NCBI RefSeq assembly: GCF_010692395.1
Contig: NZ_JAAHHS010000025.1
Coordinates: forward strand, 1 to 64,000
Origin: Moorena sp. SIO3H5
Lineage (GTDB): Bacteria; Cyanobacteriota; Cyanobacteriia; Cyanobacteriales; Coleofasciculaceae
DNA: 64,000 nt
Reading direction: 5' to 3'
This document shows positions 1 through 64,000 of this stretch, piece by piece. The position numbers and the translations under genes were made by a program. Under the pieces are notes generated by a model that was not told the DNA's origin, searched no databases, and saw only the letters and a list, made by a program, of their open reading frames with translations. Numbering within the stretch: the first letter of the stretch is position 1; every line of letters begins with the position of its first letter.

Positions 1-25
1 AGCATAACGATGTAATCAATAAAAT

Positions 26-47
26 CTACACGACGCTCTTCCGATCT
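26..47 (+). other. Illumina TruSeq adapter remnant at contig start
   Basis: The bases contain CGACGCTCTTCCGATCT, extended 5' by CTACA, which is the 3' part of the standard Illumina read-1 adapter. It is synthetic, so bases 1-47 should not be read as genome. Homology to phosphoketolase resumes immediately after it. Confidence 0.95.
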
Positions 48-1161
48 CACAGAAAAGGAATTTCCTTTGCCAGATTTAGGTGAATTACCTTTAGAAGAAT
101 TTGTGATTGACGGAGAGAATAAAATAGCGACTACAGCGATGGGAACGATAGTTGCTCATGTGGGGCAAAAAGACCCTAATTTTATTATTTCCAATGCTGA
201 TGGGAATGCTGCTTCTGGAATTAATAATATTAACCAAGCCCTAAAAATTATCCACCCCACCCCGGATGAAATCTACTTCCAAGGACCAAAAGGTCAGGTT
301 TACGAACCCTTGAGTGAAGATGCTTGTGCTGGATTAGCAGTAGGGTTAGCTTTGTTTGGCGCTCGTACCCTGTGGTGTTCTTATGAATCCTTTGCTATCA
401 ATGGGTTACCCATTTGGCAAACCGTTACCCAAGCCATGGCAGAATTGCGCCGTCCTACTCCCTCTACTATTACATTATTTACCGCTGGGGCACTGGAGCA
501 AGGACGCAATGGTTGGACTCACCAGCGTCCTGAAATTGAAAATTACTTTGCTGCTATGATGCGCAATGGCAATATTTTCCCCTTGTTTCCCTGTGATGCT
601 AATAGTATCCAAGTGTGTTATGAGTGGGCGCTGAGTACTAAGAATAAAGGAATTACCATTACTGCCAGTAAGTCACCCTTACCGGTGCGCACGACCTTTG
701 AGCAAACCCGTCAAGGCTTGCAAGATGGTGCAATAGTATTGCATGAAACTAAAGGCAGTAAAACCGTTGTGTTTGCGGTGATTGGGGATATGAGCCTGAT
801 ACCAGTGTTTGATGCTGCTTCCGATTTGGAAAACCAAGGGATTGGGGTGCGGATTGTTTCGGTAATCAGTCCCCGCCGCTTGTACCGTCCTGATGATACG
901 GCTTGGAAAACCTGTACTGACGCTGATGGCGGTTTCTTGGATGATCAGGGCTTTGAACAACTGTTTGGTGGAGATGGGTTGATTGGTGTTACTGGTGGTA
1001 CCAGTGCCATGCTCGAACCGATTATGTTACGTAGTACTTGCAAACGGGATGTGGTGGCTTGGAAGCGTGGTGAAACTACTGGCAGTGCTGGTCAAATTAT
1101 GGCATTTAATGGTTTGACTGCTGAGGCTTTGGCAAAACGAGCCACTGAGTTAGTTGGTTAA
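48..1161 (+). CDS. Phosphoketolase, C-terminal part (5' truncated)
   Basis: C-terminal half of a thiamine-diphosphate phosphoketolase, the family that splits xylulose-5-P or fructose-6-P to acetyl-P plus a sugar phosphate. The pyrimidine-binding region (EDACAGLAVGLALFGARTLW, then YESFAINGLPIWQ) and the C-terminal domain (GVTGGTSAMLEPIML) are visible. Family members are about 800 residues; only about 370 are here. The listed TTG at 67 is not a convincing start: the frame is open upstream (LTEKEFPL) up to the adapter at 26-47, so the gene is cut by a contig end rather than being naturally short. A hairpin follows the stop. The family call is confident; substrate preference cannot be read from this half. 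Confidence 0.9.
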
Positions 1162-1185
1162 AATTTAGTTGGCTAGCATTTTTTG

Positions 1186-1217
1186 GTGTAGCCTTATCTT
1201 TAAGGATGGGGCTACAC
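1186..1217 (+). terminator. Hairpin downstream of phosphoketolase gene
   Basis: GTGTAGCC and GGCTACAC form an 8-bp stem 25 bases after the stop codon. There is no long T-run after the stem, so intrinsic termination is only plausible. Confidence 0.4.
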
Positions 1218-1378
1218 TAATCAAGCCTTCCTGGACGAACCCAATAGTAAACGTTAATCGTTGTTAAACTGCAGCTACCTGTAGGGTGGGCAAGGTTTTG
1301 CCCACCCTACCCATGGATTGTGTGCTAATCAAGCCTTCCTGGACGAACCCAATAGTAAAAGTTAATAGTTGTTGAACT
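1217..1378. repeat. 54-bp direct repeat flanking a perfect palindrome
   Basis: Two 54-bp copies (1217-1270 and 1325-1378) differ at three positions. Between them lies a 30-base palindrome at 1281-1310 (arm GTAGGGTGGGCAA, 4-base loop). The second copy ends 11 bases before the P450 start, so the duplication forms the P450 leader. The palindrome resembles the GTAGGGTGGGC repeats dispersed in cyanobacterial genomes; a relative lies at 25511-25571. Confidence 0.85.
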
Positions 1379-1389
1379 AAGGCGGATTC

Positions 1390-2964
1390 ATGTTCCAAGA
1401 GATTGCGGCTCAGATTGCTTTTTCCCCTTCCTTGCCCTATGTAGCCACAGCCCTAGGGGTGACTAGCATCGCGGGACTACTGGGCTGGCGCTGGTGGCAA
1501 CGAAAAAATACTTACAAATCCCTAGAGTCACTGCCCTGTCCTCCCAAACACTGGCTATTGGGAAATCTTCCTCAACTATTAGCAGCAGTAAAACAGAAGA
1601 AATTCTTCCAATTCTTGTTTGATTGGAGCAAGCAGCTAGGCCCGATTTATGTTTTGTGGCTTAACTCTCCAGTTCTGGTTTTGAGTCAACCAAAGGTGAT
1701 CGAAAACACCATTGTGAATGGCATCAAAGATGGCAGCTTGGTTAGGTCTGAGCGAATCTGCAAAGTTTGGAACGACCTTGGTGGTGCTCCAATTCTTATC
1801 GGCCAAAACGGGACTGAGTGGCAGTGGCGACGGAAGGCTTGGAATCCCGAATTCAACTCTAGTAGTCTGTCCAAATACTTTGACATTATTAACCTTGCCT
1901 GCGAACAAGTAATTGCCAGACTTCAGCAAGATAGAGCGCAAACAGAGGTAAAGGTAGATTCCCTGTTTGTGGAACTAACCATGAAGGTGATTTTCTGTTT
2001 AGTGATCGGAATTCCTGTGGATGGAAAATCCTCTAGTTCTGAAGGTCCAGCCCTCGATATTCTTAAGGCTGACGAGGCGATGTCTATTTTTGGCTATCGG
2101 GCCCTACGGTTAATTACTGGCGAGAAGAGATGGATGAAATATTTGCCCACTCAGGCTTCTCAAGATTACTGGAGAGCAAGGCGATATTTAGAGGGTGTGA
2201 TTGGTCCGCGAGTGGACTTAGCCTTGAAGATGAGAGCACAAAACCTGACTAATTGGAACCAGGTAAGTCCAATCTTCCAGGAATCGATGTTGGTGAAAAT
2301 AGCGGCTGGCGAAGGAAAATACACTCGGAAAACATTGATCGCAGAAGCAATTCAACTCTTAATGGCTGGTACTGATACCACAGCTCATACTTTATCCTTT
2401 GCAGTAGGAGCGTTAACCTTAAATCCAAGGGTTTTTCAGAAAGCACAGGCTGTGGTTGACCAGACTTGGGAAAGTCCAGGTGGCCTTAAGGGTGGGATTA
2501 ATACAGAAAGTCTGAAGAAATTGACTTACATCGGTGGGATTATTAAAGAGACTTTGCGCCTTTATTCAGTCACGTCAGGTTCCGCTTCCTTGGAGGCTCA
2601 ACGTGACACTGTGATTGAGGGCAATCTTATTCCTCGTGGCACCACAATCCGGTTGTCAATGCTTGCTGCTGGGCGAGACCCAGAGGTCTATGCCAACCCC
2701 GAAGAATTTTTGCCAGAGCGTTGGTTAGACCAGGGCAAGGGCAGCACCCCACTTCCCATGATAAATTTTGGCTCAGGTTTTCATCGTTGCTTGGGAGAGC
2801 ATCTGGCCATGCTGGAAGCAACGGTAATGCTAGCAATGCTGCTCCGTTATTTTGACTGGGAGTTGGTAAATGGTCGTTCATCCCTCGAAGAGTTAGAACA
2901 GAACCTTTTGATTTATCCCTCTGATGGCATGCCAGTGCGTTTTAAGGCTAGACCAACCTGCTGA
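1390..2964 (+). CDS. Cytochrome P450 with N-terminal membrane anchor
   Basis: Heme-thiolate monooxygenase of 524 residues. Visible hallmarks: I-helix AGTDTT (326-331), the K-helix ExxR in KETLR (E387/R390), the PERW stretch (442-445) and the heme loop FGSGFHRCLGE (460-470) with Cys467 as axial ligand. An N-terminal hydrophobic segment (about 16-36) followed by WRWWQRK looks like a membrane anchor, as in microsomal P450s and unlike most soluble bacterial ones, so membrane-bound action is inferred. No ferredoxin or reductase gene adjoins it. An aminotransferase-like gene follows after a MITE-like element, hinting at secondary metabolism. AAGGCGG lies a few bases before the ATG. The substrate is unknown. 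Confidence 0.93.
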   Translation: MFQEIAAQIAFSPSLPYVATALGVTSIAGLLGWRWWQRKNTYKSLESLPCPPKHWLLGNLPQLLAAVKQKKFFQFLFDWSKQLGPIYVLWLNSPVLVLSQPKVIENTIVNGIKDGSLVRSERICKVWNDLGGAPILIGQNGTEWQWRRKAWNPEFNSSSLSKYFDIINLACEQVIARLQQDRAQTEVKVDSLFVELTMKVIFCLVIGIPVDGKSSSSEGPALDILKADEAMSIFGYRALRLITGEKRWMKYLPTQASQDYWRARRYLEGVIGPRVDLALKMRAQNLTNWNQVSPIFQESMLVKIAAGEGKYTRKTLIAEAIQLLMAGTDTTAHTLSFAVGALTLNPRVFQKAQAVVDQTWESPGGLKGGINTESLKKLTYIGGIIKETLRLYSVTSGSASLEAQRDTVIEGNLIPRGTTIRLSMLAAGRDPEVYANPEEFLPERWLDQGKGSTPLPMINFGSGFHRCLGEHLAMLEATVMLAMLLRYFDWELVNGRSSLEELEQNLLIYPSDGMPVRFKARPTC

Positions 2965-2969
2965 ATGTT

Positions 2970-3104
2970 TATATAGCGGTTTTAAATTTGGTGAGGTACA
3001 GATTTTCTGCTTTTAGGGAACAGGGAACACAGAAGAGGCAAAAGGCAAAAGGCAAAAGGCAAGAGAAAAAAATTGTGTACCTCATTAGGCTATAAAGCGC
3101 TATC
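2970..3104. mobile_element. MITE-like element, imperfect terminal inverted repeats
   Basis: The left end (ATAGCGGTTTTAAATTTGG, then TGAGGTACA) and the reverse complement of the right end agree at about 20 of 28 positions. The interior holds a heptamer array (aaaaggc, about 3038-3063). The same ends bound 32056-32227, and one end occurs at 13686-13714. There is no coding capacity. The element separates the P450 from the aminotransferase-like gene. Confidence 0.55.
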
Positions 3105-3136
3105 ATAAACTTGACTATTAAGGAATTTCCGGATTT

Positions 3137-4474
3137 ATGAAATCACGTTCAACAGAAGAGTATGAATTATTTAGAAAACTTAAACGCTATCAAGGTCAGC
3201 TTGATCTGGGTCATTCAGATGCCCCTGAATATAAGAAGAAAGATTTAATGGTAGAAATGGAGAATTTATATGCATCTTACCCTGCCCAGTATTTAGTCGA
3301 TTCTCATAAGGTAACTGTCCCAGAAAGTCTTGCTAATCTAGGTGCAAAAAAGATTTTTGGGCTCATTCCATCGTTTCCTAACGTTGATCCGAAATCCGTA
3401 GTTATTTTCCCTAAGACTTCAACAATTCTTGTTAAAATGTCGATTCTAGCCTCCAAAGATAGATTATTACGGATGGGAGGAAATGTTAAACCTATTACAG
3501 TCATTTATCCAGAAGGTAACTTTCGCTACAACCATAATGTAGATATATTTTGTGGCACTACTCGGCATTTAGTAGAAGTTTGTCCCGCGAGTTTTAAGAT
3601 TAAGCCAGACAAATTAGAAGAAGTCATTTGTACTGCAAAAAAGAATGGATATCTAATTGCTGCTTTTATACTGGAAACCCCTAATAATCCCTGGTGCCAA
3701 ATTTATAGTCCAGATGAGTTAAAAGAATTAGCAGAGGTCGCCCATAAACATAATATCCTGATCATTAATGATATGTATTTTTCAGGAACTGAAGCAATAG
3801 AAAATGACCAAGTTTCAGTGGCTAGTGTCAGTAGTCGCTCAGATTTAGTTATCACAACCTGTGGAATGCGAAGACAATTTGGAATTGACGGTATTGGCAA
3901 AGTAGGTTTTTTGACGAGTCAGAATGAGGCGCTTGTGAAGGAAATTAAGCGCTTTGTTGTTGCAGCACATATTCGTTACACCAATGCAGAGGTAATTACA
4001 GCTTCTTGGGCTCTAAAGAAAAGAGACTTGAATCATCGTGAAGAATTGAGAAAAGAGTTAGAGAGATTGAGGGCTAATGCCGAAGCTTTTCTGATGAATT
4101 CTGATTTATTCGCTATGGGAATGAAGATTATCAAGAGCAGCTGTGCAGGGCCTTTTATCAATATTGGGTTTAACTCAGAAATAGAATCTATGATGAAGAG
4201 TTTAGGGATAGCAGATAGTTATAATTTGGGTGAATATTTTTCTCAAATTGGAAAGGTTACACTTTTACCTTTAAGCTCAATGTTTACCAATAAAATTGGC
4301 TTTCGGGTAAACGTGACAAATATTTCGGAGTATAAAGCAGGATTAGCCTGTATGCAGGCTACCATTGAAAAGATTAAGAAAGGAGTTTCTTATCTTTCTT
4401 TAGAGACAGAAATAAATAAAGAATATGAGATTTTGAGACAAGGTTATCGTCCTTGGGAAGGTATCCAGGTCTGA
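3137..4474 (+). CDS. Class I/II aminotransferase-fold protein lacking the PLP lysine
   Basis: Fold-type I PLP-enzyme homologue, 445 residues. Conserved parts: TPNNPW (181-186, equivalent to the NPTG motif), IINDMYF with Asp212 (pairs with the PLP pyridine nitrogen) and GFRVNVT near the C-terminus (substrate-carboxylate arginine). Where the family has S-x-S-K-x-F-G, this protein reads GMRRQFG (243-249), so Arg246 occupies the Schiff-base lysine position. That predicts loss of ordinary transamination, or a different reaction or binding role. The reading frame is clean with no sign of decay. It follows the P450 on the same strand. The fold is confident; the activity is unknown. Confidence 0.8.
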   Translation: MKSRSTEEYELFRKLKRYQGQLDLGHSDAPEYKKKDLMVEMENLYASYPAQYLVDSHKVTVPESLANLGAKKIFGLIPSFPNVDPKSVVIFPKTSTILVKMSILASKDRLLRMGGNVKPITVIYPEGNFRYNHNVDIFCGTTRHLVEVCPASFKIKPDKLEEVICTAKKNGYLIAAFILETPNNPWCQIYSPDELKELAEVAHKHNILIINDMYFSGTEAIENDQVSVASVSSRSDLVITTCGMRRQFGIDGIGKVGFLTSQNEALVKEIKRFVVAAHIRYTNAEVITASWALKKRDLNHREELRKELERLRANAEAFLMNSDLFAMGMKIIKSSCAGPFINIGFNSEIESMMKSLGIADSYNLGEYFSQIGKVTLLPLSSMFTNKIGFRVNVTNISEYKAGLACMQATIEKIKKGVSYLSLETEINKEYEILRQGYRPWEGIQV

Positions 4475-4660
4475 AAGTATGGCGGTTCAGATATAGCGCT
4501 ACGCGCAATGGCAAGAGGCAAGAGGCAAAAGTTCACGTGCATTAGCTTTTCGGCTTCTATCAATGTCCTAACTTTAATGGGTAGTGCTATATCGATGATA
4601 TGTAAGCATATGCGCGTTGCGATTTACCTGCGTGTCAATCGCATTCCTGTCTTATTTAAT

Positions 4661-4763
4661 ACTGCCCACACTGCCCACACTGCCCACACTGCCCACACTG
4701 CCCTAGGTTATGGCTATTCAACCAAACTTGATATCACCCCTAACACTTGATATCACCCCTAAC
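4661..4763. repeat. Two adjacent tandem repeats
   Basis: The 9-mer actgcccac is repeated about 4.8 times (4661-4703). It is followed by a 19-bp unit present twice (acttgatatcacccctaac at 4726-4744 and 4745-4763). The rest of the 4475-4858 gap holds no convincing gene; the 80-residue ORF in the track merely reads through the 9-mers. Confidence 0.9.
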
Positions 4764-4858
4764 AGGTGTCTTGAGCTTAACGCTAAGGTATGAAGAGCAT
4801 GCTAAGCTTATAGATTAAAAGGCTCCCGACCACTATCTAATCATAGGCACGGACAACT

Positions 4859-5386
4859 ATGCGACCTGATTTGCAGGACTTGGTGATTTCAGAGGACTAT
4901 CTAACCAATTTAGTTGGGGAGAAGCCAGAGCGAGTCAGAGGTTTTTTCCTAGAGAAACCAAAAGAACCAGGAGATTTCCTGATCAAATTGGGTAGAGGGT
5001 CCTTTCTATGGCTGAAATATAAGGCAGTTAGACGGCTAGTGAAAGAAGTGGATCGATACAATACCGTGATTAGAGCTGTACACATTAATGATCAACTGGA
5101 AGAAGCTGGTAATCCAGGTGTTGGTCTGAGTAATCGGGAGCGAGTGCTCGAAGCCCTTGGGGTGATGAAAACGGATTTAGTGCGTGCTTTGAAGACAGAA
5201 CGAATTCTCAGGGAGAATAAGCAGTTTATTACTAAGAATCCTCAGCTATTTACTACTAATTTAACTACCTTGACCGCCCTGCACTTGAGTGATCAGGCCA
5301 GTGAGTATGGACGAGTGCTAGACCAAGCCTTGCAGGTAGCAGTGGGGGTACAAGAGGAAATGAGAAAATTGCAGAATCAGCGTTAG
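4859..5386 (+). CDS. Conserved-looking hypothetical protein, 175 aa
   Basis: I do not recognise a family. The protein is soluble, mixed-charge and predicted mainly helical, with no signal peptide, membrane segment or obvious catalytic motif. The N-terminus (DLVISEDYLTNLVGEKPERVRGFFLEKP) suggests a short globular or interaction segment; the rest is amphipathic helix ending in EEMRKLQNQR. The frame is clean for 528 bases with normal codon use, which supports a real gene. It lies between repeat-rich spacers, so operon context gives no clue to function. Confidence 0.6.
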   Translation: MRPDLQDLVISEDYLTNLVGEKPERVRGFFLEKPKEPGDFLIKLGRGSFLWLKYKAVRRLVKEVDRYNTVIRAVHINDQLEEAGNPGVGLSNRERVLEALGVMKTDLVRALKTERILRENKQFITKNPQLFTTNLTTLTALHLSDQASEYGRVLDQALQVAVGVQEEMRKLQNQR

Positions 5387-5499
5387 GGTCTCTATTTTAG
5401 GGAGTCGGGAATCGGGAGTCGCGAATAGGGAACAGGGAATAGGGAATAGGGAAAAAATTCTTTGCATCGCTGGTTTTTTGAATATTGAGGATGATTGGG

Positions 5500-6066
5500 A
5501 TGACAACAGTATTAAATCTAGAGCCCATTACCACTCTGACCAGAGAGCAGTTTTATCGCTTATGTAAGGCGAATCCTGATTTACAACTTGAACGTTCACC
5601 CCAAGGTAATTTAATTATTATGACTCCCTTAGGGGGAGAAAGTGGAAGGATTGAAGCGAATCTGATTGGTGATTTAATTATTTGGAATCGTCAGACTCGG
5701 TTGGGGGTTGTCTTCAGTTCTCAGACTGTGTTTAGTTTACCAGGTGGTGGCGATCGCTCTCCCGATGTAGCTTGGGTAGCCCTGGAACGATGGACAGCAC
5801 TGAGTCAAAAAGAAAGAGAAGGTTTTCCACCGATTTGTCCCGATTTTGTGATTGAGTTGCGCTCACGGACAGATCGATTAAAGCCCCTACAGGATAAAAT
5901 GCAAGAATATTTAGCCAGTGGCTTGCGTTTGGGTTGGTTGATTAATCCCCAGGATAAACTGGTGGAAATTTATATGGCAAACCAACCTGTAAAAGTAATA
6001 ACAATGCCTGTAGTATTAACAGGAAATGAGGTGTTACCGGGGTTTAGTTTAGAAGTTAGAAGTTAG
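5500..6066 (+). CDS. Uma2-family (DUF820) putative endonuclease
   Basis: Uma2 proteins have a PD-(D/E)XK restriction-endonuclease-like fold, are highly multicopy in cyanobacteria and have largely unproven roles. Core motifs are seen: GGESGRIEANLIGDL, the acidic SPDVAWV, then CPDFVIELRS (the E-x-x-S variant of the catalytic E-x-K), and the C-terminal KMQEYLASGLRLGWLINP. The track starts at a TTG (5485); ATG at 5500 is preferred because GAGG lies 9 bases upstream and the family N-terminus begins near MTTVLNLEPITTLT. It is monocistronic and flanked by tandem repeats. Confidence 0.85.
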   Translation: MTTVLNLEPITTLTREQFYRLCKANPDLQLERSPQGNLIIMTPLGGESGRIEANLIGDLIIWNRQTRLGVVFSSQTVFSLPGGGDRSPDVAWVALERWTALSQKEREGFPPICPDFVIELRSRTDRLKPLQDKMQEYLASGLRLGWLINPQDKLVEIYMANQPVKVITMPVVLTGNEVLPGFSLEVRS

Positions 6067-6140
6067 AATTAAGAATTTAGAATTTAAAATGAAGTTCGAT
6101 GAGACTTTTTGCTAAGTAACTGATGCCTTACGTTTAGAAA

Positions 6141-6242
6141 GTCGGGAGTCGGGAGTCGGGAGTCGGTAAAAACCCTATATTATATATATAATATTACTAT
6201 GAAAACAGCTATATAATATACCTTATTCTTTCTTCCCACACT
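6141..6242. repeat. Dispersed repeat copy 1 with gggagtc heptamers
   Basis: Heptamers (gggagtc, 6141-6166) are followed by a TA-rich stretch and actatgaaaacagctatata, then cccac. The same arrangement recurs at 8002-8094. Apart from this, the 353-base gap 6067-6419 shows only the OYE leader. Confidence 0.7.
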
Positions 6243-6419
6243 CTCCCATCGGGTGCATCTCCTAAAAGTTGTTTGACCCAGCAGTGGTGCGTTACGGGCA
6301 GCAACCTAATCCTGGCTACGAGGTGAAACATGCAAGCCCCTAACTTGTCAAAAATTATTTAGGGTTGCTATATTTTGTTCAAATAGATTTGATTCAATTT
6401 CAGTTCAGGGGTACAATAA

Positions 6420-7526
6420 ATGACGGTTCCACTCTCTTTGTCCAAACTACTAAGCCCTTTTGAATTAGGTGATTTATCTTTAAAAAACAGAGTAGTAATG
6501 CCTCCTTTAACTAGAGGTAGAGCAGTTAATCTGGGTATTCCCAATGATTTAATGGTGGAATATTATACTCAAAGAACTGGAGTAGGTCTAATTATCACTG
6601 AAGGTACTTTTATTTCCCCTCAAGCTAACGGTTGGGTAAATGCTCCTGGTATTTATACTCTGGAACAAACTGAAGGGTGGAAAAAAGTTGTTAGTAGTGT
6701 ACACTCTAAAAATACGCCATTATTTTTGCAGCTTTGGCACTGTGGTAGGGCTTCTCATAGTAGTTTCCATGATGGTAAGCTAGCTGTTGCTCCTTCAGCC
6801 ATTAAAATTAACGAAGAATATGTTCATACCCCTGAGGGAAAACAGCCTCACGAAACCCCACGAGCCCTGGAAACTGAAGAAATACCCCAAATCGTAGAAG
6901 ACTATAAAAAAGCGGCTGAAAATGCCAAACAGGCAGGTTTTGATGGGGTAGAAGTTCATTCAGCTAATGGTTATTTACTGGACTCTTTCCTGCAATCCAA
7001 AACCAACCAAAGAACAGATAACTATGGTGGGACTCTTGAAAATAGATATCGTTTACTCAAAGAAGTAATCGAAGCTGTAATAACTGTTTTTCCAGTCAAT
7101 CGAGTGGGGGTTCGTTTGTCTCCTAATGGTTTATTTAATGATATGGGGTCTGTGGATTATCGTGAAACCTTTCTTTATGTAGCTAAAGAGTTAAACAGTT
7201 ATGGGTTAGCTTATCTTCATGTATTAGATGGGTTAGCGTTTGGATTTCATGAATTAGGAGAACCGATAACTTTGGCTGAGCTTAGAAACGTTTTTGATGG
7301 TCCAATTATTGGTAATTGCGGCTATACTAAAGAAACAGCCGAAGCGGCAATTCAAGAAGGTTTGGCAGATTTAATTGCTTTCGGAAGACCGATTCTGAGT
7401 AATCCAGATTTGGTTGATCGCTTCGCTAATAATTGGCCTCTTAATCCTATTCCAGATGTGAAACTTTGGTATTCTCCAGGTAAAGAAGGTTATACTGACT
7501 TTCCTACTTATAAGACGGAAAACTAG
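6420..7526 (+). CDS. Old Yellow Enzyme-family ene-reductase (NemA-like)
   Basis: FMN-dependent, NAD(P)H-using ene-reductase that reduces activated C=C bonds such as N-ethylmaleimide or enones. The 368-residue length fits a single TIM-barrel OYE. The FMN/substrate motif HSANGYLLDSF carries the His, Asn and catalytic Tyr of OYE, followed by the signature RTDNYGGTLENRYR. N-terminal PPLTRGRA and C-terminal AFGRPILSNPDLV are typical of the NemA/XenA subgroup. The ATG is preceded by AGGGG at normal spacing. It may serve detoxification or a biosynthetic role with the upstream P450; the latter is only contextual. No frameshift is seen. Confidence 0.94.
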   Translation: MTVPLSLSKLLSPFELGDLSLKNRVVMPPLTRGRAVNLGIPNDLMVEYYTQRTGVGLIITEGTFISPQANGWVNAPGIYTLEQTEGWKKVVSSVHSKNTPLFLQLWHCGRASHSSFHDGKLAVAPSAIKINEEYVHTPEGKQPHETPRALETEEIPQIVEDYKKAAENAKQAGFDGVEVHSANGYLLDSFLQSKTNQRTDNYGGTLENRYRLLKEVIEAVITVFPVNRVGVRLSPNGLFNDMGSVDYRETFLYVAKELNSYGLAYLHVLDGLAFGFHELGEPITLAELRNVFDGPIIGNCGYTKETAEAAIQEGLADLIAFGRPILSNPDLVDRFANNWPLNPIPDVKLWYSPGKEGYTDFPTYKTEN

Positions 7527-7538
7527 CGAGGCTCTTAC

Positions 7539-7642
7539 GTAAGCATTCAGCTTAAGCGCTACGCGCACCCTGCGCGAACAGCTTTCAGCTAATGCGCGTA
7601 GCGCATTAGCTCACGGCTGACAGCTGACAGCTGAATGCTTAC
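7539..7642. mobile_element. MITE-like element with 14-bp terminal inverted repeats
   Basis: GTAAGCATTCAGCT (7539-7552) is inverted at 7629-7642. Inside is a perfect 10-bp stem with 3-base loop (GCTAATGCGC GTA GCGCATTAGC, 7588-7610). About 104 bp, non-coding. A partial end (gtaagcattcagc) recurs near 23651. Confidence 0.65.
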
Positions 7643-7769
7643 CAAGCTTGTACCACGAGTCATGGACTTTTCCCCAGACTTTCAATTCTCATTAATCTCG
7701 AACTATTAATTTTATCGTTCTAGGTTTATTTTAAGCACCGATCTAGTAGCGTGAGCTTTTAGCTGGCCC

Positions 7770-7994
7770 TCACTTAGCCAGCTCCCTCAAAGCATTTTCA
7801 TACCTCTTGCTGACTTTCTGATAAGCTGCCATTACCGTTTCAAACTCAGGGTCTTTCGTGGTGATTTCAACACCATCAGCGGTTTCTGTGATAAATACAG
7901 TATCTCCCTCACCAACATTCAGCTGTTGTAGGATCTCCTCAGGTAAGGTTATGCCTAGGGAATTACCAATTTTATTAATTGTGAGCTTGTACAT
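7770..7994 (-). CDS. AbrB/MazE-like antitoxin, apparently orphan
   Basis: A 74-residue swapped-hairpin AbrB/MazE-type DNA-binding protein. The N-terminus YKLTINKIGNSLGITLPEEIL followed by LNVGEGDTVFITETADGVEI is the classic MazE layout. The C-terminal helix (FETVMAAYQKVSKRYENALREL) would normally bind the toxin. In type II toxin-antitoxin loci the toxin (Doc-like or MazF-like) follows within a few bases, but downstream (7769 to 7540 on this strand) there is only a MITE-like element and no ORF. It may be a remnant, a solitary regulator or an anti-toxin for a toxin elsewhere. Confidence 0.85.
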   Translation of the reverse strand: MYKLTINKIGNSLGITLPEEILQQLNVGEGDTVFITETADGVEITTKDPEFETVMAAYQKVSKRYENALRELAK

Positions 7995-8001
7995 AGTGTA
8001 A

Positions 8002-8094
8002 AGGGAGTCGGGAGTCGCTCAAAATCCTATATCATATTATATATATCATTACTATGAAAACCGCTATATAGTATTCCCTATTCTTTCTGCCCAC
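8002..8094. repeat. Dispersed repeat copy 2
   Basis: Same order as 6141-6242: gggagtcgggagtcg, TA-rich tract, actatgaaaaccgctatata, ending near cccac. It sits directly upstream of the antitoxin gene and so forms its promoter region. The remainder of 7995-8311 shows no gene; one HIP1 site lies near 8264. Confidence 0.65.
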
Positions 8095-8311
8095 GCGCCC
8101 AAATCCCACACTCCCTTAAAAAAGCTATAATCCGCAATCACTAATGATTTGGGGACTTTGTAAAAGTTTTAGAGGTTAGTCCAGAACAGAAGAAGAAGGC
8201 AGTAAGTGCGATTGGGTACTGAAACCGAGGGCGGTGCAGAAGTTGGGGTTTTAGGAGGAGGGGCGATCGCATGCCTACACCGCCTTTTCGATACACCACC
8301 TGCTGAGGATA

Positions 8312-8740
8312 CTATTCTGCTTCCAGGAATCCCTTAACTGTCTCAACAGGAATAGAGACCACGGGATGATTAAATAATGCTTTTAATCCCTCAATTCCTC
8401 CTGCTTTTAAAGCACATGTTAGTCGCTGCTTAAGAGTAGGATTATCATTAATTTCTTCCATCACAATTGTAACAGCAACAGATTCTTTAGCAGTTCTGGG
8501 ATTTTCAGCAAGCTCGTTTAGTAATTGCTTAATTTCAGCTTTAGTATCAGCCATATCATCTGCTCTGATATCAATTGTTCCAGTTTTTAACTTAGCATCA
8601 TTGACCTCCTCTGTTATATCCATAGCTGTCTGATTTTCTTTATAAACTGAATCCTTAGTAGTGCTAATATCTCCAGTAGTAATTTGAGATCTGTTAACCT
8701 TACCACTAACATTCATTGACGTATTATTTTTCTTAGTCAT
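8312..8740 (-). CDS. Small adaptor-like protein with NISG/RHIM-like motifs and C-terminal helical domain
   Basis: 142 residues from the preferred ATG at 8740 (AGGAG eight bases upstream; the track's 8761 start adds seven residues). In track numbering, two tandem motifs occupy the N-terminus: SMNVSGKVNRSQITTGDI (15-32) and AMDITEEVNDAKLKTGTI (46-63). The C-terminal half (about 72-149) is helical with NPTLKQRLTCALKAGG and HPVVSIPVETVKGFLEAE, a domain I associate with cyanobacterial pentapeptide-repeat and conflict-system proteins. The first motif recurs in the pentapeptide protein upstream, so the two probably interact. It resembles bacterial amyloid (BASS/RHIM-like) signalling motifs. No enzymatic domain is seen. 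Confidence 0.75.
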   Translation of the reverse strand: MTKKNNTSMNVSGKVNRSQITTGDISTTKDSVYKENQTAMDITEEVNDAKLKTGTIDIRADDMADTKAEIKQLLNELAENPRTAKESVAVTIVMEEINDNPTLKQRLTCALKAGGIEGLKALFNHPVVSIPVETVKGFLEAE

Positions 8741-8782
8741 TTTTTTAACTCCTGTAATCAAAACTTAACAGACAGTGAATCT

Positions 8783-9100
8783 CCTACACTTCCCGATCGG
8801 GTAAGTGTAGGCTTCTAGCACCTCTTTTGGCTACTAGAACTTCCTTCTCCTTCTCAGACCCTAAGCGAACAAAGTACTTATATTCCCTCAGGGCAAGTTT
8901 TGTACTGAGGAACACCTCCAGCCCCACTCGCTTTAAATTGAGTATTGTTACTGCTCGCTGCTTTTTCAGCTATCTAGTCCAGTAACTGTTACTATTGTAG
9001 TCTACAGTAGACTAGCCAGTAGTTCCAGGAAGTGAGAGATAATTCCTCTCCCGCATTCAACGACCGCTCCCATATCGGCTAAGACGTCAGGCTTATGCGG
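8783..9100 (-). mobile_element. Putative IS200/IS605 right-end remnant without transposase
   Basis: Read on the - strand, the stretch ends in AGAAGCCTACACTT, a hairpin around CCCGATCGGG, then AAGTGTAGG and AGATTCAC. This is the layout of cyanobacterial IS605/TnpB right ends (GAAGCC, hairpin, GGnAGTTCAC). Upstream is a second hairpin, CCTCAG/CTGAGG at 8886-8910, placed where TnpB guide RNA lies. No tnpA or tnpB frame survives. The element separates the adaptor-like gene from the pentapeptide gene. This is assigned from layout only. Confidence 0.4.
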
Positions 9101-9108
9101 GTTGAATA

Positions 9109-11028
9109 CTAAACTTCGGTATTATTTTCATCTGACGACTCATCAGGCGATAAATTATCAGTAGAGGCTTGATCAATCTCTTCATTGTTATCTTCATCTT
9201 GTTCAGATTCTTCCCTTGAATTATCTTCGATATTACCTGTAACAATTGAACTGTCATTCACTTCACCTGAAATATTCATAGAGGAATTCTTTTCCACCTT
9301 CTTACCACTAGATTCTGCCGTTGCATAGGTATTTACGATAAATTGAGCACCTTCCTTAGAAAGATTAGATATGACAGCAACTGGAGAAGTATTACCAGAA
9401 ATTATTTTTAAAAAAGATTGTCTATCAATCTGTATTTCTCCATCAATATTTGGACTCCACTCAATGCAATCAAAGGTGCAACTGCTATCCAAAAGTACTT
9501 CCTTCTGACTCTGGCTATTATCTCCATTTTTATCCTCCTTTGTAGTTTTCAGATTGATTCCACCCCGTTTAGTTTGGAAAAAGTTAGCACTATTAAGATG
9601 ACACTTATCTAGAGTTAGCCGAGTTAAATCAGCATATCTAAAGTCTGCGCCTGTTAAGTCGCTGCTTATAAACTGACTACCCCTCAAATTACCCGAGTGA
9701 AAACTAGCTCGAATTAACTGACAATCATTGAACGTAACACCTATCATTTTGGCTTGAGCAAAAATTACTTCTGTAAGATTACATTTTTGGGTAAAACTAC
9801 TATTGGAAAGGGAAACTTCTATTAGAGAAGCTGCTTCAGACGTTGCCCTTTTAAAACTAGTGTTAATGAAATGACAATTGTAGAGATTTGCTCTATACAA
9901 GTCAGTAGCTTCAAAATTAGTGTTATTAATAAGGTTATTGCTTAAATCAACATGCTGCATCGAGGCATTGTCAAATTTGCAATCGCTAATTGTTGGTTTT
10001 TGTTCTTCATGAGCACCATTTAACATTTTTTTATTGCTATTTTTTTTATTACTAATACAACAAATCACATCTAAATTATTTGAAGATTTGGTTCTAAATG
10101 ACTGAAAAATAGCTCTAGTAAATATAGTACTTATCAATGTGCAGTCATAAAACTTACAAGCTACTAATTTCGCATCTGAGAAGTTAGCTCTTGATAAGTT
10201 TGCCTTTTCAAATTTACTGCTAAACGATGCATTTACAAAACTAGAATCAGTTAAATCGCAATCATTATTGAACAATAGATATCCATCATTATCTATTCTA
10301 GATTTACTATAATTTGAAGGATAATGATGATCACGACAATTATCAAAAATTGAATTGATTAGCTTAACATTATCAAATTTAATTTGCAAAAATCTGGCGT
10401 TATCAAACCTTGAATTATTCAGAACAGAGTTAACAAATTTAACATTACTGAGATAAGAGTTACAAAAGTTTGCTCCTTCAATCCTAGCATCATAAAATTC
10501 AACATTAACTAATTGACAATCAGGACAGGCAAGTCCATAGGGTACATTTAAATTTAAAAACTTAGTATCTACTACTCTGATTCCAAATTGACTACACTTT
10601 TCAAGAAATACTTTTGAGTCTATATTACCTAAGTCTTCTTGATTTACCTCGACTTTAAATGTTATATTTACTAAATTTTTATTGATTTTTATTATATCTC
10701 CACCTTTTATTTTGCCTGTAGTAGAGATAAGAGAATTAGTAATTTGTTTGCCTGTAGTAGAACTAAGAGAAGTAGTAATTTCTGGATCGGTGTACTGAGT
10801 GAATTTGAATCCATTTATCCTTGACCAATAAATACTGATAAAAAACCAGTATTTTGAATCCAAAGGTAATGATGATTCTCCAGGAGACACTAGCTTTATT
10901 TCCGGTTGGTTTATGTTGCCATAAACTATTACACTGCCAAGGTGACCTTCATACAAGTATGACTTCTCAAATGGTTCTGGATCAGGAACCTTTTTTTGTT
11001 TAATTTTAATATATATACTGATTTTCAT
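9109..11028 (-). CDS. Pentapeptide-repeat protein with C-terminal NISG motif
   Basis: 639 residues. Residues about 170-470 contain many A(D/N)LxX-type pentapeptides (ANFCNSYLSN, ANLSRANFSDAKL, ADFRYADLTRLTL), predicting a right-handed quadrilateral beta-helix, interrupted by charged inserts. The N-terminal region (1-140) is beta-rich, unrecognised and includes a duplicated SLxSTTGK segment. The C-terminus has SSMNISGEVNDSSIVTGNI (582-600), matching the motif in the 142-residue protein downstream, then a very acidic low-complexity tail. Its start is 5 bases from the stop of the preceding 4-TM gene, so they are co-transcribed. A scaffold or signalling role is inferred; no catalytic site is visible. 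Confidence 0.85.
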   Translation of the reverse strand: MKISIYIKIKQKKVPDPEPFEKSYLYEGHLGSVIVYGNINQPEIKLVSPGESSLPLDSKYWFFISIYWSRINGFKFTQYTDPEITTSLSSTTGKQITNSLISTTGKIKGGDIIKINKNLVNITFKVEVNQEDLGNIDSKVFLEKCSQFGIRVVDTKFLNLNVPYGLACPDCQLVNVEFYDARIEGANFCNSYLSNVKFVNSVLNNSRFDNARFLQIKFDNVKLINSIFDNCRDHHYPSNYSKSRIDNDGYLLFNNDCDLTDSSFVNASFSSKFEKANLSRANFSDAKLVACKFYDCTLISTIFTRAIFQSFRTKSSNNLDVICCISNKKNSNKKMLNGAHEEQKPTISDCKFDNASMQHVDLSNNLINNTNFEATDLYRANLYNCHFINTSFKRATSEAASLIEVSLSNSSFTQKCNLTEVIFAQAKMIGVTFNDCQLIRASFHSGNLRGSQFISSDLTGADFRYADLTRLTLDKCHLNSANFFQTKRGGINLKTTKEDKNGDNSQSQKEVLLDSSCTFDCIEWSPNIDGEIQIDRQSFLKIISGNTSPVAVISNLSKEGAQFIVNTYATAESSGKKVEKNSSMNISGEVNDSSIVTGNIEDNSREESEQDEDNNEEIDQASTDNLSPDESSDENNTEV

Positions 11029-11033
11029 AGCTA

Positions 11034-12410
11034 TTAAAACCCATGATAAATTCTGCTATCAATAGCATTTTTTATCTGTTCTGATATTTTTGACGGATGA
11101 CTCATTATTTCCTGGGAACTGAATACCAAAGTATGTATCCCCATGCTGCTTTGCTGATCATTTAGCTTGGACTTAAAATTAATATCATCTTCAGTAGTCC
11201 ATTGTGACCCTTCTTCTTTTAATTCTTCATCTCGGCAATAGACAACAACACCATAATCATCAAAATCTAGCACTAAGCATTTTGACAAACCCTCTATTGG
11301 TGAGTATTGCCTCACACGAGGTCGTGGCAACTTTTGTTCTTGTATGGCTTGTAAAATAACATGCCCGACAGGAGATAATTTTGATGGTAGTTCTGATTTG
11401 TCAGAGTTTTCCCAAACCCAATAATATGTAGGTTTTTCGATGACGTTATCCTGGGTATCTGAACTGATATCTACTTTAGGAGGTGAAGGAAAGCTAAGTT
11501 CTTTAACCGACTCATCTAGAGTAGATATTTTTTCAAAACTGCTTAAAAAACTTTTACTTTGATTAGCAAAATCTACAATCGTTTTTTTTACTTTATTAAA
11601 TTTTGTCTTTAACTTACTCACAGAATCTGAGTATTCTTTATAAGATTCAAGTCTACCCTCAAGCTTTTGAACTTTTTGAGTATGTTCTGCTTTTTGATAT
11701 TTCAGTTGATCCTCGTATCTAGCTTTTTCTTTATTAAGTTTTTGTCTAGCTTCTTCAGCTTCTTGCTTTGCCGCTTCCTTTTCTTCACTTAGCTTGATTT
11801 GCTCTGCATCTTTATACAAAGGTTGAGGATCAATACCATATAAACTAACTGTTTTTATATCAATTCTTGCTTTTTTCCATTTATAGAAGTTTCTAACTAT
11901 TGCTTGACTTATCCATAAAGAAGAAGTAGACAATACTGCTGCTATGACAAAAGCTGTAACGGGTATAAAGCTATTTTTATCAACTGCTTGACTAACATTG
12001 AAAAGAGCGGTGAAGGTCAAATAGATATCTGCTAAAAATAAAACCCATATCCAAGGTATTACTATAATACCGAAAACAGAAATTTTTAATCTTTCTAGTA
12101 GTATTTTAGACGCATCTATTATTGAAGCAATAGGCAAAAATCCTGTGACTAGCAAGCTAATTAAAGTTTTAATAGGAATATTAAATACTTGTTCATAGCT
12201 GTCTAGATAAAATATAATTTCTAAAGCATAGTCTAGTATGGCAAACTGAGATATGCTAGAAATTAGTAAAATTCCTGTCAATGAACAAATCCAAAAAAAG
12301 TTTGTTTGTTCTTGATTGCGATATCTATCTTCAAGTTGTTCGCGATACTCCGGCTTGTTTACTATTTTTGGATTATAAATTTCCTGGCTTTCTGGCCTAC
12401 TATCATTCAT
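11034..12410 (-). CDS. Four-TM membrane protein with long coiled coil, unknown family
   Basis: 458 residues. Four hydrophobic segments (about 38-60, 76-96, 109-133 and 149-168) are followed by a charged coiled coil (about 200-280, KEAAKQEAEEARQKLNKEKA) and a folded C-terminal domain (about 340-458, with CLVLDFDDYGVVVYCRDEEL). Topology suggests a membrane anchor with a cytosolic stalk and head. It is second in a tight - strand set: 39 bases after the 284-aa gene and 5 bases before the pentapeptide gene. I do not recognise the head domain. A membrane partner for the pentapeptide/NISG proteins is a contextual guess. Confidence 0.75.
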   Translation of the reverse strand: MNDSRPESQEIYNPKIVNKPEYREQLEDRYRNQEQTNFFWICSLTGILLISSISQFAILDYALEIIFYLDSYEQVFNIPIKTLISLLVTGFLPIASIIDASKILLERLKISVFGIIVIPWIWVLFLADIYLTFTALFNVSQAVDKNSFIPVTAFVIAAVLSTSSLWISQAIVRNFYKWKKARIDIKTVSLYGIDPQPLYKDAEQIKLSEEKEAAKQEAEEARQKLNKEKARYEDQLKYQKAEHTQKVQKLEGRLESYKEYSDSVSKLKTKFNKVKKTIVDFANQSKSFLSSFEKISTLDESVKELSFPSPPKVDISSDTQDNVIEKPTYYWVWENSDKSELPSKLSPVGHVILQAIQEQKLPRPRVRQYSPIEGLSKCLVLDFDDYGVVVYCRDEELKEEGSQWTTEDDINFKSKLNDQQSSMGIHTLVFSSQEIMSHPSKISEQIKNAIDSRIYHGF

Positions 12411-12449
12411 GATGCATAAAACAAATCTGTATATTTTTTACAATTTTTA

Positions 12450-13304
12450 TTATGAAGTCCAATCCTTTGGTATAGCACAACTAGAAGGAAGTTGATCGGG
12501 GTCATACTTATCTTTTTTACCTTGAAAATCTGAAAGCTTACCATTAACAACATATTTTTCTATATATACACCACCTTGATCTACCAATTTAACTAGTTCA
12601 CTTGAAAGATTTTTGCTGACTTTGTCCCCGCTAGTAAAATCATAAATTTGATTATTTTTATATTTATCATTTTCTTTCAAAGCTACCGCAAAATTTGGAT
12701 ATTCTCTAAGTTGAAAAATCTCTTGAGCTCCCGCTCTATCCCAGGTATACCTATGAATTAAAATCTTCGGTTTAGTTTCTCTCATCTCAGCTGGAAGAGA
12801 CACTATAAAAATAATACCTTTAATATCTGGATCATTAATTAGCAAATTCCTTTCTATGCTTACATGAAGAATTGCTTGCTCTTGCTCACTAGACCATTTA
12901 GCAGCAGAACAACTATCTTTAGCACTGAAATGCAGACCATCTTTAAGCTGATCTATACGTCTTATGTAAAAAGTTTCAGGTTGATGAGAAAAAGTAAGTA
13001 TTGTTGAAATTTTGGGAGTATGTCGCTGATTTTTAAAGCTATTTTCGCCTTGGCTTTTTATTATGGCATTTGCAGGGAATCTTAAGATTAGCCTGTGCGG
13101 TGAACAGTTCCGCTCTCCAAATATTTCGCGATAGATAGAATCATTGGGCTGTACACTGATGGAAATGGGAAATGGTTTCTCACTCGGAACCTCGCAAAAG
13201 TTTTTTCCCTTTACCCTTTCTGACAGCGTCGGCAATAAAAAAAGACCAACAATGGCGAATGGAATCATCAAAAATAAATAGTGATAGCCATGGCTGATTT
13301 TCAT
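12450..13304 (-). CDS. Membrane-anchored or secreted protein, unknown family
   Basis: 284 residues. A hydrophobic stretch (about 9-25, FLMIPFAIVGLFLLPTL) serves as signal anchor or signal peptide. The rest is a beta-rich extracytoplasmic domain with four cysteines (near 37, 67, 132 and 276) that could form disulfides. No known catalytic motif. It is the first gene of the - strand set 12450-8312, so it may act as the extracytoplasmic part of that system. The start is the only ATG with a full hydrophobic segment. Confidence 0.65.
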   Translation of the reverse strand: MKISHGYHYLFLMIPFAIVGLFLLPTLSERVKGKNFCEVPSEKPFPISISVQPNDSIYREIFGERNCSPHRLILRFPANAIIKSQGENSFKNQRHTPKISTILTFSHQPETFYIRRIDQLKDGLHFSAKDSCSAAKWSSEQEQAILHVSIERNLLINDPDIKGIIFIVSLPAEMRETKPKILIHRYTWDRAGAQEIFQLREYPNFAVALKENDKYKNNQIYDFTSGDKVSKNLSSELVKLVDQGGVYIEKYVVNGKLSDFQGKKDKYDPDQLPSSCAIPKDWTS

Positions 13305-13742
13305 AAGAAAGCGTATTCATTAACTAATTAATAAAAAAGATTATATCAACTAAAGGCAGAACCACTACTGCAGCATTACGGATTTACCAAAGTCTTTTTG
13401 CACGGAATTTTCTCTCTAATTACCCTATAACCTCTTAAAAACCAGGACAATTTCCTATGTGACACTTCGTAAAGTGTCGTATTTGTCTCATAAGAATTCA
13501 AGAGGGTACTTGACATAGCTAATGTTGATATGAGAGCCCCCTGAGGGGACGATATGAGCCTTCCAAATATTATATAAGGTTTGAGGTCAATGTTATTATA
13601 CGCGATACAGTAGCAATCCAACTTCTGTCTTACCTGCTCTGTGATCGCTACTCCCTGCTCCCTGCTCCCTAAAACCCAGAACTTTGTACCTTAGCCAATT
13701 GAGAACCGCTATAACTAATAAAAACGATTAACCGAAATACTT
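13305..13742. other. Intergenic region with small hairpin and one MITE-type end
   Basis: Holds a 7-bp stem (GACACTT CGTA AAGTGTC, 13461-13478), a ctccctg tandem near 13650 and a single copy (13686-13714) of the ATAGCGGTT...GAGGTAC end seen at 2970 and 32056. The 81-residue ORF on the - strand here has no supporting features. Confidence 0.5.
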
Positions 13743-14720
13743 ATGAAAGCAATTCTCTACACACAATACGGATCACCCGATGTTCTGCAGCTCAAAGAAA
13801 TAGAAAAACCCATCCCAAAGGAGGATGAAGTATTAGTAAAAATTCATAGCGCATCCGCCAATGCAGGTGACTGGCATTTACTCAGAGGAAAACCCTTCTT
13901 GATCCGCATGATGGGCTTTGGGCTAGTAAAACCAAAAAACCAGATACTGGGAGCAGACATAGCAGGGCGAGTTGAAGCCGTTGGCAAAAACGTAGAGCAG
14001 TTTCAGCCAGGTGATGAAGTATTCGGGAACTTATCGGAGGGTGGTTTTGGGGGTTTTGCCGAGTATGTATGTGCTAAGGAAAATGCATTAGTCTTGAAAC
14101 CCGCCAGTATCACCTTCGAGGAAGTGGCAGCAGTACCGGCAGCAGCACTGACCGCCCTGCAAGGTCTTCGAGACCAAGGACAGATTCAGCCAGGGCAAAA
14201 GGTTTTGATTAATGGTGCCTCTGGTGGTGTGGGTACCTTTGCCGTCCAGATTGCCAAATCCTTCGGAGCCGAAGTGACTGGGGTGTGTAGTACCAGGAAT
14301 TTAGACATGGTGCGCTCCATTGGTGCAGACCATGTGATTGATTACACTAAAGAAGATGTCACCAAAAATGGCCAGCATTATGACCTAATTCTTGATGCTG
14401 CCGCTTATCGTTCCATATTGGATTACAAGGGTATATTAACTCCCAACGGAATTTATGTCTTTGTCGGAGGTTCCACAGCTCAACTTTTCCAACTTATGTT
14501 CCTAGGCTCATGGATTTCCATGACCGGAAGTAATAAAATCGTGTCCCTGTTTATGGAACCAAACAAGAAAGATTTGGTGTTTATCAAGGAGCTTCTTGAA
14601 ACCGGCAAAATAGCACCTGTTATCGATAGACGATACAGTTTAAGTGAAGTCCCTGAAGCTATCAGATATCTTGAACAAGGACACGCGAGAGGTAAAGTTG
14701 TAATAACGTTGGAAGAGTAG
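13743..14720 (+). CDS. Zinc-independent quinone-oxidoreductase-type dehydrogenase (MDR)
   Basis: Medium-chain dehydrogenase/reductase of 325 residues, NAD(P)H-dependent. The N-terminal GroES-like fold shows GADIAGRVEAVG and FQPGDEVFG; the Rossmann motif is NGASGGVGTFAVQIAKSFGAEVTG (about 158-181). Cysteines of a structural zinc lobe are absent, which fits the quinone reductase/enoyl-reductase-like branch. C-terminal GHARGKVVITL is typical. It probably reduces quinones or enones; substrate is not predictable. The gene stands alone on the + strand between two - strand conflict-type modules, and gggaatc heptamers begin right at its stop. Confidence 0.9.
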   Translation: MKAILYTQYGSPDVLQLKEIEKPIPKEDEVLVKIHSASANAGDWHLLRGKPFLIRMMGFGLVKPKNQILGADIAGRVEAVGKNVEQFQPGDEVFGNLSEGGFGGFAEYVCAKENALVLKPASITFEEVAAVPAAALTALQGLRDQGQIQPGQKVLINGASGGVGTFAVQIAKSFGAEVTGVCSTRNLDMVRSIGADHVIDYTKEDVTKNGQHYDLILDAAAYRSILDYKGILTPNGIYVFVGGSTAQLFQLMFLGSWISMTGSNKIVSLFMEPNKKDLVFIKELLETGKIAPVIDRRYSLSEVPEAIRYLEQGHARGKVVITLEE

Positions 14721-14749
14721 GGAATCGGGAATCGGGAATCGGGAATCGG
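14720..14749. repeat. Short tandem repeat gggaatc x4
   Basis: Heptamer array abutting the stop codon of the preceding gene. Such arrays sit at several gene ends in this window. Confidence 0.9.
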
Positions 14750-14831
14750 ATTTTACATCTCAAATGAAAATGCGATATATCCCAGTACCCTATTGCTAGC
14801 ATGCCTATTGCCTATTGCCTAAAGTAAAACC

Positions 14832-15026
14832 CTAGGATTCCTCCTCCACCGGATTATTAGCGACATCAAAAACAATCACAAACTTAGCATCCGGCATCAA
14901 CCGTTTAAGAGCTTTCAAATGACCCTCGGCATCAGAGCGATTGCGGAACCGACCAACAACGACTCGCTGCATTTCGGGTAATAGCCGCATGATCACCCAT
15001 GGATGAAGGCGTTCAGAATAAGTCAT
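14832..15026 (-). CDS. Small hypothetical protein, 64 aa
   Basis: The core sequence LPEMQRVVVGRFRNRSDAEGHLKALKRLMPDAKFVIVFD looks like a compact alpha/beta fold reminiscent of SPOR-like or response-modulator mini-domains; I recall similar small cyanobacterial hypotheticals. ATG at 15026 is preferred to the track start at 15047 because AAAGGAG lies about 10 bases before it (those bases encode the extra N-terminal residues). There is no membrane segment. It stands alone, with a long leader upstream. Confidence 0.7.
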   Translation of the reverse strand: MTYSERLHPWVIMRLLPEMQRVVVGRFRNRSDAEGHLKALKRLMPDAKFVIVFDVANNPVEEES

Positions 15027-15491
15027 AATAAAAGTATCTCCTTTCATAGGGGAGCCAAAGCTAGCCCGCAGATTTGCACGTTTCCCGGGCTAGCTATTGA
15101 CGCGGATGTTTTACCAACCACTCTTTTATAATAGCACAAATAATCTTTAATTGTAGCATATTTTGAAAATATTTGTAACAAGTGTGTAGGGAGTAGGTAA
15201 CAGGGAGTATGGTCAAGAGATATGAGAACTTTTTTGGGTTTTGGTGATATCGTGATCTAGTGAGAGGTGGTATAAAAAAAATGCGATCGCTCTTTTAGAG
15301 CTTACTTATTTATAGCCATTACAATCGTACTGAGTTAACCTTGATAGAGGGCTAAAATAGAGATGAATAAGCGATCGCAGTATTTGGATTTTCTGCAATC
15401 AGGATAACTGAACTAACAAATGCTTGGGGAGTCTCTGCTCAGGTGAATGTGCTTCCGGGAGTAATAGATTTTAGTGTAGATGGGTCAATTC

Positions 15492-15622
15492 CTAAGTAGA
15501 TGGGCTTAATTATCCGTAAAATAGCGATTGAGATTCAAAATGCTGAAAACCCCTTTAATAAAGGCTTTCAGCTTCATTTTAGTATTTTGATTTTTAACGT
15601 TTATTTATGCCCACCTACTTAG
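15492..15622. mobile_element. MITE-like element with about 25-bp terminal inverted repeats
   Basis: The left end CTAAGTAGATGGGCTTAA matches the inverted right end CTAAGTAGGTGGGCATAA. The interior carries a hairpin (15542-15572, arms GCTGAAA/TTTCAGC). There is no ORF. It lies just downstream of the last TPR gene. The rest of 15048-15703 has two HIP1 sites (near 15284 and 15370) and no gene. Confidence 0.65.
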
Positions 15623-15703
15623 TTGTTTCAGAACTGAATCACAAAGGGTAAGAGTTCTTTTTGGAGGGCTTGTTTATTTACAGTGGGTAAATTAGTGACA
15701 TGG

Positions 15704-17743
15704 TTAATCATTATTTGGTAATTGTTTCATTAAGTCTTGACATTCTTGTGCTAAAGGAAGTTGTAATTCTGTAGCGATCGCTAAAGCTTGAGTGCAATAG
15801 TCATTAGCCAAATGATAATTACCTAATTTTTGATGTACTTTAGCTAAGTTATTGAGAACTTCGGCTTGGGCAGAAGGATCGCCAATATTTATAAAAATCT
15901 CTAGCCCTTTTTTGAAATTTTCCAAAGCTTCTGAATACTGCTCAAGTTTTATTAAACTTTCTCCCAAATTACACAACACTGCTCCTTCTCTCCAGTTATC
16001 TCCCATCTCCTGTGCAATAACTAGATATTGCTGATAGTAATCAACGGCTTGGATATAGTCTCCTAGTGAACTATAGGCACAACCTAGACCGCTTAGTGCT
16101 GTCATTTTTCCCTTTCGGTAGTCACTTTCTTCTGCAATAATCAAACTTTGCTTAAGGTATTCAGTTACTCGTCCGTAATTTCCCAGGGAATCGTAGACAA
16201 GTCCGAGACCGCTTAATGCAGAGCTTTCTCCCTGTCGGTCGCCAATTTCCCTAGCCATAAGCAAACTCTGCGAAAAATATTCAATGGCCTCGTCATAATT
16301 TCTTAAAGAATCGTAGGCAACTCCAAGAGAGCCATAAGCTACGAATTCTCCCTTTTTATAGCCTGTCTCTCTTGCAATAAGCAAATTATATTTATAGCAA
16401 TTAATAGCCTTTTGATAGTTTCCGATGGAATGGTAATATTGCCCTAGAGAATGGTAAAAACTATCCAAATTCTCCAAACCCTTCAAAGCCTTACCTTTAA
16501 ACTCCTGATGATTTATCTCTTGTGCAATTATCAAACTCTGCCTGAAATAATCAATAGCTTTGTCATAGTTTTTTAGGTAATAGTAGGTACTACCTAAATT
16601 GCATAGAGCGCCACATTCTCCCCATCTGCTACCAATTTTACGTGCTATAGCTAAATCCTGCTCATGGTAATTACTTGCTTGTTTGTATTCTCCTATAAAA
16701 TCATAGGCAAGACCCAATCCTCCCAAGGCTATTGCTTCTCCTTCCTGGTTTCCAATTTCTCGTGCAATAACTAAACTTTGTTGATAATAATTAATAGCTT
16801 GTTCAAAATATTTTTGGGAATAGTAAACATTGCCAAGGTTGCCTAATACTGAACCTTTTCCTCGCCTGTAACCAATTTCTTGTACTAACCTTAAAGCCTG
16901 GTTATAGTAATCAATGGCTTGCTCATAATCTTGCATCAAATAGTAAGAACTGCCTAAATTTACCAGTATTTCACTTTCTATTTCTCTGTTTTCAATCTTC
17001 TGTATCAACACCAAGGCTTGCTGATAGTAATCAATAGCTTGGTTATAATCTCCTCGAAAATAGCAGACACTACCCAAATCTCTTATAGTCTCAGCTTCTC
17101 CTTTTAGATCATTAATCTCTCGTGCGACTGTCAAACTCTGCTGTTGATAATCAAAGGCTTTGTCATAGATTCCTAATAAACTGTAGACATTTCCCAAATT
17201 TCCCAATGCCTCACCTTCTCTCTGTCTGTCGCCAATTTCCAGTGCTAACGCCAACGCTTGCTGATAGTAATCAATGGCTTGGTCATAATCTGCTCGAAAA
17301 TAGTAAGTATTTCCTATACAATTACAAAAAATAATATCCAAGTCAGGATTTAACTTGCCTAAAACTCTAATGTATAGGTTAAATTGTTGACCATAGTAAC
17401 CCCAGGTATCAAGTTGAGCGTGCAATTCTTGATTAGTAGAAGTATTAATAGAAGTAAAAATAATTTTGTTAGCTCGCTTCCAATCTTCTACTTCACACAG
17501 ATGAAAAAACGCCTCTAATAACCCTTTAACTTTATCTAAATTAGAAGCTTCAGGTAATGCTTGATATTTGGTTAGCCAGTTAATAACCGCTCTGTACTGA
17601 GTACGTTTCCATCGAGTTTTGATAGATTTGATAGTCGATGGATCAATTGATAAGTGCTCTAAAATTGATTTACCAGATGGTAAGAGTTCTATTTGAGAAG
17701 TTTCTTGTTTTATAGTGTTTGGATTAGCTTCGTTATTTGTCAT
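15704..17743 (-). CDS. TPR sensor-like protein 3 of split STAND operon
   Basis: 679 residues. An N-terminal helical module (about 43-131: RTQYRAVINWLTKYQ, LEAFFHLCEVEDW, YIRVLGKLNPDLD) is followed by about twelve 40-residue tetratricopeptide repeats of the type LGNVYYSxxxYExAINYYQQSL. The module is the one that normally follows the winged helix inside single-chain cyanobacterial NB-ARC-TPR proteins, but here it opens a separate protein with no ATPase. The C-terminal tail (KVHQKLGNYHLANDYCTQALAIATEL) is nearly identical to that of the next gene upstream, indicating recent duplication. Its start overlaps the upstream stop by 11 bases (ATGACAAATAA). Role: inferred ligand or partner recognition. 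Confidence 0.85.
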   Translation of the reverse strand: MTNNEANPNTIKQETSQIELLPSGKSILEHLSIDPSTIKSIKTRWKRTQYRAVINWLTKYQALPEASNLDKVKGLLEAFFHLCEVEDWKRANKIIFTSINTSTNQELHAQLDTWGYYGQQFNLYIRVLGKLNPDLDIIFCNCIGNTYYFRADYDQAIDYYQQALALALEIGDRQREGEALGNLGNVYSLLGIYDKAFDYQQQSLTVAREINDLKGEAETIRDLGSVCYFRGDYNQAIDYYQQALVLIQKIENREIESEILVNLGSSYYLMQDYEQAIDYYNQALRLVQEIGYRRGKGSVLGNLGNVYYSQKYFEQAINYYQQSLVIAREIGNQEGEAIALGGLGLAYDFIGEYKQASNYHEQDLAIARKIGSRWGECGALCNLGSTYYYLKNYDKAIDYFRQSLIIAQEINHQEFKGKALKGLENLDSFYHSLGQYYHSIGNYQKAINCYKYNLLIARETGYKKGEFVAYGSLGVAYDSLRNYDEAIEYFSQSLLMAREIGDRQGESSALSGLGLVYDSLGNYGRVTEYLKQSLIIAEESDYRKGKMTALSGLGCAYSSLGDYIQAVDYYQQYLVIAQEMGDNWREGAVLCNLGESLIKLEQYSEALENFKKGLEIFINIGDPSAQAEVLNNLAKVHQKLGNYHLANDYCTQALAIATELQLPLAQECQDLMKQLPNND

Positions 17744-19865
17744 TACTCTTTATTTTTTTGATTAATTCTTGACATTCTTGGACTAAAGGAAGTTCTAATT
17801 CTGTGGCGATCGCTAAAGCTTGATTACAATATTCATGAGCAAGATGATAATTACCTAATTTTTGGTGAACTTCTGCCAAATTATAAAGAGTGATAGCTTC
17901 ATGATATATATCATCAATTTTTCTAAAAATTTCTAGAGTTTTATACAAAAAATTTAAGCCTTTTAAATTCTGTTCCAGTTTGATGAGAGTTGAACCTAAA
18001 TTACCAAGTATTGAAGCTTCTTGCTGAAGATTACAAAATTTATTGACTATAGTTAAACTTTGCTGATAAGATTTAAGAGCTTGGCGATAATCTCCTAACT
18101 TATAATAAGCATTACCTATATTGTTCAGTACTGTATCAAGGTTGTTCGGTTCCCCAATTTCTTTACCAATAACTAAACTTTGCTTATAAGATTTAAGAGC
18201 TTGGTGATAATCTTCTAGCTTATAGTAAGCATTCCCAATATTGCTCAACGACTTATATTCCCCCTGTTGATCGCTAATTTCTTTAGTAAGAAACAAACGC
18301 TGTTTATGGTATTCAATTGCCTGTTGATAGTTTTCTTGGGCATAGTATGCAGAGCCTAGATTAAACAGTGCATCCGATTCTCCTCTTCGATCGCCTATGG
18401 TTTGTGTAATAGCTAAATCTTTCTCAAAGTATGAAATGGCTTGGGTATAGTTTCCCAAAGAATAATAAGTAAGACCAAGACTAACCAAGGCGGCTCCTTC
18501 TCCAGCAAGATCGCCAATAGCTTTTGCACTTGCTAACCACTGCTGGAGATAATCAATGGCTTGGTCATTCTTTCCTAGAGAACAGTAAGCATTACCTAGA
18601 CCTCCTAGAGCTTTTCCTACCAACTGCTGATTACCAATAGTCTGGGCAATAGCCAACTCCTGCTCATAATAATCAATGGCTCGATGATTTTCTCTTAGAT
18701 GAAGATAAACATTACCCAGATTACCTAGTGTTGTAGCTTCTCCAGCAGGATCTCCAATTTTCCGCGCAATGTTTAGACTCTGTTGTTGATATTTAATCCC
18801 TTGATTACTCTCCCCTAGAGCAAAGTAGGCAATGCCTAAACCACTAAGTGCTGCTGCTTCTCCTTGGCGATCGCTAATTTCCCGTGCAATAGTCAAATTT
18901 TGCTCGAAGTATGAAATGGCTTTAGAATAGTCTCCCAATGAATGATAAACATTTCCCAAATTACATAAAGCCGTTTCTTCCCCGGCACGTTCATCAAGTT
19001 TCTGTGTAATTGTCAAACACTGCTCGAAATACAAAATCGCACGATGGTAATTTCCTAGTGAATAGTAGGCTATACCTAAACCATTCAGTGCTTCTGTTGC
19101 TTCTTCTCTATCTCCTATTTCTTGTATAATGGATAAACACTGCTTAAAATATGTAATAGCACGAGTGTAATTTCCCAGTGAATTATAGATATTACCTAAA
19201 CCAACTAACGCACCGTATTTACTAACCAATTCTTCAGTTTTTTGTGTAATACACAAAGATTGCTCAAAATATGAAATAGCACGGGAATAGTCTCCTAGCG
19301 AAATGTGACTATTACCCAAATTAATCAAAGCATTTGCTTCCCATTGCCAGTAGTCAACTTCTCGTACATTGGTCAAAACTTGCTCATGGCAATGAATCGC
19401 TTCGTGATAGTTGCAAAGTTCATTGTAGACATTGCCTAAACCATCAAAACAAAAAGTATCTAAACTAGAATTTAAGTTGCCAAGAAGTTTGCTATACAAA
19501 TTAACCAGTTCTCGATAGTAACTCCAATGGTACAGTTGGTTATATAACTCCTTATGAGGAGACGTATTAAGGCTAATAAAAAGAATGTTACTTGCTCTTT
19601 GATAATCTTCTAATTCACACAAATGGTAAAACGTTTCTAATAATCCTTTGACTTTCTCTAAATTAGAAGCATCTCCATTAGGCTGATATTTCGTCAGCCA
19701 ATTTATAATTGCTCGATACTGACTTCTTTTACTACGCGGTTTGATTAATTTTACCTTAGCTGAATCAATATCAATGTTTTTCAAAATTGACTCACCATAA
19801 GGTACAAGTTTGACCTGGTCTGAAGCATTTTTTTCTTTATTATCTACCTCTAGTTGATTATTCAT
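17733..19865 (-). CDS. TPR sensor-like protein 2 of split STAND operon
   Basis: 710 residues from the preferred ATG at 19865, which overlaps the upstream TGA as ATGA; the track start (19892) adds nine residues inside the previous gene. It has the same N-terminal module (RSQYRAIINWLTKYQ, LETFYHLCELEDY, LYSKLLGNLNSSLD) and then about thirteen TPRs. Repeats are well conserved in helix positions but vary at surface positions, as expected for a binding scaffold. There is no enzymatic or membrane segment. Translational coupling suggests it is made in fixed proportion with the PNP-STAND protein. The ligand is unknown. Confidence 0.87.
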   Translation of the reverse strand: MNNQLEVDNKEKNASDQVKLVPYGESILKNIDIDSAKVKLIKPRSKRSQYRAIINWLTKYQPNGDASNLEKVKGLLETFYHLCELEDYQRASNILFISLNTSPHKELYNQLYHWSYYRELVNLYSKLLGNLNSSLDTFCFDGLGNVYNELCNYHEAIHCHEQVLTNVREVDYWQWEANALINLGNSHISLGDYSRAISYFEQSLCITQKTEELVSKYGALVGLGNIYNSLGNYTRAITYFKQCLSIIQEIGDREEATEALNGLGIAYYSLGNYHRAILYFEQCLTITQKLDERAGEETALCNLGNVYHSLGDYSKAISYFEQNLTIAREISDRQGEAAALSGLGIAYFALGESNQGIKYQQQSLNIARKIGDPAGEATTLGNLGNVYLHLRENHRAIDYYEQELAIAQTIGNQQLVGKALGGLGNAYCSLGKNDQAIDYLQQWLASAKAIGDLAGEGAALVSLGLTYYSLGNYTQAISYFEKDLAITQTIGDRRGESDALFNLGSAYYAQENYQQAIEYHKQRLFLTKEISDQQGEYKSLSNIGNAYYKLEDYHQALKSYKQSLVIGKEIGEPNNLDTVLNNIGNAYYKLGDYRQALKSYQQSLTIVNKFCNLQQEASILGNLGSTLIKLEQNLKGLNFLYKTLEIFRKIDDIYHEAITLYNLAEVHQKLGNYHLAHEYCNQALAIATELELPLVQECQELIKKIKSNDK

Positions 19866-21550
19866 TTTATTAATTTTAGTAATTCTAAACATTTTTCAGG
19901 ACAAGGAATATTTAGCCATTGAGATAATCTTAAAACTTTTGAAAATAATGATTTTGCTTTTTCAAAGTAGCCATAGTCATAAAAAAATTGAGCTAAATAA
20001 TAAAAACAAATAGCTTCATTATACCTATCATTAATTTCTTGACAAATTTTTAGGGCTGATTCTAGAGTTTGACAGGCTTTTGAATGTTCCAAAAAGTAAG
20101 TTTGAGCTTTTCCCAAGTTACGAAGAGAAGTTGCTTCACTTTGACGGTAGCCAATCTCACGAGCAATAGTTAACTGTTGTTGTGAATATTCAACTGTATG
20201 CTCATAATCATTTTGTTGAAGATAGAAAATTGCTAAACCTTCTAATGCCATTGCTTGTCCAATTTTATTATCATTTGACTGTGCAATATGTAAACTTTTT
20301 TCAAGATAAAAAAGTGCTTTTTTATTATCTTCAATAGCACTATAAGTAACACCTAAATCACTCATAACCAAGCCTTCACCTATTCGATCTCCAATTTTTT
20401 TGGCAATGCTTAAACTCTCAAGATGAGCTTGAAGTGCATTAGAGTCATTACCTAGAAAGTGATAAGTTTTTCCTAAATTACTTAATGCATTTCTTTCTGA
20501 TTGTAGATCTCCTATTTGTTTAGTAATATTTTGGGAATTTTTAAAGTAGTGAATAGCTTGATTAAAATCGCCTATAGCATTAGATATTTTACCAATGCCT
20601 GTTAAAGAAGTTGCTTCCCATCGAGCATCTAATTTTCCCAAAAGCCTCTGATATAAACCAATCGTTTCTTCATAAAAACCCCAAGTTTGTAATTGTTCAT
20701 GTAACTCTTCATTTGTGGGTGTATTTATACGAATTAGCATTATTGCCTTAGCTTCTAACCATGCTTCTACCTCGCATAAATGAAAAAAAGCTTCTAGCAA
20801 CCCTTTCAATTTAGCAAGATCGGAAGTCTCTTGATTAGCTTGATATTTTGTCACCCAATTAATAACTGCTCGATACTGACTTTTTTGTGGAATATGTTTA
20901 ATTAACTTTACTTTCTTTGAATCAATAAGAGCAGCTAAAACTAAATCGCCTGGAAAATCATCTAAATTAATACCTAAACTACATAAGGCTTTTCCTTCTT
21001 CTTTTTTATCTTTAATGTCCTGTGCAAGTTGTCTCCATTGCTGACGATAATTAATTGCTTTGTCGTAATTTCCTAAAGCATCATAAGCATTACCAAGACC
21101 TTCTAAAAACCGGCAATTCCATTTATCATCTATCTTTCCTAGCAAACTACTATAAATACTAATTTGTTGTTTATAAAGTCCCCAAACTCCCAGTTGGTAA
21201 TGAAATTTATAATTACTAAAATTCTGATTAGCATTAATATCAATAGATAAAATTTTCTTAACTTTATCCCAATCTTCAACTTGACATATATGATATAAAG
21301 CTTCTATATATCCCGTTACTTTTTCTAAATTTGATGGATTATTACCTACTGGTTTATATTTCAACAGCCAGTTTTTGATTGCTTTGTAATGAGCTTTTTT
21401 CCAAGGATAAAGATTAGAATTATTTTGTTTCATTAAAATACGATCAATTCCAGCTATTAGCTGTTTTACATGAATTCTATTAATTGAAATATCTAATAGC
21501 TGAAAACCAGATTTATGAGATTTTTTTAAGTTTTCAATATTCTTGCTCAT
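19862..21550 (-). CDS. TPR sensor-like protein 1 with duplicated N-terminal module
   Basis: 562 residues. Unlike its two neighbours it contains the helical module twice: first at about 45-145 (YKAIKNWLLKYKPVGNNPSN, IEALYHICQVEDW, IYSSLLGKIDDKWN) and again at about 220-310 (SQYRAVINWVTKYQANQ, LEAFFHLCEVEAW, LYQRLLGKLDARW), with one or two TPRs between and about seven after. The second copy is more like the modules of the two following genes, which suggests gene fusion or unequal recombination within the cluster. The start codon overlaps the PNP-STAND stop as ATGA. Its C-terminal tail diverges from the other two. Confidence 0.87.
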   Translation of the reverse strand: MSKNIENLKKSHKSGFQLLDISINRIHVKQLIAGIDRILMKQNNSNLYPWKKAHYKAIKNWLLKYKPVGNNPSNLEKVTGYIEALYHICQVEDWDKVKKILSIDINANQNFSNYKFHYQLGVWGLYKQQISIYSSLLGKIDDKWNCRFLEGLGNAYDALGNYDKAINYRQQWRQLAQDIKDKKEEGKALCSLGINLDDFPGDLVLAALIDSKKVKLIKHIPQKSQYRAVINWVTKYQANQETSDLAKLKGLLEAFFHLCEVEAWLEAKAIMLIRINTPTNEELHEQLQTWGFYEETIGLYQRLLGKLDARWEATSLTGIGKISNAIGDFNQAIHYFKNSQNITKQIGDLQSERNALSNLGKTYHFLGNDSNALQAHLESLSIAKKIGDRIGEGLVMSDLGVTYSAIEDNKKALFYLEKSLHIAQSNDNKIGQAMALEGLAIFYLQQNDYEHTVEYSQQQLTIAREIGYRQSEATSLRNLGKAQTYFLEHSKACQTLESALKICQEINDRYNEAICFYYLAQFFYDYGYFEKAKSLFSKVLRLSQWLNIPCPEKCLELLKLIK

Positions 21551-23490
21551 AGTTTTCTTAAGTGTTCAAGTGAAACTGCCCTAATCAAATTATGTTGCCT
21601 TAATAAATATTCATTATTGTCATCAACACTTTCCTCAACTAAATAACGATCTCTCAACGCATCCAAAGCCCTTTGTTGAGCATCTTCATCAATATCCCAA
21701 TCTTCTAAATGACTTAACCAAAAATCTTCTGGTACTTCACAGCGATAAACAGAAGACTCACACAACAATAAATAAGCTTCACGAACTCCCTCTTTTAGCC
21801 GATTAAACGCCTTCTCAAGTCTAACTTTTACATTGCGGCGTAATTGGCGAGTGTATTTATGTAAATTAAACTGATCATCTGCAGATGCGGTAATTCCTTT
21901 AGTTTTTGCTTCTTCAATGGCTTTTTCAACTTCTTCTACTTCCTTTCCATACTTATTCCAATATCCTATAACATTGCCATAAAAAGGACGAGTAACAATT
22001 TCACCAGCTATTACCCGTAAAGCTAAAGGATGACCTTCATAAGCTCGTCCAATACGTTCTAAATAAGGTTTACCTTCTGCTTCTTCAGTAACATCTAATC
22101 CGGTCTTACCAAATAAGGCTAACTGTTCCGGTTCATCTAATCCGCTTAAAGCTTGACAATACCAAAAATTTTGAGAACGAGTCCCGATAATCGGAATTTG
22201 TGCTGGTAAATCCTGTGACGTTAAAATAAAACAACTTTCACAAGTATCAACATTTAACCAAGTTTGAAAGAACTTCACCCAGAACTCATCTATAAAATCA
22301 CTCCATCCTTCTTCTTCATTCCCCTGTAAAATTCTTTCTAAAGAATCAATTTGAATTAAATAACGATTCTCTTGTAAATGCCTTACCAAACGATACATTA
22401 AGCGTTGAGTGTCCTTACGGTCATCAGGAGTCACTACTTCACCACATTTTTCTAGTAATCTGGCAGCCACACTCCCAAAATCAGCAGTTTGTTCCTCATT
22501 ATCAAAATTTTCTTGGAGATAAGAATTCCAATCTTCAAACCAATCTTCTAGTTCAACGGCTAATCTTTCCCCTAAAGCGGTTTTACCAATTCCTGTAATC
22601 CCTACTAAAATCAACAAGCGACATGACCCTTTAAGTTTATTCGTTAAGTCATTGATTAGACTTTTACGACCTACCCAAGCCTCATCATAAGCAAAAAACT
22701 TAGGGGTTTTCGTCTTGTTTATAGGTTCTGTAGTAGTAAGTGTCTGAGCTGGTGAATTTAACTCAAGCTTGCCCAAAACCTCAAACGCAAAAGCACTAGC
22801 ATGACCAGCAGCTATTTCTTGATACCCCCCTTCATCTGCTTCACTCTTCCCATCAATTAAATCAGAAATACCCCGAATAATTAACGCTGAAACCTGTTGA
22901 TTAGCATGGGCAGCTTGTAAAATACCACGCCCTTCCATTTCCACAGCTAAAGCATCACCATAATTATGCTGAAGAAACTTAAACAAATCTGACTCCTTAT
23001 TCGCAACTACCTTTTCTCCCGCAGCAATAGGAGCAACAAATACCTTAGGGCTTGCTGAAGAAGAAACTCTAGCTAACCAGTCTGTTTTTTTAGCTTCAGC
23101 CCTTGCCCGTTGAATCATCTTATAAGTTGAAATACCTACATCCGGTCTAGGTCTAAAGGTCTCGGCTACCTTACCAGACTCATAACCATAAACCTTAGTA
23201 GCAGCTACCACATCCCCCAGTTTGACATCCTTAATGCCTCCAGCTACCCCCACAAACAGAATCACATCAGGATTAAAATAAGCGATCGCCCTTTCTGCTT
23301 CCACCGCTGCGGGGGAATTTCCTGCACCTGTCTCCACAATACCCACCTCCCACTCCTGACCATGACTAGAAAATTTCCCCCTCTCATAAATAGTCCCTTG
23401 GGGGTGCATCTCCTCCTTCAAGTCAGTGAGATGAGCACGTACTGCCATGTATTCACTCGGAATTGCTGTGAGGATAACCGCACAAGACAT
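21547..23490 (-). CDS. PNP-domain + NB-ARC STAND ATPase without fused sensor
   Basis: 647 residues. Residues 1-245 are a PNP_UDP/MTAN-like phosphorylase fold: GVAGGIKDVKLGDVV, VEMEGRGI (183-190, nucleoside-binding Glu pair) and IRGISDLID (205-213, catalytic-type Asp). This domain is known as an effector fused to STAND ATPases. Residues about 265-500 are the NB-ARC ATPase: P-loop GITGIGKT (297-304), Walker B IQIDSLE and GHPLALRV (the GLPL motif). A winged helix fills about 548-647. The protein stops at LRKL, exactly where fused family members continue into helical/TPR sensors; those follow as separate genes through an ATGA overlap. Inferred to be a nucleotide- or nucleoside-targeting immune or stress switch. 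Confidence 0.9.
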   Translation of the reverse strand: MSCAVILTAIPSEYMAVRAHLTDLKEEMHPQGTIYERGKFSSHGQEWEVGIVETGAGNSPAAVEAERAIAYFNPDVILFVGVAGGIKDVKLGDVVAATKVYGYESGKVAETFRPRPDVGISTYKMIQRARAEAKKTDWLARVSSSASPKVFVAPIAAGEKVVANKESDLFKFLQHNYGDALAVEMEGRGILQAAHANQQVSALIIRGISDLIDGKSEADEGGYQEIAAGHASAFAFEVLGKLELNSPAQTLTTTEPINKTKTPKFFAYDEAWVGRKSLINDLTNKLKGSCRLLILVGITGIGKTALGERLAVELEDWFEDWNSYLQENFDNEEQTADFGSVAARLLEKCGEVVTPDDRKDTQRLMYRLVRHLQENRYLIQIDSLERILQGNEEEGWSDFIDEFWVKFFQTWLNVDTCESCFILTSQDLPAQIPIIGTRSQNFWYCQALSGLDEPEQLALFGKTGLDVTEEAEGKPYLERIGRAYEGHPLALRVIAGEIVTRPFYGNVIGYWNKYGKEVEEVEKAIEEAKTKGITASADDQFNLHKYTRQLRRNVKVRLEKAFNRLKEGVREAYLLLCESSVYRCEVPEDFWLSHLEDWDIDEDAQQRALDALRDRYLVEESVDDNNEYLLRQHNLIRAVSLEHLRKL

Positions 23491-23675
23491 ACCTTAAACC
23501 TGTTACTTGAATTGATTTCCCTTATTTTAGATGATTTCTTTAGATATAGCCTTTGTCCTACTTATAGGGAGCAGGGAGCAGGCAAAAAATCGATCTGTGT
23601 ACTTGATTAATATGAAAACTGCTGTATAAATGAGATAAAAAAGATGACAGGTAAGCATTCAGCAACGAAAGGGCT

Positions 23676-24224
23676 ATGGACGACCAACAGATACTCCAAG
23701 TATTTATGCTCGAATACGAAAAATTGAAAGAAGAGCAAGCCCAGCGTATTGGCTTCCGAGACCAGATGATTTATATAACCCTAGGAATCTTTGGTGGCGT
23801 TCTCTCCTTCGCCCTCTCCAATAAAACTAATTCCTATGCCCTTCTAGTTATTCCTTGGGTTTGTCTGATTCTAGGATGGACTTACTTAGTCAACGATGAA
23901 AAAATTTCCGCCATTGGCAAATATCTCCGCCTAACTCTAACTGAAAAAATCAAAGCCCACACCGGCCATCCCGACCTTGAGTCTATCTTTGGCTGGGAAA
24001 TTGCTCATAGAAGCGATCGACGCCGAGAAAGACGAAAAATAGAGCAATTAATTATTGACGAAATTACCTTTGTTTGCTCAGGTTTACTCGCATTATTTAC
24101 CTTCTGGTTTTCTGGAACTACTCTCCCCTGGATAGTTCATTTCATCTGCGCTGTTGAGTTTATCCTATTGCTAATCTTAGGTATAGAAATTGTCATTTAT
24201 GCTGACTTAGATAAAGGTCGATAG
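23676..24224 (+). CDS. Four-TM membrane protein divergent from the PNP-STAND operon
   Basis: 182 residues. N-terminal amphipathic helix (LQVFMLEYEKLKEEQAQRIGFRDQMIY), TMs at about 28-47 and 54-72, a charged cytosolic loop (SDRRRERRKIEQLI), and TMs at about 130-148 and 152-176. The YEKLKxEQxxRIGFRD segment recurs in small membrane proteins I associate with bacterial conflict loci, but I cannot name the family. It shares a 185-base divergent promoter region with the PNP-STAND operon, so co-regulation or a partner role is plausible. A pore-forming role would be a guess. Confidence 0.75.
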   Translation: MDDQQILQVFMLEYEKLKEEQAQRIGFRDQMIYITLGIFGGVLSFALSNKTNSYALLVIPWVCLILGWTYLVNDEKISAIGKYLRLTLTEKIKAHTGHPDLESIFGWEIAHRSDRRRERRKIEQLIIDEITFVCSGLLALFTFWFSGTTLPWIVHFICAVEFILLLILGIEIVIYADLDKGR

Positions 24225-24230
24225 GCAGTC

Positions 24231-24272
24231 GGGAACAGGGAACAGGGAACAGGGAACAGGGAACAGGGAACA
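24231..24272. repeat. Short tandem repeat gggaaca x6
   Basis: Heptamer array immediately after the membrane-protein stop. The rest of 24225-24546 holds a ccctctcccaag...gggagaggg inverted element (about 24346-24385) and no gene. Confidence 0.9.
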
Positions 24273-24546
24273 GAGCCTCGTAGGGTGTGTTAGGGACGGA
24301 TGCTGCTGGCGAATTCGTGAAACCCTTATTCTTCCGTAATCTGCTCCCCTCTCCCAAGGTTGGGAGAGGGGCTGGGGGTGAGGGCTGATGGGGCTTCTTG
24401 GAATGTTCACGAAATATTTCGCCAACAGCATCGTCCCGTAACGCACCGTCAGAGTTGGCATAGCTATAATAATCAGTATTCTGATAATCAGCATCTCCTC
24501 TTCTTGTCTAACTAATTTGCCACCCTAGCAGAGCCATCTTCTCAAA

Positions 24547-25485
24547 ATGTCAAATCGAACTTATGGAATTATCGGCACCGGAGCTATTGGCGGATTCTAC
24601 GGTGCCAAACTGCAAAAAGCCGGTCATAAAGTCAGCTTTTTACTCCGTAGCGACTACCACCATGTCGCGGAAAACGGTTTAATTATCAAATCAGTAGATG
24701 GTGATTTTACTCTGCCGGAAGTCGATGCCTATAACGATGTTAAAAAAATGCCCAATTGCGATGTGATTGTAGTGGCATTAAAAGCAACGCAAAATCATGT
24801 TTTGGCAGACCTATTACCGCCATTAATAAACAAAAATACCATAGTATTGCTCTTACAAAACGGTATCAATTTCGAACCAGAAATTGCCAACATCATAGAA
24901 AATAATACCCTAATCAGTGGGTTGTGTGTTATTTGTTCTAATAAAGTAGGGCAAGGCCAGATTAACCACATCGACTATGGTAGTATTATCCTAGGGCAAT
25001 ATGCGGCTAACTATCAAGCGGCTGGCATTACAGAACAAATGAGCGAAATCGCTAGGGATTTTGAAACCGCAGGAATTCCTATTGAGTTGAACGAAGATTT
25101 GCTCTTAGCTAGGTGGAAGAAGTTAGTTTGGAATATTCCTTATAATAGTCTTTCCGTAATTTTAAATGCCAGAACAGATGAAATCATGGCCAATGCCGAT
25201 ACGCGGCTTCTAGCAGAACAAATAATGCAGGAAGTGCTAGCAGGGGCAAAGAGTTGTGCGCGGATAATAAGCGATCGCTTTATCCAAAAAATGCTCGACC
25301 ATACCGAAAACATGAAACCTTATTTAACCAGCATGAAACTGGATTTTGATGGAAAAAGACCCTTGGAAGTTGAGGCAATTGTCGGCAATCCTTTGGGGAT
25401 GGCAAAGAAAGCAGGAGTTGATTTGCCCATGATTTCTATGCTTTATCGACAGTTGAAGTTTTTGGATATTAGGAATCGGCTATAG
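24547..25485 (+). CDS. panE: Ketopantoate reductase family protein (PanE/ApbA)
   Basis: 312-residue NADPH-dependent 2-dehydropantoate 2-reductase, the second step of pantothenate synthesis. N-terminal Rossmann motif GIIGTGAIGGFYGAKLQKAG (8-27). VVALKATQN and LLLQNGI (NADPH/substrate contacts) and the C-terminal helical domain with KKLVWNIPYNSLS (catalytic-type Lys and Asn/Ser) and VEAIVGNPL are all present. Length is standard. It is monocistronic. PanE has several paralogues in many genomes, so an alternative 2-keto-acid substrate cannot be excluded. Confidence 0.9.
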   Translation: MSNRTYGIIGTGAIGGFYGAKLQKAGHKVSFLLRSDYHHVAENGLIIKSVDGDFTLPEVDAYNDVKKMPNCDVIVVALKATQNHVLADLLPPLINKNTIVLLLQNGINFEPEIANIIENNTLISGLCVICSNKVGQGQINHIDYGSIILGQYAANYQAAGITEQMSEIARDFETAGIPIELNEDLLLARWKKLVWNIPYNSLSVILNARTDEIMANADTRLLAEQIMQEVLAGAKSCARIISDRFIQKMLDHTENMKPYLTSMKLDFDGKRPLEVEAIVGNPLGMAKKAGVDLPMISMLYRQLKFLDIRNRL

Positions 25486-25510
25486 TGCATCTCATAGTCA
25501 GTCAATGTAG

Positions 25511-25571
25511 GGTGGGCAGTGGATCACACAGATTCCAAACCTTGCCATTGGATTGATAGGCACTGCCCACC
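25511..25571. repeat. Inverted repeat GGTGGGCAGTG
   Basis: 11-bp arms at 25511-25521 and 25561-25571, about 26 bases after the panE stop; related to the palindrome at 1281-1310. It may serve as a terminator or be a small dispersed element. Confidence 0.7.
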
Positions 25572-25730
25572 ATAGGATGAATCACTTAACCCAGATTTAC
25601 TAATCAAAAAAAAGTAGAGACTGCATCAATAAAATCTCTACCAAATCGGATAGTTTTGAACACAAATGATTAAGGCAATAGGCAATAGACATCCTAGCAA
25701 TAGTAAAGAGGGTTTTAAGGTAATCATATC

Positions 25731-25850
25731 CCCCCCTTATTAAGGGGGGCTAGGGGGGATCTCTACTCCCTGTTCCCTACTCCCTACTCCCTACTCCCTA
25801 CTCCCTACTCCCTACTCCCTGTTCCCTATTCCCTATTCCCTTTTCCCTAA
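25731..25850. repeat. Palindrome plus ctccctactccct tandem array
   Basis: CCCCCCTTA T TAAGGGGGG (25731-25749) is followed by a long array of ctactcc/gttccct heptamers to about 25849. The array runs up to the stop of the GT2 gene on the - strand. Confidence 0.85.
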
Positions 25851-26941
25851 ACAGTCACCGAAGGTTTACTACTTATATTTTCCACTAAATTGTCAGCAAT
25901 CCCAGTCTCAGGAAATGCGCGCTTAATCACATAGGATTCTAACAGTGTGCGCAGCCAACTTGGGCACCAGCGACGCTGACAGAAATCCAATAACTTTCTC
26001 TCGAAACTACCTTCTTGAGTTGACCACTTAGCCGGGAGTTGACGATTCTCAATCACCCACCTCCAAATCGACCACATTGAAGGATCATCTTTTGCCAAAT
26101 TCCACTTTTTGACTTGACGAGAGAACACATCTCGTACAGACTGTTCATTCCATTTAAATACATAAAATGGCACATCATCCTGGTCAAACCGAGTGATCTG
26201 TCGAGGATTGAGGAAAGTGATTCTAGAGTTTGGTTCCAGGAAAATTTTCTCTCCTAAATTCGTTGCCTGCATACATAAATCGGTATGACTTGCCAAGCTA
26301 TCAAAGACTTCATCGAGTTCAATAGACTTGATCAGAGAATGACGAGCTAGGATACAATGAAACTCAATAGAATCTACTGGGGTACGATGTAAATCCTGCT
26401 CAACATCCCGTAATTTAGTAGCGTAGAGCAACTGCTTTTGCTCAAACCACTTTTTACCATGCTTTCTTTGGTGAAACTTGGTTTTAATCCCAGCAACATG
26501 TACCTCAATATCAGGGGACCCTGGTTGCCCTTGTAAAATTAGGGGAGCAACGATACCAGCTTGCTCTTGTTCAGCACACTCAACCAAACCTTTTAACCAA
26601 CCAGGCTCTACAATCACATCATTGTCAATAAAAACAATGTAATCCGCATCCTTAACAAACGGTAGAGCTATGTTACGAGCAACATTTGATCTCAAATAGC
26701 GTCCCCGATGGATCAAAGTCATGAATTCATGTTTATCTGCCTGCTGTTGCAGATACTCATGCACAGATGATGGAGCATTGCCATCTACATAGATTAGCTC
26801 AAAAGGATAAGAAGAATAATCAGCAATAATACTGTCTAAGGAAGGCTTTGTTAAACTAAACCGCTCCCTCTGAGTCACGATTAATGTTACCTTAGATAAA
26901 CCCATAAGCTGATAGATTAACCACGTTATGATGTGCTTCAA
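25847..26941 (-). CDS. Family 2 glycosyltransferase
   Basis: 364 residues, GT-A fold. VTLIVTQRERFSL at the N-terminus, VDGNAPSS and the metal-binding IDNDVIVEPGW (DxD) place it in GT2, inverting transferases that use UDP- or GDP-sugars. No membrane segment, so cytosolic. The C-terminal third is unrecognised. Start may be the internal Met13 (MGLSKVTL), which lies nearer the usual GT2 start. It is the last gene of the - strand exopolysaccharide run beginning at 34307. Sugar specificity unknown. Confidence 0.88.
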   Translation of the reverse strand: MKHIITWLIYQLMGLSKVTLIVTQRERFSLTKPSLDSIIADYSSYPFELIYVDGNAPSSVHEYLQQQADKHEFMTLIHRGRYLRSNVARNIALPFVKDADYIVFIDNDVIVEPGWLKGLVECAEQEQAGIVAPLILQGQPGSPDIEVHVAGIKTKFHQRKHGKKWFEQKQLLYATKLRDVEQDLHRTPVDSIEFHCILARHSLIKSIELDEVFDSLASHTDLCMQATNLGEKIFLEPNSRITFLNPRQITRFDQDDVPFYVFKWNEQSVRDVFSRQVKKWNLAKDDPSMWSIWRWVIENRQLPAKWSTQEGSFERKLLDFCQRRWCPSWLRTLLESYVIKRAFPETGIADNLVENISSKPSVTV

Positions 26942-27053
26942 GTCTATCAGTTACAAGCAAAAAAAGCCCACTACTTTAGTATTACTAAATCAAGAATTCT
27001 GGATAATTATCGCCGTTCTTAAGCAATGCTAAATTAATTGAGAGAATTTTGTT

Positions 27054-27250
27054 CCCGACTCCCGACTCCCGACTCCCTAAAACCTGTGACTCCCCATCTC
27101 CCCATCTCCCCATTTCCCCATCTCCCCATCTCCCCACACCTCCCACACTTCCCTCTCTTTCCCTATTCCCTACTCCCTATCTCCCCATCTCCCCACACTT
27201 CCCACACCTCCCACACTTCCCTCTCTTTCCCTATTCCCTATCTCCCTACT
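27054..27250. repeat. Low-complexity tandem arrays (cccgact, catctcc, ctccct)
   Basis: Three kinds of 7-8-mers, with a longer unit (cacacctcccacacttccct...) present twice (about 27136 and 27203). The array reaches the stop of the Wzc-like gene and generates spurious Pro/Ser/His-rich ORFs on the + strand. Confidence 0.9.
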
Positions 27251-29400
27251 CCACTAGTAACTTTATGGTTCTTTGCTGGGGTTTGATCCACAGGAGTATC
27301 TACCGCTGAATACCCCCTGCCAGTATCCACAGGAACAGGAGGTTGTAGCTGCTTGATATCGTTGATAACTGCTCCCAACAGTACCTCGTTTTCATCTAAC
27401 TCTTCGATTACCTGAGATAAAATACTTCCCTGGGTATAGCCTGGTCGAGTAACTAACACAATCCCATCAGTAAATGGTTGTAGTAATAGGGCATCATTAC
27501 AACGGGACAGACTAGGAGAATCAACCACAACAAAATCAAAGCGACCACGAGCATCTTCCAGCAAATGCTTCATTTCACTCGATTCTAGGATTCCCGCAGC
27601 TTTGCGCTGGGGACCGAGACTAGGGAGAATATAGAGATTTTCAAAATCTTGGGCTAAATGAATACATTCACTCTTAGAGCCATAGAAGCGCAAAGGTTCC
27701 AGTGGCGCGTCCATTAGGTGAATCACTTCTTGAGATTGAGCGACAGAATGCGATCGCAAATCCCCTTCTACCAACAGAGTACGCATACCGGCCTGGGCAG
27801 ATGCGATCGCTAAATTGTAAGCCACGATCGTCTTTCCTTCATTCCCTGCCGTACTAGTCACCAACACCACTTTTACCGCAGGTTCCTCCCGCAGACGAAG
27901 ATTAGTGCGGAACCGTTCGTAGAACTCCAACTCCAAAGCCTCTGGTCGAGTTATTATAGCAGCTTCACCCCGGTAGGACTTGATACCGATTGTCGGTAAA
28001 TCCCCCAATAATGGCACACCATTGTCCCGAAGTATGGGCTTAACATCCTCTGGCGTGTATAAAGTATTATCCAGGGTTGATAGCAGCAGAATCACACCAG
28101 CACCTACAACAATACCGATTACACCACCTATTGCCAAAGTAACGATCGGATTACTTGCTGTCTGGGCCTGAAGTGCTCTCGGTTCTGCAATCCCAGCGAT
28201 CGCAAGACTACTCTCAGTCTCCGCCTCAGCTATTTTGGTATCTGCTAATGCCGCCTGCAACCGATTGTAAAATTCCTGCTTAAAAGCCACTTGCTGAGCC
28301 AGTCGCCCTCGCTCCAGCTGCTTATTGGGCAGCTGCTGATATTGCTGTCTTAGTTCCTGTTCCGTTTTTTCGGTAGCTACCAACTGCCGTTGAAGTGATT
28401 CCCGCTGGGTTTGCAGAGCTACCAGCTGATTAGCCAGTGCCTGCCGTGCCGGGTCGAGGGTACTGTCTTGGCGGATTTGACTGGGCAATGGAGAGGTAAA
28501 CCCATTACCACCGAGAACTTCACCAGCACGTTCTTGAAGTAAAGTCTCGTAAGTCTGTTGCTGTTTGCGCAACTCAATCATAGTTGGATGTTGCGGACGC
28601 AACTGCCCCTTTAGCAGTTCCATCTGTGTCTCAGTATCCAGAATCTGAGCTCGCAGACTAGCAATGATCGGGTCAGCACTAAGGGCAGAAGACGTATAAG
28701 CTTGGTCAGGGGTCAAACCTAGCCGTTCGATTAAGCTAGAATATTGAGCCTCAACCCCCTCTAGCTGTATCTCAAGACTACGTTGTTGTTGTTGGCTACC
28801 AGTAATCCCACCCACTAACGTCCCATCTTGAGCAGCAAATAAAGCTGGTCCTTGTACACGGTCATACTGTTCCAGTTTTTGTTCCGCTTCCCTTAGTTCC
28901 TGCTCCGCCTTAGGCAAACGTTCTTCTATCGCTTCAATAATCCGTCTTAGTTGTGCTGTGTTGATAAAACGGCTCTGTTCCACCATTTTCTCCATCAGCA
29001 TTTGGACGATGGTTGCAGAAATTTCCTTATTCTTATCCCTATAGACTACCGAAATAAATTGTGGTCCTTCTGGTTTTGGCAATTTCACCACTGTATTTTT
29101 AACAATGTCTTTGGAGCTGACTTGCATCCCAGCTGCTACTTCCTTAACCACATTGTCTGCCAGAAGCGTTTCCGGTGTCGCCCTTTGTTTACCTTGTTCT
29201 GAAATCTGTACCCCTGTCTGGGAAAATACCTTCACAGGAGTGGTATATATCAAGCGACCTTCAGCTCGGTAAATCGGAGCTGGCGTTGGCTGTATAGCCA
29301 CAATGCCGGATATGCCAGTAATCAGGAAAAACGTGGCAAAGCCGATTAACTTATGCTGATTGAGAGCAATCAGGTAACGTGTGACAAAAGGGGGAGTCAT
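27238..29400 (-). CDS. Wzc-like polysaccharide co-polymerase / tyrosine autokinase 1
   Basis: 720 residues. TM1 (about 15-37), a periplasmic Wzz region with long coiled coils (150-400), TM2 (about 418-441), then a BY-kinase domain: Walker A STAGNEGKT (516-524), Walker A' LLVEGDLR (542-549) and Walker B DFVVVDS (622-628). The A' motif has Glu where the family usually has Asp. The C-terminal tail has only one Tyr (GRGY, about 697) instead of a tyrosine cluster, so phosphorylation control may be reduced. It sits right after the Wza-like gene, the standard export pair. Controls chain length and export of polysaccharide at the inner membrane. Confidence 0.92.
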   Translation of the reverse strand: MTPPFVTRYLIALNQHKLIGFATFFLITGISGIVAIQPTPAPIYRAEGRLIYTTPVKVFSQTGVQISEQGKQRATPETLLADNVVKEVAAGMQVSSKDIVKNTVVKLPKPEGPQFISVVYRDKNKEISATIVQMLMEKMVEQSRFINTAQLRRIIEAIEERLPKAEQELREAEQKLEQYDRVQGPALFAAQDGTLVGGITGSQQQQRSLEIQLEGVEAQYSSLIERLGLTPDQAYTSSALSADPIIASLRAQILDTETQMELLKGQLRPQHPTMIELRKQQQTYETLLQERAGEVLGGNGFTSPLPSQIRQDSTLDPARQALANQLVALQTQRESLQRQLVATEKTEQELRQQYQQLPNKQLERGRLAQQVAFKQEFYNRLQAALADTKIAEAETESSLAIAGIAEPRALQAQTASNPIVTLAIGGVIGIVVGAGVILLLSTLDNTLYTPEDVKPILRDNGVPLLGDLPTIGIKSYRGEAAIITRPEALELEFYERFRTNLRLREEPAVKVVLVTSTAGNEGKTIVAYNLAIASAQAGMRTLLVEGDLRSHSVAQSQEVIHLMDAPLEPLRFYGSKSECIHLAQDFENLYILPSLGPQRKAAGILESSEMKHLLEDARGRFDFVVVDSPSLSRCNDALLLQPFTDGIVLVTRPGYTQGSILSQVIEELDENEVLLGAVINDIKQLQPPVPVDTGRGYSAVDTPVDQTPAKNHKVTSGVGR

Positions 29401-29632
29401 AAGTAGTTTCCGCTATTGTTAAGGCAGCAGTCATAGAAAAATCCTGTAGCCTATTCCTATTTTTAGCGCTGAGTCAACAGGGACTCTGAGCACCAGTTAC
29501 AAACCAAGACAGCTAGTGGAGTTTTCTGTCCATTCATTAAGGTATCCGGAGATTTTTGTCCTGTCGATGGAAAAGCTAACCCCCTAGGGGAGAGGTGCCA
29601 TCGATTTCTTGTCCCGTCATACCCAAAGCTTT

Positions 29633-31042
29633 TCAAAACAGGTCTTGTATTTCCTCAAAAAAGTTCTGGAATCCCAGAAAATCACTAAAGGGTCGAGTCA
29701 CCAGACTCAGAGCGGCAGAAATCTTAGCAACAAGACTTCGACCCACCACGATCACATCGTCATTTTGAAGTGGCACATTTTGGGAAACATCACCCTTTAG
29801 TAGCTTTTCCCCATCTAGTTTTTGAGTAACTGCTTTGCCCTGTTCTGGATCAAAACGAATTAAGGCAATGCTATCCAAATCAGCATTATCTGGGTTAGGA
29901 GAAATTGCTGTTAAAGCATCAATAAACGTACTACCATTAGCTAATGTCAAGTTACCAATTGTGCCATTAGGATAGCTCAACACTCGAATGCTGATTTGTT
30001 GTTGAGCTAGATTAGAACGAGCTACCAGCTGCCGATCATAATCGGTAGTATTACCCACCTCCAACTTTCGCACAATAATAGCATCCCCATCCCGGAGGTT
30101 CAATTCCGATGGAGTTGTCCCATTTTGCAGCGGTGTCAGCAAATCAATTTCTCGCTCAATGATGGAATTATTCACCACCGACTTACGACGAATCAAAATA
30201 GTCCGCAAATCAGCAATCGTAGTCGTACCACCCGCAGCAGTTAGGGCTTGATTCGGTTGAGTTCCTGGTGCCAGGGGGTAATAGCCTGGTCGAAACACCT
30301 CACCACTCACCGTAATCTGAACCTGTGGTGTACTCAGTAGGCTCACAACTACTTCAGGATCAATCACAAATTCATTTAAGACATTTTGAATTATATCTTG
30401 AGCCGCCTCTAGAGTAAGTCCCACCACTCGTAGCTTACCGAACAGCGGTACCACAATATTTCCGTCAGAATCAATAGCACTTTGAAAAGCCAGATTCGGA
30501 AAATTTGTCACACTCACTGCGATTACATCTTCTCGCCCTAGGTAGTGGCGATTAAATTCATCAGATGGACTCACCTGTGACAGAGTCTCTGGGTAGCCCA
30601 AAGGAGGTAATATTTCCTCCAACTGTTCTAATCGATTCTCCTCTGAGACCGGTTCAGGGTTGCTCAACGGTGGTGGAGGTGGCAACGTTTCCGTTACCTC
30701 TATGGTCTCAGGGGTTGTCTCAGGGGTTGTCTTAGGGGTTGTCTCAGGGGTTGTCTTAGGGGTTTCCAGTTCAGTCCTTTCCCTTTCCCCTGATTCAACA
30801 GTTTCCCTTGTTTCCCGTTCCATGGAACTAAACGTAGGCAACTGAGCGCGATCGCTAATCCCATCGCCAAGATTTTGAACTGATGTCGGTAAATTTCCGA
30901 CAAGCTTAGCCAAACCAGGGCTGACCCAAACTCCAGAACTAACCAGCCAGAATAATACGGTACCCCCAAACAAAGATAAATTCAGAACTTGGTTACCAAA
31001 CCTGTGGGTGTCAGTTGTCATTTTCCAATGGTCACGTATCAT
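29633..31042 (-). CDS. Wza-like polysaccharide export protein (SLBB)
   Basis: 469 residues. N-terminal hydrophobic segment (about 19-45), a Thr/Pro/Glu-rich linker built from a 12-base tandem repeat (TTPETTPK units, about 92-112), then a Poly_export domain (NRHYLGREDVIAVSVTNFPNL, VPLFGKLRVVGLTLEAAQ) and SLBB-type domains (VTVSGEVFRPGYYPLAPG, LNLRDGDAIIV, VPLQNDDVIVVG). Family role: outer-membrane channel for capsule or exopolysaccharide. The start could be Met8. It is upstream of the Wzc-like gene and downstream of the cyanoexosortase pair. The linker repeat number may vary between strains. Confidence 0.92.
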   Translation of the reverse strand: MIRDHWKMTTDTHRFGNQVLNLSLFGGTVLFWLVSSGVWVSPGLAKLVGNLPTSVQNLGDGISDRAQLPTFSSMERETRETVESGERERTELETPKTTPETTPKTTPETTPETIEVTETLPPPPPLSNPEPVSEENRLEQLEEILPPLGYPETLSQVSPSDEFNRHYLGREDVIAVSVTNFPNLAFQSAIDSDGNIVVPLFGKLRVVGLTLEAAQDIIQNVLNEFVIDPEVVVSLLSTPQVQITVSGEVFRPGYYPLAPGTQPNQALTAAGGTTTIADLRTILIRRKSVVNNSIIEREIDLLTPLQNGTTPSELNLRDGDAIIVRKLEVGNTTDYDRQLVARSNLAQQQISIRVLSYPNGTIGNLTLANGSTFIDALTAISPNPDNADLDSIALIRFDPEQGKAVTQKLDGEKLLKGDVSQNVPLQNDDVIVVGRSLVAKISAALSLVTRPFSDFLGFQNFFEEIQDLF

Positions 31043-31194
31043 CTCAAGTCTGAAATCTCAAGTCTGAAGTGGGAAGTATAAAGTCTGAAGTGGTAAGTCT
31101 GAAGAGGCAACTCTGACGTTTAACTTCTAGTTGTCGATAAACGTTTTAGTCAACCCTAAGTGTTTCAGCAATAAACCCATTTCACCCTTGATCC

Positions 31195-31262
31195 TTTATT
31201 CCTCATCCTTGAGCCTTCATCCTTCATCCTTGAGCCTTCATCTTTGAGCCTTGATCCTTGAT
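31195..31262. repeat. Heptamer repeat overlapping the end of a gene
   Basis: catcctt/gagcctt/gatcctt units run from the intergenic space into the last codons of the gene on the - strand, creating its C-terminus (KDQGSKMKAQG). Confidence 0.8.
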
Positions 31263-32051
31263 ACTTTCAATACTACTAGCTTCCTCCGCAAAAGGATCGC
31301 TCATCAAAGCAGTCTGAACCATTTTACTGAGAGATTCGGCTATTGGCCTAGAATTTTCCAGATCACCCAAAGGTTCTATGGGAATTTGGATATTCACCGC
31401 AACCCAAGGCACCCGTTTCCGGTGTAACTGAGCCAATTGATCAGCCCAGAACCAACGGCTAGGAGCAGGATTACCACCTTCTCGCCAGGCATACCATTGT
31501 ACTATTGCGAAGGTTTGCCGCTGATTCCACGCACGAAAGAAACGCGCGTTAACCACACTTTTGGGGTGGCTTTTGGGCTGGGTTGTGATGGTCGGATCAG
31601 CCTCGGTCTTCCCCTCAACATCAGATCCGTTGACCACAAACTTGATTTGACTATAAGAATCCGTCTTCCATTGTCCCAATCGTTGTCTCATAAATCCGCT
31701 AATATCTTCCCATTCTACCTGTGGCTGGGATTTAGGACCATTTTGGGGAAGCAAAAATAACCACACTGGTTTTTGCTGATCCTGCTCTATGAACTGCAAA
31801 GACCATTTATGGCCGCCAATCCTTATGGTTTGTTGCTCAACAGTTTGCCAGTCAGATAGTTCTATTCCCGTCTTGCGGATAACTTTTATCTGTTGGAGGT
31901 TAGTCACTGGTGGCAGTTTTGCCCAAGGCCAGTTTCCTGTCAAGTAACCTGGTACTGCTCCGATTATTACCAAGACTAACAGCAACACCAGTAAGACTCC
32001 CCTGGAGATTTGCCAGGGCTGGATTAACTTAATTAAACTTACTGATTTCAT
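31224..32051 (-). CDS. Cyanoexosortase B system-associated protein
   Basis: About 275 residues from Met14. One N-terminal membrane segment (LLVLLLVLVIIGAVPGYL) and an extracytoplasmic domain (SDWQTVEQQTIRIGGHKWSLQ, VWLFLLPQNG, FFRAWNQRQTFAIVQWYAWREGG, HRKRVPWVAVNIQIPIEPLG) match the protein that regularly follows cyanoexosortase B. The function of the family is unproven; an EpsI-like role in polysaccharide modification or assembly is assumed. The start at 32051 is preferred because the 13 extra codons of the track ORF lie inside a dispersed repeat end (32056-32085). It is third in the run DegT, exosortase, this protein. Confidence 0.82.
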   Translation of the reverse strand: MKSVSLIKLIQPWQISRGVLLVLLLVLVIIGAVPGYLTGNWPWAKLPPVTNLQQIKVIRKTGIELSDWQTVEQQTIRIGGHKWSLQFIEQDQQKPVWLFLLPQNGPKSQPQVEWEDISGFMRQRLGQWKTDSYSQIKFVVNGSDVEGKTEADPTITTQPKSHPKSVVNARFFRAWNQRQTFAIVQWYAWREGGNPAPSRWFWADQLAQLHRKRVPWVAVNIQIPIEPLGDLENSRPIAESLSKMVQTALMSDPFAEEASSIESIKDQGSKMKAQG

Positions 32052-32055
32052 GATT

Positions 32056-32227
32056 CTATAGCGTTTCTCAGACTTATGAGGTACCTTCAAGTTTCTTACC
32101 CCGTCTTGATGCAGTCGCTCATGGGGGAAACCCCCGCGTGAAGGCGCTGCATCGCTATTCCCTACTCCCTACTCCCTATTCCCTAAAATCCTGAATTTTT
32201 TATCTCACCCCATTGAGAACTGCTATA
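32056..32227. mobile_element. MITE-like element, second copy of the ATAGCGGTT...GAGGTAC family
   Basis: Ends: TATAGCGTTTCTCAGACTTA followed by TGAGGTACC at the left; inverted ctcaccccattgagaactgctata at the right. The interior contains a gatgcagtcgct repeat (32102-32155) and ctccct heptamers. It separates cyanoexosortase B from its partner gene. Confidence 0.55.
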
Positions 32228-32246
32228 TAACGTTTAATCTTGATGC

Positions 32247-33134
32247 TTAGCCAAGGGAGTCAAGTTGGCTGTCTGAGGGCAAGTATTTTTCAATGAACTT
32301 CATTAATAGAACCAACATCACTAACATCATCGCTGAATACAGGTCGCCGCCCCAGCTTTCATGGAGCCAATGAAATGCGTTATCTTGCCCACTGCCATGG
32401 AAAAACGTAAGCACACTATTGCGGACAATATTCGCACTAACACTGATAAGCACCGCACCGGATAACAGCCAAATAGTCTTTAGACGTGACTCAATAGCAC
32501 CGCTCCAGTAAAGCAACATCAAACTCACATACAGGCAAGTAAATAACATCTTAAGACCAGCACAGTGGGGGGCTACCTCCACAATTCGGTCACTTACGAA
32601 CAAGTTAATCCCTTCGAGTCTGACATTCATCCCAAACTGAGTCAGAATAAAGGCAGCCATGGCAGCAATAAAGCGTTGTAGGGGCAAGATATAAGGTTCA
32701 ATCAAATAGGGAACTGCTGTTGGAGTTGCCAAAGCCACTAGCAGCAAAGGAAAACTTTGTAGCTTAAAGCCACCAATCCCTTTTAACCATAGGCTCATAC
32801 CAGCTAAAACTATTGGAAACGATAAATTTACCAGTTCTGATTGACCGCTAAGATAGCTTACTGCTCCAATGATCAGTAAGACTACACCAAAGGGATGCGC
32901 TGTATCAGTAAGCTTATGCCACCGTCGTCGGTTCATCCACACAATATTGGCAGCAAACGGTAGCCCAATCAAACCATGGCTAAAGTATTCATGGGTAATG
33001 CTGATACTTTTGTTGAGCCAGCCATCATACCAATGCATCAGCACAGGACCATAAATAATGACTAGCAAAGCGATGATCAAACCGTCCAGTAGATAGCGAT
33101 CAATGGCAATAGGAATTTTGCGTCCAATTTGCAT
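32247..33134 (-). CDS. crtB: Cyanoexosortase B
   Basis: 295-residue polytopic membrane protein of the exosortase/archaeosortase superfamily; about eight TM segments. The catalytic triad is recognisable: Cys191 in VEVAPHCAGLKML, Arg238 in NIVRNSVLTF and a His in FHWLHESWGG (255 or 258). Exosortases process PEP-CTERM-tagged proteins and are typically encoded in exopolysaccharide loci, as here. The start lies 3 bases after the DegT stop, indicating co-transcription. No PEP-CTERM protein is visible in this window, so the targets must be elsewhere. The symbol is the one used for cyanoexosortase B, not phytoene synthase. Confidence 0.92.
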   Translation of the reverse strand: MQIGRKIPIAIDRYLLDGLIIALLVIIYGPVLMHWYDGWLNKSISITHEYFSHGLIGLPFAANIVWMNRRRWHKLTDTAHPFGVVLLIIGAVSYLSGQSELVNLSFPIVLAGMSLWLKGIGGFKLQSFPLLLVALATPTAVPYLIEPYILPLQRFIAAMAAFILTQFGMNVRLEGINLFVSDRIVEVAPHCAGLKMLFTCLYVSLMLLYWSGAIESRLKTIWLLSGAVLISVSANIVRNSVLTFFHGSGQDNAFHWLHESWGGDLYSAMMLVMLVLLMKFIEKYLPSDSQLDSLG

Positions 33135-33137
33135 AGT

Positions 33138-34307
33138 TTAATGATTAATAACTAATGGCTCAAGCACGCCTAATAAATTAGCTAACCCATCAACAACCTG
33201 CTCAATCTGCTCCTTGCTCAAGTTGGGATAAATTGGTAGAGATAAAATCTCATTGCACAGAGCTTCCGCATGGGGAAAGTCACCGGCTTGATATCCCAAG
33301 TACTTGTAAGCTGGCTGGAGATGGCAAGGAATTGGATAATGAATACCGGTTTGAATTCCCACTGAGGCCAGAGCATCCTGGATACTCTCTCGGTTAAAAG
33401 GACATTGTTGACCCACCCGAATCACATAAAGGTGGTAGACATGACCTGGCCCGCTGTGGTTTTCTATGGGCACAATCCCCTGATCTTCCAAAGCCTTGAG
33501 TAGATTGTCGTACTGCCCAGCTGCCCAGTACCGTGACTGGTTCCACTCAGTCAAATAAGGCAGTTTAACATTGAGAATAGCAGCTTGTAACGTATCTAAA
33601 CGGCTATTTTTGCCGATGTCGGTATGAAAATATTTGCGAGGTGCTCCGTAATTGCGAAGCGATCGCACTTTTTCTGCCACAGTAGCATCATTAGTGATTA
33701 CCATGCCACCGTTACCAAAGGCACCCAAGTTTTTACTGGGGTAGAAACTAAATGCTGCCGCCTTGCCCACAGAACCAGCATAATAATCCTCTCGCTTTGC
33801 TAAGTGAGCTTGTGCTGCATCTTCAAAAATTAGTAAGTTGTGGGCATCAGCAAATGCCATTAACTCACTCGGAGATACCATCTGACCGTAAAGGTGCACA
33901 GGGACAATTGCCTTGGTTTTGGCTGTAATTGCTTGTTTGGCACTATCGAGATCAATTAGAGCAGTACGAGGGTTGCAATCCACCAAAATTGGCGTAGCAC
34001 CAGCAGCTATGATGCCCATCACTGTAGCGATAAAGGTGTTAGCAGGACAAATCACTTCATCCCCAGCCCTAATGCCACAGGCTTGTAATCCAAGTGCGAT
34101 CGCATCGGTGCCAGACCCCACTCCGATACCGTATTCGACACCAGAAGCAGCCGCAAACGCCTCCTCAAAATTGATCAACGCTTTACCTAGAACAAAATCT
34201 CCCTGCTGCACTACAGCTTGAATTGCCTGGTTTAGCTCGGTTTGAATAGGTTCGTGTTGTTGAGCTAGTGAAACGAAGGGAACTTTGACCGGAACTTGGT
34301 AACTCAT
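33138..34307 (-). CDS. DegT/DnrJ/EryC1/StrS sugar aminotransferase
   Basis: 389-residue PLP enzyme that transaminates keto-sugars on nucleotide carriers to give amino sugars. Motifs: VGSGTDAI (63-70), FEDAAQAHLA (161-170, Asp for the pyridine nitrogen), SFYPSKNLGAFGNGG with the Schiff-base Lys192, and RNYG. It is the first gene of the - strand exopolysaccharide run, so it likely supplies an amino-sugar precursor for this polymer. The long 2-kb upstream spacer probably carries its promoter. The exact sugar cannot be read from sequence. Confidence 0.93.
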   Translation of the reverse strand: MSYQVPVKVPFVSLAQQHEPIQTELNQAIQAVVQQGDFVLGKALINFEEAFAAASGVEYGIGVGSGTDAIALGLQACGIRAGDEVICPANTFIATVMGIIAAGATPILVDCNPRTALIDLDSAKQAITAKTKAIVPVHLYGQMVSPSELMAFADAHNLLIFEDAAQAHLAKREDYYAGSVGKAAAFSFYPSKNLGAFGNGGMVITNDATVAEKVRSLRNYGAPRKYFHTDIGKNSRLDTLQAAILNVKLPYLTEWNQSRYWAAGQYDNLLKALEDQGIVPIENHSGPGHVYHLYVIRVGQQCPFNRESIQDALASVGIQTGIHYPIPCHLQPAYKYLGYQAGDFPHAEALCNEILSLPIYPNLSKEQIEQVVDGLANLLGVLEPLVINH

Positions 34308-36361
34308 CTATTTTGTATAGGACTTGATAGTACACTGTATCGGTATTAACAGCACAGATTCACATCATTATTCTCTTCTTGAATGTATGTTGAATCTACA
34401 TGAGTTAACACCTTATAACTGTCAAGATTTGGTAAAGTTTTAGCCACTGGTAGGAGTGAGTTATTGGGGCTTTGACCATAGCAGAATATAACTGACTCTC
34501 GGAAAATTGTATATAAATAAAGCGATCAGCTAATGAAGTGTAAACTTAGTTAGCAGTTTTGGTGGTTTGTCCGCCATTGTCCCATCCCCGGTTTACCCAT
34601 CCCTACCGTTCTTGATTACAATTACAGCGTTCCCAAAACCACTGTGGCATGACACATCATTACCAAAACCCCTCAAACATCTTACCCAAAAGTGGGCTTT
34701 TCCTTTACTTTAGGGGGAATTGGGTAAGATTTTAGGGTTCTGAATTCCTCTGGTTTACCAAACTTAGTCATTAAGGAGTGCTGAGTACAGAGTGTGCTGA
34801 ATATCTCCTGCTGACCAATCCGGTAAATGCTTCGCGCTTATTCGTGTTCTCTAAGAACTATGCTGTTGCGATCGCTTATTTTTGTAAGCCTTACTGGGTC
34901 TTATCTTCCATTTTCTTTACCATTTCTTCACAAAATTCTTCACAAAGTCTTTACTGATTTTTTATTTTGGGCTAACCACTTAAGGCAAGATAATTAGAAG
35001 AGCCCTTCCCTTGATAGCCTGATTCCAAATCCACGTTTATAACTCCCTGTAAGCCATGCAAAGCGCGAGTGGGGGTTTCTAGGCCAGCACGGTCTTCGGG
35101 AGGGGCTGCGTAGTTCACCTGCGTCCGCACCTGTCTTGATGCAGTCCCTCATCGGGGCAACACCCAAGACCCCACTGGCTCCTGAATATCGGCCTGCATC
35201 ACTTTGCTGAAGTTTGGAGGTAATTCGCCAACACTATTAATTTGGAAACACCGTTAGAGCAGCGGCTATAGCCTTAAAAGAATTGCTTCTCATTTTTTCC
35301 TAAACAGCTTATAAATTCTATAGCTGATTAATCCAGTATTATGTGCCAAAACTAGCTCCTAGCTAATTAAGGATTTCAGATTTACCCATAGAGTGTTATA
35401 ATACATATATATTTTTACATTTAATTCACACAATCTTTAAAATTAAATTATTGAAAATTAACAGCTGTTTTTGATAAGCTTTCCGGTAGTTCCTTTATAA
35501 AAACAGGTAGTGGGGCATAGTAGCATGGCTGGACCCAATATTTTGGTATAGTCCTATGGTGTTTACATTTGAGTTATGAACAAAGCACCCTTTTGAAATA
35601 ATACTTTCAGCTAGTTTGAATTTCACGACTCATTTATAAACTTTATCTATAAAATAGATACTCTTATACTATATAGATAATTTTGATACAACCAGCAACA
35701 CCATTAGCGTTATCTAAAATAACAGATAGAGACCTATAAAGCTTAGGTATCTATTAATTATCTGCCTTTATCAAGAAATTTTTTATGCAGAAATCAACAC
35801 TTAAAAAACTATCTAAGATTACAGCAGTAGTGGAATTGATAGTTTTTATAGCTATATGAATAAAACCAATGAAAGGGAATGAACAGCAGGAGATACTCTA
35901 ATTGTTAGGACTAATTATTGCCTGGTGCAAAAGGTCAGATGAATTTAGTTTTTTTGTCTGTATTATTAGAGATAATAGCGCCTAAGCACGTCTGTCTAAC
36001 CTACTGCTCTATGGAGATTAATAGCTTTTGGTATATTCGTTGTTGCTTCAGTCCATAAGCATTAACATACAAAGCAGATTGACTATCTAGTCATCAACGC
36101 TATAACGTCAAAAGTTAAACCAAACTCTTTGAATTAGTAAAGAGAAAATTTTTCTCTTAAAAGTGAAAATTTTTCTCTTAAAAGTGAAAATTCAAACACT
36201 AAACTATCTAGGATAATTAGACACCAGTTCCTAAGTAACTGATAGAGCTAACTAACTAGATATAGGTCTTTCGTTCGTGTAGCAATTGTAAAAAGCGATG
36301 CATCGCTTGTCCACCTGTCAAAGGTTAACTTGACAGACTACTCGCTCTACCAATAACATTC
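34308..36361. promoter_or_regulatory. 2-kb divergent intergenic region of the EPS locus
   Basis: No gene is supported. It separates the - strand DegT run from the + strand WcaI-like gene, so it must hold both promoters. Seen inside: an 11-bp stem (ATCTTACCCAA/TTGGGTAAGAT, 34679-34730), a gatgcagtc dispersed repeat (about 35133-35211), an AT-rich tract (about 35380-35900) and a 21-bp tandem repeat (36144-36192). The size is unusual for bacteria. Confidence 0.5.
36144..36192. repeat. 21-bp tandem repeat upstream of glycosyltransferase gene
   Basis: Unit gaaaatttttctcttaaaa plus gt occurs twice exactly (36144-36164, 36165-36185) with a partial third copy, about 170 bases before the ATG. Phased at two helical turns, it could be an operator array. 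Confidence 0.85.
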
Positions 36362-37636
36362 ATGCGCATATTAATCTACTCCTATAATTATCATCCTGAA
36401 CCGATAGGCATTGCCCCATTAATGACAGAACTAGCAGAAGGTTTGGTCAAAGCAGGGCATCAAGTACGAGTCGTCACTAGTATGCCGAACTATCCCCAGC
36501 GTTGTATCTATGATAAATATCAGGGTAAGTGGTATCTGACTGAAGAAAAAAAGGGAGTAATAATTCAACGCTCCTATGTCTGGATTAGACCAAAACCTGG
36601 TGTGATGACACGGATACTACTGGATGGTAGCTTCGTCGTGACCAGTTTTATTCAGGCTCTGAGGGGCTGGCGACCTGATGTGATTCTACTGACAGTACCC
36701 TCCCTGGCGGTTAGTGTACCAGCTGCTTTACTCGCTTGGTTCTACAACTGCCCAATATTACTGAATTTACAGGATATTTTGCCAGAAGCTGCTGTACAGG
36801 TTGGTCTAATTAGAAACAAACTAGCTATCCGTATCTTTGAAGCTTTAGAGAAGTTTGCCTACCACACTGCTCATAAAATTAGTGTGATTTCTGAGGGATT
36901 CGTTGACAATTTAGTCAGTAAAGGAGTACCATCAGACAAAATTACCTGTATCCCCAACTGGGCGAATGTTAATGTTATCCGTCCCTTACCGAAAGAAGGT
37001 AATTCCTTTCGCACTGCTTACCATCTTGATGACAAGTTCGTAGTACTTTATTCCGGTAATATTGCCCTGACTCAGGGACTGGAAACAGTAGTAAAGGCGG
37101 CTACTCTGGTCAGGCATATTCCAGAAATTGTCTTCGTCATTGTTGGAGAATCTAAGGCTATACAGCAGCTACAGCAAGACTGTCAGACTTGCAACGCTAG
37201 TAATGTCAAGCTTTTACCCTTCCAACCCCGAGAGAAGTTACCAGAAATGTTGGCAGCAGCAGATATAGGTTTAGTTGTGCAAAAGCGTAACGTTGTTTCC
37301 TTTAATATGCCCTCAAAAATTCAAGTGCTATTGGCTTGCGGACGACCCATCATTGCTTCTGTGCCTTTGAATGGAACTGCAGCACGAGTTGTTCGGAAAA
37401 GTGGTGGCGGTGTGGTGGTACCACCACAAAAGCCCCAGGCTTTAGCATCTGCAATTGTCGAATTGTATGAAAACCCTGAGCAGGGGGTATCTCTAGGTAA
37501 ACAAGGTAGAAAATTTGCTCTGAATCACTTCGCCTATCAAAAGGCTCTTAACCGTTATGAAGCACTATTAACTCAAATTACTAAGAAGCCTCACCATAAT
37601 TCATTGATTGAATTACAGCAGTTTTCAGATTTATAA
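36362..37636 (+). CDS. WcaI-like glycosyltransferase (GT4, GT-B fold)
   Basis: 424 residues. The N-terminal acceptor domain MRILIYSYNYHPEPIGIAPL and VTSMPNYPQ match the WcaI/WbuB-type transferases of colanic acid and O-antigen synthesis. The C-terminal donor domain has YSGNIALTQGLETVV, FVIVGESK and the E-x7-E-like region around FNMPSKIQVLLACGRPII. It retains the donor-sugar nucleotide using a GT4 retaining mechanism. Apparently cytosolic and peripheral. It is the only + strand glycosyltransferase of this locus and is transcribed divergently from the export run after the 2-kb spacer. Confidence 0.9.
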   Translation: MRILIYSYNYHPEPIGIAPLMTELAEGLVKAGHQVRVVTSMPNYPQRCIYDKYQGKWYLTEEKKGVIIQRSYVWIRPKPGVMTRILLDGSFVVTSFIQALRGWRPDVILLTVPSLAVSVPAALLAWFYNCPILLNLQDILPEAAVQVGLIRNKLAIRIFEALEKFAYHTAHKISVISEGFVDNLVSKGVPSDKITCIPNWANVNVIRPLPKEGNSFRTAYHLDDKFVVLYSGNIALTQGLETVVKAATLVRHIPEIVFVIVGESKAIQQLQQDCQTCNASNVKLLPFQPREKLPEMLAAADIGLVVQKRNVVSFNMPSKIQVLLACGRPIIASVPLNGTAARVVRKSGGGVVVPPQKPQALASAIVELYENPEQGVSLGKQGRKFALNHFAYQKALNRYEALLTQITKKPHHNSLIELQQFSDL

Positions 37637-37745
37637 CCTAGGTGAGACCAGATACATCAAATCAAATCCTGTCCCGTGGTACGTGGTAATTTTCACTGAT
37701 ACTACCGGACTGGATATCATAACCCAATTTAGAACTTCCATATAT

Positions 37746-40394
37746 TTAGATGTTTTCCCCTTTGGCTTTTCCACTCAAACCTTTTGACTTATTTCGTGCT
37801 GCTTCCAAGAGTAAACGTTGCTCAGCACGGGTAATTGCTTGGTAAGTAGCTTCCACATCTTTAACATCAACAGAAATCGAAGTAATTCCCCACTCCACCA
37901 ACAGATCAATCAGTTCCGGATCCTGAACCGTAGCTTGACCACAAATTGAGCAAGGAATACCAGCTTCTTTTGCCATTTCGATTAGTTGCTGAATTGCTTG
38001 CGTGACCACTGGATGGCACCCTGCCACCAGTGTTTCCAACTGCCTCTGCTCCCGATCAGCTCCTAGTAAAAGTTGCGTCAAATCATTAGTACCAATAGAA
38101 ATTCCTTGAACACCTGCTTTAACATAGTCTGGTAGCAGAAACAACACAGATGGCACTTCTGCCATAATCCAAAGTTGAAAATCAGGATTATCAGTAAGTC
38201 CTACCTGTTCTACCCGACGGCGGCAAAAGGTAAACTCTTCCACAGTACGTACAAAGGGCAAAATCAGCCGTAAATTCCTGCAGCCGTAAGCATAAACCTC
38301 CTGTAAAGCTGCCAGTTCCAGATCAAAGCTAGCTGGGTCACTCAGATAGCGACGAGTGCCACGTAGACCGAGCATCGGGTTAACTTCCGCTTCCGTTACC
38401 AGGTGATCTCCACTCAGGGATGGAAATTCATGGGAGCGCCAATCCGTGGAGCGATAAAATACAGGACGTGGTGCCAAGGTAACCGTAAATTGAACAATTA
38501 ACTGAGCCAAGCGTTCTACCAACTCACGCTCATTACCCTGTCTGTGCCACTGACTGGGGTGCACATTATTCAAAATCTCCAACATCATCAGTTCTGAACG
38601 CAATAACCCCACTCCATCCACTGGCAAACCCACAATTTTTTCTAGGGAGTCCGGCTGGCTAAGATTAACCAATAATTTAGTAGCAATGGGGAAAGTATTT
38701 TGAAAGTTGAAGGGATGAAAGTTGACTTTTGCTTCCCTTTTTCTTAATCCTGAGTCATGCAACTTTTGAACCGGAAACCCTTGCTTAGCTCCTAGTCGAT
38801 AAACTTCTCCCTGTCCCCCATCCACAAGTAGAGACTCACCAGTTTCGATGATTTGGGTAATACCAGCCGCACCCACAACACAGGGAATACCAAGTTCTCT
38901 AGCAATAATCCCAGCATGACTAGTTATCCCTCCTTGTTCAGTAATAATAGCGGCTACGTGCTTGAGCCCAGGTAGCCAGTCAGGAGAAACACTTTGGGCA
39001 ACCAAAATTCTACCAGATAGAATTGCTGAGACGTTTTTGCCCTCACCCGATATCACATGAGCAGTGGCTGTAACTCTTCCTGGTGCTGCGGGTAATCCTC
39101 TCACAAGCATAGGCGTGATGGATGGGTTGACAGTGTGTTCACTAAAGTTGCTCCCAATGGAGTCCGATGAGGCTTCAAGCACATTGGGTCGGCTACCCAC
39201 TTGTAGAGACGTAAACAGCTTGCCGTAGGAAGTAGTAGAACCAACAGAGTAAGCTAGTTTGGAAGCATGATGTGACGGTTCAACCCTCAACTGGCTAGCA
39301 TCCCACTTTTGCCCAGTTTGAGGACTAAATTTCGTAATTTGTAACTCTGGTTCTGAGTTTTCTGAGGTTTGCCATAGTGTCCATTCTAGGGAAAAGGTAG
39401 GACTAATATCAGCAACTAGACGCTGACTGATAGTAATTAGCTCTTGGAGGTATTTATCCTTTAGGGTGTACTGTTTTTGTTGCTCCTCACTGAGTAGATA
39501 GGGTTGCACAGTGTTCTCAGTTCGTGATAATGAGTCTGGTTGCAGACACAATCCATAGGCACGGGTTTTACGACCGAGTCGTGAGGCTAGAACAATACCA
39601 GTTTCGATCTCAATTTGGTAATAGTCTGGCACTACTTCCCCCTTCGCCAATGCAGTACCTAACCCCCAAGTCGCTTGGATGTAACCCTCACCTTGGTTAA
39701 TCTGGAGTGTACCAGAAGCGATCGCATCCCACATGGGTTGTATCAAGACTCCCAAATTGAGCTGCTGGAGACCAATACTATGCCGTTGCCAGTAAAATAG
39801 ACTTCTAGCGCGAAATAGTTCTGCCCAAACCTGTTTTAAAGACACTTCCATTGCTAGTGGTTGCCTAGGGCAAATATAGGATCCCAAAATTTTATCTGGT
39901 AAGGTTGAAAAAATCTGGGGTTGATCTAATCTTGCCACTCCAGTTTCCCCAGTGTCCTCTTCCATTCCCGACCTTGGTGATGTCATGGATAAGGAAGGGT
40001 GAAAAATTGCTGCTGGGGCGAGTGTAGTTTCTGATATTTCCGATAGCGTTGATGCCAACACCGAAGGTAAAGTCGCCCCTTGAATTTTGTGACGAATTTG
40101 CTGAGCCACTTGCTGTAGCTGGCGAGGATTGTCTACATCTACGTAAAGATAAGAAGAAGGTAAATCAGCTAACAGGGGTTCAGACTCACCTAGAATTGCG
40201 ATAAATTCCCACAATGCCTTTGCACTTACCACAAAGCCAGGTACAACAGGATAATCCCGTTGCAAGAGCTGACTTAAGTTAAAGGCTTCATTGCCCACGA
40301 AGGGATACTCTGAAGGTTGAATCAGATCAAGAGAGTAAAGATTATCCACAAATCGCCGCCTAATCCTGTTATTGCTCCGGGATTTTGGCATCAT
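37746..40394 (-). CDS. PEP synthase-like protein with degenerate ATP-grasp domain
   Basis: 882 residues arranged as PPDK_N (about 30-330), PEP-utilizer swivelling domain (catalytic-type His in GGITSHAGIIARELGIPCVVG, about residue 500) and PEP/pyruvate-binding TIM barrel (EVNPMLGLRGTRRYL, GISIGTNDLTQLLLG, CSICGQA). Canonical enzymes make PEP from pyruvate and ATP. The swivel and barrel keep signature residues, but the N-terminal R-S-S-A-x-x-E-D ATP-grasp signature is not recognisable (MTSPRSGMEEDTGE lies there), so kinase activity is doubtful. It might instead transfer or bind phosphate, or supply PEP for pyruvylated sugars. It sits between EPS genes. Confidence 0.85.
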   Translation of the reverse strand: MMPKSRSNNRIRRRFVDNLYSLDLIQPSEYPFVGNEAFNLSQLLQRDYPVVPGFVVSAKALWEFIAILGESEPLLADLPSSYLYVDVDNPRQLQQVAQQIRHKIQGATLPSVLASTLSEISETTLAPAAIFHPSLSMTSPRSGMEEDTGETGVARLDQPQIFSTLPDKILGSYICPRQPLAMEVSLKQVWAELFRARSLFYWQRHSIGLQQLNLGVLIQPMWDAIASGTLQINQGEGYIQATWGLGTALAKGEVVPDYYQIEIETGIVLASRLGRKTRAYGLCLQPDSLSRTENTVQPYLLSEEQQKQYTLKDKYLQELITISQRLVADISPTFSLEWTLWQTSENSEPELQITKFSPQTGQKWDASQLRVEPSHHASKLAYSVGSTTSYGKLFTSLQVGSRPNVLEASSDSIGSNFSEHTVNPSITPMLVRGLPAAPGRVTATAHVISGEGKNVSAILSGRILVAQSVSPDWLPGLKHVAAIITEQGGITSHAGIIARELGIPCVVGAAGITQIIETGESLLVDGGQGEVYRLGAKQGFPVQKLHDSGLRKREAKVNFHPFNFQNTFPIATKLLVNLSQPDSLEKIVGLPVDGVGLLRSELMMLEILNNVHPSQWHRQGNERELVERLAQLIVQFTVTLAPRPVFYRSTDWRSHEFPSLSGDHLVTEAEVNPMLGLRGTRRYLSDPASFDLELAALQEVYAYGCRNLRLILPFVRTVEEFTFCRRRVEQVGLTDNPDFQLWIMAEVPSVLFLLPDYVKAGVQGISIGTNDLTQLLLGADREQRQLETLVAGCHPVVTQAIQQLIEMAKEAGIPCSICGQATVQDPELIDLLVEWGITSISVDVKDVEATYQAITRAEQRLLLEAARNKSKGLSGKAKGENI

Positions 40395-40627
40395 ATCTCG
40401 AAGGCATAATATCTCTTACCATTAATCACGTCCTATTCACATAAATCGTTAATTAAAAATTGAGTCTCAACCAAGAATGATAAGTAGTCAACTGGACATG
40501 ATATTATTAATCCTTCCTGTGCTTTGCATCACGGTCTTAGAGGCAGAAAACGGTAAAAATACTGAGGGATTCTCATTGTCAGTATTGGCATCTTGAGAAA
40601 TATCATGCCAAATAAATCCCCAAAATT

Positions 40628-41344
40628 ATGTTACAGGGAATTGAGACCCTGAAAAAGGGTCTATTAAGTCTCTTTCTGAAATCGAACTGTCCCCTATGTG
40701 AGCGCCCTGCCACTGATGAATTGTGTGATTATTGCGAGCAGCAGTTACTCCGCTGCCAACTTGACAAAAATCAATTTTTATGTAATCAAAATCTCCCACT
40801 GTTTGTCTGGGGCAATTACGGTGGTCCATTAAAACGAGTACTCGCTGCCCTAAAATATGAAAACCAACCCCAGCTAGCACATCCCTTGGGCCATTGGCTG
40901 GGTAAAGCTTGGTTAAAATCCTCAGCCACCCCTAGCCAAAAGCAAAAATTAATAGTAGTTCCCATTCCCATGCACCCTACAAAACAGCAACAAAGAGGTT
41001 ACAACCAGGCAGAGCTGATTGCCCAAAGTTTTTGTGAATTAACTGGTTACAAACAAGCACCACTGGGTTTAGAAAGAGTCCGGGCAACTCAACCTCAGTT
41101 TAGTTTATCTGTCCAAGAGCGAGCGCAAAACCTAGCAGATGCCTTTATTATTGGTAAACACTTTCTCAGACATCATAGCACCTCACCCGTACTAATCCTA
41201 GATGATATCTACACCAGCGGAGCTACAGTCCAATCAGCCACCACTACCCTGAGAAAGCATGGAATAACCGTATATGGGTCAGTTGCGATCGCCTTTGCCG
41301 CGCCAAAGGCGATCGCAACACCTAGACCATCGGTAAAGTCATGA
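40628..41344 (+). CDS. comF: ComF family phosphoribosyltransferase-like protein
   Basis: 238 residues. N-terminal zinc ribbon CPLCERPATDELCDYC (about 21-36) and C-terminal PRTase core with the PRPP loop VLILDDIYTSGAT. ComF homologues are associated with DNA uptake and are linked to natural transformation in cyanobacteria. The start is ATG at 40628. The last codons contain a 38-base HIP1 palindrome (41282-41319). It is monocistronic on the + strand, unrelated to the surrounding polysaccharide genes. Confidence 0.9.
   Translation: MLQGIETLKKGLLSLFLKSNCPLCERPATDELCDYCEQQLLRCQLDKNQFLCNQNLPLFVWGNYGGPLKRVLAALKYENQPQLAHPLGHWLGKAWLKSSATPSQKQKLIVVPIPMHPTKQQQRGYNQAELIAQSFCELTGYKQAPLGLERVRATQPQFSLSVQERAQNLADAFIIGKHFLRHHSTSPVLILDDIYTSGATVQSATTTLRKHGITVYGSVAIAFAAPKAIATPRPSVKS
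41282..41319. repeat. HIP1-containing perfect palindrome inside comF
   Basis: 16-bp arms (GTTGCGATCGCCTTTG and its inverse) with a 6-base spacer; each arm contains a GCGATCGC octamer. It encodes AIAFAAPKAIA near the C-terminus, and could fold as a hairpin 25 bases before the stop. Confidence 0.9.
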
Positions 41345-41364
41345 CAAAATGTGGGTCAGTTGAT

Positions 41365-41396
41365 GATGGGATAATAGGGTGATGGGATAATAGGGT
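41365..41396. repeat. 16-bp tandem duplication
   Basis: gatgggataatagggt occurs twice in tandem, just after comF. Confidence 0.9.
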
Positions 41397-41501
41397 GATC
41401 CGGTGATGAAAATTTATAGATTTTCCGTCAAATTTGATTACTGAAGCAATGCTCTAGAAACAACAAAGCCTGACAGTACCAAAGTTCTCAGTCACAGAGT
41501 C

Positions 41502-42107
41502 TTACTGAGCAGTTAGTACTAACTGCTCAGTACTTACTGGTTTGAAATGCTTCACAATTTGCTGGGGATTCCCAATAACTACCACACCGGGAGGGACAGA
41601 CTTACGAACCACGCTGCCTAAACCTACCACACTATTTTCTCCAATGTGTACCCCTTTCATAACCGTAGCTCTGGCTCCAATCCAGACATTTCGCTCAATC
41701 ACAATCTCAGCTGAAACCTTTGGTCCTCGAGGACAGTGACGCAGGTGGGGTTCTAGGTTATGGTAATCGCTATCAGCAAGAAACCAGTCAGAAATTAGAC
41801 ATTCATCTCCCACGGTAATTGATTACTCGCAACCTATACAAGACCCATTTAGTAGTACATTTGAACCAATAGTGACTTCACCAGAACCATAGATAAATAC
41901 CTCTTTACCCAAGCGAGAACCTGAGCCAATCACTACCTTAACACTACCTGCTACCTCAAGAGAGCCTTTGATCTGCACTCCTTTGGCAAGGGTTAGATTG
42001 GGGTATCGAAACTGATAGTATAAACGCTTAGCCTCAAAATAAAGATTAGCGAGAAATGTGAAAAATGGGTGATTAATCTGCTGCATGACACGAAATTGGT
42101 GAATCAA
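41502..42107 (-). pseudogene. LbH (WcaF-like) acyltransferase interrupted by one in-frame TAA
   Basis: Two track ORFs (42107-41823 and 41813-41502) lie in the same frame, separated only by TAA at 41823-41825 and three sense codons. Read through, they give one left-handed beta-helix acyltransferase of about 200 residues with hexapeptide repeats (VVIGSGSRLGKEVFIYG, VTIGSNVLLNGSCIG, IERNVWIGARATVMKGVHIG, ENSVVGLGSVV) and the VIGNPQQIVK end. The catalytic His region would be SDYHNLEPH. Such enzymes acetylate sugars of exopolysaccharides. Everything except the stop is intact, so this is a recent nonsense mutation, a sequencing error or readthrough. It is downstream of the GH gene. Confidence 0.85.
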
Positions 42108-42304
42108 AATAACTAGTACTCTGTCAACCTAGTTTTGATAGTTAGAGCAAGCTGTTAGGTGTTAATTTTCAGTTTAATGGTGTTCGATTAAGTGGAATAA
42201 GGCTTCGGTGAATCTTTTTCACTAAATCTTTTTCAGTTCTGTTGTCTAATACTTCTGGTACTTAATACCTAGTGCTATCATGCCTAATCGCTAATCCCTA
42301 ATCA

Positions 42305-43702
42305 CTAATTACTCAAACGCAGTAACACAAGAGAGTAAGGATTCAATCTCACCGATGAGTACTTCAGTAGCCTTGTTGCTAGGGTACTGCTCTTGACACC
42401 GTTGGCATCTAAAGAAAACATGGGTAGCCTTCGAGTCTTGGCCACATCGATTGTTCCCTCAATCCTGATTCTGGCAAGTTTGGCTGATTTATTGATCAAC
42501 AATAGCGATCGCTGTTGATTGGACTGCTCTATTGCCATAGCCTCCACAAACTTATGGCCGCTCTGGGTATACATCACCTTCCCAGTCAGGTACTTGATCG
42601 CCCAGCGAAATACAGTTGCAGCTGGTCGCAGATTATTCATGTGGTCGATCATGCCGTAATACTGATCCTTGAGATGCCAGGAGGTCGCCATGTCAATTCC
42701 AGCGTCAGCTAAATGTTTGAATACTGAAGCAAACCAAACCGCTCCGACATGGGTATTTTGACGATCTTCACCAGAGTTCCATGAGTAGTTGATGTTATAT
42801 TCTCCCAATAACAATGGTACTTTTCGGTCCCGAATGTATTTTGCTGTTAGTTTGCGAAAATTCTCCACCTGCCTCCGATACTCTGGTGTGTAGGACATCA
42901 GTTTGTCTGTGGACTCCTTGGGATTGCCACTGGCGTAACGATGCCAGGAAATGAAGTCTACATTGGAAGCACATTTCTTCAGAAAATCTTCTAGTCGTTT
43001 AGGTTCATCCCAAGTCAAGACTGGTCCTCCCACCTTAATTGAGGGGTCTACTGCTTTCATTGCCATTGCCACTTTGTTGTAGATCACCCACAGCTGATTC
43101 AACTTACCCGCTTTTTGATAAGCAACATCTTGTTCATTTAAAGGTTCCCAGTACTTAATCTGTCGTTGCTGGCGTCCATTGAGAATCTCCACCAGTTGAG
43201 CACAGAAGGTAGCATAGTTGTCATACTCCTTTCTCGACAGTAGACCACCCCGATCTGTAGCCATCCAACTAGGCCAGCGGGGAATGTTTTGGATAATGGT
43301 AGGCTGTTGGGGATAAGAGGCATCGTAGCAGGCTTTAATTTTTGCCTCGTCCCAGGTTTTGGTAGCTCGGTTCGTCCAACGTTCGCATAGATCGATATGG
43401 TGAATCCGGATTAACCTGATATCCAGTTCCGCCAGATGCTCCTGGAAATCCGAGTCTGATGCCTTTTCGAGAATAGTAATTTCGTAGTCGTTGGAGCCAA
43501 AGGTGAAGGGTGTAGTTTGTGCGACTGGCTTTGTCCAATCCACCCTAACTTTAGTGTTAATTGACTTTCCGGACAACCACAAATTTTGTATTGGTGATGC
43601 TCTTACCGAATTAGTAGCGGTTTCCTCCTCAAAGAGTCTTGGTAAGAGGAATGCGATCGCAGCGCCAGATACTGCTAGCTGGAGTAATGTTCTACGTTTC
43701 AT
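42305..43702 (-). CDS. Clan GH-A glycoside hydrolase, exported
   Basis: 465 residues. An N-terminal twin-arginine-like or Sec signal (MKRRTLLQLAVSGAAIAFLL) implies export. The TIM barrel has the clan GH-A acid/base in YWEPLNEQD (Glu190) and the nucleophile in LLLGEYNI (Glu301), most like GH39-type xylosidases. A C-terminal beta domain follows (about 380-465). Its start lies 3 bases after the stop of the Wzc-like gene 2, so they are co-transcribed. In EPS loci such hydrolases trim or recycle the polymer; the substrate is unknown. Confidence 0.85.
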   Translation of the reverse strand: MKRRTLLQLAVSGAAIAFLLPRLFEEETATNSVRASPIQNLWLSGKSINTKVRVDWTKPVAQTTPFTFGSNDYEITILEKASDSDFQEHLAELDIRLIRIHHIDLCERWTNRATKTWDEAKIKACYDASYPQQPTIIQNIPRWPSWMATDRGGLLSRKEYDNYATFCAQLVEILNGRQQRQIKYWEPLNEQDVAYQKAGKLNQLWVIYNKVAMAMKAVDPSIKVGGPVLTWDEPKRLEDFLKKCASNVDFISWHRYASGNPKESTDKLMSYTPEYRRQVENFRKLTAKYIRDRKVPLLLGEYNINYSWNSGEDRQNTHVGAVWFASVFKHLADAGIDMATSWHLKDQYYGMIDHMNNLRPAATVFRWAIKYLTGKVMYTQSGHKFVEAMAIEQSNQQRSLLLINKSAKLARIRIEGTIDVAKTRRLPMFSLDANGVKSSTLATRLLKYSSVRLNPYSLVLLRLSN

Positions 43703-43705
43703 CGC

Positions 43706-45733
43706 TTATGACTTCACTAAAGTATCACTGGATCTGTACAAGTAGGGTTTGGACTTAGTTTCTACCCCATTCACCACTAAACCCAACAGTTGAGCATTGT
43801 GCTGAGCCAGTTGTTCCAAGCTGTCACTGACAAAGTCACGCTTACTAATCTCAGGTCGAACAACAAACAACAAATTACCGATGACAGCAGCCATCAGGGC
43901 AGTTTCACTGGTCATACTGACCGGAGCACTGTCAATCAAAACATAGTCATAGTCACCCGATTCCTCCGCAGTAGCTAGGCTCTGCTCAAATTTCCCCTGA
44001 GTCACCAGCTCCACAATTTTGCCTTTTTTGTGGGAGGTAGGCAGTAAGTCAAGACTCGGTTGAATCTTCACCGGCTGTCCGGGTTTGAGGGGATCATGGT
44101 GATGACCTAAGCGTTGAGAAAGGGTTGCCTGTCGGAAATCTCCATCTACTACCAAGACCCGAAACCCTAAATCTACCAGAGCTCTCGCCAATCCCAGAGT
44201 GACAGTAGTTTTGCCTTCTGAGACCATCGCGCTAGTAATCAAGATGCGACGGTCCTCTCCAGAGCGTAAGCTAATCACCGATGCTAGTCGCTGAAACTCT
44301 ACATCCGTTTCTGTACCCAGCTCTAATCCCATACCAGCGTGTCTCAGATGAGGGATATTGACCACCATCGGGAACTTGATTGCCTGTAGATCTTTCGGGC
44401 TCAGCAGTGGGTTGCGCCGTTCTAGCAGCAATACCAGCGCTATACTACCCACTGCCGATGCCAGAAAACCATTAGCTATGATTAACAACTTCTTTGGACC
44501 AGCAGGCTTCTCGTCAACAGTGGGAGGGTCAAGCACCTGTACATTGGGATAAGCACTAAAAGCATCAAGATTGACTTGCTCCATTTGAGCAACTAAACCG
44601 TTATAGACTCCCGCAGCCACATTGTACTGTCGCTTTAGTTCCAGCAGCCTAGACTGATGGACAGGAATCACCGTTAAAGTACTTTTGATCTGGTCAATCT
44701 GCTGCTGTAATTGCTCAGCCTGTTGTTGTTGACCACTAGCAGCACTTTCCTCCAGAATCAGTTGCTGGATTAACATTGCTCTTCCTTGAGCACTATCAGT
44801 AAGCGTCGGGTCTACTAACGTATCACCAGCTCCTAGAAAGATGTACTGCTGAATCTGCTGCTGCAACTGCTCACGTTGTAGCAGCAGATTTTGGATCTCG
44901 GGATGAGCATAGGTATAAGTAGTTTGAGCTTTGACCAAAGTCGCTTCCAGTTCAGTCAACTGCTGCCGCACAAACTGGTAATCCCGGTTTTCTGCCAGAC
45001 CTAAAGAGCGGATTGCTTGTTTAGGAGTAAGACCCAAACGAGTCGATAGGATTTGAAGCTGATGTTGACTGGCTTGAGCTTGAGCTTGAGCCTGAGCTTG
45101 GCTAATACTCAGATCAGTAATTGCCCTCACCAGTCCTTCAGTTTGGGCTTTGCTATTCACTAAACCAGAGGATTCCTGAAACTTTGCTAATGCCTCCTGA
45201 GACTGATCCAATTTTTGCTTAGCTCGCTCCAGCGCTTTCTTATTAAACTCAACCCTAGTGGTACCATCTGCTTGACGTAGTTCATTCAGACGCTCCTGAT
45301 ACGCACTGATCAGTGCCTTGACTCGATCTCTTGCTAATTTTGGACTATCCCCAGTGGCATTCAACCAGATCGTAGTCGATTCCTCGTCAGGAGATACCGC
45401 GAACAACTTCTTGTATTGAACCAGCCTTTTAAAATCCGTTTTCTCTGGGTCAGACTCCAACAAGCGCCTCATCAAAGCATCACTGTTTAGAATCGATGCC
45501 TGCATATTCAGAGGATGACTCTTAGTCGCCAATTTAGAATCCCCCTTAGTTAATGACCCAAGGGTTCCTAAACTAGCTTGTAACTTGCCTGTTTCTGGTA
45601 GAATTAGCTGTGCTTTAGCAATCCAAAAAGGCTTTAATAAAGAAAAGGCTCCAAAGCTAGCTCCCAGCACCAACAAATTAAAAACTAATAAAATTGTCCA
45701 ATGTCTATTCAGGATAGCAGCTACTTTTTTCAT
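43706..45733 (-). CDS. Wzc-like polysaccharide co-polymerase / kinase 2
   Basis: 675 residues. TM1 (about 13-33), coiled-coil periplasmic region with an (AQ)5 stretch (213-221), TM2 (about 415-437), then the kinase-like domain: Walker A SAMVSEGKT (501-509), A' VLVVDGDFR (526-534), Walker B YVLIDSAP (597-604). A short C-terminal PYLYRSSD with two tyrosines is a candidate phosphorylation site. It is a diverged paralogue of the one at 27238; the two probably serve different polymers or stages. It leads a - strand pair with the GH gene. The Wzy-like gene upstream is on the same strand. Confidence 0.9.
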   Translation of the reverse strand: MKKVAAILNRHWTILLVFNLLVLGASFGAFSLLKPFWIAKAQLILPETGKLQASLGTLGSLTKGDSKLATKSHPLNMQASILNSDALMRRLLESDPEKTDFKRLVQYKKLFAVSPDEESTTIWLNATGDSPKLARDRVKALISAYQERLNELRQADGTTRVEFNKKALERAKQKLDQSQEALAKFQESSGLVNSKAQTEGLVRAITDLSISQAQAQAQAQASQHQLQILSTRLGLTPKQAIRSLGLAENRDYQFVRQQLTELEATLVKAQTTYTYAHPEIQNLLLQREQLQQQIQQYIFLGAGDTLVDPTLTDSAQGRAMLIQQLILEESAASGQQQQAEQLQQQIDQIKSTLTVIPVHQSRLLELKRQYNVAAGVYNGLVAQMEQVNLDAFSAYPNVQVLDPPTVDEKPAGPKKLLIIANGFLASAVGSIALVLLLERRNPLLSPKDLQAIKFPMVVNIPHLRHAGMGLELGTETDVEFQRLASVISLRSGEDRRILITSAMVSEGKTTVTLGLARALVDLGFRVLVVDGDFRQATLSQRLGHHHDPLKPGQPVKIQPSLDLLPTSHKKGKIVELVTQGKFEQSLATAEESGDYDYVLIDSAPVSMTSETALMAAVIGNLLFVVRPEISKRDFVSDSLEQLAQHNAQLLGLVVNGVETKSKPYLYRSSDTLVKS

Positions 45734-45895
45734 AATATATATTCCTAGAAATTACAATGTTACTTAGATAAACTATAAATTTATATCAATTAATTAATAC
45801 TAAAAATTAATCTAAATCAACGTTTTTATAAATAAAAAATAAATTTATTTAAATAAATAAAAGTCTAATTTTTTTCAATTTTACCTTTTCCATTT

Positions 45896-47224
45896 TCAAG
45901 TTCTGCCAGATAAGTGCTCCCATCGAGAGACAAACTGCTCATTTCGCTGTATTTCGGCAAGAATTGCCCCTAACCAGACCCAAAAATACCACAAATACAC
46001 TGTCATCCAGCTCAAGGGTGTTCCGTTGAGAAGCATGTACAAAGCCACCAGACTTGCAAATGCCCACTGGCAATGATGGTTACCACGAATCGCTGGAGTC
46101 CAAGTATTCCAAAGGGTTGAACCTAGGGCAGCTAGAAAAAAGATAAAGCCAATGATGCCGTGCAAATAAAGAATTGAGGCGTAAGTTGAAAAGGAACCCA
46201 AAGCAATGTCGTAGATATACCATTTGACTGAGCCTTGTATAATTCCCCATCCCATCCAGGGGCGTTCTTGCCAAGCCTCAAGGGTTTTAGTAACCACCAG
46301 TTCGCGGTCTTTCGAGGATGCGGCACGAGCACTATCGAAGATTTCTAGGGGCTTTTTCAGTAAATCACTTAAGGTCAGACCTCCCAAAAAAGCACAAAGT
46401 AATGAGCTTAATGAACCAATCCATAAAGAACCTTGACGAGCCAAACTGCTGCGGAAGCAAGCTGTAATGACCAATGCCATCACAAAGGAAATCCAGGATA
46501 AACGACTAAAACTAATTAGCAGAGCGGTTAAACAACCCGCTACGGATACTTGACGTAAGCGCCGGTTTTCTTCACCCAAGCAAATGAAAAAACTTAGAAT
46601 CGAACACACCCCTACAATCGGGGGGTCCGGGGTGTAAAGAACTGTCCTGGGTAACGGGATACCAAAAAAAGGTTGGAACTCAGCAAATGTAACTAGCAAA
46701 CTCATAGCACCTCCGGGAATCAGACGCGCTAAGGGCGGTACAAAAGGTTCTTTGCCTAATCCCACTACCAGCATGACCATCTCAATGGCGATAGTCACTA
46801 AATATCCTGTTGCCATCCAAGCTACAGCACGGGTGACCACCTTAACCCTGATGACATGCCAAAACGGTAGGAGCAGTGCGGCAACAATTAAACAATAGCT
46901 CTTGAAAAAAGTTACGAAGGTAGCAGCAATTCTCTGCAAGGCAAATCCTACGTCATTGAGACCAAACGTAGCAGTCCAGACCATGACTAGAGCCATACCT
47001 AACCAACCCCAGATACAAACGGGTATTGATACCCTAGTGAGTTTATCGATATCAAAGTTTACTGCTAACAAACCAACAACTACCGCTGGGTAGAAGAGTG
47101 TTTGTATTCCCGACAACCACCAGAGCGGTGTTAGCACAATCACCCAGTAAATAACTTTTTCTGGAAATGACATGGCACCCAGTTTAAAGTTTCTGGTCTG
47201 GAAATCTGGTATGCTAGAAGTCAT
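45896..47224 (-). CDS. O-antigen ligase / Wzy-like polymerase
   Basis: 442 residues with about ten to eleven TM segments (for instance VIYWVIVLTPLWWLSG, YLVTIAIEMVMLVVGLG) and a large periplasmic loop with GWGIIQGSV, typical of the O-antigen ligase/polymerase family (Wzy_C). It would join or polymerise lipid-linked repeat units on the periplasmic face. The start may be the internal Met18 (MSFPEKVIYW). It lies between the Wzx-like flippase and the second Wzc-like gene, all on the - strand, which is the order expected for a Wzx/Wzy-dependent pathway. Confidence 0.87.
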   Translation of the reverse strand: MTSSIPDFQTRNFKLGAMSFPEKVIYWVIVLTPLWWLSGIQTLFYPAVVVGLLAVNFDIDKLTRVSIPVCIWGWLGMALVMVWTATFGLNDVGFALQRIAATFVTFFKSYCLIVAALLLPFWHVIRVKVVTRAVAWMATGYLVTIAIEMVMLVVGLGKEPFVPPLARLIPGGAMSLLVTFAEFQPFFGIPLPRTVLYTPDPPIVGVCSILSFFICLGEENRRLRQVSVAGCLTALLISFSRLSWISFVMALVITACFRSSLARQGSLWIGSLSSLLCAFLGGLTLSDLLKKPLEIFDSARAASSKDRELVVTKTLEAWQERPWMGWGIIQGSVKWYIYDIALGSFSTYASILYLHGIIGFIFFLAALGSTLWNTWTPAIRGNHHCQWAFASLVALYMLLNGTPLSWMTVYLWYFWVWLGAILAEIQRNEQFVSRWEHLSGRT

Positions 47225-47572
47225 ATTTAACAGTCCATACTTTGATATTTTAGAGCACGTTCATTCTATGAGAGTGATTCAAATTTGCTAGCTTCGTTCG
47301 TTTATAGTGTTGTTTTGGTTGTTATTTGTCATTTTTTATTTCTATTGATCGCTCCTCCGGTGTGCTTTCCGTATTAAGAATTAAATTCGCCACGGGTCGC
47401 ACCGCTCCCTACAATCAATGACTTTTTACATCACTCAAGTGATAATTGCTATATATTAGCAGCCACAATAACATTGTGCCTATTGAATGCCTTAATTTAG
47501 ATTAGAGAAATTACCGATTAAAAAGTGAATTCGGTTAACCTAACCTTCAGTAAATTTACTGAATTTATGAGC
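47225..47572. other. Intergenic spacer between flippase and polymerase genes
   Basis: 348 bases with no supported ORF, hairpin or repeat. Confidence 0.5.
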
Positions 47573-49042
47573 TTATAACTGACTTTTGCCTAACTTTGTC
47601 AGCTGATTAGCCAATTTCCCTAGTAGAGACTGGTAACTAAAAAATTGTTTGGCAGCGATGAGGCGAATAAAGACGATATAGAGACTCATAAATAGGAAGG
47701 GCTTCAGGATTGTTGGTAAACCTAGACAACTCACAATTGCTAGCAGTACAATCAGAGCAGCTTTAAAGCACGGAAGTAAAAACTTCATTAATGGCCAACC
47801 TAGTGCTCGGCAAGCAACCCACCACCAGTAAACTGTCCAGACAATTCCTAGCACGAAAGTAACTGCAATTCCCACCCCAATTATTCCTGCTTGCTCAGCA
47901 CCAATGATAAAGCTCAAGAACGCTACGGGAGCAATCAAGAGGTTAACCTTGGCATTAATCCCAGTTCTGCCTTTTGCTGCAAGCATATTAATCAGTGAAT
48001 TATTGATCAGCCTAAAGTAAGCAAACACGAGTAACCAGGGAATCACCTGGCAGGCTGGCACCCACTTCTGGCCAAATATCATAGAGATGACCTGATCGTC
48101 TACCACTAAAAAAAATAAGGCGTATAGAGGAGCCCCTAGGAAAGCCATTTGTTCAACCATGGTTACTAGAACACTTTGCTGCTGTTCGTCATTCTCTAAC
48201 TGGGCGAAGGAGGACATTCCTACCTGATTAATCACCTCACCCATTACAGTGTTAATTGTCTGGGTCAATTGGTAAGCAAAGTTGTAGTATCCCAAATTAG
48301 TATTACCCAGCAGTTTACCAATGACAAAGTTGTCACCATTGGCATTTACATAAAATCCCAAACTCGAGCCAGTGGCACCAAAACAGAACGACAAAACTTC
48401 TGAGCTAGCTTGTGGATCAATCTCTAAGCGGAATTTGTGTTCTACATCACGACGACTAATCCAATACTCTATAACCCGAAAAGCAGCATCTCCCACCGCA
48501 AATGACCAATAGCTCAAACCGATAAAGGCGCAACCAGTAGTAGAGACTACTCGCACTAAGGAGGCGATTATGGTAGCATGAGCTATTTCCCGATACCTCA
48601 TCTGTCTAGTGAGTACTCCCTGATAAACAGACTGGATAGAAGCCACCAGCAGATTAAAGGCGAACACGATCAGAATCCAGACCAGGTCTGGTACACCGAA
48701 AAAGTTAGCCGCTAGGGGGGATATCGCCACCATTGCCACTGCCAAAATCAATCCCCTGGCAATAGCAATTGTGTATGTTGTATTTAAATAACGCTGGTCT
48801 TCAATGCCCTTGTAGACAATAAAAGAGTTGATGGTGCCTTGGGTGAACAAATTTAGGAAAGACCAAAAAATATAGGCAACGCTAATCACCCCAAATTCAG
48901 ATGGCAACAGCAACCTTGCTAGTATCAGGTTACTTAGCAATACCAGCAGACGTGTCCCGAGGGCTCCGTATGTTGTCCAGAAGCCACTTGTGAGTAACGA
49001 CGAGCTGAGTTTCATTAGGTTAGCAAGGTTTGGAAGGGACAA
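47573..49042 (-). CDS. Polysaccharide flippase (Wzx-like, MATE/MOP superfamily)
   Basis: 489 residues with twelve to fourteen predicted TM segments. N-terminal GFWTTYGALGTRLLVLLSNLILARLLLPSEFGVISVAYIF is the typical polysaccharide-transporter start, and FGATGSSLGFYVNANGDNFVIGKLLG matches the mid-domain. It flips lipid-linked oligosaccharide units across the inner membrane. It sits downstream of GT2 (50074-49112) and upstream of the Wzy-like gene on the same strand, fitting a Wzx/Wzy assembly line. Confidence 0.92.
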   Translation of the reverse strand: MSLPNLANLMKLSSSLLTSGFWTTYGALGTRLLVLLSNLILARLLLPSEFGVISVAYIFWSFLNLFTQGTINSFIVYKGIEDQRYLNTTYTIAIARGLILAVAMVAISPLAANFFGVPDLVWILIVFAFNLLVASIQSVYQGVLTRQMRYREIAHATIIASLVRVVSTTGCAFIGLSYWSFAVGDAAFRVIEYWISRRDVEHKFRLEIDPQASSEVLSFCFGATGSSLGFYVNANGDNFVIGKLLGNTNLGYYNFAYQLTQTINTVMGEVINQVGMSSFAQLENDEQQQSVLVTMVEQMAFLGAPLYALFFLVVDDQVISMIFGQKWVPACQVIPWLLVFAYFRLINNSLINMLAAKGRTGINAKVNLLIAPVAFLSFIIGAEQAGIIGVGIAVTFVLGIVWTVYWWWVACRALGWPLMKFLLPCFKAALIVLLAIVSCLGLPTILKPFLFMSLYIVFIRLIAAKQFFSYQSLLGKLANQLTKLGKSQL

Positions 49043-49111
49043 AAGGCTTGCATGTCAAAGGCTTACATGTCAAAGGCAAATGAACAATGACTGATGACTA
49101 ATACAAAATTT

Positions 49112-50074
49112 TTAGTTGTTTCCTGTGTATTCTACGGAGCCAAGTGATCGCTTAATCACCAACTTGGCTAGTGGTGCCAGACGTACAGCTACCAGCGTCA
49201 GAAGCGATCGCGGATCGCGATAGAAGATTGAGCTATTGGCAACTAACGCTTGGTTGATAAAGTGAACAGCTTTAGCTACATCACCAGCAGTTAGGGATAA
49301 TCGAGCTAGATAGCGATACATATAGGCGTAAGCCGTCGGCAATATTTTCTCTACCAATTCTGGAGAGCGTTCATAAGCTGATTTAAGTACCTGTTCATGA
49401 GAATGCTGCATTTGTGTTATGTTAAAAGACAGTCCAGAAGGACGAACTCGATAGCAACACAGGACTCTTGGCTCCCGATAAAAACGCCAGTGTCTCGTAG
49501 CGGCAATTCTTAACCAGAAATCTATATCTTCTGAACTGCGTAACCCTTCGTCAAATTCCCCGACTTCATCCACTAGACAGCTTCGGAATACACCATTAGA
49601 ACCATGACCAATGAAATTTTTACACAGTAGCGCTAGGAGTGGGTCAGACATAACTGGCTTACCACTCAGACGAATTATCGTGGGACTTCCATCATCACTG
49701 ATTGCTTGTGAGGCACTGTAGACAACCCCTACCTCTGGTTCCCGATCCAGTACAGCCACATGCTTAGCTAGTTTGTCTGGCTTGTAAACATCATCTGCAT
49801 CAAGTAGAGCGATGTAGCTAGCATGAGCATGACGGATGCCATAGTTACGAGCCGATGACAGTCCTCCATTGGACTTCTGCAATAACTGAAAGCGTGAATC
49901 TCGCCGACAAAACGTTTTAACCAGTTCAGCGGTATCATCAGTAGAGCCGTCGTCAACAATCAGGACTTCAAATTCTTGATAAGACTGACGCTCAAGAGAA
50001 ACTAGCGCTTCCGAAATGTAGGAACGAACGTTATAAGCAGGAACGACAACACTGACTTTTGGTGAAGTAATCAT
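49112..50074 (-). CDS. Family 2 glycosyltransferase
   Basis: 320 residues, GT-A fold. KVSVVVPAYNVRSYISEALVSLERQS, VDDGSTDDT and the metal-binding LLDADDVYKPDKL are classical GT2 motifs; the ED of LRSSEDIDFWLRIA is the usual catalytic base region. No membrane segment. It probably adds a sugar to the lipid-linked unit that the neighbouring flippase exports. The start is followed by a 1.1-kb AT-rich spacer upstream. Donor sugar unknown. Confidence 0.92.
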   Translation of the reverse strand: MITSPKVSVVVPAYNVRSYISEALVSLERQSYQEFEVLIVDDGSTDDTAELVKTFCRRDSRFQLLQKSNGGLSSARNYGIRHAHASYIALLDADDVYKPDKLAKHVAVLDREPEVGVVYSASQAISDDGSPTIIRLSGKPVMSDPLLALLCKNFIGHGSNGVFRSCLVDEVGEFDEGLRSSEDIDFWLRIAATRHWRFYREPRVLCCYRVRPSGLSFNITQMQHSHEQVLKSAYERSPELVEKILPTAYAYMYRYLARLSLTAGDVAKAVHFINQALVANSSIFYRDPRSLLTLVAVRLAPLAKLVIKRSLGSVEYTGNN

Positions 50075-51233
50075 TCAAAACTCCTATCCCTAATATTTAT
50101 TTCATTTATTAAAACTACAAATCATGAAGTGATGGGGTTAAAAATATATTTTTCAATCTCTCATTACCCAGTCAAATCCTACTGACTTATTTTCGTTAAA
50201 TTTTACTATCTATAGCAAAACTAAATAGACCATGAAACCCAATGCTAATTTATCATCAAACAAAACAATGCTTGTTTTTTTTACTGTTTACTATTGGCTT
50301 TTAACATCAATTATAGTTTCAAATTATATTTGAAAATCATATAATTATTGATTTGGTAATTTATAGTTATTTGCTAAATATAATTAGGGATTTACTTTAT
50401 GAAAAACACTTAGCTCAATTTAATTATCTTGACGTAAAAAAAACTTACTTATAATAATAATTAATAAGCACCTAAACAAAATTAATTTCCTACTACCAAT
50501 CTCTGTACCCCTTACATCGTAAGGCTTTGAGTTTTGGATAATGTGTAATTAATTTTGTGCACCTGCTTATATAGCAGTCCTAAATGATTCGTGAAATATA
50601 TTGGCTAAAGTGATGGCTATAACCCTTGCCCAGCAATGATTCCATATTTTGCTGATTTTACAAATGATTGAGGATTGCTATAACTCAATTATAGTGTCAA
50701 TAATTAAAAATATTTTCCGAAATATTTCCGATTTTTTATAGTAACTTTTAATTAAGTAAAATCTCGCAAAAATCCGTATAATTGCGGTCTAAACAATAGA
50801 TATAAAATACATAATTTGGCTAAAATTTATATAAAGTTTTATTTTGCTTGCCTCACTTGATAAGGGCGGTAAGGGTGGGATTGCTTTTAGATTTTGCCTT
50901 CATCAATCAAGTTATACTAATTCGTAAAATTACAGCTAAACATTAATTTCATCTCCCCATCTCACCATCTCACCATCTGCATCGGTAGTCTAGCTTTGAA
51001 GAATTGGTATTAATTGATGACCCACATTCTGCACTACATTGTGTAGTTCTAAAAGATTACTAATTTTCGGGATTTTGCCATGGGGCTTACGCCGCCTGAA
51101 GGGCTAATCGCAAATTGTTGACTAATTTTGAGTATTTATACTTATTATAAAAAATTCAGATAATATATTAATATGTTATTTAATGCATTAAATGCTAAAA
51201 TATATTCAAAAATAAACGGTGCTACATTAAGAA
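50075..51233. other. AT-rich 1.1-kb spacer
   Basis: No supported ORF, RNA gene or large repeat. Contains the dispersed motif tatatagcagtcctaaatgatt (about 50569) and long A/T runs. It must carry the promoter of the GT2 gene. Confidence 0.5.
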
Positions 51234-51485
51234 ATGCTAAAAAATACCCCATCCTTGCTCCAACCAGATGGGATAAAAAGTTACAAAAATTTACATAGTT
51301 ATAAAAACTTTGGTTCAACTACTGATCAGCGAAGGGTTATAACCAAATGGGCTGATCAGCAACACGCTGATAGCGTCCGCCAAAAGCTCAGGTCCCAATT
51401 CAGTCACCTTCCCTGGTTTATCGAGATTTGGGGCTATAATGAAACGGTTATGAGGGGGGAGGCCACAGATGAGGAGTGGGTATGA
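51234..51485 (+). CDS. Possible small hypothetical protein, 83 aa
   Basis: Clean small frame with charged composition; the core QRRVITKWADQQHADSVRQKLRSQFSHLPWFIEIWGYNETV looks protein-like, and the ending EATDEEWV is acidic. I know no family. The ATG follows TTAAGAA with only a weak ribosome-binding site. It could be a short regulatory protein or a remnant. Confidence 0.4.
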   Translation: MLKNTPSLLQPDGIKSYKNLHSYKNFGSTTDQRRVITKWADQQHADSVRQKLRSQFSHLPWFIEIWGYNETVMRGEATDEEWV

Positions 51486-51725
51486 AAAATTTTTTCAAAA
51501 CTGGCAACTATGCAATTAAAATGCATAACACCTTAAATTGCACAACTTAATTGCACAACCCAAGTAGGAGGTTAGTCACCTTAATGTCTATGTTATCATA
51601 AAAAGCGAGTATAGGTATCGGTTGCAGTTTTTGTTTTCAGTGTTGACAGGTTTCTTCTGTTTCATATTGCTAAGCATGCCTCCGAAATTTCTATCTCTAC
51701 ATAAATCAAATTTTGGAGATATTGT

Positions 51726-52031
51726 ATGTCTGTCTACGTTGGTAACCTTGCACGTGAGGTGACAGAAGAGGATCTGAAATCTGTGTTTGAAGAGTATGGC
51801 AAAATCAAGCGAATTCACATGCCCACCGATCGCGAGACAGGTAAATTAAGGGGCTTTGCTTTTGTGGAAATGAACACAGAGGAGGAAGAAGCGAAGGCCA
51901 TTGAAGAGCTTGATCGAGCTGAATGGATGGGGCGTGAGCTCAAAGTAAATAAAGCCAAACCTCGGGAAAAAAGAAACTCATTTGGGGGGGGTCGCGGCAG
52001 AGGTGATAACTTCGGCGCTCGTCACTACTAA
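51726..52031 (+). CDS. rbpA: RNA-binding protein, RRM type (cyanobacterial Rbp)
   Basis: 101 residues: one RRM with RNP2 VYVGNL (3-8) and RNP1 KLRGFAFVEM (about 41-50), then a short Gly/Arg-rich tail (GGGRGRG). Cyanobacterial Rbp proteins are cold- or stress-regulated and bind mRNAs. A ggagat motif precedes the ATG. The leader from about 51540 is AT-rich and long, as often in cold-regulated genes, but I cannot assign a thermosensor. Its neighbour downstream is rpsU, a classical Rbp/S21 pairing, though here separated by 820 bases. Confidence 0.93.
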   Translation: MSVYVGNLAREVTEEDLKSVFEEYGKIKRIHMPTDRETGKLRGFAFVEMNTEEEEAKAIEELDRAEWMGRELKVNKAKPREKRNSFGGGRGRGDNFGARHY

Positions 52032-52852
52032 GCTCGCTTTGATCTAAATCAAAACCCAATTCTCAGGTCTGAGGGCAGGGCAGGGGTTTTACCCCTGTCA
52101 AGTTCTGCGCTGCGCGTCAGAATTTAGGAAGTAATCCTGGTAGGGTAAAGCAAACCCGAACTATAGTTGAAAGATACTAGTGTGCTTAGGATTGCTGTCT
52201 ATAAGTGGATTGAAGGCATCTTAAACTCTTTGATTCAGACAAGTATGAACGTTTAAGACCTAGAGTAGGAAAACCAAAATAGGTAGTGTTCAGATCGAGA
52301 ATCACACTAGTTTTAGTGTGTGAGTTAAGCAACAATATCGTTAACTCGGTATTGCTGAATCAAGGAATGAATATGAGTGGGGTCGGCATCCTGGCTGCCC
52401 GAAAATATTGAGAACGGGCATCTTGCCCGTTCCAAATAACTATTCAAATCATTCCATTATTAAGCAAGGCCATTAATTCCACGGCTCATAGCTAAAGTCA
52501 GTTTTAAGCGATATATTGTAGCAAACTCTGTAGGCTGAAGCGTGGAAATAAACCATCACAGTTCCCTTGACAAGGAGTAAGGAAAAAATAAGGAGTTTGA
52601 GAGCTTGCTTTTGGCAGGCTTAATTCGGATTTCCTTGCCATAGACGAGTGCAGGCTATCCAGGTGCAATATTATGATTTTTAACGGACTTTAGATATGAG
52701 CCATTCGTTTTAAAAACTGGCCGGATGCCAACACCTTCCGTCAGTTGTAGGAGTTTTGTCAGTCAATCAGAGGTTTGCCCTGTCCTGTTCTTATGGGATG
52801 AATGATGACTTGTTATTCGACCACGGAAGCGATCAAAACAGGAGGACATTGA
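52032..52852. other. 820-base spacer between rbpA and rpsU with a hairpin element
   Basis: A 9-bp stem with 3-base loop (GAACGGGCA TCT TGCCCGTTC, 52412-52432) sits inside a larger imperfect inverted repeat (ggaatgaatatgag near 52363; ctattcaaatcattcc near 52440). This looks like a small palindromic repeat insertion. No ORF is supported. Confidence 0.55.
52840..52845 (+). promoter_or_regulatory. Strong ribosome-binding site of rpsU
   Basis: AGGAGG lies 7 bases before the ATG at 52853 and fixes the start. Confidence 0.85.
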
Positions 52853-53053
52853 ATGACCCAAGTGGTGGTTGGTGAAAATGAGCACTTAGAATCAGCCCTA
52901 CGTCGATTTAAGCGAAAAGTCTCCCAAGCTGGCATCTTTGCTGATATGAAAAAGAATCGTCATTTTGAGACATTTGCACAAAAACGCAAACGTAAAGAAA
53001 TTGCGAGACATCGGGAACGTCGAAGACTCCGAAACCGTAGAAGACGGTTCTAG
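52853..53053 (+). CDS. rpsU: 30S ribosomal protein S21
   Basis: 66 residues, very basic (ending [11 protein letters not shown]), with [27 protein letters not shown] at the N-terminus. It matches small-subunit protein S21, which sits near the mRNA 3' end/anti-Shine-Dalgarno region. Length is standard. A gtaatag heptamer array follows at 53116-53145. Confidence 0.95.
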
Positions 53054-53115
53054 CAGGGTAGATTGCTATATTAATTTTTTGGATCCACTCCGGTAGCATC
53101 GTTATTGTAAGGCGT

Positions 53116-53145
53116 GGGTAATAGGTAATAGGTAATAGGTAATTG
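53116..53145. repeat. Short tandem repeat gtaatag x4
   Basis: Heptamer array downstream of rpsU. Confidence 0.9.
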
Positions 53146-53282
53146 GCAATTGTGATTACTCCTTTACCATTACCTGTTACCCGTTGCCTATTCCCGTTAC
53201 CCATTATCCAAAACAACCTTAGATTATGAACACTACAAATCACAAACGATAAAAGTGGACTTGATGTAACCTGATTTTTTGC

Positions 53283-54224
53283 TCAAGTTGTTAATGGCTG
53301 AGGATTCTTAGTCAGTAAATTTCGCAACCAGCGTCGAGTATTGGGAGAGAGTAGCCACATACCGAAGTACAAACCTATATCCATAGGTAGGGGTTTGCCA
53401 TGGCGAATGGCTTCCCACAGAAGGGGAAAAAATGCCTTCCACTCACCAGCAAAAGCAGCTCTTGAACTTACCTCTGTCAAGATAAAGGATGCGTAAGCAC
53501 GGGGTGTGACTAAGTCTTGTACTTTTTGAATCCAGTTTAATGAATTCCGCCATTTAGTAGTTCTACTCATACTAGAACGGTTGTCTCCTAAATACCACAC
53601 TGACAATGGTTCAGTCACAAACTCAATTCCTACCTCTTCCAAAGTAGTCGCCCGTAACAGCCAGTCCCAATCTTCGTGAACCTCACCGCTGATCCTGGGG
53701 GGGATTTTTTGCAATAACTCTTTGGATGTAAAAATAGTTGAAGCTTGAATTACTGCTTCTCCCTGGAAGAAGGTATTACGAACAAACAGATATTCACTCA
53801 TTGGTTCTGATTTAGAGGGAATTCTTCTCGGCCAAATGGAATCGTCTTGGGGAGTCCGAGCAATTAGGTAACAGCTGACAATAGGGTATTTGTATTGGGA
53901 GCGATTAGCAGCTTCCAGTTGCAGTTCCAGTTTTTGGGGCATCCATTCGTCATCATCATCTAGATGAGCAATCCATGGGGCTTGAGCTGCAGCAACCCCC
54001 GCCCTCCGAGCGGCGGTGCAACCTTGATTGGTGGGCAGTTCAATCACCCTTAGCCGGGAGTCATCCACTTCTGCTAGTGAGGCACAAGTACCTTCATTCG
54101 GACCATCTATAACAACAATGACTTCAATTTGACTAAGGGTTTGAGCCAGAGCGCTTTGAACAGCTCGTTTAACTAATTTTGGTCTGCGATAGGTAGGTAT
54201 TACGACACTAACTAAGGGTTTCAA
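53283..54224 (-). CDS. Family 2 glycosyltransferase
   Basis: 313 residues, GT-A fold: LVSVVIPTYRRPKLVKRAVQSA, VVIDGPNEGT, and the metal-binding HLDDDDEWMPQKLE. The region GEVHEDWDWLLRA supplies the ED base. No membrane segment. Lies after the rbpA-rpsU island on the - strand next to a HAD-domain protein, again of polysaccharide type. Donor sugar unknown. Confidence 0.92.
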   Translation of the reverse strand: MKPLVSVVIPTYRRPKLVKRAVQSALAQTLSQIEVIVVIDGPNEGTCASLAEVDDSRLRVIELPTNQGCTAARRAGVAAAQAPWIAHLDDDDEWMPQKLELQLEAANRSQYKYPIVSCYLIARTPQDDSIWPRRIPSKSEPMSEYLFVRNTFFQGEAVIQASTIFTSKELLQKIPPRISGEVHEDWDWLLRATTLEEVGIEFVTEPLSVWYLGDNRSSMSRTTKWRNSLNWIQKVQDLVTPRAYASFILTEVSSRAAFAGEWKAFFPLLWEAIRHGKPLPMDIGLYFGMWLLSPNTRRWLRNLLTKNPQPLTT

Positions 54225-54389
54225 GGTTATATCCTCCTGATGATATGTTAAATGAAAACTGTCTGCTGATTATAAATCCTATGATTAGCCAGATTTTGGA
54301 AAAAAAATAACCAGTTTAAGGGACTAATTAAGCATTGCTTCCCATATTTGAGTCGTTAGGGGGGCGAAATCAACTAAAATTCGTAAGTC

Positions 54390-56372
54390 TTAAAAGGAAT
54401 AAATATTAGCTAACAACCTCTTTATATAGCCCCTACGCCAATAGGATGATTTGAATGAACTGAATAATTTATCAAATCTCAATAGTAGTAGGGGTATATC
54501 AGTGGGAGGTTTAGCAATATACCGTTTATCGTTAATATTTCCAAAACTTTCAGAATGCTCAATATCACCTAATTTTTCTGCTTCATAAAGAGTAGGATTT
54601 TTGAGAACTCTATACAAAGGTTGAGTTGCCATTTTTTTGAGGGGCTTAATGAAGGGATAGTTTTGGATATATTTTTGGTATTGACTAATGAATTCTAAAG
54701 CACCCTTTTGAATAAGTAAAGCTTTTTTTCTATCCTGTAAGCTGAGGTCATGTTCATCAAGTACTGGCTTAACCTCTTGTCCTATACAAGCATAATTATG
54801 AACACTGCCATGGGGAGCAGCATGGATAAATTCCAAAAATGGTAAGCATAGCTTTACTAGATTTTTGTAATATTTAGGCTTGCCTAAATCAATTATATAA
54901 CTAGACATATCCATTCCTTGTTTGCGATTTTTTTTTGCCTGTTTAAGTATTCCAAAGTAGTATCCCTTAATTTCTATATTTTTCTCTATTTTTTTGAGCA
55001 GTGTAGATAGAGAATACTGCATTGTTCCATTCCACCCTATATCTACTATTGCTATTCTTTTTTTATCTAATAAACCAATAGATTTTAGATAATTTAAAAG
55101 ATTTATTCGTTCAGAGCATGCTAACTGTAAAATTTCACTAGCTAGTAATTTATACAACTTATTTAAGTTGATATAATCTTCTTGAGTTTTTACTTTTTGA
55201 TGACTATCTACAAAACCAGCGCTTTGAATTTCTTGCCGATATTGGTTAGGGTCAAGATCAATTCGCTCTAAAAACTGTGAAACTGTTAAGATACTCGTTC
55301 CACTCGCTAAAAAATCCATGGCTACATCGTTTAATTCAAAGATGCTAGGAATATTGAGAGCTCTTCTTGAGGCATACATATAGTCTGCCCTTGGACTATT
55401 ATCTCTATATCCGGCTAGTAGGTAATAAACCTTATGCATGATATAACCATCACGGGATAAGAAGAAAATTTTGTCTATGCCATCTTTAGTGGTTGCATCT
55501 AGCAACCAATTCATGAAACTCAAAAAAAGTATCCCAACATTCTTAAAACCGAAGTTATACCAAAAATCCTCTTCGTCAGTAGTTTGGTTATCCTGAGGAG
55601 CACAATAATACTGATTGATAATGGTTGCTAGATAAAATGAACTATCAATAGATTTTTTTTTGTTAACAAGCTTATGAAATTTTTCCTTTTGAAACCAATA
55701 ACTATTAATAGCTCTGTCTCTTGGTTTTTTATAAAAATAACTTAATAACCCATTGGCTTTGGCATTCAAAACATCGGACTGATAATTATCACCAATGTGA
55801 AGAATATCTTCTGGATTACATCCTAGCTGTTTAACAACATATGGATAAATATCTCCCACAAATTTAGTTTTACCTATAGCACAAGACAAAAATAGCTTGT
55901 CACTCTGATCATAGCCTGCGGCATTAATAATTTTATTAATCACCGATAGGGGGAGATACATATCTGAGATAAAAATAATCTGTTTCTGATTTTCTCGGCA
56001 ATAGTTATAGACCGAAAAAATAAATTCATTACGTCTGCAAACCTCCCTTTCGGTTTCTATTTCAATTTTTTTTAGTATTTGTGAGGTTTGGTTATTAAGT
56101 CCAAAATCTTCTACCAAACACTCAAATATGTCATCCAAGGTAACTTCTGAACCCTGTTCTCGTCTCCAGAGTTTTTCCCTAGATTTTTTTTCAGCTTTTT
56201 GCCTAAGCTTAGGATAATTTGGTAATAACTCGGAATGACAATGCTCATACTGTTTTTGAACCAGTGTAAAAACATCACTTGGCTCTAAAACATTGCGTAT
56301 AATTGCGGTATCAAAGATATCAAAGGATACGTATTGGGATGTATTGATGATCTTGGCTAGTGTGTGATCCAT
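54390..56372 (-). CDS. HAD-domain protein of polysaccharide loci, 660 aa
   Basis: N-terminal HAD fold: nucleophile motif SFDIFDTAIIR (DxD-T), motif II FISDMYLP, Lys region GKTKFVGDIY and motif IV HIGDNYQSDV. A middle block (about 270-480) with FFLSRDGYIMHKVYYLL and IAIVDIGWNGTMQYSLS is conserved in large HAD proteins of capsule loci. The C-terminus is unrecognised. It may act as a sugar phosphatase, or with the central block as a capsule-related transferase. The HAD call is confident; the reaction is not. Confidence 0.82.
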   Translation of the reverse strand: MDHTLAKIINTSQYVSFDIFDTAIIRNVLEPSDVFTLVQKQYEHCHSELLPNYPKLRQKAEKKSREKLWRREQGSEVTLDDIFECLVEDFGLNNQTSQILKKIEIETEREVCRRNEFIFSVYNYCRENQKQIIFISDMYLPLSVINKIINAAGYDQSDKLFLSCAIGKTKFVGDIYPYVVKQLGCNPEDILHIGDNYQSDVLNAKANGLLSYFYKKPRDRAINSYWFQKEKFHKLVNKKKSIDSSFYLATIINQYYCAPQDNQTTDEEDFWYNFGFKNVGILFLSFMNWLLDATTKDGIDKIFFLSRDGYIMHKVYYLLAGYRDNSPRADYMYASRRALNIPSIFELNDVAMDFLASGTSILTVSQFLERIDLDPNQYRQEIQSAGFVDSHQKVKTQEDYINLNKLYKLLASEILQLACSERINLLNYLKSIGLLDKKRIAIVDIGWNGTMQYSLSTLLKKIEKNIEIKGYYFGILKQAKKNRKQGMDMSSYIIDLGKPKYYKNLVKLCLPFLEFIHAAPHGSVHNYACIGQEVKPVLDEHDLSLQDRKKALLIQKGALEFISQYQKYIQNYPFIKPLKKMATQPLYRVLKNPTLYEAEKLGDIEHSESFGNINDKRYIAKPPTDIPLLLLRFDKLFSSFKSSYWRRGYIKRLLANIYSF

Positions 56373-57154
56373 CTGACCTATCTTGAAACTAAGCTGCTGA
56401 AAACCTAATCCAGTGTTGGGTTTTCCTTGCTATATCTATGTGTTCTTAACTACTCTGATTTTCCTATTCAAGGGAAAAGTAAGGATAGATAAGGAGTTAA
56501 GGGGACTAGCATTGAAAAGAGTAATTAAAAAACGGGCAATAAAAGCATTGCCCTGGCTAAGTGAGAAATCTCAGACTATCTAATCACAGCATTCCCATTA
56601 GTGAAGAAAAAGTAACACTATTACTCTAAAGCATAAAAATTATCGATCATCAAAGCAGTGTATTTGTGAAAACTCTAAAAGTCTCTCCCGATCTTGGAAG
56701 GTTGGTGAATTACCTCTGTTGTGCCTATACAATTGGGATACAAACATACACTACATAAGACCCCCAGTTAGCCTACAGCTAAGCTGGGGGAATACTGCCA
56801 AGGTATTCACAGCATTTTGCTTATGTCAATAGTGATCAGTGAACCGACACTCTCAAATACCGAAATATACCTGAAACATACCAAGTGTTTTTTAAACGTC
56901 AAGGGTAGCTAATGGGAAAGTTATACTAAGTTGGGATCAAAGATAGTATTTTCCTCAAAAGGTGATGGGGTGATGAAGTGATGGGATGAAAGTGCTAACT
57001 ATGAATGCAACTTAGTATCACTTGGTATGAATCACGATCATGGTGGTTTTGCACCATGACTGAGACTAAATTAATAAAATTAATTTTTTCAGTTATTCTG
57101 AGTTGACTAGCTAGAACTTACTAAAAGCTGCAGATCAGGTGCATCCTGATTTTC
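56373..57154. other. Intergenic spacer with a GC-rich hairpin
   Basis: A strong hairpin (CCCCCAGTTAGC ... GCTAAGCTGGGGG, 56761-56790) sits near the middle. A gtgatggg repeat follows (about 56960). No ORF is supported. Confidence 0.55.
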
Positions 57155-58045
57155 CTAGTTCATTCCCTGAGGTAATGGTGAAAGAAGGCTTACAGGCTCG
57201 TCTAAACTGTGTTTTTGTCCATTTAGCATGTACCCCATCTTCTCTACTCTCAAAGGTTGTGCATAAAATTTAGCTAGAGCAAGTTGAAAGAAAAAGGCTG
57301 GATTACCGAGTAAGTAGCGAGCTGCGAGACGTTTGGGTTCACGGGATAGGCGATAAAGCCACTCTCCACCAAGATTGGAAATAAATTCTGGACAGTCAGG
57401 AACCAAACCTGCCAATCGGTCGATTACTGCACCACCAGGCATGAAGACATTGACATTAAGACGACTACCATGCTGCCAAATCCATTTTTCTTGAATTGGC
57501 ATACCCATGCCTACCAATAAAAGATTAGGTTTTGCCTGGTTGATTTTATTAATTATCTCTTCATTTTGTCTGGGGTCTTCTTTATCAAAATATCCATGGT
57601 GACCATCGACAACAATATTGGGGTATTGTTCTTTGAGGTTATTAAGGGCTGTTTCTAGATGCTTAGGCTTTGACCCCAACAGAAATATTGAAAAACTATT
57701 TTGGTTAAAATTATCCAGTAATTTGGGCATTAATAGTGTGTAAGAGGCGCGGTATTTTTGCGATAAATTGTACCCCATAAACTGAAGGGCTTTTAAGATA
57801 CCCATACCGTCACAATGGGCGATTTCTGCACTTTGGATAAATTCATAAAACCAGGGGAGCTGCATCGAAAGATTAAAACTATGTACGTTGTAGTTAGCTA
57901 CGGTTATTTTTCTGTCTTCAACGCAAGCGGCATGAATGGCGTCTACAATCCTAGGGACGGTTACACAAGATATTCTACGCTCTAGCAAATGTACATTAAT
58001 AGCAGGTAAATAATCTAATTCATTCAGTTTATTTTTTATTGCCAT
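57155..58045 (-). CDS. WecG/TagA/CpsF-family glycosyltransferase (GT26)
   Basis: 296 residues. YNVHSFNLS, CDGMGILKAL, LLGSKPKHLETAL, VGMGMPIQEKWIW and FMPGGAVIDRLAG match the GT26 family, which transfers ManNAc(A) or related sugars to lipid-linked precursors in ECA, teichoic acid and EPS synthesis. The catalytic-type Asp lies in AHCDGMG. A C-terminal amphipathic stretch (LSREPKRLAARYLLGNPAFF) suits membrane association. In the locus it may add the second sugar of the repeat unit. Confidence 0.92.
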   Translation of the reverse strand: MAIKNKLNELDYLPAINVHLLERRISCVTVPRIVDAIHAACVEDRKITVANYNVHSFNLSMQLPWFYEFIQSAEIAHCDGMGILKALQFMGYNLSQKYRASYTLLMPKLLDNFNQNSFSIFLLGSKPKHLETALNNLKEQYPNIVVDGHHGYFDKEDPRQNEEIINKINQAKPNLLLVGMGMPIQEKWIWQHGSRLNVNVFMPGGAVIDRLAGLVPDCPEFISNLGGEWLYRLSREPKRLAARYLLGNPAFFFQLALAKFYAQPLRVEKMGYMLNGQKHSLDEPVSLLSPLPQGMN

Positions 58046-58249
58046 TGCCGTAATAGTTAGAGTAGTGATTAATTACAGTATTGCTACCGGTTGTCCGCGA
58101 TCGCGTTTTCACGATGTCCAAATTATGAATAAGTTATGTGTGTCTATCACAAGTAGGACTTACGCAGCTGCTAATCGAAATTAAGGTTTTAGGCAATAGG
58201 TAACTTCGGCTCTGGCAACAGAGCACCGGCAATAGGGAATTACAGCAGT

Positions 58250-58277
58250 TTTACAGATCTGATTTTACAGATCTGAG
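58250..58277. repeat. 14-bp tandem duplication
   Basis: ttttacagatctga occurs twice in tandem within the 58046-58401 spacer, which otherwise shows no gene. Confidence 0.9.
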
Positions 58278-58401
58278 TGGATAAGTCTTGAGGAGGTAAA
58301 AACCTTGTATGCTTGGATGGTATCCCCCCATTACCCCCCTAAAAAAGGCGGGTACACAAGAGGCTTACATCCATGGTCTTGACAAATGACAAATGACTAA
58401 C

Positions 58402-58770
58402 TTATCTTTTCCAAATTACCAACATTACACCGCAGATAATCACACCCAACCCCACGGCACGACTAAGGGGGATGGTTTCCTTAAAGAAAAAATAGCCCAT
58501 CAGTACGGAGAAGATGTAAGTCAAGGATACTGAAGGACCAGCAACGCTAAGATTTACCCTGGTCAGCAACAAAATGTATGCGAGTGCCCCTAAACCATAA
58601 CAACATAACCCTGCTATAATCTCTGGGGTCTTGGGTATACTGAAAATTTGATCTAGCCAATTGCTAGCGTTAACTTTTTCCAGCTTTTCGGCTCCAGTTT
58701 TGAGCAAGAACTGTCCAGTAGCACTGGTTAGGACTGACATTAAGAAAAGAATAAATTCTGCTAGAGTCAC
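58402..58770 (-). CDS. Small EamA/SMR-type transporter
   Basis: 122 residues with four TM segments (about 3-19, 46-66, 70-90, 97-118). GQFLLKTGAEKLEKV and FKETIPLSRAVGLGVIICGVMLV match EamA half-size (ArnE/F-like) proteins. Four-TM members work as dimers and are often undecaprenyl-sugar flippases. It could move a lipid-linked monosaccharide in this EPS locus; that is contextual. Confidence 0.85.
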   Translation of the reverse strand: MTLAEFILFLMSVLTSATGQFLLKTGAEKLEKVNASNWLDQIFSIPKTPEIIAGLCCYGLGALAYILLLTRVNLSVAGPSVSLTYIFSVLMGYFFFKETIPLSRAVGLGVIICGVMLVIWKR

Positions 58771-58906
58771 GAATATCTCAGAATTACAAGTGGTCGATGC
58801 TTCTTAATCCGATTGCTAGTTTGATGTTATAGGCTTCAAGCTTATGGAGCGATTAGTTATTGTGATTGCTCCTAAAATAGTGTTAGGAGATTGATTTTAA
58901 GTATTT

Positions 58907-59608
58907 ATGGCTATTTCTAGCTCTGCTACCTACACCGAAGAACAAATTTCAGCTTGGCTGCGGGGTTTATTTGCCGTTGCCTGGGCTGATGGTCACTTTG
59001 ACCCAGAAGAACAAGAGGTTATGGCTCAAATCACCCAAGAGACATTGGCTCCTGGCACTGATTTGCAGTCTTTCGATAAACCCATTACTCCTGAAGAACT
59101 GGCAGCAGCTTTAGGTAAGGATAACACAACCGCAGAGAATTTTCTACGAACTGCTGTAATGGTAGCCTTGGCAGATGGGGTGTACTCTGCGACTGAAGCT
59201 GATGTTCTAGACCAGTTCTGTGAAGCACTAGGTCATAAGGTTGAGGCTCTTGAATCACTGCAGGTAACTCTTTATGACGGTAAGGCAAGTGAGCAAAGGG
59301 ATTCTGTTGATGCGTTAGCTCAAGAACCAGGAAGTTCTGACCATCCCCATTCGGATATTCTACAGCCAATGCGGGATTGGTTAGATGGTATGGATGTTAA
59401 TGACCCACGGGTCGCTCGATTTATGTGCAAACTGATTCCTTCTCAGTGTCCGTTTGAACGGGACGTAAAGCTATTTAATCACAAAATCGTCCACATCCCA
59501 CCGATGTGTAAGCTTAATCCTCTCTATGATCAGTTAGTTGGCTTGCGCTTCCGGGCTTTATCTTATTTAGCCGATGATTGTGGTGAAGATGTTTCAGCTT
59601 ATTTATAA
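58907..59608 (+). CDS. TerB-like + Mo-dependent nitrogenase C-terminal domain protein
   Basis: 233 residues. The N-terminal half (about 10-100) resembles TerB-like helical domains (AWADGHFDPEEQEVMAQI, ADGVYSATEADVLDQF). The C-terminal part (about 165-233) has CKLIPSQCPFERDVKLF, IPPMCKLNPLYDQLVGLRFRALSYLADDC, the domain named after the Mo-dependent nitrogenase C-terminus, common in cyanobacteria without nitrogenase catalysis. Function unproven. It lies upstream of obg. Confidence 0.85.
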   Translation: MAISSSATYTEEQISAWLRGLFAVAWADGHFDPEEQEVMAQITQETLAPGTDLQSFDKPITPEELAAALGKDNTTAENFLRTAVMVALADGVYSATEADVLDQFCEALGHKVEALESLQVTLYDGKASEQRDSVDALAQEPGSSDHPHSDILQPMRDWLDGMDVNDPRVARFMCKLIPSQCPFERDVKLFNHKIVHIPPMCKLNPLYDQLVGLRFRALSYLADDCGEDVSAYL

Positions 59609-59754
59609 GTGGTGATTAGTGGTTGGTGATTGGTGATTAGTCATAAGTCATTGGTGACTAGTCATTAGTCATTGGTGATTCTTAGTTAGATTAATTAAGG
59701 GAAATGGGTTCAACTGACTGATGTCAAGAAAAAACTAAGGACTAAAAACTAATT

Positions 59755-60783
59755 ATGCAATTTATCGACCAAGCAGAAATTGAAGTTGTCGCTGGTAACG
59801 GGGGCGATGGAATTGTGGCGTTTCGGCGGGAAAAGTATGTTCCTGCTGGAGGACCGGCGGGGGGTAATGGTGGTCGGGGGGGTAGCGTGATTTTCAATGC
59901 TATAGAGCATCTGCAAACGTTGCTAGATTTCAAATACGCCCATTGCTTTCGAGCTGAGAATGGGGGTCGGGGAGGCCCTAATAATCGGACGGGAAAAAAT
60001 GGTAGCGATCGCATTATTGAAGTTCCCTGTGGCACGGTTGTCTACAATGCTGACACGGGAGAACTGCTGGGGGATTTGGTGAAACCTAGGCAAATGCTGT
60101 GTGTTGCCAAAGGTGGTAAAGGAGGTTTGGGAAATCGGCATTTCCTGAGTAATCACAATCGCGCACCAGAGCATGCGTTACCTGGACTACCAGGAGAGGA
60201 ATTGAGGTTACGCTTGGAGTTGAAGTTACTGGCGGAGGTGGGCATTATTGGTCTACCTAATGCTGGTAAGTCTACTCTGATTTCAGCACTCTCAGCGGCA
60301 CGACCCAAGATAGCCAATTACCCCTTTACCACTTTGATTCCGAATTTAGGTGTGGTTCGTAAACCAACTGGGGATGGTACTGTATTTGCTGACATTCCTG
60401 GGTTGATTGCTGGAGCTCATCAAGGTATTGGTCTGGGTCACGACTTCCTACGTCATATCGAACGCACTCGCTTGTTACTCCATTTGATTGATATTACTGC
60501 TGCTGACCCGATTGCTGATTATCAAACCATTCAACAGGAATTACAAGCCTATGGGAGAGAATTGCCAGAGCGTCCCCAAATTCTTGCCCTTAATAAGGTA
60601 GATGCGGTTGATCAAGACATGATCGATGAGGTGTCTACTTACCTAAATCAGCTTACTCAGGTACCAGTTTTTTCGATTTCAGCTGTTGCTAAAATCGGCT
60701 TGGATGCTTTGTTATCGAAAATCTGGCAATCTCTAGATCAGTTGTCAGTGGCAGATTCCTCAAAGGCAACAGTCAACCTTTAA
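59755..60783 (+). CDS. obgE: Obg/CgtA GTPase
   Basis: 342 residues. N-terminal glycine-rich Obg fold ([37 protein letters not shown]) and a G domain: [11 protein letters not shown] (P-loop, about 165-175), switch [17 protein letters not shown] and NKVD. The C-terminal TGS-like domain is absent, as usual for this subset. Role: GTPase for large-subunit ribosome assembly and stress response. Standard length and clean frame. Confidence 0.96.
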
Positions 60784-60836
60784 CAGTGAACTTTCAAGGT
60801 TTAACCGGTAATTAAGAAATGACTAATTATTAATGG

Positions 60837-62309
60837 CTAATTATTCAAGTAGTCATAGACTTGTCGAGAAATTGTGCGAATCAGTTTTTCGGCACTGCTA
60901 TCATTAAAGGGGCGTTTGACCATTACGGTGATAATGTAACGCTTGCCGTTGGGCATTTTGACTAAACCGACATCGGCCAGTAGTCGGCCAAGGGTGCCAG
61001 TTTTATGGGCAATGGTGGCACCATTACCTAGTCCTTGGGGTAATAGTGTGTTGGTCTTGGTTTTGATCATGATATCGATCAGGTCAGTACGAGATTGGGG
61101 AGAAATCCACTTACCTTGCTCAAGGTTAAAAATCAAACTAGCTAGTTCTCTTGGGCTAGTGGTGTTTGTTCCTGGCAAATCTGGTAGGGGGTTGCGCAGT
61201 ACAGTTTTTTTCAACCCCCAAGAGCGGAATCGTTGATTGAGAACTTCGATGCCACCAAGACGTTCAATCAGCATATTTGTAGCCGTGTTATCACTAATGG
61301 TGATCATTTTGGTTGCTACTTCCAGAGCTTTGTACTGTTTGCCTGGTTTTTGATATTTCATGTTTCCAGAACCACCAGCAATCATCTCTGGTTTCATGGT
61401 TATATATTCATCTAAGAAAACTTTGCCTGCATCTACATCCTGAAAGAAAGCAATTAGAATTGGTAACTTAATGGTGCTAGCAGCCGAAAAAATGAGACGG
61501 CTATTTGATTCTAGGAAAGCACCAGTATCAAGATCATGAATGAAGATTCCAGGTTGCAATTGGGGGTGTTGCTTTACTAGAGTTTGAATTTGTTTTTGTA
61601 AGGGAGATTTGTTGAGCAGCAGGGGTGTCAATTGAGAACTAATTGTCTGACTCAAAGTCTGCTGGACTTCAATTGGAGCATTGTCTGTGGTTTTGGTAGA
61701 TGGTTGGCTAGCAGTACCCAAGCTGGATAATACGGTACCTGCGATCGCTGCGAGACCAATGCCTACAATCAGCAAACGGATAATCAAAATCCATAGCCTG
61801 GTAGAGGAGTTTTCGGAACGGCGCTCTCGGCGAGTTCTCCGAATTTGTACAGATTGGTGATTCGGGGTATTGGAGAGGGGTAGTCTAGCCTTTAGCTGGT
61901 GTGCTCTGGAGGAGTTAGGGGATAAATCAGCAACCAATTGTGGCTGAGGACGTTGCCGAATTGGATTACGAGCATTGGTTATGGTGGGCAAGGATGAGGA
62001 CGCTGGTGTAGCAAAGGGATTGAGTCTTCTACGAAGGTTTGGTAACTGGGGTGTTCGGTATGCTACCCTCAGCTGGGATTGACTGGAGCGAATTGTAGAA
62101 GGTTTTGGTGAACGGGATAGACGAGCACGGGTACGGGGGGTAGGTGGCGGGGTTGACCGAGATTTATTTGATTTGGCGGATGAGCTTTGGCGGCGCGTTT
62201 TCTGTTTTGGTTGGGATTTGGAGGGTTTAATTTCCTTAGTTTGTGGCTGTTTGGTAAGGTGGCGACGCGGGCGGCGGCGGGAGGAGGTTGGTTTCTTTTG
62301 TTTTTCCAC
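60837..62309 (-). CDS. Class A beta-lactamase-fold serine hydrolase with basic tail
   Basis: 490 residues. The N-terminal 170 residues are disordered and Arg/Pro/Ser-rich, then a TM (about 172-195) anchors the catalytic domain outside. The fold carries STIK (278-281, nucleophile Ser278 and Lys281), SDN (339-341) and KTG (436-438). At the class-A Glu166 position, RNPLPDL has no obvious Glu, so beta-lactam hydrolysis is doubtful; a D,D-peptidase-like or signalling role is as likely. The basic tail could bind nucleic acid or phospholipid. Confidence 0.85.
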   Translation of the reverse strand: MEKQKKPTSSRRRPRRHLTKQPQTKEIKPSKSQPKQKTRRQSSSAKSNKSRSTPPPTPRTRARLSRSPKPSTIRSSQSQLRVAYRTPQLPNLRRRLNPFATPASSSLPTITNARNPIRQRPQPQLVADLSPNSSRAHQLKARLPLSNTPNHQSVQIRRTRRERRSENSSTRLWILIIRLLIVGIGLAAIAGTVLSSLGTASQPSTKTTDNAPIEVQQTLSQTISSQLTPLLLNKSPLQKQIQTLVKQHPQLQPGIFIHDLDTGAFLESNSRLIFSAASTIKLPILIAFFQDVDAGKVFLDEYITMKPEMIAGGSGNMKYQKPGKQYKALEVATKMITISDNTATNMLIERLGGIEVLNQRFRSWGLKKTVLRNPLPDLPGTNTTSPRELASLIFNLEQGKWISPQSRTDLIDIMIKTKTNTLLPQGLGNGATIAHKTGTLGRLLADVGLVKMPNGKRYIITVMVKRPFNDSSAEKLIRTISRQVYDYLNN

Positions 62310-62541
62310 TGCTGAATCTTAGGCTGAGGTTTACCAGATACATAAAACCCGAAACAATCTGCTAGTTCTCGGAATTTTCTGAGTATGGTCTAATGATAAG
62401 GGAGAGAACTTTAATGGATGTAGCGCTATCAAGCTTCCCTTTCAGTTTTTCTTGAGTCTTCCGATTACAGAGTTTTGATCTAGTACCAACAGTTGAAGCG
62501 CCCATATATCACACCTCCAATAAAACCTATGCAAGCCTATT

Positions 62542-63342
62542 TTAGGACTGGTTTGGTTTTGATGGATCATCTACCCCAGACTTTGGTAAAAATTCTAGCG
62601 CCCATTCTACCTGGCGGAGCATTCCTCTGAGCATGTTGATCTCTTCTGTGGTGGGGGTTGCTCGGTTTAATAGACGTCGCAGCTTTTCCATCCGTGCTGC
62701 TTTGGTATGGGGATAAAGATAACCAATTTTCAATAATAAGGCTTCTAGATGCTTAGAGTAGCGTTCTATCTGGTCCAAAAGAGCAGCATCTTGGTAGGGG
62801 AGAGCGGGGGATAAGGGTTGAGTTGGGATGGGTGATGGCTGGTGTGTACTTTGATCAAGTTGATATTGATAAAGTTCATAACAGCACACTGTTACGGCTT
62901 GGGCTAGGTTTAAGACTGGATAGGTGGAACTAGTGGGAATCCGGACAAACCGCTGAGCATGATTGAGTTCATCATTGCTCAATCCCCTAGATTCAGGGCC
63001 AAAAATCAGGGCAGAGGTTACGCCAGGTGACAATAACCAGGGTAAGGCGGTTCTGGGATGTTCGAGAGTAGTGGGGATGGCGCGGCTACGAGCAGTGGTT
63101 GCGATCGCTCTTTGACACCCGACTAAGCCATCTGCTATGGTTGCTACGACTTGGGCTTTTTCTAAGATATCTACCCCATGCACTGCCATCTGCTGTGCTT
63201 CTTGGCTGAGATGGTCACACTGAGGATTCACTAGCACCAGCTGCGATAACCCCATATTTTTCATCACTCGCGCTACAGAACCCACATTCAATGGACCAGC
63301 GGGTTCTACTAAAACAATCCTGACTCCGATATACATTTTCAA
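62542..63342 (-). CDS. trmJ: TrmJ-type RNA 2'-O-methyltransferase (SpoU)
   Basis: 266 residues with a SPOUT trefoil knot: VRIVLVEPAGPLNVGSVARVMKNMG (motif 1), LIFGPESRGLSNDEL (motif 2), IPTSSTYPVLNLAQAV (motif 3). It matches TrmJ, which methylates the ribose of residue 32 in tRNA using SAM. The C-terminal helical part is typical. No obvious co-operonic partner. Confidence 0.92.
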   Translation of the reverse strand: MKMYIGVRIVLVEPAGPLNVGSVARVMKNMGLSQLVLVNPQCDHLSQEAQQMAVHGVDILEKAQVVATIADGLVGCQRAIATTARSRAIPTTLEHPRTALPWLLSPGVTSALIFGPESRGLSNDELNHAQRFVRIPTSSTYPVLNLAQAVTVCCYELYQYQLDQSTHQPSPIPTQPLSPALPYQDAALLDQIERYSKHLEALLLKIGYLYPHTKAARMEKLRRLLNRATPTTEEINMLRGMLRQVEWALEFLPKSGVDDPSKPNQS

Positions 63343-63627
63343 GGTTTAAGAAGGTTGTTCTTGCCCAGGCTTCCCTTTTAGGGTAGGTTGAAAGTCACCG
63401 TTCCAGCACAAAACAGTTGCACCATTTGTGCAAGTTCAGGACTTAGGCAAAACTGGGCAACAAACGCGCTGATGGTATAGAGTGCGTTATTAAGGCACCC
63501 TACAGGTAGAGTCGCTGCTTCAGTCCTGCTCCCTCTTCTGCTGATGGGGAAGCGACTGCATCAAGACATGGTGCTATCTTTGAGGGCAACTTTGGTATTC
63601 ACCACTTGATATTAACCTGAGTTGGAC
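63343..63627. repeat. Spacer with a gatgcagtcgct-family repeat
   Basis: The segment 63509-63568 (gagtcgctgc... gcgactgcatcaagac) is a relative, in reverse orientation, of repeats at 32102-32155 and about 35133-35211. Confidence 0.6.
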
Positions 63628-64000
63628 TCAAGTCTGGACTAAAAATTCCTCTGGATCAGTATCCCAATTTACCCAGCGAATTGCTTCACGGGCTGATTCT
63701 ACATGAGGCGGCACTCGTATAATGTGAACAAAGTTGGTGCTAGGACAAGTCATCTTGAGTAGAAAAATTGGCTCGATATCGATATCGTTATTAATTGTTA
63801 ATAGGGTGTATTCTTGCCAGGAATCCAATCGCTGTGCTTCTAGGTCTTGGCAAATTCGGGCGTAACCAATTCCTTCAATGAGGATTCGCCTAAGTTCAGC
63901 GTTGGGTTCTTCTAAAAGCCACCCAGCTTGCCACTGGTTGGGGTTGACTGTCCCGTATTTTTCTGGTAGCGTCACGCCGTGATAGGAGTATAAGCTGAAA
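63628..64000 (-). CDS. DUF6745-like protein, C-terminal part (cut by window end)
   Basis: The listed GTG start at 63975 is not credible: the frame stays open to the window end (FSLYSYHG before VTLPEKYG). ELRRILIEGIGYARICQDL, DSWQEYTLL, IEPIFLLKMTCPSTNFVHIIRVPPHVESAREAIRWVNW resemble the C-terminus of cyanobacterial DUF6745 proteins, whose role is unknown. At least 124 residues are visible; the rest lies outside. Confidence 0.7.
   Translation of the reverse strand, partial: FSLYSYHGVTLPEKYGTVNPNQWQAGWLLEEPNAELRRILIEGIGYARICQDLEAQRLDSWQEYTLLTINNDIDIEPIFLLKMTCPSTNFVHIIRVPPHVESAREAIRWVNWDTDPEEFLVQT

Follow-up and report, generated by a model that had tools for sequence, protein, structure and literature searches.

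An aminotransferase-fold protein with arginine at the Schiff-base lysine position in Moorena sp. SIO3H5

The class I/II aminotransferases (Pfam accession number PF00155) include aspartate aminotransferase (AspAT), aromatic aminotransferase and ACC synthase. Fold-type-I PLP enzymes are defined by the PLP lysine, a residue responsible for the internal aldimine, for transaldimination and for proton shuttling. Natural exceptions are nevertheless described. In the sugar 3-dehydratases ColD, E1 and SpnQ, which use PMP, histidine replaces this lysine as acid/base (PMC8987622). The fold-type-I relative SPT1/LCB1 has lost the PLP lysine and pairs with the catalytic subunit of serine palmitoyltransferase (PMC6148460).

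Here, we describe a 445-residue protein encoded in a 64,000-nucleotide stretch of the cyanobacterium Moorena sp. SIO3H5 (this whole stretch is the window referred to below; Table 1) that carries arginine in place of the lysine. With the class I/II aminotransferases it shares the fold, the NP motif, the aspartate at the pyridine ring, the stacking aromatic residue and the C-terminal arginine, but according to the alignments it has Arg for Lys, Arg for the preceding Ser, Phe for the Tyr three residues after the ring aspartate (D+3) and Lys for the phosphate-binding Arg. The 3-dehydratases resemble it in their aminotransferase fold and replaced catalytic lysine; they differ in having His where this protein has Arg and in being relatives of sugar aminotransferases that act on nucleotide sugars. 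No sequence relation to ColD, E1 or SpnQ was found. Identity with a 3-dehydratase was rejected since the protein has Arg instead of His and matches PF00155, with no DegT_DnrJ_EryC1 match in Pfam. With SPT1/LCB1 it has in common a fold-type-I ancestry and the loss of the lysine, but the latter belongs to the α-oxoamine synthase family and is part of an obligate eukaryotic heterodimer, whereas beside the gene described here no partner gene is seen.

Table 1. Features of the locus, numbered from the first nucleotide of the window (aa, amino acids).
Feature	Position	Strand	Basis or remark
Cytochrome P450	1390..2964	+	Pfam p450, 4.6e-71; present in two congeners without the 445-aa gene
Dispersed repeat between P450 and 445-aa gene	2969..3103	+	Absent beside the G001 copy, where the spacer is short
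445-aa aminotransferase-fold protein without Schiff-base lysine	3137..4474	+	ORF, Pfam Aminotran_1_2, Foldseek of AF2 model
K93-T94-S95-T96, putative altered phosphate-binding loop, Gly to Lys	3413..3424	+	Loop alignment approximate
Phe129, equivalent of PLP-ring-stacking aromatic	3521..3523	+	VIYPEGNF aligned to VIVPDPGF
Asn184 of NP motif	3686..3688	+	Invariant alignment column
Asp212, equivalent of Asp touching PLP pyridine nitrogen	3770..3772	+	Invariant alignment column
Arg245 (codon CGA) for Ser preceding lysine	3869..3871	+	Ser nearly invariant in homologues
Arg246 (codon AGA) at PLP-binding lysine position	3872..3874	+	Alignments, orthologue, fragment
Lys255 at phosphate-binding Arg position	3899..3901	+	MAFFT and profile-profile alignments
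Arg390, equivalent of C-terminal substrate-carboxylate Arg	4304..4306	+	Alignments, motif spacing
175-aa gene closing the insertion on the far side	4859..5386	+	Directly after P450 in G003 and G004

The reading frame begins with ATG and runs through 445 codons with no internal stop, so that the preliminary description was right in calling it undamaged. The single Pfam family matched is Aminotran_1_2 (E 8.8e-15, residues 150–319), and a score of 55.2 bits against a curated cut-off of 19.7 places the protein within it. Many NCBIfam models of class I aminotransferases match too, all far under their own cut-offs. The top match among them is GntC (NF041364), the (S)-γ-hydroxy-L-arginine cyclodehydratase of guanitoxin biosynthesis, with 2.3e-15 over 192 residues and 56.4 bits against a cut-off of 415; this family is PLP-dependent by its NCBIfam name, whereas the present protein lacks the lysine and is not a member. 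A sequence search of the PDB returned ordinary aminotransferases alone (about 1e-6 to 1e-7), and PADLOC gave no match. Apart from one orthologue the nearest sequence relatives are distant (16–30% identity), with values of about 16–25% for the class I/II aminotransferases.

Structure prediction led to the same family. A first AF2 run with eight sequences was poor (pLDDT 43). The second used 30 sequences, the orthologue being left out of the folding alignment, and gave a mean pLDDT of 60 and a pTM of 0.61, which makes the model usable in the core of the large domain only: means of ten-residue blocks lie at about 65–94 across most of residues 80–270, and stretches of low confidence comprise residues 14–70, 278–299 and 379–400. 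Compared with the PDB by Foldseek, this model matched class I aminotransferases as well as ACC synthase at a best E of 8.8e-15, with TM values of 0.58/0.70 against Thermus thermophilus AspAT, so that the predicted fold is that of PF00155. The protein therefore belongs by fold (type I) to the class I/II aminotransferases, and it probably descends from a PLP enzyme.

The motif GMRRQFG aligns ungapped on GFSKTF, GFAKAF and GLSKGY of the relatives (consensus G-x-S/A-K-x-F/Y), which puts Arg246 on the lysine. Three kinds of alignment were used: HMMER against solved aminotransferases, MAFFT with homologues from neighbouring genomes and viral contigs, and hhalign. They agree without a gap, as the preliminary description had proposed from the sequence. 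In the MAFFT alignment the column holds Lys in all 29 homologues, and the profile-profile comparison (probability 97.7) pairs Arg246 with Lys as well. Among the PF00155 matches of the host genome itself the class I/II paralogues of full length, 12 in number, all keep the Schiff-base lysine. An error of sequencing or assembly was rejected because the same GMRRQFG occurs in an independent genome of the genus (G001) and in a broken copy in a further genome (G599); these are the sole intact orthologue and the one fragment found, and both keep the arginine, which answers the question, raised at the outset, whether it is conserved in relatives. By all alignments, then, the lysine on which a functional PLP-dependent aminotransferase relies is replaced by Arg246, and in its absence the protein is not expected to run the classical aminotransferase cycle. 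No natural Lys-to-Arg aminotransferase came up in literature searches.

The roles of the remaining positions of the cofactor site are well established for AspAT, and their counterparts here were assigned by alignment. The ring aspartate, the asparagine motif (P182-N183-N184-P185) and the C-terminal arginine, said in the preliminary description to be kept, were all recovered, with D212 and N184-P185 invariant among the aligned homologues. Arg390 was placed by an R-x-S/N pattern with Glu at +8, and MAFFT moves it by four positions. Less certain is Y48, which aligns with the region of the inter-subunit Tyr. Other positions have changed: the D+3 Tyr is replaced by F215, with Y214 at D+2, and the phosphate cup would be built from the K93-T94-S95-T96 loop (approximately aligned), R245 for Ser and K255 for Arg. 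The preliminary description had named K255 as the residue that, if it fell on the Schiff-base position, would speak against its assignment of Arg246. In the alignments GIGKVG instead falls on GW-RxG after one inserted residue, i.e. K255 lies on the PLP-phosphate Arg. With K93, R245, R246 and K255 the putative cofactor site is unusually basic, and together with R390 the pocket would contain five basic residues.

The only intact orthologue found, in G001, is 94% identical and shares the GMRRQFG motif. The gene is thus present in two of five genomes of the genus. A genome from another family of the same order (G599) contains a 209-bp piece with 98% DNA identity (L022/L039, G599:C996, 415-623) that encodes residues ~214–283 including GMRRQFG and is flanked by unrelated sequence; it is a transferred and broken copy of the gene. 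Between the two intact copies 26 nonsynonymous differences at 1031 sites stand against 21 synonymous ones at 298 sites (dN/dS 0.35, one-sided Fisher p = 5e-4). This ratio indicates purifying selection, and the gene is selectively maintained. Only two of the 26 amino-acid changes fall in the 115 positions of the active-site region (p = 0.035), and residues 1–66 are identical. No further member of the family was detected in genomes of 39 relatives, 386 of the phylum and 391 of the order, nor in 390 genomes of the class (searched as DNA) or 62 of the family of G599; these samples overlap. Scans with exact short peptides revealed no relatives in genome contigs of 84,980 species or in viral contigs, but they require an exact match of 7–8 residues and distant relatives can escape them. 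A second round of contig scans, in which the flanks of the input alignment were varied by hand so that patterns had to come from the motif region, likewise found none. Searches of plasmids and phages also found no relatives, and all searches beyond the host phylum (contigs, plasmids, phages) yielded nothing except one ordinary Listeria aminotransferase. The gene is rare and accessory.

Its position differs between congeners. In two genomes of the genus (G003, G004) the P450 gene is followed at ~250–270 bp by the 175-residue gene with no aminotransferase-like gene between them. In Moorena sp. SIO3H5 the corresponding interval measures 1.9 kb and contains the gene described here, and in G001 it extends over ~3.5 kb with the orthologue and two genes on the minus strand (G001:C4:331036-333115), which we named EF-hand and cupin-like by eye. 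The gap between P450 and the 175-residue gene thus seems to be a site where insertions vary, and the gene is an accessory insertion in it. Its GC content of 36.5% contrasts with 45–47% for the P450, a transketolase-like gene and the 175-residue gene; as further genes of the window are likewise AT-rich, GC alone would not show horizontal acquisition. Taken together, the low GC content, the empty site in congeners and the almost identical fragment in a different family suggest that the gene was acquired horizontally. The dispersed repeat upstream of it (TTTTAGGGAACAGGGAACA...AAAAGGCAAAAGGCAAAAGGCAAG type) is present dozens of times in every one of the five genomes of the genus.

The preliminary description had pointed to the neighbouring P450. 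The adjacency itself stands, but the functional link it implied is weak: since at least two species carry the P450 without this gene, adjacency is no evidence of a joint pathway, and an operon with the P450 is not supported for the same reason. In G001 the gene closely follows the P450 stop codon, so that co-transcription is possible there.

Several other features of the window may be recorded here. At 21547-23490 on the minus strand a PNP_UDP_1 phosphorylase domain is fused to an NB-ARC/STAND-like ATPase and followed by three overlapping ORFs with TPR repeats (19862-21550, 17733-19892 and 15704-17743, all minus strand). The whole region (15704-23490) looks like an NLR-like system whose TPR sensor is split into separate or frame-shifted ORFs. 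Two nearby minus-strand proteins (8312-8761 and 9109-11028) have the motif MN(I/V)SG(E/K)VN-S-I-TG-I in common, which perhaps serves both as a tag or adaptor; the larger shows a pentapeptide-like repeat by eye. A DegT/DnrJ/EryC1 sugar aminotransferase with intact lysine (SFYPSKNLG; 33138-34307, minus strand) lies in a stretch that also contains glycosyltransferase and O-antigen ligase genes.

The preliminary description had proposed a pseudoenzyme or a PLP-independent or altered reaction. The replaced lysine, the lack of a nearby substitute lysine in the alignments and the purifying selection all fit this proposal, but sequence cannot choose among its three options. We favour, with a probability of about 0.5, a horizontally acquired aminotransferase-fold protein that forms no internal aldimine and has been kept for ligand binding or catalysis independent of PLP. 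In a descendant of a PLP enzyme the Schiff-base lysine would have been lost by its change to Arg246, and because of this loss there would be no internal aldimine, no lysine-mediated transaldimination and no 1,3-proton transfer. Most likely PLP would then no longer be catalytic, and the protein would be a ligand binder or a PLP-free enzyme. A strongly anionic, carboxylate-bearing ligand would probably be recognized in its pocket via R390 and the basic cluster. PLP independence is favoured by the replacement of the lysine by R246, of the adjoining Ser by R245, of the D+3 Tyr by F215 and of the loop Gly by K93. Against it speak the contacts that remain, namely Asp212, Asn184, the ring-stacking aromatic residue, R390 and the basic phosphate contact, because with them more of a PLP site is kept than a bare scaffold should require. 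With no more than two intact copies, themselves 94% identical, conservation can hardly tell ligand binding from structure.

The contacts just listed equally speak for the foremost alternative, in which PMP or PLP is held non-covalently as in ColD, E1 and SpnQ, with Arg246 or a neighbour as acid/base, and PMP chemistry without lysine indeed exists in the aminotransferase fold (PMC8987622). We regard it as unlikely: Arg is poorly suited as a general base, the phosphate-loop Gly, the Ser beside the lysine and the D+3 Tyr have apparently all changed, and enzymes of the ColD type are DegT-family members with His, whereas this protein is closest to class I aminotransferases. A new type of enzyme with Arg-Arg for Ser-Lys, working either with non-covalent PLP/PMP and Arg as acid/base or by cofactor-free chemistry on a carboxylate substrate, is a tentative idea that we consider rather unlikely. 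It is also highly improbable that the protein works as a normal PLP enzyme with its aldimine on K255 or K93. Both lie in the cofactor region of the alignment, but K255 falls on the phosphate Arg and K93 on the phosphate loop, neither at the end of the strand that bears the lysine, and as substitute Schiff-base lysines they were rejected on the alignments.

A recently acquired gene that is functionless at present and heading for loss could explain why it occurs in two of five genomes of the genus and why G599 has only a broken piece. Such an outcome is improbable, and a pseudogene, or an arginine due to chance or decay, is disfavoured by the two intact full-length frames, the dN/dS of 0.35 and the identical N-terminal 66 residues. 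The protein might instead be a subunit without catalysis of its own that pairs with an aminotransferase bearing the lysine, as SPT1/LCB1 does with SPT2/LCB2. A lysine-less subunit is documented in the same superfamily (PMC6148460), and at least 12 full-length class I/II paralogues in the genome carry the lysine. These paralogues are distant. A single further match to the protein, and that a weak one, exists in the genome (30% identity across 90 residues), and with no partner gene adjacent we consider this role quite improbable.

What is new here is a Lys-to-Arg variant with an Arg-Arg pair in a known fold family. Natural losses of the PLP lysine are few and informative, with His in its place in ColD, E1 and SpnQ and no replacement in SPT1. 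If a maintained Lys-to-Arg member keeps the ring aspartate, the asparagine and the carboxylate-binding arginine, it would show of what else this site is capable.
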